This document shows positions 1-38,920 of a stretch of DNA of 38,920 nucleotides, in pieces. This DNA comes from Candidatus Marinimicrobia bacterium CG08_land_8_20_14_0_20_45_22 (lineage in GTDB: Bacteria; Fidelibacterota; UBA2242), in contig PEYN01000073.1 in assembly GCA_002774355.1 (NCBI GenBank), forward strand, positions 1 through 38,920, in the 5' to 3' direction. Within the stretch, counting starts at the first letter, position 1. Each line of letters starts with the position of its first letter. The notes below the pieces were generated by a model that ran no database searches, had not been told where the DNA came from, and saw only the letters and a list, made by a program, of their open reading frames with translations. The translations under genes were made by a program, and so were the position numbers.

Positions 1-648
1 TTTGATCGCTTTCAGCAATGTGTCGTTCACGACGTCGTTAAAACGTTCCACCAGCGTCAATAAAATATCATCGGCGATTTCTGAGTTGCTGAAGTCATAA
101 GTATCTGGAAAAAGGTAACCTTCGAGACTCGGCGCGTGAACATTCATATCTTTTGTAAAAGCCGCGTCGTTTACTTTTCGCATAAATTCGAGCGAATCCA
201 GACCAATCTGCCGATTTAACAATGCCGCGATATTTCTCGCCTGATATCCTTCCGGAATCGTGATTCGGACGGTTTGAATAGTGTTATCGGACAACGTTCT
301 AACCAAACTGAGATACGTTCGATTATCAGAGAAGCGATACCGCCCTGCACGTAGAGATTTGCTTCGAAACATCAATTTGGCGGCGAGAATAAAACCTCGC
401 GGATAGTCGATAATCCGCTTCTCGGCAAGCAAATTCGCGATTCCGGAAAGACTTGTTCCCTTTGGAATCGTGATGACCTTCCGGGCATTTTCCGTGTAAA
501 CAGGCAAATTGAGAACGGTAAAACCGGCGGCAAGTAGCATGACAAGCACGATCGCAATAACCGATAATATTGCCTTATTTTGGGTGGTTTGGCGTTTAAA
601 CAATTTACGTTTCAGCTGTTTTCTTAAAGCAGTCAAATTATGATTCAT
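1..648 (-). CDS. mltG: Endolytic transglycosylase MltG, C-terminus beyond the left edge
   Basis: An open frame of 216 codons starts at 648 and runs off the left edge, so the catalytic C-terminal part is not visible. The protein opens with a basic cytoplasmic stretch, then one membrane segment (about residues 27-45), then a LysM-like extracellular region. In it can be seen the family features IPKGTSLSGIANLL, ITIPEGYQARNIAALL and the segment SLEGYLFPDTYDF. MltG cleaves nascent peptidoglycan strands at the inner membrane and so sets glycan length. The ATG lies 12 bases after the stop of the M50 protease gene, without a clear Shine-Dalgarno sequence, so the two are probably co-transcribed. Family assignment is firm; completeness cannot be judged. 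Confidence 0.9.
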   Translation of the reverse strand, partial: MNHNLTALRKQLKRKLFKRQTTQNKAILSVIAIVLVMLLAAGFTVLNLPVYTENARKVITIPKGTSLSGIANLLAEKRIIDYPRGFILAAKLMFRSKSLRAGRYRFSDNRTYLSLVRTLSDNTIQTVRITIPEGYQARNIAALLNRQIGLDSLEFMRKVNDAAFTKDMNVHAPSLEGYLFPDTYDFSNSEIADDILLTLVERFNDVVNDTLLKAIK

Positions 649-660
649 ATTTACGGGGAT

Positions 661-1707
661 TTAAGTCCGAAAAGGCATTGGAATAAATGTAAGAATAAAA
701 ATTGCTAATGCAATAATACCAATGGTGATTTCACGACGGGAAAGCGGCGTATGATCGTCAATTATCGGCGGGTGCTTGACGCGAATGAGAAAAAAGACGA
801 GCGCCGCCCAAACGATCCAGTTGGCAGAAAAAATTCCCAGAATCAATATAGCGACAAGCGAACCGTACGCAACTTTTGGATACCAATCACCCAAAAGCGC
901 AAAGGCGATATGACCGCCATCCAATTGTCCGATTGGCAACAAATTCAGCATTGTGACAAGCATTCCGATCCAAGCCGCGAAGGCGACCGGATGCAACATG
1001 ATATCTTGCACTTCGGTCAATCCGGGATAGAGAATAGCCGTGGCAATTTTCATTAAAAGAGAATCACCCAGTTGAATGCCGCCAGCGTTAGCAATGTTGG
1101 TCACAGTCGAAAGTGACAATCCGATGAACAAAGCCGGTAGTGCAACAATAAATCCCGCAAACGGACCAGAGGCGCCGATTTCGACTAACGCCAGTCGATT
1201 TCGGACCGGCGAACGCATTTTGATAAACGCGCCGAACGTTCCGATGAGTGTTGGCGCCGGAATGAAATAAGGCAATGTCGCATCGACGTGATGTTTCTTC
1301 GCAGTTAAAAAATGTCCCATCTCATGTACGCCGAGGATCAGCATCAACGTCACGGAAAAAGGAATCCCTTTCCAAATCTGAGTAAAATTCTTGAACGGAC
1401 TGACGCCTTCCATCATTGCGCCAGCGAGAATTGTCGTGACAATTGTCGCCAGAAACAAGGTCAAATGAATCGAAGGTCTTTTAGCCGATTTGATGACCGG
1501 TCTAACGATAAAAACATCGATACCGTCCGACGATTTTCTTTGTATGGAACGAACAAGACGTCTCGATCGTCTTCTTGCTTCTCTCAGTGTGACGCCGGAA
1601 AAGAGGAACCCTTCTATTAACAAGGTTTTGCCTTGGTCGCGAGCCCGGATGATTTGCATCCACTGTCCAAGGTGGAAAATTATTTCCTGTCGTTTATTTT
1701 CGTCCAT
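661..1707 (-). CDS. Site-2 protease family (M50) membrane metalloprotease
   Basis: This 348-residue multi-pass membrane protein has the zinc motif HEMGH at 128-132 within a hydrophobic helix, and a second metal-binding segment QLDGGH at 261-266 inside a later helix. These are the paired motifs of site-2 proteases. The first 80 residues are a soluble, basic cytoplasmic region, and PDZ domains are absent. This matches the simpler bacterial and plastid EGY-like group rather than RseP. Such proteins cleave substrates within the membrane; the substrate here is unknown. The start at 1707 is preceded by AGGA at good spacing. It is followed 12 bases later by mltG, suggesting an envelope-related pair. 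Confidence 0.85.
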   Translation of the reverse strand: MDENKRQEIIFHLGQWMQIIRARDQGKTLLIEGFLFSGVTLREARRRSRRLVRSIQRKSSDGIDVFIVRPVIKSAKRPSIHLTLFLATIVTTILAGAMMEGVSPFKNFTQIWKGIPFSVTLMLILGVHEMGHFLTAKKHHVDATLPYFIPAPTLIGTFGAFIKMRSPVRNRLALVEIGASGPFAGFIVALPALFIGLSLSTVTNIANAGGIQLGDSLLMKIATAILYPGLTEVQDIMLHPVAFAAWIGMLVTMLNLLPIGQLDGGHIAFALLGDWYPKVAYGSLVAILILGIFSANWIVWAALVFFLIRVKHPPIIDDHTPLSRREITIGIIALAIFILTFIPMPFRT

Positions 1708-1840
1708 ACATCCTGTTATGTACCAATCATCAAATTGACTTTGGAAACTTACAATTCAAAGGACAGGAAATCAAAGGTAAAATATTCGAATTCTTCTGTT
1801 GCTACAATAGTCGGGGTTTTCGGCGACTATCTGAACGAAT

Positions 1841-1865
1841 AAGAGCCGATCAGTGACCGGCTCTT
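1841..1865. terminator. Hairpin between Spy-like and M50 protease genes
   Basis: An 8-bp perfect stem (AAGAGCCG with CGGCTCTT) closes a 9-base loop. On the minus strand it lies downstream of the Spy-like gene, where it would act as terminator, though its U-tract (CTTATTC) is weak. The better T-run is on the plus side, where no gene precedes it. The rest of 1708-1939 shows no gene. Confidence 0.5.
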
Positions 1866-1939
1866 TTAATATTATCGAGAGGCAAATGGAAGTTTAGTTT
1901 TTCTTCAATCCCTCAGACTTCACAACTGGACATTCACTC

Positions 1940-2458
1940 CTAATCACATCTTTTCTTATCGAAACCTTTACCTTCCACATTATCTTTTCTGTCATGCATG
2001 GGACGATCTTCCCTGTCAAACGGTTTTCTCCTCATCGGCGGTCTCATTTCACCTTTCATGCCACCTCCTTTGTGTCCCATGTGTTTGATAAAAATCTTCT
2101 TCTGATCGGGCGTCAATTTATCCATGACAGCGAACTGATGGTCAACGTGCAATTGATCGACTTTCAGCTCAATTTTGCTGATTTTGTCCAATTGAGTCTT
2201 GATTTTTTCTTTGGCAGGATTGTCATCTTTATAGAGTTTTAAAAGATCGAGATTCTCTCTCTTGAGTTCGGCTCTGATCGTGACCATTTCTTTTTGCTGA
2301 TCGATCCTGAGTTTTTCGATGTCGCTCTTTTGTTGATCGGTGAGTTTTAATTCAGCCAACGCTCCGCCATTTTTATGGTAACTGCCTTGAGCGAACGAAA
2401 ACGATGCGAAGATCGCTATGACAAACAGAAGCATTCCAATTTTACCCATGACTTTCAT
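1940..2458 (-). CDS. Spy/CpxP-like periplasmic protein
   Basis: The product is a 172-residue secreted protein with a clear signal peptide (MKVMGKIGMLLFVIAIFASF, ending near AQG). It then has a helical body with the two LTxxQ-type motifs typical of the Spy/CpxP family: LTDQQKSDIEKL and LTPDQKKIFIKH. The tail is very basic and rich in H, R, M and D, possibly metal-binding. Family members are ATP-independent periplasmic chaperones or stress sensors. An in-frame ATG 66 bases upstream would give a longer protein, but the chosen ATG at 2458 has AAAGGA six bases before it and puts the signal peptide at the N-terminus. It is a stand-alone gene followed by the hairpin at 1841-1865. Confidence 0.75.
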   Translation of the reverse strand: MKVMGKIGMLLFVIAIFASFSFAQGSYHKNGGALAELKLTDQQKSDIEKLRIDQQKEMVTIRAELKRENLDLLKLYKDDNPAKEKIKTQLDKISKIELKVDQLHVDHQFAVMDKLTPDQKKIFIKHMGHKGGGMKGEMRPPMRRKPFDREDRPMHDRKDNVEGKGFDKKRCD

Positions 2459-2586
2459 ACAATTTCCTTTCATTCGATATTCAGCGAGGGTGTCGCCTTT
2501 TTTGAAGTTATGTTCAATTTTCAAAACACATGCATTTAGACGCCAGAAAATGATGAAAGGTTAACTTTGAAAAAAATTTGCCGATT

Positions 2587-5325
2587 TTACCGAAGGACAA
2601 TGAATTTTCGCCGGATCATGTCAGTTCCTTGCTTAAGGAACAGGAAATAAATCCCGGAGGAGACGCATTTGCCCAAATGGTCTTTTCCATCCCAATATGT
2701 CACATTCAACCCAACGTTGCTGGAAGAAAACGGAAACGCTCGAATTTCATATCCCCTGATGTCGAAAATCTTCAACTCCGCAGGATGATCGTTCGGCAAC
2801 CGAATAGGAATAGCTAATTGACTATTTCTTGAAATGATAAACGGATTGGGCATCGGCGATAAAATGGTCAATTTTCCAAGCTTCGTATGCAGATCACCTG
2901 AATATGTCAAATTCATATTGAGCGTATCAACACCGTCAAAAAAACCAAACGGTAAAATCCGATCGCTCAGCGCTTCCCGATCGAGAAAAACCTCGACAGA
3001 AACTGTATCGTTTTTCCCAACAACACCAGACGCGGGTGAAAAGTACAAAACAGGCGACTGCGAGGTAAATTTATACTCCGACTCGCCAATTCCGATATTA
3101 AAAAGAGTCATCTGTAGACGACCGATCTGATTTGAAAAATCCGTAGCGGCTGGAATTACGACAGCCTGTGATTTTTCATAATTACGTTGAAGAACAGATA
3201 AGAATAGCGTATCCGAACCGCCATTTGATTGAATCGGAATAGTGAATTCGTTAATACCGGTCGGCAAAATATTTCGATCGATGCTTATATCGACCGATTG
3301 ACAGGAAGTCGTCACGACACCTTCATCCGGTTCGACGGTAAGCCATGTTGGCACATCGGCGGCGATTTCCCATTCCAAAGCCTGTGTTCCACCGTTTCGC
3401 ACTGTGAAACTGCCCGAATAATCATTTTGCCACAAATAAAGTGAATCCGGCTCAATTGAAATTTCCGGCGGTAAATTCAATGGTTCACTGACTATCGCTC
3501 GGATATGCCAGTCACCTGTCAGCAATTCACTACCGACGGAATAATTTGCCAAACTGATAAAAACACCACCGGATTCTTTTAAAAGTGCTCTGCCGGTTCC
3601 ATCTTTCGTGTGACTGTATCCCAGCGCTTGTTCGGCATCAGAACTGGAAACGGAAAGAATAAATTTTGTCGAGTCTTCAGGAAATTCCACATCACCGAAA
3701 TCGAACCGTGTCCATGATTCAGCGTAGGGTGTAAGATTCTTCCATTCGGCAAGATAAGAAGATGACGCCGATGTATAAAGTCGGATGGTGATGGGCGATT
3801 CGCTATCGCAATGAACTTTAATTCCTTTGAGTTTGCCACCAGCTGAAGGCATCACAAACCGCTCGGCGGCTTCCGCTCCATTCAATATTATATAAAAACT
3901 TGTCGAATCGCCGTCAAATGCGATTTCCGTTTCGGTCGTTCCGCCAATTCCATCTGCGGAAAAGTTGAATGTGATCGGATCGTCCTGCGCCAGAAGCGAT
4001 GTCGAAAACGGAATGAATGAGATTTTTTCATAACCGTATCCGAAATCCGGGTCGGAATACTGGAAATCCGTACCATTCAGATCGATGATTTCGATGTCCG
4101 GAACGACGGTATGTTTAACAACGGCCATATGAAGTTGATCGTCGGAACTGTGCGTCATGTTGAACTGGATATCCTTGCCGGAATAAAATTGAACATATTC
4201 GGCTGCACCTGAATGAAGATTTTCAGTAATGATTTCCCCTTCCGTAAAATTAGAACTAAAGTAACCGGATGTGACCGTTGGAATTTCAACGCCATATCCG
4301 TATCGACCGTCATCGATAGAACTATCATTCAGCAGGTTGGCAAGGTACCAATCTGTCAGCAAATCCTCGCTTGTCATCGACGGATAACCGTGCATATGAA
4401 GATAGTATAAATAACTGTCGAGCGAACGCCGTGTCCCGTCACGCGTCACTTCACCGATCATTTCCATACCAAACCGGCGGTACATGTAAAATGACCAGAG
4501 TGCGACTTTGGAATAATCGGTGATCGAATCATCAAAATTATTCAACGGTCGATCGGTATCGCTTAAAAAATGTGCAAATGAACGTGATGGAAAACCGAGA
4601 AGCCTTGGAGCCAATTCCGAAAATCCTTCATTCAGCCAGGTTGATTCATTCGAATCGTACCGGAAATGGATGAGATGCTGTAACTCATGCGCCACAGTGT
4701 TGAGCGTCGAGTTTTCGCCCGCGTTCGCCGGATTCGTGTCGATATAAATCATATCGCCGCGGTTGCCTTTCCCGGAGCCGGAATTGATCTGATCCAGCGG
4801 ATCGAAATAACCGGCGACGTAAGTTTCCGATACACCTTCTTTGTAATCGTCACGAATATCTATCAAGAGAATGAAAAGCCGCCCGTTTTGATCGATATCC
4901 GGCGTCTGTCCAAAAATTGCAGTCTCGTTCGGTAAAATACCCAACTCGGGGTGAATGCTCCCGATTGGTGTTTGAAACAACATCGCGTTGACGACCTTTT
5001 GGACGTCGGCGTCAGTCACGTGACCGTTATCATATTCGTTCGTTTCGACATAAACCGTCATGCCGGAACCAACATACTTTTTGTAAAATGCAATTTCAAT
5101 GAGATTGACAGACGATGCAAAGATATTTTCCCGGATAAAAAATGTCGTGTCGCCGGACGCCGGTTTTTGTAAAGATTTAATTGATCGAACCGTCGGAATG
5201 CAATCCCAATGTTGCGCTGGACCCGGCATTGGAACCGCTCTCTTCACCGGTTGAAAGGATTGGGCGTTCAAGATAATAGTAAAAATCCAGAACGCAGTAA
5301 AAAGATGCGATAATTTTCGGATCAT
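2587..5325 (-). CDS. Secreted M30-like zinc metalloprotease with BACON-like domain and C-terminal sorting domain
   Basis: This is a 912-residue exported protein. A signal peptide covers residues 1-22. The protease domain has HELQH at 213-217 followed by WLNEGFSE at 230-237, in which the downstream glutamate would be the third zinc ligand; this arrangement resembles peptidase family M30 (hyicolysin-like). A region near 665-760 with NGGTQALEW and SNGGSDTLFLSV resembles a BACON/Ig-like domain. The last 90 residues have the layout of a FlgD-Ig or type IX secretion sorting domain: PMPNPF, LKIFDIRGYEIR, YWDGKDHLG, SSGIYF, RRKFIVLR. Its ATG overlaps the gpsA stop by four bases (ATGA), so the two are translationally coupled. 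Likely function is degradation of extracellular protein; the substrate is unknown. Confidence 0.8.
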   Translation of the reverse strand: MIRKLSHLFTAFWIFTIILNAQSFQPVKRAVPMPGPAQHWDCIPTVRSIKSLQKPASGDTTFFIRENIFASSVNLIEIAFYKKYVGSGMTVYVETNEYDNGHVTDADVQKVVNAMLFQTPIGSIHPELGILPNETAIFGQTPDIDQNGRLFILLIDIRDDYKEGVSETYVAGYFDPLDQINSGSGKGNRGDMIYIDTNPANAGENSTLNTVAHELQHLIHFRYDSNESTWLNEGFSELAPRLLGFPSRSFAHFLSDTDRPLNNFDDSITDYSKVALWSFYMYRRFGMEMIGEVTRDGTRRSLDSYLYYLHMHGYPSMTSEDLLTDWYLANLLNDSSIDDGRYGYGVEIPTVTSGYFSSNFTEGEIITENLHSGAAEYVQFYSGKDIQFNMTHSSDDQLHMAVVKHTVVPDIEIIDLNGTDFQYSDPDFGYGYEKISFIPFSTSLLAQDDPITFNFSADGIGGTTETEIAFDGDSTSFYIILNGAEAAERFVMPSAGGKLKGIKVHCDSESPITIRLYTSASSSYLAEWKNLTPYAESWTRFDFGDVEFPEDSTKFILSVSSSDAEQALGYSHTKDGTGRALLKESGGVFISLANYSVGSELLTGDWHIRAIVSEPLNLPPEISIEPDSLYLWQNDYSGSFTVRNGGTQALEWEIAADVPTWLTVEPDEGVVTTSCQSVDISIDRNILPTGINEFTIPIQSNGGSDTLFLSVLQRNYEKSQAVVIPAATDFSNQIGRLQMTLFNIGIGESEYKFTSQSPVLYFSPASGVVGKNDTVSVEVFLDREALSDRILPFGFFDGVDTLNMNLTYSGDLHTKLGKLTILSPMPNPFIISRNSQLAIPIRLPNDHPAELKIFDIRGYEIRAFPFSSSNVGLNVTYWDGKDHLGKCVSSGIYFLFLKQGTDMIRRKFIVLR

Positions 5326-6353
5326 TTTTTCGGGATTGAGTGCCGTTCCATTACCGGATCGCGATTCATGAGGTGATGAACGGCAAGGTGCGGATCTTTA
5401 TTCTCAAACAGCACCTTGTAAATTTCTTCGGAGATTGGCATGACAGCGCCATATTTTGAAACCATTTCGTGAACCGTTTGGCAAGTTTCAACGCCTTCGG
5501 CCACCATTGTCATTCCGGCAAGAATATCCTTGAGTTTTCGGCCTTTGCCGATCTCTTCACCAACATATCGGTTTCGGCTGTGTTTGCTTCCACAGGTGAC
5601 AATCAGATCACCAACGCCACTCAATCCGGCGAATGTTTCTTCCTTTCCGCCAAGCATCATGCCGATGCGTGTAATTTCAAGCAAACCGCGTGTGATCAAT
5701 GCGGCTTTGGAATTGTCACCGAGATTCATTCCATCACAAATCCCCGAAGCGATGGCGATGATGTTTTTAATCGCGCCACCAACTTCAACACCAACGATAT
5801 CCGAATTGGTATAAACACGAAAATAGGACGACATAAATAATTTTTGCACCGCCTGCGCTGACTCTGGCGATGTCGAAGCCGCGACGACTGCTGTTGGGAC
5901 TTCGCGGGAAACTTCCTCCGCGTGGCTCGGTCCGTGAAGCGTAACGATCTTGTCCGTGGGATGATCCAAAACCTCGCGAATGACTTCGCTCATCCGTTTC
6001 AATGTTCCGCGCTCGATGCCCTTGGAAAGGTTGATGATGATAACGTCTTTTAATACTTTTCCTCTCATTTTTTCAAGTAGAGAACGAACCGTCTGGGACG
6101 GAACGGCAATAATAATGAAAGAAACGTTTTGAATAACTTCATCCAACTGATTAGAAATCGGAATTTCACTCGGAATCGGGATACCTTCGAGAAGTGGATT
6201 CTTTCGCGTGCGGTTCATTAGAGTGACATTTTCAGAGAAATATTCCCACAATCGGACGATATGTTTGCGGTTATAAAGATGGATTGCAACCGTTGTTCCC
6301 CAACTTCCGGCGCCAAGAACTGCTACTGATTTCGATTTCAATCTAAATGGCAT
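5322..6353 (-). CDS. gpsA: Glycerol-3-phosphate dehydrogenase [NAD(P)+]
   Basis: GpsA reduces dihydroxyacetone phosphate to sn-glycerol 3-phosphate, the backbone of phospholipids, in the cytoplasm. The 343-residue length is usual for the family. The N-terminal Rossmann motif VLGAGSWGTTVAIHL is at 12-26. Further family marks are LSKGIERGTL, LHGPSHAEEV, the catalytic-lysine region VGGAIKNIIAIASGICDG, and LSGVGDLIVTC. It sits 19 bases downstream of purM and overlaps the following protease gene by four bases, in the run acyl-CoA ligase-purM-gpsA-protease. The pairing with an acyl-CoA ligase fits lipid metabolism. Confidence is high. Confidence 0.96.
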   Translation of the reverse strand: MPFRLKSKSVAVLGAGSWGTTVAIHLYNRKHIVRLWEYFSENVTLMNRTRKNPLLEGIPIPSEIPISNQLDEVIQNVSFIIIAVPSQTVRSLLEKMRGKVLKDVIIINLSKGIERGTLKRMSEVIREVLDHPTDKIVTLHGPSHAEEVSREVPTAVVAASTSPESAQAVQKLFMSSYFRVYTNSDIVGVEVGGAIKNIIAIASGICDGMNLGDNSKAALITRGLLEITRIGMMLGGKEETFAGLSGVGDLIVTCGSKHSRNRYVGEEIGKGRKLKDILAGMTMVAEGVETCQTVHEMVSKYGAVMPISEEIYKVLFENKDPHLAVHHLMNRDPVMERHSIPKK

Positions 6354-6372
6354 GATTTCATTCTCATTTTTT

Positions 6373-7371
6373 TTATTTTTCGATCACCTCGCCGACAAGA
6401 GTGACAGATTCTCCAGAAGCGTTCAGGTTTTCTGTAATGGAATCCGCCGAACCGCGATCTACAATTAAAATCATCCCGATACCGAGGTTGAAAACCTTCC
6501 GCATTTCTTCCGTCTCGATCTCACCCGCATCCTGAATCAGTTGAAATATCGGTAGCCAGTCCCATGCTTTCCAGTTGATCTTGAGCCGCAAATCTTCCGG
6601 AAGCACCCGCGATGTGTTGCCGACAATTCCGCCGCCTGTGATGTGACTGATTGCATGAAGTCCCGCATTTTGAAGAAGCGATCTAACTGGTTTCAGATAA
6701 GAACGATGAATCCGGAGAAGCGCGTCGCCGACAGTTGTCCCCAAAGAAGTGACGAACTCGTCGATTCGGTATTTTTCAAGTAGCACTTTCCGCGCCAGCG
6801 AAAACCCATTGGTGTGTAAACCCATCGACGGTAAACCCAGAAGCAGATCGCCTTTTTTTACTCTACCTGTCATCAAATTCTGCCGATCAACAACACCAAC
6901 AATTGTTCCAACGAGGTCGTAATCCTTGACCTGATAAATTCCGGGCATTTCCGCCATCTCGCCTCCGATGAGCGAACATTCGTTTTCCCGGCAGGCTTTT
7001 GCCATTCCAGAAATAATTTCTTTAACGATCGACGGTTCTAATTTCCCCATTCCAATATAATCAAGAAAAAAGAGCGGTGTCGCGCCCGTCGTCAAAATAT
7101 CGTTCACGCAATGATTTACCAGACACTGCCCGATAGTATCGTGCCGATTCAGTATGTTGGCGATGATCAATTTCGTGCCGACACCATCGGTACTCGCGAC
7201 TAAAACGGGATGCTGATACGCGTCGGTTGGAAATTGAAAACAACCGCCGAATAATCCAATGTCGGTCAGAACGTTCGGTTGAAACGTGCCGCGAACGATT
7301 TCCTTGATTTGCGAGACCGCAGACGCACCAGCGGAAATGCTGACGCCCACTTGCTCATACGTTTGCTTCAC
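6373..7371 (-). CDS. purM: Phosphoribosylformylglycinamidine cyclo-ligase
   Basis: PurM (AIR synthetase) closes the imidazole ring in the fifth step of purine synthesis, using ATP. The 332-residue protein has the family segments STDGVGTKL, HCVNDILTTGATPLFFLDYI, GGEMAEMPG, GLHTNGFSLAR and ITGGGIVGN, so the nucleotide and substrate sites are present. The start is GTG, not ATG. It shares its first base with the last base of the TAG stop of the upstream acyl-CoA ligase gene (TAGTG), which indicates translational coupling, and GGAAGGA lies just ahead of it. No other pur genes are in the window. Confidence 0.96.
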   Translation of the reverse strand: MKQTYEQVGVSISAGASAVSQIKEIVRGTFQPNVLTDIGLFGGCFQFPTDAYQHPVLVASTDGVGTKLIIANILNRHDTIGQCLVNHCVNDILTTGATPLFFLDYIGMGKLEPSIVKEIISGMAKACRENECSLIGGEMAEMPGIYQVKDYDLVGTIVGVVDRQNLMTGRVKKGDLLLGLPSMGLHTNGFSLARKVLLEKYRIDEFVTSLGTTVGDALLRIHRSYLKPVRSLLQNAGLHAISHITGGGIVGNTSRVLPEDLRLKINWKAWDWLPIFQLIQDAGEIETEEMRKVFNLGIGMILIVDRGSADSITENLNASGESVTLVGEVIEK

Positions 7372-9182
7372 TATCCTTCCGATTCCTGATACAAATGATC
7401 GATTAGTTCTGCGTAGCGTTTTTCAACGACATTTCGTTTGACTTTCAGAGACGGCGTCAACTCGCCGCTTTCAATCGTAAATTCATCCGGTAAAATGACG
7501 TATTTTCTCACTTTCTCGAATTGCGCAAATCCTTCCATTGACTCGCTGATGACACGGTCAAACAACTCTTTCACTTCCGGCAAACGAGTCAGTTCCGTGC
7601 GATCGCGGTACTGAAGGTTTTTCTCCTTCGCCCACGCTTCAAGGTTGGAAAATGCCGGAACGATCATCGCCGAAACGAACTTGCGTTTATCGCCGATGAC
7701 GACGATCTGCTCAATCCACTTGGATGTGGCGAGAACGTTTTCCATAGGTTGCGGCGCGACGTTTTTACCGCCGGACGTAACGAGGATGTTCTTTTTGCGG
7801 TCGGTGATACTTAAATATCCATCGCTATCTAAATTCCCTATATCGCCCGTATGGAACCAGCCATCATCGTCCATAACCTCTTTCGTGGCGGCTTCATCTT
7901 TGAAATATCCTCTCATTACATGCGGACCACGTGTGAGAATTTCACCGTCTGACGCAATTTTCACTTCGACATTCGGCAATATAACACCGACAGTGCCAAT
8001 CTTGTTTTTCTCTAACGGATTGATAGAGATGACCGGCGAAGTTTCGGAAAGCCCATATCCTTCGAGAATGAAGATTCCCGCTGAATTAAAAAATTCGGCG
8101 ATATCTTTGGCTAAGGGTGCTCCACCTGACACAAAAAAGCGTAGCTTTCCGCCAACTTTTTCTTTCAATTTTGAAAAAACCAACTGCTCCGCTACTTTCA
8201 ACCGCATTCCAAGCAACGCGCCAACCTTTCCGTTATTTTTACGAAGATCGACGACTTTTTTACCGGCTTTAATCGACGACCAGAAAAGGTTCCGTTTGAT
8301 GGATGATGCGACTGAAATATTATCGATGACTTTGGTATAGACTTTCTCGTAAAAACGGGGCACGGCGATCATCAATGTTGGATGCACTTCCGACATGTTT
8401 TCCGCTACTTTTTCGATGCTTTCGGCGTAGCAGATTTTCGCGCCAACCCATGTCGCCAGAAAGTGTCCCGCCATTCGTTCAAGAATATGACTAAGCGGTA
8501 AAAAAGATAAAAACACGTCCTCTTTATCCGCGCATAGAACTCTCAACGCTCCTTCTACATTCGAGGCAAGATTTCCATGCGTCAGCATCACGCCTTTGGG
8601 CTCGCCGGTCGTACCGGAAGTATAAATTAACGCCAAAAGATCATCCGGACCAATCGCCTGAACATCTTCCTTGAATTCTTCCGGATGCGATGAATTGTAA
8701 GATTCTCCAAGTTTAATCAAATCCTTCAGGGTCATCATTTTCGGGTGGTTCATCTGTGTGTCGTCGAGAACGATAACCATCTCAACATGTTTAATTTCAT
8801 CGATCATGGAGAGAGCTTTATCGGCTTGATCTTTATCTCCGCAAAATAAAAATCGTGATTCGGAATGCTGGACAATCCACTTCATTTGTTTAGCCGTCAG
8901 AGTCGGATAAATCGTGGTTAAAGCGCCGCGCGAGCACATCGTCGCGTAATCCGCCATCGCCCAAAGATGGGAGTTTCCCGAGACAATCCCTACGCGCTCG
9001 CCAGGTCGAATGCCGAGCAATTTAAGCCCACCAGCCATTTTTTCAACAATCTGCCGAACTTGAGCAAATGTCAATTCTTTCCAAACGCCTGATTCTTTGT
9101 AGCCGTAACAGGGTTTTGTCGCGTACCTGTCCGTGTTTATGATAAACATTTCCGCAATGGTTTGAAACGTAACAGCAGTCAT
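7371..9182 (-). CDS. Long-chain fatty-acid--CoA ligase (FadD15-like AMP-binding enzyme)
   Basis: The protein activates long-chain fatty acids to acyl-CoA through an acyl-adenylate. Its 603 residues carry the complete signature of the ANL superfamily: the P-loop-like YTSGTTGEPKGVMLTHGN, GYGLSETSPV, the hinge aspartate region GWFHTGDIGNLD, and DRKKNILVTSGGKNVAPQ near the C-terminal subdomain. Length and motif spelling match the long-chain (FadD15/ACSL) branch rather than short-chain synthetases. The start at 9182 has a strong GGGAGG five bases upstream. It is the first gene of the run leading through purM and gpsA. Confidence 0.92.
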   Translation of the reverse strand: MTAVTFQTIAEMFIINTDRYATKPCYGYKESGVWKELTFAQVRQIVEKMAGGLKLLGIRPGERVGIVSGNSHLWAMADYATMCSRGALTTIYPTLTAKQMKWIVQHSESRFLFCGDKDQADKALSMIDEIKHVEMVIVLDDTQMNHPKMMTLKDLIKLGESYNSSHPEEFKEDVQAIGPDDLLALIYTSGTTGEPKGVMLTHGNLASNVEGALRVLCADKEDVFLSFLPLSHILERMAGHFLATWVGAKICYAESIEKVAENMSEVHPTLMIAVPRFYEKVYTKVIDNISVASSIKRNLFWSSIKAGKKVVDLRKNNGKVGALLGMRLKVAEQLVFSKLKEKVGGKLRFFVSGGAPLAKDIAEFFNSAGIFILEGYGLSETSPVISINPLEKNKIGTVGVILPNVEVKIASDGEILTRGPHVMRGYFKDEAATKEVMDDDGWFHTGDIGNLDSDGYLSITDRKKNILVTSGGKNVAPQPMENVLATSKWIEQIVVIGDKRKFVSAMIVPAFSNLEAWAKEKNLQYRDRTELTRLPEVKELFDRVISESMEGFAQFEKVRKYVILPDEFTIESGELTPSLKVKRNVVEKRYAELIDHLYQESEG

Positions 9183-9256
9183 TTTTCCTCCCTTATTGTT
9201 AGATCGAGTTTTCCCTTGTTTTTATTTCCCAAAAACTTAACTTTATCACGCTTTTT

Positions 9257-9340
9257 GCCGAGGTGGTGAAATTGGTAGACGCAGCGGACTCAAAATCCGC
9301 CGGACTTCGGTCCATGGGGGTTCGATTCCCCCTCTCGGCA
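9257..9340 (+). tRNA. tRNA-Leu (anticodon CAA)
   Basis: This class II tRNA of 84 bases folds fully. The acceptor stem GCCGAGG pairs with TCTCGGC (one G-T wobble). The anticodon stem GCGGA/TCCGC has loop CTCAAAA, placing CAA at 9291-9293, which reads UUG. A long variable arm (CGGACTTCGGTCC) and T-arm GGGGG-TTCGATT-CCCCC are present. The discriminator base is A, as in leucine tRNAs. The 3' CCA is not encoded. It lies alone between genes on the opposite strand. Confidence 0.97.
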
Positions 9341-9428
9341 CAACCCGAATCCCAAGTAAAAACTATTCCCATTTTCGTCTGGTCCTTCGGATTCATACTA
9401 AAATGCGATTAAACGAATAAACGAAAAT

Positions 9429-10727
9429 TTATTTTGATTGAAGTTTAGCGAGGGCGCTTCGTGCTTTCCTGACCTCTTCTTTCGCCGATGGATAATTCTT
9501 CAGCACTTTTTGAAATTCATCGACCGCTTTTGTCGATTGGTCAAGGTTTAGGTAACAAAATCCTATGCGCAACTGTGCATAGGCTTCTTTGTTGCGATCA
9601 CCCAGCCCGAAAACTTTCATAAACGCCGATAGAGCGTCTTGATAATTTTTCATACTGAAAAATGCTTCACCAATCCAATATTGCGCATTGTCTGCGAGCG
9701 GATGGGATGAATCGATCTTGACAATTTGCTCAAAAAGCGGCATTGCCATATCGTATTTTTTACTTTCCATCAGATGACTGGCGTTGGCGTATAGTTTTTC
9801 CTGCCGCAATATGACATCGGAAGCAGGTCGAACCACCACGATGGGACCGGGTTTTGGTAATTGCTCCTGTTCGGTTTTTAGACATTCCATCAGCGTCTTT
9901 CCTTCGACTGTTCCATCAAACAGTTCAAACGACACTCGCCTATTGAGAGATGATGGACCCTTCGCACCTTCGACAAGCGGCTTGCTGTCGCCTTCCGATT
10001 TGATCTCGATTCTGTTTCCTATGATGATTTGATCGTCAGGCGGGAAAAAATCAAGAATCCGATTGCCGATTACGACGGCACGTTTCTCAGAGACTTCGCG
10101 ATTGAAATCTGAGGCGCCATCATTATCTGCATACCCAGTAATCCGAAGATGCAAACTCTCATCGCTTTTCAGTATCTTGACGATTTTATTCAGTGTCAAC
10201 ATATAGTTGCCATTGAGCTTAGTGCTCGGAGATTTCCATTCGCCGCGTTCAAAGAAAATATCATCGAATGTCATATTGAGAAAATGTAAAATCTGACCCT
10301 TTATGGGCATAAAAGTAGATGTTGCTTTGACCGGAATTTTTACGGTTCCGGGAGCAACGACCTTTTCTGTGGCTGGTGGTTGAGGTGTCACTGAAGTGGT
10401 TGCGGTTTTTGTGGTGTCTTTTTGAACTGGTTTAAGTTCAACCGGCCGCTTCGGAGAATCGGATTTGACTGCGCTCGTGTCGGGTTTGACAATAGGTTGT
10501 TTTACGGTCGGAGAAACGTTCACGGCCGGAGTTTGTTTCTTCGACAGCAATTTTGCTAACGAGTCTGGCGAGATACTTTTCGTTTGGGTTCGCAGTTGAG
10601 GATTCACCGTCGTCTGTTGAGTCGTTCTCTGAGGAAAAGTTTTTGGAGTCTCTTTTTTGACGGCTTCCTTGCCGCCGCCACAGGAGACCAGTAAAAAAGC
10701 AGTTAAAAGCCACGCTAATTTTTTCAT
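9429..10727 (-). CDS. Lipoprotein joining an OmpA/Pal-type domain to C-terminal TPR repeats
   Basis: The 432-residue product begins with a lipoprotein signal, MKKLAWLLTAFLLVSC, with the lipidated cysteine at 16. A low-complexity linker rich in T, K, P and Q follows (about 20-140). Then an OmpA-like peptidoglycan-binding domain (about 152-272) contains ITGYADNDGASDFN, SEKRA and the terminal LNRRVSFEL. Finally TPR-type repeats (about 308-430) resemble those of CpoB/YbgF. This joins in one chain two functions that Tol-Pal systems encode as neighbours, Pal and CpoB; a role tying outer membrane to peptidoglycan is an inference. The ATG at 10727 was preferred over one nine codons upstream because it has GGAGGGCGGAG before it and gives the lipobox. 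Confidence 0.78.
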   Translation of the reverse strand: MKKLAWLLTAFLLVSCGGGKEAVKKETPKTFPQRTTQQTTVNPQLRTQTKSISPDSLAKLLSKKQTPAVNVSPTVKQPIVKPDTSAVKSDSPKRPVELKPVQKDTTKTATTSVTPQPPATEKVVAPGTVKIPVKATSTFMPIKGQILHFLNMTFDDIFFERGEWKSPSTKLNGNYMLTLNKIVKILKSDESLHLRITGYADNDGASDFNREVSEKRAVVIGNRILDFFPPDDQIIIGNRIEIKSEGDSKPLVEGAKGPSSLNRRVSFELFDGTVEGKTLMECLKTEQEQLPKPGPIVVVRPASDVILRQEKLYANASHLMESKKYDMAMPLFEQIVKIDSSHPLADNAQYWIGEAFFSMKNYQDALSAFMKVFGLGDRNKEAYAQLRIGFCYLNLDQSTKAVDEFQKVLKNYPSAKEEVRKARSALAKLQSK

Positions 10728-10741
10728 TTCTCCGCCCTCCA

Positions 10742-10789
10742 AAAATAAAAGCATCCGCCAGTCAATATAATTTAAAGAATGACGGATGC
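10742..10789 (-). terminator. Rho-independent-type hairpin abutting the Shine-Dalgarno of the next gene
   Basis: On the minus strand GCATCCG and CGGATGC form a 7-bp stem (10751-10789), followed at once by TTTTATTTTT. It lies between the coiled-coil gene and the OmpA-TPR lipoprotein gene. The U-run ends one or two bases before the GGAGG of the lipoprotein gene, so no separate promoter fits between them. Confidence 0.7.
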
Positions 10790-10814
10790 TTGATTGATGT
10801 TTTAGAACCCCCTT

Positions 10815-11324
10815 TTATTTCTTTTTGGTCGCTTCAACCGGAGGTGTTTCTAAAATCTTGACTCTTTTTTCCAAATCGCTGAAATCTCGATTGATTTTGG
10901 TCAGAGCCGTTTGTAAATCCATAACAGATTGGTTGGTATTTCTTTGCAATTTGGTAATTCTGTCGCCGAGAGATTCTTGATCAGTCTTCAGATTCGCCAG
11001 CTGAGACTCAGTCATTGAGCGCAGTTCATTGATGGCCAGATTGGTCGAGTCCAATTTCGCTTCAAAATTTCTCTCGCTTTCATCCAGCCTATTGTTCATT
11101 TGTTGTAGGTCAACCTGGAACTGCTGAATGTGTTTTCCCCGTCCGATAAACTGAAGTTCAAGGTCATTTAAACCATGATCGAATTGTTCAATAGTAACAA
11201 TGCGAACCGAATCCTTAACATCCAACGTGGCCAGCGTTTGCTCCATAGTATTCATTTGATAAACGAGGTAGCCAGAGACGACAACAAGTAAGATAATCAT
11301 GATCGTCTTAATCAACTCTTTCAT
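10815..11324 (-). CDS. Membrane-anchored coiled-coil protein of unknown function
   Basis: I do not recognise a family. The 169-residue protein has an N-terminal membrane anchor (IMIILLVVVSGYLVY, about residues 8-22). A long heptad-patterned helical region with few helix breakers follows from about residue 70 to 155, then a short PPVEATKKK tail. This suggests a periplasmic coiled coil tethered to the inner membrane. The N-terminal anchor plus coiled coil recalls the trimerising N-terminus of CpoB, and the next gene encodes an OmpA-TPR lipoprotein, so a joint role is possible but not shown. GGGAG six bases before ATG supports the start. Confidence 0.6.
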   Translation of the reverse strand: MKELIKTIMIILLVVVSGYLVYQMNTMEQTLATLDVKDSVRIVTIEQFDHGLNDLELQFIGRGKHIQQFQVDLQQMNNRLDESERNFEAKLDSTNLAINELRSMTESQLANLKTDQESLGDRITKLQRNTNQSVMDLQTALTKINRDFSDLEKRVKILETPPVEATKKK

Positions 11325-11345
11325 TCCAAACTCCCATATTTTACT

Positions 11346-11373
11346 TTTTTACCATGTTCTTTCGGTTAGTCAA
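11346..11373 (-). promoter_or_regulatory. Putative sigma-70-type promoter for the coiled-coil gene
   Basis: On the minus strand TTGACT (11373-11368) and TAAAAA (11351-11346) are separated by 16 bases, placing a start about 15 bases upstream of the ATG at 11324. The -35 box overlaps the last codons of the preceding small gene. This is a pattern match only. Confidence 0.35.
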
Positions 11374-11674
11374 ACAGATGCCGCGACCATTCATTTTGCG
11401 AGGTTTCTCCCGGTGCTGTATCTTCCAATCCAGTCTTCAAAGCGTCAAACCCTTTTTCGGTTTCCGATGCGGGGAAATCTTTCAGTTGTTTCATAAGCGA
11501 CTCGACGTCTTGATTGAAGATGGCGATTGTTTTCTCCAGCCGTTTAAAGAGCTCTTCCATGAGTTCTTTCCCATATAAATTATTGATACCCTGTAAAAGA
11601 TCGTCGAATTTAGAAATCAGATAACTTTTGCAACTTTCGTCACTCCCAAAATCAGTTATTTTTCCATCAGCCAT
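11366..11674 (-). CDS. Small acidic helical protein of unknown function
   Basis: The 102-residue product has no recognised family, no signal peptide and no membrane segment. Its middle (about 15-70) is amphipathic and probably helical (LISKFDDLLQGI, LMEELFKRLEKTIAIF). AAGGA precedes the ATG by about ten bases. It lies in the same direction as its neighbours, 41 bases before the coiled-coil gene. The coding call rests on length, codon pattern and position, so it is only moderately sure. Confidence 0.45.
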   Translation of the reverse strand: MADGKITDFGSDESCKSYLISKFDDLLQGINNLYGKELMEELFKRLEKTIAIFNQDVESLMKQLKDFPASETEKGFDALKTGLEDTAPGETSQNEWSRHLFD

Positions 11675-11756
11675 ATTCGAGAAATCCTTACAAAAAATAT
11701 CAACAGCAAATTTACAAATCTCATTTTAAATATCAATGGATTTCTACGTGATAATT

Positions 11757-11942
11757 TCACATTCGCTCTTTTTTAAATTCTTCCCAACGATCGATTTCCT
11801 TTAATATCTGCCTACAAATACTCCGCAGATATGGATTCACTTTAATTTCGACCGTCGGTTTATTCTGCGTCAGTTTATCCATAACTTCCCGAAATTCCGC
11901 CAGTTCGGAACGATCTACTTCGATACTTAATCGTGTCAACAT
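11757..11942 (-). CDS. Small conserved-looking protein of unknown function
   Basis: The 61-residue product begins MLTRLSIEVDRSELAEF and ends in a charged helix (LKEIDRWEEFKKERM). There is no membrane segment or metal motif. The start at 11942 was chosen because GGAG sits seven bases before this ATG; a TTG two codons upstream is less likely. It is the first gene of a short minus-strand run with 11366-11674. The function is unknown. Confidence 0.4.
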   Translation of the reverse strand: MLTRLSIEVDRSELAEFREVMDKLTQNKPTVEIKVNPYLRSICRQILKEIDRWEEFKKERM

Positions 11943-12205
11943 TTTCAAACTCCGTCTATACTGTTTGTAATTTCACAGTTTTAAGCCGATTCCACAACCA
12001 GAATTTTCATTCAACAAGAACCTTTCCCGTTGCGAATTTCATTCCAAACGACGGAAAATTCACTCCGCTCAATGAGAAATAAATGACATTTAGAACAGTA
12101 CATGTCGTCTTCGGTCGTCCGATCGTGAAGGTTAATGCAATAGAACAGAGCGTCTAAGGAAATTTCTGTTGGTCAAATGACGACAGCCTATTAAATTTGG
12201 GCGCA

Positions 12206-12496
12206 ATGGTTAAAGTTAAAGAAAAGTCTAAGTCAACTTTCGTCGGGAAAAAATTAAAGCCAAAATCCTCTTTCGTCGAAAGCCTTTCTTTCACCAGTAG
12301 GAATTATCTGATTTTTGGAATCGGACTGCTTGCCATCATTTTCGGCTATATCGTCATGGCAAAAGGCAGTACCTACAGTTTTCAATCGCTGACCGTAGCG
12401 CCGATTATTTTATTGATCGGCTACATCGTTGTCATTCCGATTGCTATTCTCTATCGAAAGAAAGACCGAGCCGAAAAATCCGATACTGCGAAGTAG
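12206..12496 (+). CDS. Small two-helix membrane protein (DUF3098-like)
   Basis: The 96-residue protein has a basic N-terminal stretch and two membrane helices (about residues 30-48 and 62-82), followed by a basic cytoplasmic tail. The pattern NYLIFGIGLLAIIFGYIVMAKG followed by LTVAPIILLIGYIVVIPIAIL resembles the DUF3098 family of small inner-membrane proteins. The role is unknown. The ATG at 12206 was preferred to an upstream TTG three codons earlier, but no good Shine-Dalgarno supports either. It is the only plus-strand gene in this part and is divergent from the gene at 11757-11942; 11943-12205 holds nothing else I can support. Confidence 0.6.
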   Translation: MVKVKEKSKSTFVGKKLKPKSSFVESLSFTSRNYLIFGIGLLAIIFGYIVMAKGSTYSFQSLTVAPIILLIGYIVVIPIAILYRKKDRAEKSDTAK

Positions 12497-12562
12497 TTCC
12501 GGCATTTTTGTAGTTTTAACGGATCATCTTCGGATGAATCGCGGAATAGGTGCATTTATAAA

Positions 12563-12585
12563 AAAGCCCTCACGAAGAGGGCTTT
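12563..12585. terminator. Bidirectional terminator between convergent genes
   Basis: AAAGCCCTC and GAGGGCTTT form a perfect 9-bp stem with a 5-base loop. It stands between the plus-strand DUF3098-like gene and the minus-strand fmdB-like gene. On the minus strand the stem is followed by TTTTTTAT, a good U-tract; on the plus strand the tract is the GCTTTAGATT end. Confidence 0.85.
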
Positions 12586-12609
12586 AGATTATCCTTAGAA
12601 AGATGGCAA

Positions 12610-12912
12610 TCAGGGTTTGATTTCCGTATTAGCGACAGGCTTTGGTTCCGTTTTTCCGGCTTTTTTGGATTTCCCCACTGTGGTCGATTTCGGTTCGCTT
12701 CCAGCAGAAGAATTTGTTTCACTATGTCGCTTAGCATAATCCGTAATATAAAATCCCGAACCTTTAAAAATCAATCCAACGCCTCCGCTGATCCGACGGT
12801 GAACGGTAGCTTTTCCACATTTTGGGCAGATGGTTAATGGCTCGGACGACATACTTTGAAAATTTTCAAACTCATATCCACAGTTATCGCAAACATATTC
12901 ATAAGTAGGCAT
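12610..12912 (-). CDS. FmdB-family zinc-ribbon protein
   Basis: The 100-residue protein opens MPTYEYVCDNCGYEFE and has a second CPKCG pair at about 29-33, forming the CxxC...CxxC zinc ribbon of the FmdB/regulatory protein family. Next comes the family's GxGFYxTDY-like segment (KGSGFYITDYA). A lysine- and serine-rich disordered tail ends the chain. FmdB proteins are small putative regulators of unknown target. It is the last gene of the run rsmD-coaD-pta, 12 bases after pta and just before the terminator. Confidence 0.85.
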   Translation of the reverse strand: MPTYEYVCDNCGYEFENFQSMSSEPLTICPKCGKATVHRRISGGVGLIFKGSGFYITDYAKRHSETNSSAGSEPKSTTVGKSKKAGKTEPKPVANTEIKP

Positions 12913-12924
12913 AATTCAGACTTT

Positions 12925-13902
12925 CTAAGCAAGATTACAAAGAATTGCCGAGACGTTGACAATATCTTCCGCACTGCAACCTCTCGAAAGATCATTCATC
13001 GGTTTCTTTAACCCTTGGATGATCGGACCGATCACTTCGCAACCGCCGATCCGTTGAGTCAGTTTGTAACCGATGTTTCCCGAACCCAGATCGGGAAAAA
13101 TCAATACATTCGCATTACCGGCGATTGGGCTTCCCGGCGCTTTCTTCTCGCACACTTTCGGAACAATGGCGGCATCAAGTTGCAATTCACCATCGATCAG
13201 CAGATCAGAACGTTTTTTCTTGACGATTTCCGTCGCTATCGAAACTTTTTCTGCAAGAGGATGTTTAGCGCTTCCTTTGGTCGAAAATGAAAGCATGGCA
13301 ACACGAGGTTCTTCCTTGACAATTTTCCGATGCGTTTCGGCTGTAGCAATAGCAATATCGGCAAGTTGTTCAGCCGTCGGGTCTGGCAAAACCGCGCAAT
13401 CCGCAAAGCTCCAGATTTGTTCCGTATTCGGCGAAATGACCAAAATATCACTGGAAACCGTTGGCGTTTCGGGTTTTGTGCCGATGATCTGAAGCGCCGC
13501 GCGCAAGACATTTCCCGTCGTTGTGATTGCTCCGGAAACACAACCGTCTGCAAGATTCTTCTCGACCATCATTGCGCCCCAAAATGTCGGATTAGTCATG
13601 ATACTTTCCGCATCGCTGAGCGTTGTTCCTTTATGCTTTCTTTTTTCATAATACGTATCAACAAATTCGCGGTAGCGATTGGATGATACCGGATCAACGA
13701 TCTCAATTCCTTTTAAAGAGATTTGAATCCGCTCAGCCATTTGGTTGATGCTATTTGGATTGCCAATTAGAATCGGCGTTGCGATTTTTTCGGATTTCAA
13801 CGTTGCGGCGGCGATAAGAACGCGTTCATCTATTGATTCCGGAAGTACAATTCTTTTATGAGTTTGCCTGGCTTTTTCCCGGACATTTTCGATTAATTTC
13901 AT
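12925..13902 (-). CDS. pta: Phosphate acetyltransferase
   Basis: Pta interconverts acetyl-CoA and acetyl phosphate in the cytoplasm, feeding acetate formation or use. The 325-residue protein is the short, single-domain form. Visible family segments are RIVLPESIDERVLIAA, GAITTTGNVLRAALQ, FADCAVLPDPTAEQLADIA, MLSFSTKGSAKHP, DGELQLDAA and VLIFPDLGSGNIGYKL. It lacks the N-terminal regulatory domains of E. coli Pta. The usual partner ackA is not in the window. It starts three bases after coaD. Confidence 0.94.
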   Translation of the reverse strand: MKLIENVREKARQTHKRIVLPESIDERVLIAAATLKSEKIATPILIGNPNSINQMAERIQISLKGIEIVDPVSSNRYREFVDTYYEKRKHKGTTLSDAESIMTNPTFWGAMMVEKNLADGCVSGAITTTGNVLRAALQIIGTKPETPTVSSDILVISPNTEQIWSFADCAVLPDPTAEQLADIAIATAETHRKIVKEEPRVAMLSFSTKGSAKHPLAEKVSIATEIVKKKRSDLLIDGELQLDAAIVPKVCEKKAPGSPIAGNANVLIFPDLGSGNIGYKLTQRIGGCEVIGPIIQGLKKPMNDLSRGCSAEDIVNVSAILCNLA

Positions 13903-13905
13903 TGA

Positions 13906-14385
13906 TTACTCTTTCAGTTTACTATACAATTCGTTTTTAACATACTCCGGAACAAACTGGCTGACATCGCCTCCGAATTTGGCAATTTCCCGCACCGTGC
14001 TGGAACTTAGATAAGTGTAATCGACGCGTGGCATCAAAAAAACCGTATCAATATCCTCATTTAACTGACGATTCGTCAACGCCATCTGGAATTCAAATTC
14101 GAAATCTGAAACAGCTCGGAGTCCACGAATAATTACCGAAGCGTGAACTTTACTGGCGTAATTTACCACTAACCCCGTAAAATGATCGATGCGAACGTTA
14201 TCAAATTTCTCGGTCGTTTTTCGGATCATTTCGAGACGTTCCTCAACCGTGAAAACGGGCTTTTTATCGACATTCACGGCAATCGCAATGTAAACAAGAT
14301 CAAAAATCGCCGATGCACGTTCTAAAATATCCAGATGACCATTGGTGATTGGATCAAATGTGCCCGGATAAATGGCTATTTTCAT
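13906..14385 (-). CDS. coaD: Pantetheine-phosphate adenylyltransferase
   Basis: CoaD transfers AMP from ATP to 4'-phosphopantetheine, the fourth step of coenzyme A synthesis. The 159-residue length is typical. The nucleotidyltransferase motif is [16 protein letters not shown] at residues 5-20, where TNGH is the HxGH-type site. [20 protein letters not shown] and the C-terminal [20 protein letters not shown] are also present. Its ATG directly follows the rsmD stop (TAAATG). The rsmD-coaD pair is a widespread arrangement. Confidence 0.97.
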
Positions 14386-14910
14386 TTACACTCTCATAAA
14401 ATTGAGACTGGTCTCGCCGATGATACGCCGCGAGGTCAGTTTAGATTGAATACTGGATGGAATGGCCAACTCTTTTTCCGCTTCTAAAACGACAGTTGTA
14501 CCCTCGGGAAGTTGAAGAAACGAATCGAAGAGTTGTTCCAATTTTGGAAATCGGTAAGGCGGGTCTGCAAAGTAAATATCTGCGCCCTCCGAACTCTTTA
14601 AAAACCGGATAGCATCCATGTCTAAAATATCAATTTGTTCCAGAACGGAAAGTTCAGCCGCATTGGACTGGATAATTTCGATGGATTGTCTATTTATTTC
14701 GACGAAAGTACAATGAACTGCACCACGTGAGATCGCTTCAAACCCGAGGTTTCCGGTACCGGCAAAGAGATCTACAACGCGTTGTCCTTCGATATCTCCA
14801 AGAATGGAAAACATGGTTTCTTTCACCCTATCCTGAGTTGGACGAATTGTTCGATCTTTTCCGGTTTTCAGATGTCGGCTTTTAAAAAAACCAGCAATGA
14901 TACGAATCAT
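14386..14910 (-). CDS. rsmD: 16S rRNA (guanine(966)-N2)-methyltransferase
   Basis: RsmD methylates G966 of 16S rRNA using S-adenosylmethionine. The 174-residue protein has RIIAGFFKSRHLKTG at the N-terminus, TIRPTQDRVKETMFSIL, the SAM-binding motif VVDLFAGTGNLGFEAISRGA and the catalytic FADPPY. Its ATG overlaps the stop of the PilN-like gene by four bases (ATGA), so it is coupled to the pilus genes upstream and to coaD downstream. Confidence 0.95.
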   Translation of the reverse strand: MIRIIAGFFKSRHLKTGKDRTIRPTQDRVKETMFSILGDIEGQRVVDLFAGTGNLGFEAISRGAVHCTFVEINRQSIEIIQSNAAELSVLEQIDILDMDAIRFLKSSEGADIYFADPPYRFPKLEQLFDSFLQLPEGTTVVLEAEKELAIPSSIQSKLTSRRIIGETSLNFMRV

Positions 14911-16028
14911 AACGCCCGCGGCGGGAATATCTGGACGTCAACGATCATATTCAAAGGATTGTTCTGCAATGAATCGGACGCTGATTGGTGAATAGAAATA
15001 TCCTCTATCCCGCAATTAACATAAACCTTTTGCAACTCATCAAAAAATGTTGCGATTGTAGCGTATGTTCCGCCGCCATTAATTTGCGCCATCCGAACAT
15101 CCGGCGAAGGGGCGCTAAATATTTTCAAAGGTGACAGTGAAATCATTGACCTCTTCCCAGCGACGAAAATAACTTGAGATGTTTTTATATCATCAATAAA
15201 ACGATAACACTTCCCACTCCTCGCTGTATCTTCCTGAAATTTAACAATCGCCGTCAGTCGCACGGGATGCGTCCCTACTGACAGATCCGGTTCAATACGG
15301 AAAACTTCAGTTGAGACAAATTGTGAAGTTCCTTCAAGAGCGCTCTTTAAAACGTCGCACTCCTGCTGAGTCCGAATATTCATGATAAAAGTGACTGAAT
15401 TATCCTTTGTATACAAATATTGAAGGATGGAATTTTGCGGTAAATTTTCCAGAACTCTCCGAGTAAAATCGAGCCGGTTTTTACCTGCGATGATCATTTT
15501 TATATATTCCGGTGCGATTTCATCTTTATCAGATGGTTGTGTAAATGGAAGAACCGTCAGGATTGATTCGGCGACATTTTGAGTTTTATCCGCAAGTTCG
15601 GTTTTTTTCGCGCGACTAAACTTCTCTATAAAAAATGACGCAATTCTCGAAAAATCTACTTGTTTGTAAAATCCACTCCGATAGCCCCAAAATCCGGCGC
15701 CGATGATTCCAATCAAAATAAGATAACCCAAATACCGAAAAACCACCCGTCTGACACGGTGAGTTTTAACGGAGACAATTTCCGACTTCTTTTTCGGCGG
15801 AACCGACGTGTGTTTCGGAACAAATTCTCCCTTTTCGGCTTGCTCGATCAAATCGAGGTTCTTTTCGGCTTTCGCAAAAACATCTTCGCCGGTATTTACT
15901 GACGGTTGGATTTCGGTGGCTGAAACAACTGGTTTCTCCTGCGTCGGGGATTTTTCAACATCCGGCATTTGCAGAAATATTTCGCTATTCTGATAACCGG
16001 GACTTGTGGCAAGATTTAGCCGAATCAT
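14907..16028 (-). CDS. PilN-like pilus assembly protein
   Basis: The 373-residue protein opens MIRLNLATSP, similar to the MIRINLLP start of PilN. A charged linker, one membrane segment (about residues 115-137, YLGYLILIGIIGAGFW) and a periplasmic C-terminal domain follow. In type IV pilus machines PilN binds PilM through its cytoplasmic N-terminus. Here the gene directly follows the PilM-like gene with a four-base ATGA overlap, which supports the pairing. The start at 16028 has GGGAGGAA before it; a longer frame inside the upstream gene is unlikely. The long linker and the lack of a PilO gene next door make it a divergent member. Confidence 0.6.
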   Translation of the reverse strand: MIRLNLATSPGYQNSEIFLQMPDVEKSPTQEKPVVSATEIQPSVNTGEDVFAKAEKNLDLIEQAEKGEFVPKHTSVPPKKKSEIVSVKTHRVRRVVFRYLGYLILIGIIGAGFWGYRSGFYKQVDFSRIASFFIEKFSRAKKTELADKTQNVAESILTVLPFTQPSDKDEIAPEYIKMIIAGKNRLDFTRRVLENLPQNSILQYLYTKDNSVTFIMNIRTQQECDVLKSALEGTSQFVSTEVFRIEPDLSVGTHPVRLTAIVKFQEDTARSGKCYRFIDDIKTSQVIFVAGKRSMISLSPLKIFSAPSPDVRMAQINGGGTYATIATFFDELQKVYVNCGIEDISIHQSASDSLQNNPLNMIVDVQIFPPRAL

Positions 16029-16978
16029 GGATTCCTCCCGGACATGCGACGCTGAATAAGTCCCATTACATCGGAGAATTGACACATGGCTCCGACGCCG
16101 TCGCCGTCGTTTTTATATTGCTCGATCGGCTTTAGATTTTTGAACGGATCGACTATCGATAGATTGGCAACCTCGTAGGTTTCGAGCATATTGAAAAAGT
16201 CCGACTCAACATCGTTGGAGTAAAAATATAACTGGTCCAGCGAACTTAATGATTCGATAGCGAACGATCTCAGCGAACTTAATTCGGAAATGATAGAATC
16301 AAGGTGAACGTCAGATTTAGCGGAACTTAGCAATGTATATTCCGATTCACCGGTAAATTGGAAATCCGCGTAATTTTGGAACTCACCAGAATCGACGATC
16401 AATAAACTGTGACGGTTTTCATCTACCAACCAAACGGCCCATTTATCTTTAGCCTTTGGCTGAACGATTTGCTCGATCGCGTTTGCGGCACTGAAAATAT
16501 TGATATCCAACAAGTCGATATTGAACCCTGCGGGCTGAGCGGCGCTGAACAGGATTTTTCCCACTTCCTTGAAGTATGAAATCGTCAGATACCGTTTGAG
16601 GTTTTGTTCGGCTGTCGAGAGGGGATAATGCTGGGTAAATTTCTTGTCGGTGATATTTCCGAGACGTGTGCGCGAAGCCCAATCCAGAGCATTTTCTACA
16701 TCCGTGTCGTTCATGTCGGGATCTAGATCATTTATAGAAATATTGAAAAAAGCTGAAGGAATTGAAATAGAAAGATGCCTTTCCGGAACAGGCAAGTCAG
16801 CCCGAATCTGCGAGAGAACAGATTCGATTGACTGTACGGCATTCGGATTATCTACCAGTCTTTCATTAAATGGAACCGATAATGGCCTTTTCCCGATAAC
16901 TTCTACAGAAAAAGCGTTCTCCTGTTTGATCAATTGACCAAAACGTACGAACTGTTCAGAGAAACTAGCACAAAGCAT
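16025..16978 (-). CDS. PilM-like actin-fold pilus assembly protein
   Basis: The 317-residue cytoplasmic protein resembles the PilM/GspL-cytoplasmic fold: an N-terminal region with LSISIPSAFF, a middle AQPAGFNIDLLDINIFSAANA resembling the PilM segment in which the aspartate-rich strand precedes a helix, and a strand WAVWLVDENRHSLLIVDSGEF resembling the nucleotide-binding region. Motifs are weak and no phosphate loop can be assigned safely. PilM recruits PilN at the inner face of the membrane. It overlaps the PilN-like gene. A secretion-type (GspL-like) role is also possible. Confidence 0.55.
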   Translation of the reverse strand: MLCASFSEQFVRFGQLIKQENAFSVEVIGKRPLSVPFNERLVDNPNAVQSIESVLSQIRADLPVPERHLSISIPSAFFNISINDLDPDMNDTDVENALDWASRTRLGNITDKKFTQHYPLSTAEQNLKRYLTISYFKEVGKILFSAAQPAGFNIDLLDINIFSAANAIEQIVQPKAKDKWAVWLVDENRHSLLIVDSGEFQNYADFQFTGESEYTLLSSAKSDVHLDSIISELSSLRSFAIESLSSLDQLYFYSNDVESDFFNMLETYEVANLSIVDPFKNLKPIEQYKNDGDGVGAMCQFSDVMGLIQRRMSGRNP

Positions 16979-17006
16979 TAATTCTTCTTTCTAGAAGAAA
17001 AGATCG

Positions 17007-17792
17007 TTAGTCTTTCCAGCTTTTTTCATCGTTTTCTATATAGCCCGCTGACGTGTCTTTGAAAGCAAAGAACAAATATCGTTTTTCCTTAAATTCTCCC
17101 TTCAAAGGATCCTGAATCCTGACTTTACTGGTATCGCTTGAAATCTGATATAGTTCCTTAATTAACGGACTGTACGCAAAAGTTGTATCTAAGTAAAACG
17201 GACGATAATAGCGATTGATTTGGACTCGCGTGCTATTTTCAGAGCCTAAAGCCTTCCGAAAACTCGAATCAGATTTCCGCAATTCACGGTATCTGTCGGC
17301 AAGGACATAAACCGTATCATTGGTCAACATCTCTTCGTTCCATTTAAGAACTTGATAGGTCGTATCATAAATCGTATCTTTTTTAAAGTAGCCAAATGAA
17401 AAAGTCGTATCGAAAGTCAGGTAGAAATTCTTCGGAACAGTCAATGCGAATCTACCTTCCGGCAATTTGACAACCTGTTCTCCGAAGAAATTACTATCGG
17501 CGCGCGTACTGTCGCGAACCGCCGTTAACACCTTCATCGCCAACAACGGATCATTTTGATAGAATCCCGTCATCTGTTTATAAAATTTTTCGACTTCATT
17601 CAAAATGACCATGCGCTTTCTGGATATAGCGCGAACGGCGTCTTCATCTTTCCAAATAGAGTTTGGAATATAGATGACAAGAACGACACAAAAAGCAAAA
17701 ATAACGGCGATGATATTTAGAATCTTTACAAGAGTTGGCTTGTACTCCGGAACCTCCTCAACGGTTTTTCCGATTATTCTTACTTCACTCAA
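17007..17792 (-). CDS. Single-pass membrane protein of unknown function beside pilus genes
   Basis: I do not recognise a family. About 261 residues: a short cytoplasmic start, one membrane segment (about 26-44, ILNIIAVIFAFCVVLVIYI), a helix of about 45 residues, then a strand-rich, D/T/Y-rich periplasmic part. The start is not ATG. A TTG at 17792 has AGGAGAGG nine bases before it and overlaps the comEA stop by eight bases; another TTG two codons upstream sits too close to that site. Its place between comEA and the PilM-like gene suggests a part of the pilus or DNA-uptake machinery. Confidence 0.55.
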   Translation of the reverse strand: MSEVRIIGKTVEEVPEYKPTLVKILNIIAVIFAFCVVLVIYIPNSIWKDEDAVRAISRKRMVILNEVEKFYKQMTGFYQNDPLLAMKVLTAVRDSTRADSNFFGEQVVKLPEGRFALTVPKNFYLTFDTTFSFGYFKKDTIYDTTYQVLKWNEEMLTNDTVYVLADRYRELRKSDSSFRKALGSENSTRVQINRYYRPFYLDTTFAYSPLIKELYQISSDTSKVRIQDPLKGEFKEKRYLFFAFKDTSAGYIENDEKSWKD

Positions 17793-18234
17793 TTGCAACC
17801 TCTCCTTTTATTCTATCCAAAGTTTTTTGACTGATACCTTTTACCTTTAACAAATCACCCATGGTACTGAATTTTCCGTTTCGACGACGATAATTAATGA
17901 TGCTGTCGGCAATAACCGATCCGATTTTGGGAAGCGACATCAATTCTTCTTTCGATGCAGTGTTCACTTTGACGGGGCGATTAATTACTACCGCTTTTTT
18001 ACTTGTTGATTTCTTGTGCGATTTTGACACTTCTTTCGAACCGCTTGCGGCATAAAGAGAATCGATATGTTCCGACATTTCCCGAAACTGACGCGTTTCA
18101 CTTGTCTGACGCTTTATCATCGTTTCATCGGATTTCCCCGTTTTAACTTTGTAGAAGTGAATCACAGTACCTATGAGAAAAAACAAAACTAAAAACTGAA
18201 TTACCAATCGCTCTTGGCGTGTCAAATTTAGCAT
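17785..18234 (-). CDS. ComEA-like helix-hairpin-helix protein
   Basis: The 149-residue protein has an N-terminal membrane anchor (about 9-25), a basic linker, and a C-terminal double helix-hairpin-helix domain: VNTASKEELMSLPKIGSVIADSII then FSTMGDLLKVKGISQKTLDRI. This is the layout of ComEA, the periplasmic double-stranded DNA receptor of natural transformation. It stands ahead of pilus-like genes, which fits DNA uptake. Many bacteria keep ComEA-like proteins of unproven function, so competence is an inference. The start lacks a clear Shine-Dalgarno. Confidence 0.78.
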   Translation of the reverse strand: MLNLTRQERLVIQFLVLFFLIGTVIHFYKVKTGKSDETMIKRQTSETRQFREMSEHIDSLYAASGSKEVSKSHKKSTSKKAVVINRPVKVNTASKEELMSLPKIGSVIADSIINYRRRNGKFSTMGDLLKVKGISQKTLDRIKGEVAIE

Positions 18235-18288
18235 TTTTATCTTAAAATGAAAAAACTATAAATAAAAATTTTCCTCATCAATCACGTA

Positions 18289-19416
18289 TCAATATCGAAT
18301 CTTACTATACCGAGACTCTTTATGGATTTTTTTCATCTCAAACCGACCAATTTCCCTGTACATTTCTTTCTCTTTTTCCGTCAAATTATCAGGTACCCGT
18401 ATCTGAATGCGCACGATCTGATCGCCTCGTCCCGAGTGATTGAGATGCGGAATTCCTTTATGTTTCAATCTGAGCAATTTTCCCGGTTGTGTTCCCGATG
18501 GAATCATCAGATTAACGCGACCGCTCAACGTTGGTACTTCGATTTCTGCCCCCAAAACGGCTTCAGATGGGAGAATCCAGAGATCAATCAGCACATCGTC
18601 TTCATTTCGGATAAAAAACTCATGCGGTTTTTCTTCAAATATAACGATTAGGTCACCGTTAACACCTTTTCGATAGCCGGCGTTTCCTCCACCATGAATC
18701 GTTTTATAATTTCCGGTGCTGACGCCCGCCGGAATCTCAATTGAAATTTCCTTAGTCTCCTTAATTCTTCCCTCGCCGCCACAGACTGGACATCGATGCT
18801 CAATGATAGTTCCTTCGCCTCGGCAGTTGGAACATGGCCGGACGTTTACCATTTGTCCAAAGATCGATCGGGAAATTTCACGAATTTCACCGGTTCCTTT
18901 ACAAACCGGACAGGTCTGTCGCGAGGTGCCTGGTTTTGCGCCGGTTCCGCCACACTGCTCGCAGATTTCTAATCGTTTGATTTTAATCTTTTTGTTGACA
19001 CCCGTGTTGATCTCTTCCAATGTCAGCGGAATTTTAATTTTCAGATCGCTTCCGGATTGAGAAGACGAGCGTCGGCTGTGACGATCTCCACCACCGAAAA
19101 AATCGTCAAATCCGCCGAAGCCACCGAAACCTTCCATAAAAGTTCTTAGCGCATCGGAAAGATCAAAACCATACGCACCGCCAAATCCACTGCCTTTCAA
19201 ACCATCTTCACCATACTGATCATACATTTTCCGTTTTTCAGGATCAGTCAAGACCGAATAGGCTTCAGCCGCAACTTTGAATTTTTCTTCTGCTTCCTTG
19301 TTTCCAGGGTTCTTGTCCGGATGATATTTCATCGCGATTTGCCGATACGCCTTTTTGATTTCATCCGGCGTCGCACTGCGGTTCACTCCCAGAATTTCGT
19401 AATAGTCTCGCGCCAT
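18289..19416 (-). CDS. dnaJ: Chaperone protein DnaJ
   Basis: DnaJ is the Hsp40 co-chaperone that delivers substrates to DnaK and stimulates its ATPase. The 375-residue protein has all type I domains: a J domain with HPD in [10 protein letters not shown] (about 32-41), a G/F-rich region ([15 protein letters not shown]), four CxxCxGxG-type zinc repeats ([32 protein letters not shown]), and C-terminal substrate-binding domains. It follows grpE by two bases. The dnaK gene, often in this cluster, is absent here. Confidence 0.97.
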
Positions 19417-19418
19417 AT

Positions 19419-19994
19419 CTACTTACTCACCACAACCTTGGCGTATCGCAACACGCGTTGTTTAAAATTGTATCCTTTCTCAAATTCTTCGATCACCATA
19501 TCCGGTTTAGCATCCTTTTCCTCGCGCGCCATCACAGCATGATGAATATCCGGATTGAATGACTGGTTTAGCGAATCGATTGGCTGAACACCAAGATCGG
19601 AAAGAATTTTCTGAAATTTTTTATAGATCAGTTCAAGACCGTCTTGCATAGATTGAGTTGTCATATTTTCCGTTTCCGCCTTAGCCTTAATGGAACGTTC
19701 GAGATCATCCAGAACTGGAAGAATGTTTCGGAGAATATCTTCACCGGCATATTCGATAATCTGTCCAATTTCTTTTTCCTGGCGTTTCCGAAAATTATCA
19801 AATTCTGCGGCGAGTCTCAGATATTTGTCCTTCGATTCAGCCAACTCTTTTGCCCTATCTTCGAGATCACGGGAAAGCGTCTCGATTTGTTTGTTTAATT
19901 CCTCTATTTTTTGTTCCGCTTCTTTTAGCGCTTTCTTCCGATGTTTTTCTTTATCAATCGGTGTTACCTGTTCGGTCGATTGTTGCTCGTCCAT
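19419..19994 (-). CDS. grpE: Nucleotide exchange factor GrpE
   Basis: GrpE releases ADP from DnaK. The 191-residue protein has a charged N-terminal coiled coil (to about 75), then [18 protein letters not shown], the [12 protein letters not shown] helix, and the C-terminal beta domain with [10 protein letters not shown] and [18 protein letters not shown]. The ATG at 19994 follows the hrcA stop by one base and has GAAGAGG ahead of it; an ATG five codons upstream inside hrcA has no such site. It is the middle gene of hrcA-grpE-dnaJ. Confidence 0.95.
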
Positions 19995-19995
19995 T

Positions 19996-21042
19996 TTACC
20001 TCTTCTCATTCATTATTGTTGTCACCTGATCCGCCATGAATTCTACCAGCGGGATCGTCTGCAGATAATTCATCCGCTTGGGACCTAACAAGGCAACCAA
20101 TCCTGTAGCGTCGCCAATGTAATAGTCCTTCGTGATCACCGAGAAATCAAATAGCGAATCGTTTTCATTCTCCGAACCGATGGAGATGCACATTCCTGTT
20201 TTCCCTTTTCGGTTCGCGGAAATGGAGGCAATTATCGTTCCATTTTCGATCTCGGACATAATTTGCCCAAGTTTTGCGACATCCGTGAAATCGGGTTTAG
20301 ACATGAGATGAGGCGTACCGGACAATTTGGCAACATTCGGTTCGTTAAAGTTAAAAACTTTGGGTGCTTTATTGACAAGAACGCTAACGATCTTATCATC
20401 AGTCAAATCGAAAAACCTTTCCCCAATTGTGTCAATGATCTCGTGCAATGGAACACCGCACAATCGTTCGTTCAAGATTGATACGACAAGTGGAAGACGA
20501 TGCGGTTTGATTTCCGTGGCTATATCCAAAACGATTGTGTGGATTAGACCGGAGCGGATTTGAATTACGACGAGAATCCTATCGCTGGAAATAGAAACCA
20601 GATCGATTTTCTCGAATATCCCCTGTGTGATTTTCGGAGCGACTACTACCGCAAGTTCCTGAGTTAGTTCGCTGAGCAGATGCGAAGTTTTTTCCATGAT
20701 AAACAACATGTCCGATGAAGCTTCTGCCAGTTCCGTTTCGATGACTCGTCGCGCGGTTTCGTGTACCAGCGAGAAGTGAACAATCGAATTGACGTATTGG
20801 CGATATCCGTTATCTGTCGGAATTCTACCTGCGGAAAAGTGTGGCTGGATGAGAAATCCTTTTTCCTCCAAATCCGCCATAACATTTCGGATGGTTGCCG
20901 AGCTGATGTCTGAAATATATTTGTCCTGAACCTGCTTTGAACTGACCGGCAAAGCCGTTTGTACAAAATCCGTCACAACTGCTTTTAACACAGCCTTTTC
21001 GCGTTCGTTATGAATATCCACCGTCCTGTAATGTTTTCTCAT
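19996..21042 (-). CDS. hrcA: Heat-inducible transcription repressor HrcA
   Basis: HrcA represses chaperone operons by binding CIRCE operators, with GroE as the temperature-sensing partner in known cases. The 348-residue protein has the N-terminal winged-helix domain with SSATIRNVMADLEEKGFLIQ and HFSAGRIPTDNGYRQYV, and the C-terminal GAF-like domain. It heads the hrcA-grpE-dnaJ run. I looked for a CIRCE operator (TTAGCACTC-N9-GAGTGCTAA) in 21043-21141 and found none, only a loose half-match TTAGCGCCT. Its targets may therefore lie elsewhere, for instance at groESL. Confidence 0.95.
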   Translation of the reverse strand: MRKHYRTVDIHNEREKAVLKAVVTDFVQTALPVSSKQVQDKYISDISSATIRNVMADLEEKGFLIQPHFSAGRIPTDNGYRQYVNSIVHFSLVHETARRVIETELAEASSDMLFIMEKTSHLLSELTQELAVVVAPKITQGIFEKIDLVSISSDRILVVIQIRSGLIHTIVLDIATEIKPHRLPLVVSILNERLCGVPLHEIIDTIGERFFDLTDDKIVSVLVNKAPKVFNFNEPNVAKLSGTPHLMSKPDFTDVAKLGQIMSEIENGTIIASISANRKGKTGMCISIGSENENDSLFDFSVITKDYYIGDATGLVALLGPKRMNYLQTIPLVEFMADQVTTIMNEKR

Positions 21043-21141
21043 GTCAGCCGAATTTAATTTTTAGCGCCTGTTAATCCAAGATAAATGACGCGCAACTTTT
21101 ACCCCGCTCCACTCCAATATTTTGTCCAACCTTGAATGAAT

Positions 21142-22008
21142 TTATTTTAGGAATTTGCGGATAGCGCGCGTGCTTCCAATCAATCCCAAAGCACCACCAA
21201 AGAGGATGATTCCTGCGTAGAAACGATAACTGACGATCGCGCGGTAAGAAATGATTGTTTGAAGATAATTGTTTAAAAAATAAAAAACGAGTGCGATGAA
21301 AATCGAAGCAACCATGGCACCAATAAATCCTTGTAAAGTTCCTTCAATCAAAAACGGCGCACGGATAAAATTATTTGTCGCACCAACCAATTTCATTGTA
21401 GAAATTACATCGCGTCTTGCTACGATCGTCATCTTAATCGAGTTGGAAATAAGAAGAATAGAAATCAATGTTAAAAACGCGAAAACCGTGAAAACCGTCG
21501 TCAGCGTATATCGCTGGTACTTCTCGAGAAGAATGAGAAAATTTTTCCTGTATTTGGCTTCATCAACCAATGAAATGCCCGAAACGATTCCGGATATTTC
21601 TTCCATTCTGGCCAAATTTCGAAATTCCGGCTTTAGTCGAATCGTAAACGACGGCGGTAAGGGATTGTAATCCAGAATATCAAAAATGTCTTCACCGAAC
21701 TCCTGCTTGAACCGTTCGGCGGCACTGTCCGGCGAGATATAAGTGATGCTTTGAATCTGATTCATCTCGGCAAGCATCTGTCCGAACGCATCGATTTCTG
21801 TCGGAGTGGCAGACGAATGAAGAAAAATATCGACGTCAAACTGTGCGCGGACATGATCGACTAAGAAAAGCGTGTCCCTTGCGGCAACATATCCAAATCC
21901 CAGCAAAATGATGGAAAGCGTGATAATGACGATCGAGAACACACTACTATAATTTGAGCGCGCAAGCCCCCGAAATCCTTCTTTGATTAAGAACCAGAGA
22001 ACCGTCAT
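21142..22008 (-). CDS. ftsX: Cell division protein FtsX
   Basis: FtsX is the membrane half of the FtsEX complex that activates peptidoglycan hydrolases at the septum. The 288-residue protein has a first membrane helix (about 22-44), a periplasmic domain of about 110 residues, and three more helices near 170-190, 220-245 and 258-280. Typical sequence is ISTMKLVGATNNFIRAPFLIEGTLQGFIG. Its ATG overlaps the ftsE stop by four bases. The 99 bases between its stop and hrcA hold no clear terminator. Confidence 0.94.
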   Translation of the reverse strand: MTVLWFLIKEGFRGLARSNYSSVFSIVIITLSIILLGFGYVAARDTLFLVDHVRAQFDVDIFLHSSATPTEIDAFGQMLAEMNQIQSITYISPDSAAERFKQEFGEDIFDILDYNPLPPSFTIRLKPEFRNLARMEEISGIVSGISLVDEAKYRKNFLILLEKYQRYTLTTVFTVFAFLTLISILLISNSIKMTIVARRDVISTMKLVGATNNFIRAPFLIEGTLQGFIGAMVASIFIALVFYFLNNYLQTIISYRAIVSYRFYAGIILFGGALGLIGSTRAIRKFLK

Positions 22009-22664
22009 GTGATTTTCGTTACCTCTCCTTCTTCCATTTGAAATAGTCTGGCGTTGGGGATTCTCGGGATCAGTGCGTAATTATGCGTCGCAACGATGAT
22101 GGCGGTTCCCCGTTGATTGATTTTATTGAGAAGGTTGATGAGTTCGAGACTCACGCGCGGATCCAGATTTCCCGTCGGTTCGTCAGCAAGAAGTACGACC
22201 GGATCTTTGATAATTGCGCGGGCAATGGCAACGCGTTGTTGCTCGCCACCAGACAATTCCGACGGATAAAAATGAACGCGATGTCCCAATCCAACCTGAT
22301 TCAGTACTTCGTAAACACGATTTTTAATCTCGCGGGTTTTATAATAGGAAACATGGAGGCTTAGGGCAACATTTTCGTAAACATCCCGATCGTGAAGCAG
22401 ATTAAAATCCTGAAAAATCATCCCAACTCTGCGGCGAAGAAACGGAATTTCGTGACTACGAATCGTCGAACTGTCAAAATTGCGAATGGAAACCTTCCCT
22501 TTTTCTGGGAATAAGTCCATATAGATCAGACGGAGAATAGTTGATTTCCCCGCGCCCGAAGGACCCGTCAGGAAAACGAACTCGCCGCTGTTGATCGTGA
22601 AGTTGACATTTTTGATGCCGGCTTTTTTCCCAAATGTGCAATCAACGTTGATAAAAGAAATCAT
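22005..22664 (-). CDS. ftsE: Cell division ATP-binding protein FtsE
   Basis: FtsE is the cytoplasmic ATPase of FtsEX. The ABC motifs are complete: Walker [11 protein letters not shown]-loop MIFQDFNLL, signature [14 protein letters not shown], Walker B VVLLADEP and the switch histidine in VATHNY. The start at 22664 ([11 protein letters not shown]) matches the usual FtsE N-terminus; a GTG 11 codons upstream is possible but adds residues not typical of the family. Neither has a strong Shine-Dalgarno. The gene is divergent from the M64 peptidase gene. Confidence 0.94.
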
Positions 22665-22767
22665 AGTTTCGATATAAAATTGATGGAATTTAATCACCGG
22701 TCTTCAATTAATCAACGCCTTCGACTCAAAAAAACGGATTTATTCCTCACTCGATCGGAAACGGCTA

Positions 22768-22796
22768 TTGAATTCTTGAACAATAATGAATAATTT
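22768..22796 (+). promoter_or_regulatory. Putative sigma-70-type promoter of the M64 peptidase gene
   Basis: TTGAAT (22768-22773) and TAATTT (22791-22796) are 17 bases apart, with the ATG at 22820. This is a pattern match without other support. Confidence 0.4.
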
Positions 22797-22819
22797 GGAT
22801 AGTTGAATATGGAGAATAC

Positions 22820-24193
22820 ATGAAAAAAATTATCGCGTGTTTATTATCGCTTCTTTTAAACAGTCATCTTCTCGCTTCAACAGATTCTATCCGATTCGAA
22901 GATTATTTCACAGACGAAACGATGCGAGTCGATTTTTACCAAACAGGCACCAAGAATCAAACGACCATCAGCCTTGATGAAATCATTTTGGAACCCGGTT
23001 GGGCGGGAAGCTTGACAAATTTATTAGACACGATGAATTTCGGCGAGCATCGCGTTGTAATCCAAGATGCGCAAACCGGTCGTCAAATCTATTCAAGAGG
23101 CTTCAGCAGTATCTACAATGAATGGCAAACAACCGATGAAGCCGCAGAAGGAATTTTCCGGACATTTCACGCCTCCGTCAGGTTTCCTCTTCCGAAAAAA
23201 CCGGTCGTTTTGACTCTTAGTTCCATGAATCGAAAGAACGAATATATCGAAGAATTCAAACACACCATCGATCCTGAAACTGCACGGATCAGACGTTTTG
23301 TGCCGATAAAAAAATTCCAAGCCAAGTCATACCAAAAATCCGGAAATCCCCACCAAAAAGTTGATCTCCTGATTTTATCGGAAGGATACACAAAAAAAGA
23401 AATGCGCGAGTTCCGCCGAGATGTTGACCACTACATGAAAGACCTCTTCTCCTTCAAGCCATTTTCAGAGATGAAAGACCGGTTTAATGTGTGGTACATT
23501 GAGGCTTCTTCCGAACAGTCCGGCATTGATAATCCCGCTTTGAATTTCTATGTAAATACCCAATTCGGTTTAAGTTACAGCACGTTAAATCTGGATCGCT
23601 ATGTCTTTCCGACCGAAAATAAAATCATTCGCAATGTTGCCGCTCACGCACCATACGATTTTATCTGCATCCTTTTCAATTCACCCAAATATGGAGGCGG
23701 CGCTATTTTCAATCAATTTTCCGTTAGCTTCTCACGCATCGATCCAACTGGAGATGCTTGGTTGCCGGATTATGTCTTCGTTCATGAGTTCGGACATCTA
23801 TTCGGCGGTCTGGGTGACGAATATTATTCCTCTGCTGTCGCCTACAACGATTTTTATCCACCTGACGTGGAACCATGGGAACCGAATTTAACTGCGCTAC
23901 TGAATCCAGAAAATTTGAAATGGCTAAACTTAGTTGAACCCGGTACGCCGCTACCGACACCGTGGGATAAAGCGGATTTCGATCAACTACCCAGAAATTC
24001 CAAAGATCAGTCCCAGTTTCTGCGAAATCAAAAACATTGGGGAAAAGTCGGATGTTTCGAAGGCGCCGGGTATTCATCGACTGGACTCTATCGACCGGCT
24101 CTTGACTGCATCATGTTTTCAAGGAATACTGACGGTTTTTGTCCTGTTTGTCAGAGCTCAATTTCGAAAATGATTCGGTTTTATAGCGAATAA
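22820..24193 (+). CDS. Secreted M64-family zinc peptidase
   Basis: The 457-residue protein starts with a Sec signal peptide (residues 1-20, ending at LLAS). An N-terminal beta-rich region of about 140 residues has the look of the M64 N-terminal domain. The catalytic part contains VDLLILSEGYT, VWYIEASSEQSG, and the zinc motif FVHEFGHLFGGLGDEYY with HEFGH at 322-326. That spelling is characteristic of family M64, named for an IgA peptidase, though most members have unknown targets. GGAG five bases before ATG supports the start. Environmental members probably degrade extracellular protein rather than IgA. Confidence 0.85.
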   Translation: MKKIIACLLSLLLNSHLLASTDSIRFEDYFTDETMRVDFYQTGTKNQTTISLDEIILEPGWAGSLTNLLDTMNFGEHRVVIQDAQTGRQIYSRGFSSIYNEWQTTDEAAEGIFRTFHASVRFPLPKKPVVLTLSSMNRKNEYIEEFKHTIDPETARIRRFVPIKKFQAKSYQKSGNPHQKVDLLILSEGYTKKEMREFRRDVDHYMKDLFSFKPFSEMKDRFNVWYIEASSEQSGIDNPALNFYVNTQFGLSYSTLNLDRYVFPTENKIIRNVAAHAPYDFICILFNSPKYGGGAIFNQFSVSFSRIDPTGDAWLPDYVFVHEFGHLFGGLGDEYYSSAVAYNDFYPPDVEPWEPNLTALLNPENLKWLNLVEPGTPLPTPWDKADFDQLPRNSKDQSQFLRNQKHWGKVGCFEGAGYSSTGLYRPALDCIMFSRNTDGFCPVCQSSISKMIRFYSE

Positions 24194-24237
24194 ACTCGAT
24201 TTTAAACCAACTTTTAGCATTATGATAGAAATTTTTC

Positions 24238-24266
24238 TTGAATTTTATTTGGAGTTTCAATAGATT
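24238..24266 (+). promoter_or_regulatory. Putative sigma-70-type promoter of the FGE-like gene
   Basis: TTGAAT (24238-24243) and TAGATT (24261-24266) are separated by 17 bases, about 30 bases before the TTG start at 24296. The -35 spelling equals that proposed for the M64 gene. Confidence 0.4.
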
Positions 24267-24295
24267 AAAAACGTATTTAGGGAGAGGACCTTCGA

Positions 24296-25141
24296 TTGAT
24301 TTCAACCACAAAACAGTTCTTCCTTCTAATCTTAATCGGTGCATCCGCCACATTTTTAGCCGCCAGTTTCCCCAAAACCGTTCCCAAAAACCAAACCAGT
24401 GAATCCAGTCCGATATTGATCGGAACTCTGAAAATTCCAGCTGTCTTCGTCAAAGGAGGCAATTTTGAGATGGGTGATCAGTTCGACACCGGCGATGATG
24501 ACGAAAAGCCTGTTCATTCAGTCACTTTAAACGATTTTTATTTGAGCGCTACCGAGGTGACGGTCGCTCAGTTCAAGAAGTTTTGCATCGCCACCCATCG
24601 AAAGATGCCTGAACAGGAATCCACCAGCGCTGACGATCATCCGATCGTTTTTATCACATGGTACGAAGCGAAAGATTTTTGTGAATGGGTTGGCGGAAAT
24701 TTACCTACTGAAGCGCAATGGGAATATGCCGCTCGCTCTGGTGGATTATCGACTCAATATCCGACAGGTAACGAAATGGATCGCTCGACAGCCAATATCT
24801 TCGGAAAAGGGAAAAAGGATAAATGGGAAAAAACTTCTCCGGTTGGAAATTTTCCGCCAAACTATCTCGGCATCTACGACATGGCGGGAAACGCTTACGA
24901 ATGGTGCAACGATAATTACAAAAGCGATTACTATGCGTCTTCCAATTCCTTCGAACCACAAGGACCCGCTACAAGCATGTTCAAAACTTTACGTGGCGGC
25001 TCATGGTATCACAATAAAGAAGAAATGCGTTGTTCCGACCGATTTCGGTTTATGCCTGTCGCCCGCATTGGTTTCGTCGGATTTCGTATCGCGTGGAAAC
25101 CTGAAAAAGCCGAAGCCTTAAAGATCCAAATGGAACAATAG
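24296..25141 (+). CDS. Exported formylglycine-generating-enzyme-like (SUMF1/FGE-sulfatase domain) protein
   Basis: The start is TTG, supported by GGAGAGGA seven bases upstream and by the membrane anchor or signal it restores (LLILIGASATFLAA). The 281-residue product then has a full FGE-sulfatase fold: FVKGGNFEMGD, HSVTLNDFYLSATEVTVAQFKKF, VTWYEAKDFCEWVG-like, LPTEAQWEYAARSG, GIYDMAGNAYEWCND, LRGGSWYHN and GFVGFRIAW. The two catalytic cysteines of true formylglycine-generating enzymes are not both present: only one cysteine (RCSDR) lies in that region. It is therefore likely a non-sulfatase-activating relative, such as a binding or oxidoreductase-like member. It lies 102 bases after the M64 peptidase gene and 38 before the next. 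Confidence 0.8.
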   Translation: MISTTKQFFLLILIGASATFLAASFPKTVPKNQTSESSPILIGTLKIPAVFVKGGNFEMGDQFDTGDDDEKPVHSVTLNDFYLSATEVTVAQFKKFCIATHRKMPEQESTSADDHPIVFITWYEAKDFCEWVGGNLPTEAQWEYAARSGGLSTQYPTGNEMDRSTANIFGKGKKDKWEKTSPVGNFPPNYLGIYDMAGNAYEWCNDNYKSDYYASSNSFEPQGPATSMFKTLRGGSWYHNKEEMRCSDRFRFMPVARIGFVGFRIAWKPEKAEALKIQMEQ

Positions 25142-25179
25142 GATACTGAATTTCTTTTTTTCACAGTTTTCAACGGTTT

Positions 25180-27390
25180 ATGTCTTTCAATCTCAATAAA
25201 AAACCTTTGTTGCTCGCCGCAAGTATCGGATTTGTTGCGATGGTTGGTCAATTGTCATTCACGCGTCTGACCGCGCAAACTTTCTCGGGAAACGAGTTGA
25301 CGTTCGGACTGGCGCTGGGACACTGGATACTATGGACAGGTATCGGAGCCGGCATCGGTTCGCTTCTTGTAAAAAAAACCCAGTCGCCGGGCGTCGTTCG
25401 GTTATTGATAATGCTTTTCGGATTTTCTCTGCTGGTATTTTTTTACGTCCAAACTTTCTTGCGTACGATAACCGGTGTATCAATTGCCACTTTGATCGGA
25501 ATCGATCGAATTTTATTATGGACAGAGTTCATCTATTTTTCCCCCTGTGTGATTAATGGTCTTTTCTTTCCGTTCTTAGTAAGCTGGTTAGAAAAAGAAA
25601 ATTTAGACTTGCCTCTGAATCGTATTTATACCGCCGAAGTTCTTGGCTCAGCCTTAGGGAGTATGTTTTTTGCCGGGTTTTTGCTTATAGGTCTGAATTC
25701 TTTCCAAATTCTTCACTTTTCCATTCTGGCGCTGTTCATTCTTGTCAATATCGTTCTTATTAAAAAATTTCGACCACGACTGATTTTCTTCGTCTTCTTC
25801 ATCATGCCGGTTATTCTTTCCCTTATATTTGGTTTTAATCGAATTCTTGAGATAAAATGGCGGCCATTTGATTTTCAATCATTTCAGGAATCGCCGTTTC
25901 TATCGCTTACCGTCATTGAATATGATAAAAACCTGACCGTTTACGGCGACAGCGAACCACTCTGGACATTTGGAATCACAGAAAAAGCCGAAGAACTTGT
26001 CCATTTTGCCCTGATCAGTCATCCAAAGCCGAAATCAGTTTTGTTGGTCGGAATCTGTCCTGCCAATCTGGCAAAAGAAATTTTTCGCCATCCGACCGTT
26101 GACTCACTGACAAGCGTTCAACCAGACAAGATTCTTGATCGTGTCATTCGGAAATCCGCAAACGACCAATCAAATTCTCCGAAATTCCGAACTGTTTTGG
26201 CTGACCCGCTCGTCTATCTTAGAAAATGTTCGGAAAAATTCGATGTCATCATTCTGAATGCGCCGCCGCCGATTAATGTGCAATGGAACCGTCTTTATAC
26301 GACAGATTTCTTTGCCAAAGTACATCAGCGATTAAATCCCGGCGGCATTTTATCTGTACAACTGCCCGGAAGCGAAACCTTTTTGTCCGATGATCACGTC
26401 CGATTTATGAAGATTATCGAAAATTCACTGCAGACAGTTTTTCCGTTCACCGAGTGGATTCCGGGAGAAACAATTCACCTGCTGGCGTCAAACCAGCTGA
26501 TTTCAACCGATTTTTCCGTATTTTCTGAACAAATCCGTCTTAGACACCTGAAAACGTTATACTTTCAGGACTATTTTCTCGCCGATCGCCTCGCGTATGG
26601 ACGGATCAAATTCCTTCAAAATAGAATCCAAACTTGCGATGAAACGGCAATCAACTGCATCAACGCACCAATCGGTTTTTACTACAACACGATTCTTTGG
26701 GATCAACAGACGGGCGGCTGGCTGAAACCGGTTTTCCAGACGCTTAAGCGAATACCGAATCGATTGATTTTTCCCGGATGGTTTCTTTTATCCGCCTTAC
26801 CCTTTTTATTTTTGTTTCATAAAAAAGACCATGCTCCGATCAGCAGGCTGACCATGTTTGCGCTGGGTTTTATCGGAATGAGCCTTGAGTCGGTTCTGAT
26901 TATTGTCTATCAAAGCCGCGTTGGCGCGATTTATCTCGGCATCGTTTTTCTGACACTTTCCTATATGACCGGATCGGGTTTTGGTTCGATCTGGATTTCG
27001 CCCCGGTTTTCACAAAAACCACATCTTATTAGCATCTCGATTTTTTGTGTGACCGTTTTAGTGGCCGGTTCGTTTCTGTTAACGATCTTCACTTCGGCTC
27101 CAACGACGGCCGGATTGGGGATTTACCTAATTTTGATCTTGATAGGAATTTGTATCGGAACGCTGTTTCCACAACTAACAATGCTGAGCCAACGATCAAA
27201 TGACCGAATTCTCGCATCTGCTTCTGGAACAATGTACGCATGGGATATGTTCGGTGCCGCGTTGGGCGCTTATTTAACCGCAGGAATTTTCATACCTGTT
27301 TGGGGAATCGAATCGACCCTTACATTAATTTTTTTATCAAGCGTAACGGTTTTATTGGGAAATTGCATCAAGAATAATCGCTATGAATAA
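25180..27390 (+). CDS. Multi-pass membrane protein with a degenerate spermidine-synthase-like domain
   Basis: The 736-residue protein has about six N-terminal membrane helices (10-220), a soluble Rossmann-type domain (about 240-480) and about six to eight C-terminal helices (520-730). This is the layout of membrane-fused spermidine-synthase-like proteins. In the soluble part the usual glycine-rich GGGDG is replaced by LVGICPANLAKEI (289-301) and the acidic strand end by SVQPD. The catalytic D-x-x-D-P region reads ILNAPPPINVQ, although RLYTTDFF and LNPGGILSVQLPG remain. Aminopropyltransferase activity is thus doubtful; a transport or sensing role is possible. The start at 25180 has only a weak Shine-Dalgarno. 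Confidence 0.75.
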   Translation: MSFNLNKKPLLLAASIGFVAMVGQLSFTRLTAQTFSGNELTFGLALGHWILWTGIGAGIGSLLVKKTQSPGVVRLLIMLFGFSLLVFFYVQTFLRTITGVSIATLIGIDRILLWTEFIYFSPCVINGLFFPFLVSWLEKENLDLPLNRIYTAEVLGSALGSMFFAGFLLIGLNSFQILHFSILALFILVNIVLIKKFRPRLIFFVFFIMPVILSLIFGFNRILEIKWRPFDFQSFQESPFLSLTVIEYDKNLTVYGDSEPLWTFGITEKAEELVHFALISHPKPKSVLLVGICPANLAKEIFRHPTVDSLTSVQPDKILDRVIRKSANDQSNSPKFRTVLADPLVYLRKCSEKFDVIILNAPPPINVQWNRLYTTDFFAKVHQRLNPGGILSVQLPGSETFLSDDHVRFMKIIENSLQTVFPFTEWIPGETIHLLASNQLISTDFSVFSEQIRLRHLKTLYFQDYFLADRLAYGRIKFLQNRIQTCDETAINCINAPIGFYYNTILWDQQTGGWLKPVFQTLKRIPNRLIFPGWFLLSALPFLFLFHKKDHAPISRLTMFALGFIGMSLESVLIIVYQSRVGAIYLGIVFLTLSYMTGSGFGSIWISPRFSQKPHLISISIFCVTVLVAGSFLLTIFTSAPTTAGLGIYLILILIGICIGTLFPQLTMLSQRSNDRILASASGTMYAWDMFGAALGAYLTAGIFIPVWGIESTLTLIFLSSVTVLLGNCIKNNRYE

Positions 27391-27476
27391 TTTCAAACAC
27401 TCAAGATCAACGACAAATTCTTTGTTATTCATAAAAGATTTTTTAGGGTATAAATGTATTTCTTAAGTGAGTGATT

Positions 27477-28769
27477 ATGCATATTTATTCGTTCGACATT
27501 TACAGCTATATTTTTTTTGCAACGACGATTATCGCAGTAATTGTTGGCTTTGCACTCTGGCCACGCCGTGAAATAAAAGGCGCACTTTGGTTATTCTTCC
27601 TCGAAGTCGCCGCCGCTCAATGGGCATTTAGTCTCGCTATTGAGACTGCGGCCGCCACCGAATCTTTAAAATACTTTTGGAGTGCTGTCGCTTACTTTGG
27701 AACCACATCCGTTCCCGTGTTCTTTTTTCTTTTCGGATTTGAGTATCATCATAGTAAGAACTCGATCTCTAGGAAAGCGCTCTATTTCTTCGCAGTTATT
27801 TACATTGTCATAATGGTCATGACGTTTACTAATCATCTCCACCATTTACTATGGCCTAGCATTACTATCAATTCTGAAACAAATCTTGCAGTTTACAGTC
27901 ACGGCTTGTTCTGGTGGCTATTATACGCATACGAATACATACTTATCTTTGGCGGATTTTATTTTCTCATCAATGCGGCTTTCCGATATGGCGCTTTTTA
28001 CACGCTCCAGAACCTTGCTCTTATCGTAGGCGCCATTCTACCCATAACCGGGAATCTGATCTATGTTTTTGGGAAAAATCCGATTTCTGGGATAGATTGG
28101 ACGCCCGTTGGGTTCGCTTTGTCAGGAGTCCTCCTTGCGTGGGGCATTCTAAATCTGAAATTTTTTAAACTTGCCCCAATTGCTAGAACCGTTATCGTGG
28201 AAAACATGGTTGACGGCGTCATTGTATTGGATTCAAAAAACCAAATCGTTGATACAAATCCTGCGTGTTCGATCATCTTGCAACGCGATATCAAACAGAT
28301 AATTGGCTCAGATATTTACCAATTATTCCCTTTAACATTCGATTTGGATCAATTTTTACAATCTATAGATTATTTGCAAAAAGAAATCGACCTAAGCAAT
28401 ATAAAACCGGTACATAACTATGAATTACGACTTTCTATCATTCACGACCGGTTTAATCGAATGATTGGAAAAATTCTGGTTCTCCGCGACATAACCGAAC
28501 AGAAAAAGATTGAAGCGGAACGGGAGAAACTCATCACTGAACTTCAGAATGCAACGAATAAAGCCAAAACGTTAAGCGGTCTCTTGCCGATCTGCGCCAG
28601 CTGCAAAAAAATCCGTGACGATGAAGGTTACTGGCACAACGTCGAAGAATACATCCAAACTCATTCCGAAGCTGATTTTACTCACGGAATCTGTCCGGAG
28701 TGTATGCAAAAATATTACCCGGATATCGCCGCAAAGGTTAAATCTCGCCAAGATAAAAAAACCGGTTAG
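27477..28769 (+). CDS. Membrane PAS sensor with seven-helix N-terminal domain and C-terminal CxxC module, no kinase
   Basis: About 430 residues. Seven or eight membrane helices (about 8-225) resemble the histidine-kinase N-terminal 7TM domain. A PAS domain follows (about 240-345; MVDGVIVLDSKNQIVDTNPAC, LVLRDITEQKK), then a short coiled coil. The end is a module with LPICASCKKIRDDEGYWHNVE, HGICPECMQKYYP, giving two CxxC pairs. That ending is common on PAS and response-regulator proteins of environmental bacteria. No DHp, HATPase, GGDEF or helix-turn-helix is present, so it must signal through a partner or sense metal or redox. The ATG at 27477 is chosen over a GTG two codons earlier; TATAAA at 27449-27454 may be a -10 box. 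Confidence 0.75.
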   Translation: MHIYSFDIYSYIFFATTIIAVIVGFALWPRREIKGALWLFFLEVAAAQWAFSLAIETAAATESLKYFWSAVAYFGTTSVPVFFFLFGFEYHHSKNSISRKALYFFAVIYIVIMVMTFTNHLHHLLWPSITINSETNLAVYSHGLFWWLLYAYEYILIFGGFYFLINAAFRYGAFYTLQNLALIVGAILPITGNLIYVFGKNPISGIDWTPVGFALSGVLLAWGILNLKFFKLAPIARTVIVENMVDGVIVLDSKNQIVDTNPACSIILQRDIKQIIGSDIYQLFPLTFDLDQFLQSIDYLQKEIDLSNIKPVHNYELRLSIIHDRFNRMIGKILVLRDITEQKKIEAEREKLITELQNATNKAKTLSGLLPICASCKKIRDDEGYWHNVEEYIQTHSEADFTHGICPECMQKYYPDIAAKVKSRQDKKTG

Positions 28770-28802
28770 CACCTTATTACTTAAAATACAGGTTATGTCT
28801 CT

Positions 28803-29156
28803 TTAAAAATGGTTGGCTAACTTCAGTCCGACAATTCCGGAAAGTATAACAACGATGCAGACGATTCGAAAAAGAGTGGCCGGTTCGTGAAATAACAGAA
28901 TTCCAAGCATCGCCGTTCCAACGACACCGATTCCCGTCCAAACTGCATACGCCGTCCCGATCGGAATAATCCTGATTGCCATCGATAATAGACCAAAAAT
29001 TATAAACATCGCAGTTATTGTATAGATTGAAGGTATCAGTCTCGAAAAACCTTCCGTATATTTCATTCCGACTGCCCATACCACCTCAAAAAGTCCGGCA
29101 ATAATCAGAATTATCCAAGATGCATTTGAACACAGTTTAACCGATAGATTCAGCAT
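28803..29156 (-). CDS. gdx: Guanidinium exporter of the SMR family (Gdx/SugE)
   Basis: The protein is a four-helix SMR transporter of 117 residues. Its body is very close to E. coli SugE/Gdx: [25 protein letters not shown] with the essential glutamate in the first helix, then [25 protein letters not shown] and a final [13 protein letters not shown]. Gdx proteins export guanidinium ions in exchange for protons; the Gdx-type first helix separates it from EmrE-type drug pumps. About 12 extra residues precede the usual SWIIL start; no nearer in-frame ATG exists. I see no guanidine riboswitch in the upstream 210 bases. Confidence 0.88.
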
Positions 29157-29367
29157 TTCTTTCTCTTTCTAGCCACAAAGTCACAAGGGCACAATGACCG
29201 TCGCAAATTCTTTGCGACCTTCCTCATTACTTTATCCCAAACTTATCCGCCAAGGCGGACAGGCTCGCTAATTTACTCACAATTTTATCATCCTATTCAA
29301 CAATACATTCAATCCGCCAAAGGAGAACAAGTCCAATCGACCCCGCAGTCTTTTCCTGCTTTCTAAT
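29157..29367. repeat. Gene-free interval with two small perfect dyads
   Basis: This 211-base stretch between the AmmeMemoRadiSam fusion gene and gdx holds no gene. It contains GTCGCAAA-ttc-TTTGCGAC (29200-29218, 8-bp stem) and TCCGCC-aa-GGCGGA (29246-29259, 6-bp stem). Compact dyads with tiny loops like these are typical of dispersed REP-like elements. A candidate minus-strand promoter for gdx (TTGAAT near 29311, TAAAAT near 29283) is weak. Confidence 0.4.
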
Positions 29368-30882
29368 TTATTTCTCATTGACCGTTTCCCGATTAAAAAC
29401 CTGCGCTGAAAATATCTGAATTTCGGCGCTTTTATCTTTCCATGCATCACGAGGAAGTCCTGCTTTCAGACAAGTTTGTCCCAGAAACGTCTCTCTATCC
29501 CAGCCGTAATCAGTAGCAACCTGCGGAAGGAGTAGCCCCTGATAATAACCGCGACGAATGATGATGCCATGTTTCCCGACTTCGATCACATTCGGATTTG
29601 TGATTACTTCTGGAACAGTAAGAACGGAAACTTCGACGGTGATATCTTTCAGTTCGCGTTCTGAAACAGGCTGAAATCGCGGGTCTTCCAGCGCCGCCGA
29701 TTTAGCGACTTTCATTACCGTTTCATAAAGCGGATAAATCGGTAAAATATATCCGATACATCCGCGCAATTCGTGATTCTTTTCGAGCGTCACGAACGCG
29801 CCGCGATTTTCTTTCATTTTCGGTGGAATTTCTTTGAGATTTGGCATCGATTGGCTGGTTACAACCGCTTTGACCGTCGCTTCGGCGAGATCCAATAGCC
29901 AAACTTGTTCGTCATGCTTCAGTTCGCCTTTATTCAAGATTGATGAATCAATTCTCACTTCCTCTTTTACCTTCTCATTTCGATACATCACCGCGGCACA
30001 ATATCCGACGACTTGTGATTTACTCCCGCCGGGAACGTCGCCGCTATTTGCGTATTTCAGAATTTTTACGCGATTGGCTCCCACTTTTTGAGCGGCAATC
30101 ATAATGGCTACGACCGCCGCGCCGCCGCAAGCTTCATAATCACGCTCGTACAATCCAGTATAAAGCGCTTTTGGATTCATCCGTTCGATCTGCGTCATAA
30201 ATTTCTGATCGATCGCCTTGCACTGGTTGTACGGATGATAATGCGAAAGATCGGTGGATGCGATGAGAAGAACATTTTCCTTCGAGGCGATCTCGCCCAA
30301 TTTTTGACCCAGCGATTCGATCACTTGATAATCCATCGTTCCAATGACAATCGGAATAATAGGCACATTTCCGAAAATGGTTTGCAGAAACGGCAACTGA
30401 ATTTCCAGCGCATGTTCGCCGCGCTCCAGCATTTTCGCAACATGACCGACCGATGAGAATTTTACTAACCCGTTTTTCGTCTCGCAAAGCGCCGCCAACT
30501 TTTTATCAACAGGCATCTTGCCAAGCGGTGTAACATAAGAATCGCCGGGATAAATTGCGGCATACTGAAAATATTCGATATGCGACGGAGAGACAACAAT
30601 AACCGCGTCGTATTTCTGATCTTTGACCTCGTTGTAGGCATAAGCCGCGACCTGCCCGCTGTAAAATATTCCGGCATGCGGAGCAATCAGCGCGATGGGC
30701 TTGACACTTAGAATCTTCTTCCCTGTCTGGCTAAAAAACCGCTGAAGCGTGGCGGATAATTCACCGAGATTGTCGGGGTAAAACGATCCTGCCGCCGCCG
30801 GTTGCCTGTCCTGCGCTCCTGCGGCACGAAACATCAGGCAGACGAAAAGCAACAGAAACGAAAAAGTAAATAGGTGATTCAT
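29368..30882 (-). CDS. amrB-amrA: AmmeMemoRadiSam proteins B and A fused (Memo plus AMMECR1), exported
   Basis: The 504-residue protein begins with a Sec signal peptide (1-23, LLLFVCLMFRAAGA). A Memo domain (about 28-302) has PHAGIFYSG at 68-76, SPSH at 98-101, GEHALEIQLPFL at 155-166, STDLSHYH at 209-216 and a conserved-type cysteine at 252. An AMMECR1 domain (about 325-500) has LRGCIG at 372-377. In many genomes these are two genes of the AmmeMemoRadiSam set, whose biochemical job is not established. The start at 30882 has GGAGGT before it, built from the last codons of the radical SAM gene one base upstream. A longer frame inside that gene was rejected. Confidence 0.9.
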   Translation of the reverse strand: MNHLFTFSFLLLFVCLMFRAAGAQDRQPAAAGSFYPDNLGELSATLQRFFSQTGKKILSVKPIALIAPHAGIFYSGQVAAYAYNEVKDQKYDAVIVVSPSHIEYFQYAAIYPGDSYVTPLGKMPVDKKLAALCETKNGLVKFSSVGHVAKMLERGEHALEIQLPFLQTIFGNVPIIPIVIGTMDYQVIESLGQKLGEIASKENVLLIASTDLSHYHPYNQCKAIDQKFMTQIERMNPKALYTGLYERDYEACGGAAVVAIMIAAQKVGANRVKILKYANSGDVPGGSKSQVVGYCAAVMYRNEKVKEEVRIDSSILNKGELKHDEQVWLLDLAEATVKAVVTSQSMPNLKEIPPKMKENRGAFVTLEKNHELRGCIGYILPIYPLYETVMKVAKSAALEDPRFQPVSERELKDITVEVSVLTVPEVITNPNVIEVGKHGIIIRRGYYQGLLLPQVATDYGWDRETFLGQTCLKAGLPRDAWKDKSAEIQIFSAQVFNRETVNEK

Positions 30883-30883
30883 A

Positions 30884-32053
30884 TTACCTCCAGATTCCGG
30901 GAATTTTTGCTTGACAAACGCTGCACTTTCCATCGACAATTTTATTAGAGATGACAGAAAAACCAGCGCGTTCGATTAAGAGACTTCCGCAGTAAGGACA
31001 GTACGTATTCTCCTTCTTATTTGGGGGAACATTCCCGATGTAAACGTACTGAATTCCCGCTTCCCGCGCAATTTCGTAAGCCGTTTCCAGCGTCCGCGTC
31101 GGCGTTGGTGGAAGATTATTCATCTGATAATGCGGATAAAAGCGCGTAAAATGAACCGGCGTGTCGGTTCCAAGATTATTCACGACCCAGCGACTTAACT
31201 CGCGCAAAGAATTGCGATCATCATTCTGCGTTGGAATGACCAAATTGACGATTTCCAACCAAACGCCCTGTTCTTTAATCCGAACCATCGTATCAAGGAC
31301 AGGCTTCATCGACCCTGAGACAACTTCTGAATAGAATTTTTCCGAAAACGCCTTAAAATCGACCTTATATGCGGAAAGAACTTTGCATAAATCCAGCAGA
31401 GGCTGTTTTTGGATAAATCCATTGGAAATCATCACGCTGTGAACGCCGCGTTGTTTGGCAAGCGCCGCCGTGTCAAGAATATATTCAATAAAAATCGTCG
31501 GCTCGTTATAGGTAAAGGCTATCGTCGGCGACTGTTGGGATTTCGTCAAACTGACTAAGGCTTCTGGGGACAAATATTCGAATGGGATATCTTCCGGCTT
31601 AACCTGTGCAATATTCCAATTCTGGCAGAATTTGCATTGAACATTACATCCGGCAGTGGCAACCGAAACCGCCGTCGTTCCCGGCAAAAAGTGGAATAGC
31701 GGTTTTTTCTCGATCGGATCGAGGTTAATTGTACATAACCTTCCGTAAACTAATGTGTGATAGACGCCATCCCGGTTTTCGCGCACCCTGCAATAACCGC
31801 GTTGTCCCGGCGAAACGATGCAACTCTTCGGGCAAAGCTGACACTGAATGTTCTTCCCATCCAACTTTTTATAATAGCGAGCCTCACGAATGTACGGCTG
31901 TTCCGATTTCCCGGCAAAGGCATCACAAACAAATGTCGGCGCTATGACCACTCCGGCTAAACCTGTTGCCATTTTCAGGCAAAAGTCACGGCGAGACTGA
32001 TCGACGCCATCAGCCAATGAGTCGCTCGTTTTGATAAATTTTCGTTTTTTCAT
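30884..32053 (-). CDS. amrS: AmmeMemoRadiSam system radical SAM enzyme with Tat signal
   Basis: The 389-residue protein has a twin-arginine signal, SRRDFCLKMATGLAGVVIAP (20-39). A cysteine-rich N-terminal segment follows (CQLCPKSCIV, GYCRVREN), then the radical SAM motif CNVQCKFC with cysteines at 136, 140 and 143, GG-less but typical TIAFTYNEPTIF, and FTRFYPHY. A C-terminal CPYCG...CSVC zinc or iron module ends in IPGIWR. It matches the radical SAM member of the AmmeMemoRadiSam system and is followed one base later by the fused B/A gene. The ATG at 32053 (MKKRKF) was preferred to a GTG five codons upstream. The modified substrate is unknown. Confidence 0.9.
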   Translation of the reverse strand: MKKRKFIKTSDSLADGVDQSRRDFCLKMATGLAGVVIAPTFVCDAFAGKSEQPYIREARYYKKLDGKNIQCQLCPKSCIVSPGQRGYCRVRENRDGVYHTLVYGRLCTINLDPIEKKPLFHFLPGTTAVSVATAGCNVQCKFCQNWNIAQVKPEDIPFEYLSPEALVSLTKSQQSPTIAFTYNEPTIFIEYILDTAALAKQRGVHSVMISNGFIQKQPLLDLCKVLSAYKVDFKAFSEKFYSEVVSGSMKPVLDTMVRIKEQGVWLEIVNLVIPTQNDDRNSLRELSRWVVNNLGTDTPVHFTRFYPHYQMNNLPPTPTRTLETAYEIAREAGIQYVYIGNVPPNKKENTYCPYCGSLLIERAGFSVISNKIVDGKCSVCQAKIPGIWR

Positions 32054-32089
32054 CGCTACACTTACCACCAGAAATTAATTGGTATTGAA

Positions 32090-32516
32090 ATCGAATTCAA
32101 GAGCAAATATATTGTTTTTTCCATATATTCGCTTACTCACTGACAGATAAGGAAGTTAGCAGTAAAAATTTTCTTGGTTCTTTCCACATTCCGTTTACAT
32201 TTGTCCCATAATGAGTTTTTATGCAATGTATTGTTCCGCGCTGATGATTTAGTCATTGCGCAATTTGAGAAGCCTGATGAAGAACCAAAGTCTATCGTCC
32301 CGCTCCGCAAAGTCTTTCTGAAATATCCGTTTCAGGTTTAGTCCTGAACCTGCCTAACGACAAATCAGGTGGAATCAAGAAGATTTCATGAATACGAATT
32401 GCACCGATAACAAAAAAAGGAAATGGAATGGACAATCCCACAGGAATCCTGTTTTTTCCTATGTTTCGTTCCATCTTTCCCGTCACTCCCCGGAAAGCGC
32501 CGAACTATCTAAAATC
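32090..32516. other. Gene-poor stretch upstream of the tandem repeat
   Basis: I see no supportable gene here. A stop-bounded plus-strand frame ending at the TAG near 32342 reads LVIAQFEKPDEEPKSIVPLR and could be a decayed gene end, but it has no start codon. A 6-bp hairpin, CAGGTT/AACCTG, is near 32333-32352. Confidence 0.3.
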
Positions 32517-32747
32517 GAGAACAACCTCATTGCGGATGAGAATGGTTCCATTCCTGATTAGAATAACGCCTTTCCGGATGTGAACGACTTCATTCCGAAG
32601 CAGAATAACTCCTTTCCTGATGAGAACAACCCATTTCCGGAAAGGAATAACTCCATTCCTGATGAGAACAATTCCACTTCTTGCGGGAATGATCTCATTA
32701 TTGGAAAGAATGACCGCATCACGGAAACGAATGGCGTTCTGCAGAAC
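32517..32747. repeat. Eleven-unit 21-bp degenerate tandem repeat
   Basis: Eleven directly adjacent 21-base units have the approximate consensus GAGAATAACTCCATTCCTGA plus T. Central units (32601-32663) are most alike; the last three are strongly diverged. In the plus frame each unit reads like ENNSIPD, with AAY (asparagine) at codon two of all eleven, but a TAG interrupts unit three. In the minus frame the array stays open and reads IRNGVIL repeats (frame 32505-32756 from a possible ATG). There are no spacers, so it is not CRISPR. It ends about 100 bases before the gene at 32846. Confidence 0.85.
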
Positions 32748-32845
32748 TTTTACCATGAAATCCCGCTCGAATCTGACCATCGAATTCCAGATACTGGAAA
32801 GATAGAAAACAGAAAAAGAACAAGAAAAAACAGAAGGAGGCCGAA

Positions 32846-33520
32846 ATGGCAATGTCACAAAGTAACGTAATTCAGGATGCGGGGGTCGCGCTGGCCGCCG
32901 CGAAGAATCATGCAACGGAACTTGCAGAGGTCGGTATCACCACCGAAGATGTTGGGCGCGTCGAAACGCTCATTACAACCCTGACGGAGAAGGATTTCCA
33001 GCATAAGGAGAGCATAAGCCACGTCAGGCGGCTGACCGACGAACAGAACCTGCTGATTGGAAGAGGCCAGTTCATCATCGGGAAAATTCAATCCGCCGCA
33101 AAGGTGCAATTTTTCCGCAACAAGAACGTCCTGATCGAATTCCACATCGGAAAAGAAAAAGACAAAACCGTCGCCGAGGTCCTGAACGAATTGGGGTACA
33201 TGAAGGGACTGATGGTAACCTATGCGTCTCAACTGACGGCACGCGGCATCAAAGAGGTTGATTTGACGGAACTCAATGCCTGCCACACGGAACTTCAGGA
33301 GAAAGACCGCGAACAGGAAAACGCCAAACGCCTGCAAGTCCAGATTGGCGCAGAACGGAACGCGGCTCTCGCCGAATTGAAAGACGCGGTGGCGCTGATT
33401 CGTCAGTCCGCCAAGACTTGTTTCCGCGGAAATAAGACGATCCTCAACGAATTCAAGTCAATTCTCAAGGCGCGGAAACCGAAAACTCCGGACACGCCCG
33501 TACCGCCCGAAAACGCCTGA
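32846..33520 (+). CDS. Unknown helical protein made of two copies of one module
   Basis: I do not recognise a family. The 224-residue protein is predicted to be almost wholly helical, with no signal or membrane segment. Residues about 25-101 and 129-205 align without gaps at an offset of 104: LTEKD with LQEKD, DEQN with AERN, SAAKVQFFRNKNVLIEF with QSAKTCFRGNKTILNEF. The module ends in a basic F-x-x-NK-x-x-L-x-EF motif. A proline-rich tail (PKTPDTPVPPENA) closes it. AAGGAGG seven bases before ATG gives one of the strongest Shine-Dalgarno sites in the window. Base composition is visibly richer in G+C than the neighbours, a sign of separate origin. A hairpin follows at 33562. Confidence 0.75.
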   Translation: MAMSQSNVIQDAGVALAAAKNHATELAEVGITTEDVGRVETLITTLTEKDFQHKESISHVRRLTDEQNLLIGRGQFIIGKIQSAAKVQFFRNKNVLIEFHIGKEKDKTVAEVLNELGYMKGLMVTYASQLTARGIKEVDLTELNACHTELQEKDREQENAKRLQVQIGAERNAALAELKDAVALIRQSAKTCFRGNKTILNEFKSILKARKPKTPDTPVPPENA

Positions 33521-33561
33521 TGCGCGTTTGACAAGGAAACCGAATCACAAGTCGTCCAAAA

Positions 33562-33589
33562 GCCTTCCGAAGGAAAACCTTCGGAAGGC
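33562..33589. terminator. Perfect 12-bp hairpin after the duplicated-module gene
   Basis: GCCTTCCGAAGG and CCTTCGGAAGGC pair perfectly around an AAAA loop, 41 bases after the stop at 33520. The plus strand lacks a U-run after the stem, while the minus strand has TTTT. It is probably a terminator or RNA-stabilising hairpin for the upstream gene. The stretch 33590-33720 shows no gene. Confidence 0.6.
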
Positions 33590-33720
33590 CGGATTCCTAT
33601 TTGAAAAGATAACGTGGGCGGTATGTTTTTTTCTCTTTCGTTTTCTTCCTACAGCCCGCGACTGTTTAAACTGTGAAAATCTGCTTGTTTCATGTTGGAA
33701 AATAAGTTACAACCTTTCTC

Positions 33721-33749
33721 TTGACATGAAAGATATTCCTTTGTAAAAT
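33721..33749 (+). promoter_or_regulatory. Near-consensus sigma-70 promoter of the restriction operon
   Basis: TTGACA (33721-33726) and TAAAAT (33744-33749) are exactly 17 bases apart. Transcription would begin near 33756, downstream of the first in-frame ATG at 33748. The second ATG at 33772 is therefore the likely start, with a leader of about 16 bases. Confidence 0.75.
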
Positions 33750-33771
33750 GACAATGAAGGCATTTTTTACA

Positions 33772-36700
33772 ATGAATACTGAAAATCCAATATTAAACAG
33801 TCCTTATAATGAACCCCTTCTGCATTACGCAACCGATACCGACGGCGCGCTGAACTATAGCGACATCCGTCCGGGAAGACGAATCTTCACACCTGATATT
33901 CAGGTCATTCCGACCAAACAGGGTCCTCAATCGGAAATCTTTGAGGTCAACGACACGCCAGGACAATACGGGAGTCACCTCATCAATCTCTGCCGGAGAG
34001 AAGTAGGGATCTGGAGAAATCAAAACTATCCCAACACAACCAGGGTCACCAAAGAACTTCTGATCTTTTGGTTTGAAAATCCAGATAGACACGCAGTTAA
34101 AAAACTATTCTTTGCTCAACGGGAAGCTATCGAAACAGCCGTCTGGTTAAATGAAGTCGCGGACAAATCAAACGCCGGGCAAAACATCCTGAATGTAATT
34201 CAGGAAGGACAGCGAAAAGAAATTGATGATCTTTCAAGTCAACTTCCCAGAATTGCTTTTAAAATGGCGACGGGAACCGGGAAAACGGTCGTTATTGCCT
34301 GCTTCATTCTCTATCACTATTTCAACAGACAGGAATATCGCAACGACACACGCTTTGCCGATTACTTCTTAGTACTTACGCCCGGAGTGACCATCAAAGA
34401 CCGTCTGGGTGTTTTGTTCGTTGATACCAACCATAAAAATCCGAACGAAATTGAAGATTACTATCACATTCGAGGATTAACGCCAAAACATCTCGAAACT
34501 CGACTTGAAAACCTCAACGCACGATTGATTGTTACAAATTATCATACTTTTGAACCAAAAACACTACAAGGTAACAAGCGTGGTGTCTATGATGGAAAAG
34601 TTGATTTGAACGGAAATAAGATTGATTCCGGGAATTCAGAGGATTTTTCAATTGTCGTTAAAAGAACTTTGGGAAAATTCAAATCCGGAACCCGTTTGCT
34701 CATTATCAACGACGAAGCACATCACTGCTATTTGCCAAAGTCAAAGGGAAAGACCTCTGACAACGAAGAATCCGATGAAAACGCCCGCGCCGCCGTCTGG
34801 TTTACCGGTATCAAAGAAATTTCACGGCGATTCAAAGTCCAGCAAGTGTATGATCTTTCTGCGACTCCATACTACCTTAAAGGTTCCGGCTATCAGGCGT
34901 ATGATTTATTCCCGTGGACGGTTATCGATTTTGGATTGATAGAGGCTATCGAATCCGGGCTTGTTAAGATTCCATTTATCCCGGAAAGCGATAATACTCA
35001 AGAATTGAAAATGCCAGTTCTTCGTAACTTGTATGAACATATAAAAAATGATTTACCTCAAAAGGGACAAAAGCGAAGGAAATCAGAAGCAAAAGAAGAA
35101 GGTTCTAACGTAAAGGAACTTCCACCAAAATTACCCAGACTGCTTAAAATTGCTTTAGATCAATTCTATGAACACTATGAAGATTATGATAAAGGGTGCC
35201 GCGAACAACAGGAAGAAGCCAAAAACCTGTTGACGTCACCCCCCGTTTTTATTATTGTTTGCAATAATACGTCCGTTTCAAAAGAAGTTTATAAATATAT
35301 CGCTGGTTATGAATTCGAAGATCCCAACGGAGCGGTTCGGACTGTTCCCGGTATCAAGGAAATGTTCTCCAATTATGACATCTCAACTGGCAGACCATTA
35401 AAACGTCCACCAACACTGTTAATCGATAGTGATGCTCTCGAAAACAACAACCAGATCAATGATGATTTTAAAAAAATTTTCGCATCGGAAATCGGAGAAT
35501 TCAAACGCGATTATGTCAGGATACACGGACAGGGCAGCACTGAAAAAATCACCGAAACCGAAATCCTGCGCGAGGTCGTTAACACGGTTGGAAAGCCGGG
35601 GAAATTAGGCTCCCATATTCGGTGTGTAGTATCTGTCTCGATGCTGACAGAAGGCTGGGACGCCAACACCGTAACCCATATCATGGGCATTCGCGCTTTT
35701 GGCTCTCAATTGCTATGCGAACAGGTCGCCGGTCGCGCTTTGCGCCGGGTGAACTATACTCTGAAAGGATATGACAAAGAAGGCAACCCAACGGAAGATA
35801 AACGTAAAATCACGGCCTACAAATTTCCCCCGGAATATGCCCACATTATCGGAGTTCCTTTTAAAATGTTCAAAGGTGGAAAAACTCCACCACCACCGCC
35901 ACCGCAAAAAACAACAAAAATATTTGCGATGGAAGCAAGGCAATCTTTATATGAGATTACTTTTCCGAATGTTGTCGGCTATCGTATAGATAATACCGAT
36001 GGTAAAATAACACATGATTTTTCAGGTATCGAGAATTTCCAGATTCAGGGAAATATGACGCCGATCCGTACCAAATTAGCCAACGCATTTTCCCCGCAGG
36101 AAATCGAATTAAAAATCCAAAGTGTTCTGGAGAAAAGAGACGCCGAAATTATCTTCTGGCTTACCAAAGAACTCATCAATGTCCATTTCAGTGATGACGA
36201 TGGTAATAAACAATTCCAAAAATTCGGGAAACTGAAAAAAATCGTCGAAGAATGGTATAAGACCAAAGTGGAACTTCTCAATATACGCGGTGATCAGTAT
36301 AAACGACTGCTTTATTTCGAAAATCTTAAAACCGTTGTAGATCATATTGCACGTGGAATTAATACCGATAAAAACACCTCTGACTTTATCCGGCCGTTTT
36401 TTAACTACTACAACAAATTCAACAGCACTAAGTACGTTTTCGGCCAAACCACTAAAGAGGTTTATTGGACTACTAAAAGCCACGTGAATGCCGTTGTTAT
36501 GGATAGCGGATGGGAAGGTATAGCCGCCAAGTCACTCGAGGAATTGGACGAAGTTGTTTCCTATGTGAAAAATCAGTTTCTCGGATTGGCAATTCCTTAT
36601 GTTAAAGATGGCAAGGATCATTCGTACTTCCCTGATTTTGTCGCTCGGGTCATTGGAAAAGACAGTAAATCGAAAAACCTGCTGATTGAAATCTCCGGCA

Positions 36701-36867
36701 TGAGTCAGGACAAAGCCGAAAAGAAATGGTTCGTCGAAAATCGCTGGCTTCCGGCTGTCAACGCCGTCAAGGATAAATATCAATACCCCGAATGGCATTT
36801 CATCGAAATCGCCAACGATATTCGGAATATTAAAAACGAACTCATCGAGAAAATCAATTCGCTGTAA
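33772..36867 (+). CDS. Large helicase-nuclease of type III Res / BPTD_3080 restriction family
   Basis: The product (1031 residues from the ATG at 33772) has an SF2 helicase core: Walker A MATGTGKT at 165-172, DEAH at 314-317, DLSATPYY around 361-368, and motif VI region [18 protein letters not shown]-terminal PD-(D/E)xK-type segment reads YFPDFVARV then LLIEISGMS (about 951-975), where the final lysine position is serine. Such proteins are DNA translocating restriction subunits that work with a methyltransferase, here apparently the partial gene at 38665. The longer start at 33748 lies inside the -10 box and is rejected. [13 protein letters not shown] linker is notable. Confidence 0.85.
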
Positions 36868-36870
36868 ACG

Positions 36871-38526
36871 ATGAACGAAGAACAACTCAGGGAAAAATTA
36901 CAGAAACTTCGCTCGCTTCCGGGCGAAGCAGAGACTGTCGAGTTTAAAGAGGCAAAAAGCGGTTATGATTTTCATAAAATTGGCAAATATTTCTCTGCAC
37001 TGAGCAATGAGGCGAATATTAAGGTTAAAAATGAATCCTGGCTGATCTTCGGGGTGAGGAACAAGGATAGGGAAATAGTCGGTTCCAATTATCGGGCTGG
37101 CAATCGGCCTTATTTAGATAGTTTAAAAAACGAGATTGGAGAAAAAACTACCGGTCGGATTACTTTTGTCGAAATATTTGAACTAACCATGCCGGAAGGC
37201 AGAGTGGTCATGTTCCATATTCCTCCCGCGCCACAAGGAATCCCGGTCGCCTGGGAAGGACATTATTATGGTAGAGACGGCGAATCGTTACGCCCGCTAA
37301 ACATCGAAGAAATAGAACGTATCCGTAGGCAGGTCACTAATTACGACTGGAGTGGCGAAATCTGTTCGGGTGCAACCTTTAATGATCTTGATGCTGATGC
37401 CATTAGAATTGCACGGGAATCTTTTAAAAAGAAAAATCCGCGACTGGCAGATGAGACGAATTCATGGAACAACCTTACTTTTTTAAATAATGCCCGGATT
37501 ACCATCGACTCTCAAATAACCCGTACCGCTGTTCTTTTACTTGGCAAACCCGAATCGGCGCATCATATCGCTCCGGCAATTGCCCAGATTACCTGGACTC
37601 TGAGGGATAAAGACGCTGTCGAAAAGGACTATGAACATTTCTATTGTCCCTTTGTAAAGGCCGTAGATCAGGTATTCGCTAAAATCCGCAATCTGAAATA
37701 TCGCTATCTGAAACAGGGAACTCTATTTCCCGAAGAAATCGATCAGTACGAACCACTTAATATTAAAGAAGCCTTGAGTAATTGTATCGCTCATCAGGAT
37801 TACACCTTAGACGGTAGAATTACCGTTACCGAAAGCGAAGATGGTTACCTGACTTTTGTCAATCCGGGTTCTTTCCTGCCCGGCTCTATTGAAAAAGTTT
37901 TGCATAGTCAGAATCCGCCTTCATACTATCGGAATCAATTTTTAACCCAGGCAATGCTGAAACTGAATATGATCGACACCGTTGGCGGTGGCATCAAACG
38001 AATGTTTCGTCTTCAGCGCGAGCGCTTCTTCCCGCTTCCGGAATATGATCTTTCCGATAACTTAGTTAGAGTGGTTTTAATCGGAAAAATGTTGAATCCG
38101 GAGTATGCCAGAGTGCTGGCTCTGAATCCCGATCTTAGCCTGGAGGAAATTATACTCCTGGACAAGGTGCAAAAGAAAAAAGAATTAACCAAAGACGAAG
38201 CTCATCATCTGAAGGAGAGAAGGCTAATCGAAGGACGAAAGCCAAATTACCATATATCGGCCTCGATTGCCAAGACTACCGGCCAGTCCACTGACTATAT
38301 GAGGTTAAAAGGCGTCGATGATCAATTTATTCGTAAGATGATTATCGAACATCTCGATAAATTCGGGGAAACCAAAAAAATAGCATTTGAAAAAGTTATG
38401 TTAAGTAAGATATCTGATAATCTGACCGAACAGCAGAAAAAAAATAAGATTAGGAATATCCTGCAGGATCTGAAAAGAAAAGGCAAGATCATCAACAAGG
38501 GTAAAATCTGGACAATTAATCCGTGA
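36871..38526 (+). CDS. AlbA_2/Schlafen-type ATP-binding protein in the restriction operon
   Basis: The 551-residue protein has an N-terminal AlbA_2 (Schlafen-like, putative nucleic-acid-binding) domain at about 15-150 (ETVEFKEAKSGYDFHKIGKYFSAL, SWLIFGV, YYGRDGES). A GHKL-type ATPase region (HATPase_c_4) follows at about 300-400, with NIKEALSNCIAHQDY as N-box, YLTFVNPGSF, and DTVGGGIKRM. The last 60 residues look like a winged helix (IRNILQDLKRKGKIINKG). It starts three bases after the helicase-nuclease stop with no Shine-Dalgarno, implying coupling. Relatives are annotated as regulators or DNA-binding proteins; a regulatory or accessory defence role is inferred. Confidence 0.8.
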   Translation: MNEEQLREKLQKLRSLPGEAETVEFKEAKSGYDFHKIGKYFSALSNEANIKVKNESWLIFGVRNKDREIVGSNYRAGNRPYLDSLKNEIGEKTTGRITFVEIFELTMPEGRVVMFHIPPAPQGIPVAWEGHYYGRDGESLRPLNIEEIERIRRQVTNYDWSGEICSGATFNDLDADAIRIARESFKKKNPRLADETNSWNNLTFLNNARITIDSQITRTAVLLLGKPESAHHIAPAIAQITWTLRDKDAVEKDYEHFYCPFVKAVDQVFAKIRNLKYRYLKQGTLFPEEIDQYEPLNIKEALSNCIAHQDYTLDGRITVTESEDGYLTFVNPGSFLPGSIEKVLHSQNPPSYYRNQFLTQAMLKLNMIDTVGGGIKRMFRLQRERFFPLPEYDLSDNLVRVVLIGKMLNPEYARVLALNPDLSLEEIILLDKVQKKKELTKDEAHHLKERRLIEGRKPNYHISASIAKTTGQSTDYMRLKGVDDQFIRKMIIEHLDKFGETKKIAFEKVMLSKISDNLTEQQKKNKIRNILQDLKRKGKIINKGKIWTINP

Positions 38527-38540
38527 AATGGTTAATAAGC

Positions 38541-38653
38541 ATGAAATACTTAGACATTTTCCAGGATATCTTTAGACATTTTTTAGATATCCGTTAGAGA
38601 GAACCTGGATGAATTACTTAGATATCTTTAAACATTTTTTAGACATTTTATAG
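38541..38653 (+). repeat. Duplicated AT-rich element between the ATPase and methyltransferase genes
   Basis: Two related segments, 38541-38597 and 38609-38653, share the words ACTTAGA-AT-TTT and TTTARACATTTTTTAGA. Each starts with ATG and ends with TAG, so they can be read as peptides MKYLDIFQDIFRHFLDIR and MNYLDIFKHFLDIL. Whether they are translated or are DNA-level iterons cannot be told; no clear Shine-Dalgarno is present. Confidence 0.6.
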
Positions 38654-38664
38654 GCTGAAAAACT

Positions 38665-38920
38665 ATGACAAACTCCATCGACTCCATCAAACACAATCAG
38701 GACAAACGCGCCCACATCCCCAGCCGCGAAGAAGCCGGATACGAAGACGCCAATCCTAAAGTCCAGCAAGGAAATAAAATTCTCGAACTTCCTAAAAATC
38801 CCATCGTCAACCGCGGGCAAGACCCCGAACTCTTCTGGCTCAGTAAATACGGCAACGATGACCGCGACGAATTACTCCAAACCGATATCCGCTCGCTCTA
38901 CCGTCACGAACATATCGCGC
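38665..38920 (+). CDS. N-terminus of a site-specific DNA methyltransferase, cut by the right edge
   Basis: 85 codons are visible: [55 protein letters not shown], then [25 protein letters not shown]. This opening is typical of large methyltransferases that accompany BPTD_3080-like restriction helicases. The SAM-binding and catalytic motifs lie beyond the window. It follows the ATPase gene by 138 bases including the duplicated AT-rich element. The Shine-Dalgarno is weak (AGG about 9-11 bases upstream). Confidence 0.65.

Follow-up and report, generated by a model that had tools for sequence, protein, structure and literature searches.

Tandem arrays with a fixed 21-bp period and a changing unit sequence upstream of genes encoding a predicted two-module coiled-coil protein family

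The array and gene at the locus

The locus described here lies in a window of 38.9 kb (the whole stretch of DNA that was analysed) and consists of an array of imperfect direct repeats, a leader and a gene for a 224-aa protein, flanked by two inverted-repeat elements (Table 1). A sequence-only reading of the window had described it as a self-contained accessory locus that combines a duplicated helical module with a 21-bp repeat, and comparative data support this description. The unit of gene and array is compact, at about 1.1 kb. The features that had been listed for the gene, namely a strong ribosome-binding site (aggagg ahead of the ATG), a G+C-richer composition (53.2 % compared with 43.4 % for the window) and a hairpin of its own (the perfect inverted repeat on its 3′ side), were all borne out. 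The tandem repeat noted in the leader region is also real, but at about 11 units and 232 bp it is larger than had been reported. TRF detects it at 32517-32676 with a period of 21 and at 32560-32676 with a period of 42, and its lag autocorrelation reaches 0.59, 0.61 and 0.59 at lags 21, 42 and 63, indicating higher-order similarity at 42 and 63 bp; strong self-similarity at these lags is found nowhere else in the window.

Table 1. Coordinates of the features of the locus within the window
Feature	Position	Strand	Basis
Terminator-like hairpin acaggaatcctgt-tttttcc, immediately 5′ of the array	32440..32460	+	pattern scan
Array of about 11 imperfect 21-bp direct repeats, consensus TTCCGGATGAGAATAACTCCA	32509..32740	+	TRF, lag autocorrelation
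Leader from array to start codon, with Shine-Dalgarno sequence aggagg	32741..32845	+	sequence, sister-species comparison
Gene for a predicted two-module coiled-coil protein, putative diverged PQLLE-family member	32846..33520	+	ORF, 224 aa
Perfect inverted repeat gccttccgaagg-aaaa-ccttcggaaggc, 3′ of the gene	about 33561..33588	+	sequence

The inverted repeat downstream of the gene may mark a transcript end, while the terminator-like hairpin stems from a pattern scan in which such sites were no more numerous than in shuffled sequences. An Rfam search of the locus gave no match. Close to the end of the window (38550-38598) lies a two-copy 22-bp tandem repeat, TTAGACATTTTCCAGGATATCG.

In a sister species (G001; genomes, contigs and loci are designated by G, C and L numbers), the protein is 92 % and the gene 93 % identical to those of the window, and the array can be aligned without gaps at 90 % identity, with an unchanged repeat count. 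The 105 nt or so that separate the array from the start codon are the best-conserved stretch of the locus (98 % identity). Gene order is mostly kept, with two additional genes upstream of the array in G001. In the window, a Memo-AMMECR1 fusion adjoins a radical-SAM gene (29368-32068), and the extra G001 genes, located between this pair and the array, appear by eye to encode a 4Fe-4S membrane protein and a DUF362-like protein.

A duplicated module and its family

The proposal that the protein was built by duplication of a helical module at an exact offset of 104 residues is borne out by shuffling, by a scan of all offsets, by profile comparison and by the predicted helices. The gapless alignment of residues 25-101 with residues 129-205 is identical at 20 of 77 positions and has a BLOSUM62 score of 63, compared with −60 ± 18 for shuffled sequences (none of 20000 scored as high), and 104 is the top-scoring self-alignment offset among all those between 20 and 149. 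Alignments of the two halves match each other in hhalign (98.9 %, E 3.2e-17, one single comparison). The AF2 model (pLDDT 79.7 and pTM 0.64, from a shallow alignment of two sequences) repeats the same layout in both modules, a short helix followed by one of ~56 residues and a further short one (5-21, 33-88 and 93-99 in the first module; 109-125, 137-192 and 197-208 in the second), with equivalent helices starting exactly 104 residues apart. The product is best explained, on this model, as an elongated two-module coiled-coil protein.

The family, which had not been recognized in the sequence-only reading, is not wholly unknown, because the protein weakly matches the NCBIfam entry NF052641 (PQLLE family protein; 47.4 bits, E 1.9e-12); on the other hand, that entry has no described function, and a Pfam search of the protein returned no domain. 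The alignment of residues 3-202 with profile positions 3-208 of 211 covers both modules, in the same two-module layout along nearly the whole profile, whereas the score falls short of the curated whole-protein cut-off of 80 bits, which is exceeded by the relatives at L024 (258 bits) and L098 (145 bits). Judged by its sequence, the protein is a diverged relative of NF052641, and since this sole match spans both modules, no known family lacking the duplication was matched with confidence. Sequence searches of PHROGs and the PDB gave nothing usable, no relative was detected in the viral contigs, plasmids and phages searched, and Foldseek comparison of the AF2 model with the PDB and BFVD returned generic coiled coils only, none with E <0.001. 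A literature search found no paper that names the PQLLE family or mentions an upstream array.

Some family members carry additional regions. At L097 (G364:C43), where the setting is operon-like and an array is lacking, a PQLLE domain is fused to an apparent inorganic pyrophosphatase, while the members at L026 and L027 (G247), whose genes are also preceded by 21-bp arrays, have extra C-terminal regions that by eye resemble fibronectin/Ig-type domains.

Arrays upstream of family genes

Under one fixed criterion for all loci, an array of exactly 21-bp period no more than 450 bp upstream, 15 of the 23 family loci are array-positive, compared with 2 of 670 background genes of the window's genome, one of these two being a heptamer repeat. 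The Fisher p value of 2e-23 is not to be taken literally because some of the loci depend on one another and a single genome supplied the background, but the association is large whatever its exact value. Arrays precede three more paralogues in the window's genome (L030, L031 and L032) and family members in G003, G007, G247, G301, G389, G534, G539 and G540; the arrays were initially noticed in the window's genome, and 11 of the array-positive loci belong to genomes other than the window's, other phyla included. A further search for the family within the phylum of G389 added no new loci. The eight loci counted as lacking an upstream array are L008, L025, L097, L099, L104, L105, L029, where 256 bp of upstream sequence is present, and L039, where an array lies on the 3′ side, beside a single-module gene whose match to a module profile from which it had been left out has an E of 4e-4 (one single comparison).

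An unbiased scan covering 0.98 Mb of the 2.63 Mb of the window's genome revealed few additional arrays, and the other lag-21 signals in that genome are heptamer repeats. Two orphan arrays, L135 and L125, have no family gene nearby; L128 lies at a contig end, as does L065, which precedes a strong Shine-Dalgarno sequence. The heptamer direct repeats (CCCGTTA / GGGTAAC; L041 2720-2930 and L063 4780-4870) are of the TAACTGA-repeat kind.

In several bacterial groups, genes of this coiled-coil family are thus usually preceded by 21-bp arrays whose unit varies while the period is fixed. The suggestion that homologues might be accompanied by the same flanking repeats holds for the presence of 21-bp arrays but not for their sequence, which changes with almost every locus. 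As one array shows no sequence match to another, such arrays would escape homology searches.

A fixed period and a changing unit

Of 17 arrays, which contain 7-28 units each, almost all have a period of 21 and not of 20 or 22. The best spacing between consecutive units is almost always 21 (L024 and L034 are 20-21 mixtures), and the identity at lag 21 is 0.4-0.65, most arrays dropping to 0.2-0.3 when the lag is 20 or 22. Units inside one array diverge by 35-60 %, and a common unit is clear in 3 of 190 array pairs, namely L098 with L101, the window array with orphan L135, and L028, from another genus, with orphan L125. Purine, G+C and keto profiles revealed no sequence pattern shared across the arrays; a dipole of a purine half and a pyrimidine half is raised on average and missing in about half of them. 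The orphan L135 (G000:C91, 2883-3071) carries the window's unit in inverted orientation. A 22-bp-period array with the palindromic unit CCCGAAGATGTCTTCAACCCTA lies upstream of a ligA-like gene at L130 (G000:C86, 5384-5582).

Since 21 nt equals seven codons, the arrays were tested as reading frames for a seven-residue-repeat peptide coupled to the gene. A stop-free sense frame occurs in 12 of the 17 arrays, compared with 5.8 expected from column shuffling, which ignores dinucleotide bias, and the sister-species pair yields a dN/dS of about 0.39 in one sense frame. However, the ratio is much the same (0.42) in an antisense frame, third-position variability is not in excess in any of the 17 arrays (combined p 0.94), six of them (L024, L034, L098, L102, L103 and L039) contain indels whose length is not divisible by three, and the window array carries an in-frame TAG that is absent from the sister species. 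A heptad-repeat peptide gene was rejected on account of the missing codon-phase bias and the frame-breaking indels, and any coding role of the arrays is regarded as highly improbable. RNA structure was likewise rejected as a general explanation, because only some of the arrays fall below their column-shuffled controls in folding (mean z −1.2, p 0.013).

The distance between array and start codon ranges from 15 to 280 nt across loci. The arrays of L027 and L100 stop 15 and 27 nt short of the start codon, too close for a promoter to fit in between, and the sense strand of the arrays is rich in A over T (p 0.001); on both grounds, a position within the transcribed leader is favoured. Such a position would also suit a leader repeat that tunes expression by its length, through promoter-to-start spacing or RNA accessibility, with no binding of the protein to the array. 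Tandem repeats ahead of some surface-protein genes are a precedent, among them the AGAT repeats of the UspA2 leader cited in PMC4679880. Length-setting repeats are usually near-exact and variable in number, whereas the units here are strongly diverged and their count is identical in the sister species, and the strict 21-bp period would have no reason; this explanation is considered unlikely.

The relation between protein and unit can be followed in the orthologues L098, L101 and L102, which are 66-71 % identical, all keep the 21-bp period and occupy non-syntenic positions in differing gene neighbourhoods. L098 and L101 (69 % identical) have related units, whereas those of L101 and L102 (71 % identical) are unrelated. 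The first 19 residues are nearly all common to L098 and L101 and have diverged in L102, and the genes themselves contrast in the same way over their first 60 nt. Either a swap of the array together with the 5′ end of the gene or co-evolution of N-terminus and unit would explain this single case.

Neighbouring genes: transposases and defence systems

IS200-type (Y1) transposase genes adjoin the arrays of two family loci (G003:C98 and G003:C93), the orphan array L135 lies between such a gene and one for an FG-GAP-like secreted protein, and the only Y1 gene of G001 adjoins a 22-bp array (L166, about 2313, G001:C104). The arrays might accordingly be satellite- or REP-like selfish elements, produced or carried by Y1 transposases or arising by slippage, and piling up beside mobile accessory genes, with the family gene a frequent passenger. 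The palindromic units of L028, L039 and L065 would fit such an origin, yet clear palindromy is limited to these 3 of 17 arrays (p 0.17 for the window unit), no Y1 gene is found near most family loci, and arrays are missing from the majority of the roughly 30 Y1 loci that were checked. In addition, REPs represent one sequence in many copies per genome, while nearly every array here has its own unit. A selfish origin is rated as rather unlikely.

The link to an adjacent restriction operon, made in the sequence-only reading, proved only suggestive. A BPTD_3080-family restriction gene (NF046055, 1041 bits) does follow the gene at 33748-38526, together with a second gene that encodes a RecG-C-like HATPase_c_4 domain with weak PADLOC pAgo-type matches; however, the restriction gene is probably a separate transcription unit because it has a promoter-like site of its own (TTGACA-17-TAAAAT at 33721). 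If the protein were a coiled-coil sensor or scaffold of an anti-phage system, carried with its array in defence islands, defence genes would be expected nearby, and within about 3 kb there are indeed the BPTD_3080 enzyme in the window, a PLD/ResIII helicase (L031), a type IIG enzyme (L032), CRISPR-Cas I-B genes (L028), a NucC-like nuclease (L033), a PD-Lambda-3_A-like protein (L034) and HSDR_N with DUF559 (L102). Against this, L030, L024, L098, L026, L027 and L100 have no recognized defence neighbour, and the genome is itself defence-rich, 60 random genes matching 83 PADLOC models at E 1e-9. The proximity of family loci to defence genes is thus only weakly enriched, and an enrichment is not claimed because random genes of the same genome often match defence models. 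The protein was also rejected as a known defence protein, its best match to PADLOC models being a non-significant, partial one to an ATPase model (E 0.0077). A defence role is held to be quite improbable.

A proposed pairing of protein and array

The explanation that is preferred, tentatively and with somewhat less than even confidence, is that gene and array form one self-contained, movable unit, in which the coiled-coil protein would bind its own multivalent nucleic-acid platform, probably located within the leader of its gene. At a fixed pitch of 21 bp, equal to two turns of B-DNA, all sites would lie on one face of the helix. Paralogue by paralogue, the protein would fit its own unit sequence, and replacement of the unit would leave the period intact. 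Through binding, the protein would exert feedback on its own expression, an ordered nucleoprotein assembly may form, and movement of the pair would account for its differing genomic positions in related genomes. Alternatively, the substrate may be the RNA, a regularly spaced leader occupied by the elongated coiled-coil protein.

Geometry is suggested because the two-helical-turn pitch is kept while the sequence is free; it is rare for spacing to be conserved where sequence is not, and this suggests that the nucleic acid is constrained in its geometry. Several observations count against a platform: the protein searches recognized no DNA- or RNA-binding domain and no fold match, sequence-specific sites would be expected to diverge less than the 35-60 % seen within an array, eight members of the family have no upstream array and two arrays are orphans. 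The platform also draws on a single case for the N-terminus (L102) and on one genome for the background rate.

The pairs of array and protein may further represent a distinct class of mobile unit, in which the period of 21 bp is selected while the unit sequence turns over with the recognition surface of the protein, a proposal put forward with slightly more reserve than the platform itself. The unit is compact and occurs in several phyla, one genome holds paralogues whose arrays differ, and a swap has occurred naturally among close orthologues, so that both the reader of the 21-bp pitch and its co-evolution with the unit are directly testable.

Comparison with known systems

Plasmid iterons are direct repeats with a pitch of 20-22 bp, or two helical turns, located beside the gene of the Rep protein that binds them. 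The arrays resemble them in that direct repeats at a two-helical-turn pitch adjoin a protein gene, whose product would bind them. They differ in that the 224-aa protein has neither a recognized Rep domain nor any Pfam domain or plasmid homologue, the setting is not one of plasmids or replication, and the units are much more diverged. An iteron/Rep replication system was rejected for want of an initiator domain and a plasmid context.

REP/BIME elements and their RAYT (Y1) transposases (PMC2817692, PMC3733652) share with the arrays their nature as small extragenic repeats, some of them palindromic, and a Y1 transposase next to a few arrays. Unlike them, the arrays are tandem, with a 21-bp period and a private unit per locus, and most have neither palindrome nor transposase. 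At the window locus a REP/RAYT system is disfavoured, as neither phmmer nor a genome search with PF01797 found a Y1 transposase in the window, in contrast to G003:C98 and C93. The TAACTGA repeats (PMC4679880) are also intergenic tandem direct repeats upstream of genes, but consist of a fixed heptamer with a 7-bp period, and the 21-bp arrays are distinct from the heptamer-type arrays L041 and L063 of the same genome.

None of the described systems compared fits the array and the protein together. No description of 21-bp arrays emerged from literature searches, which is no proof of novelty; the pairing of array and coiled-coil family is rated as categorically new because no family or system compared has both parts.
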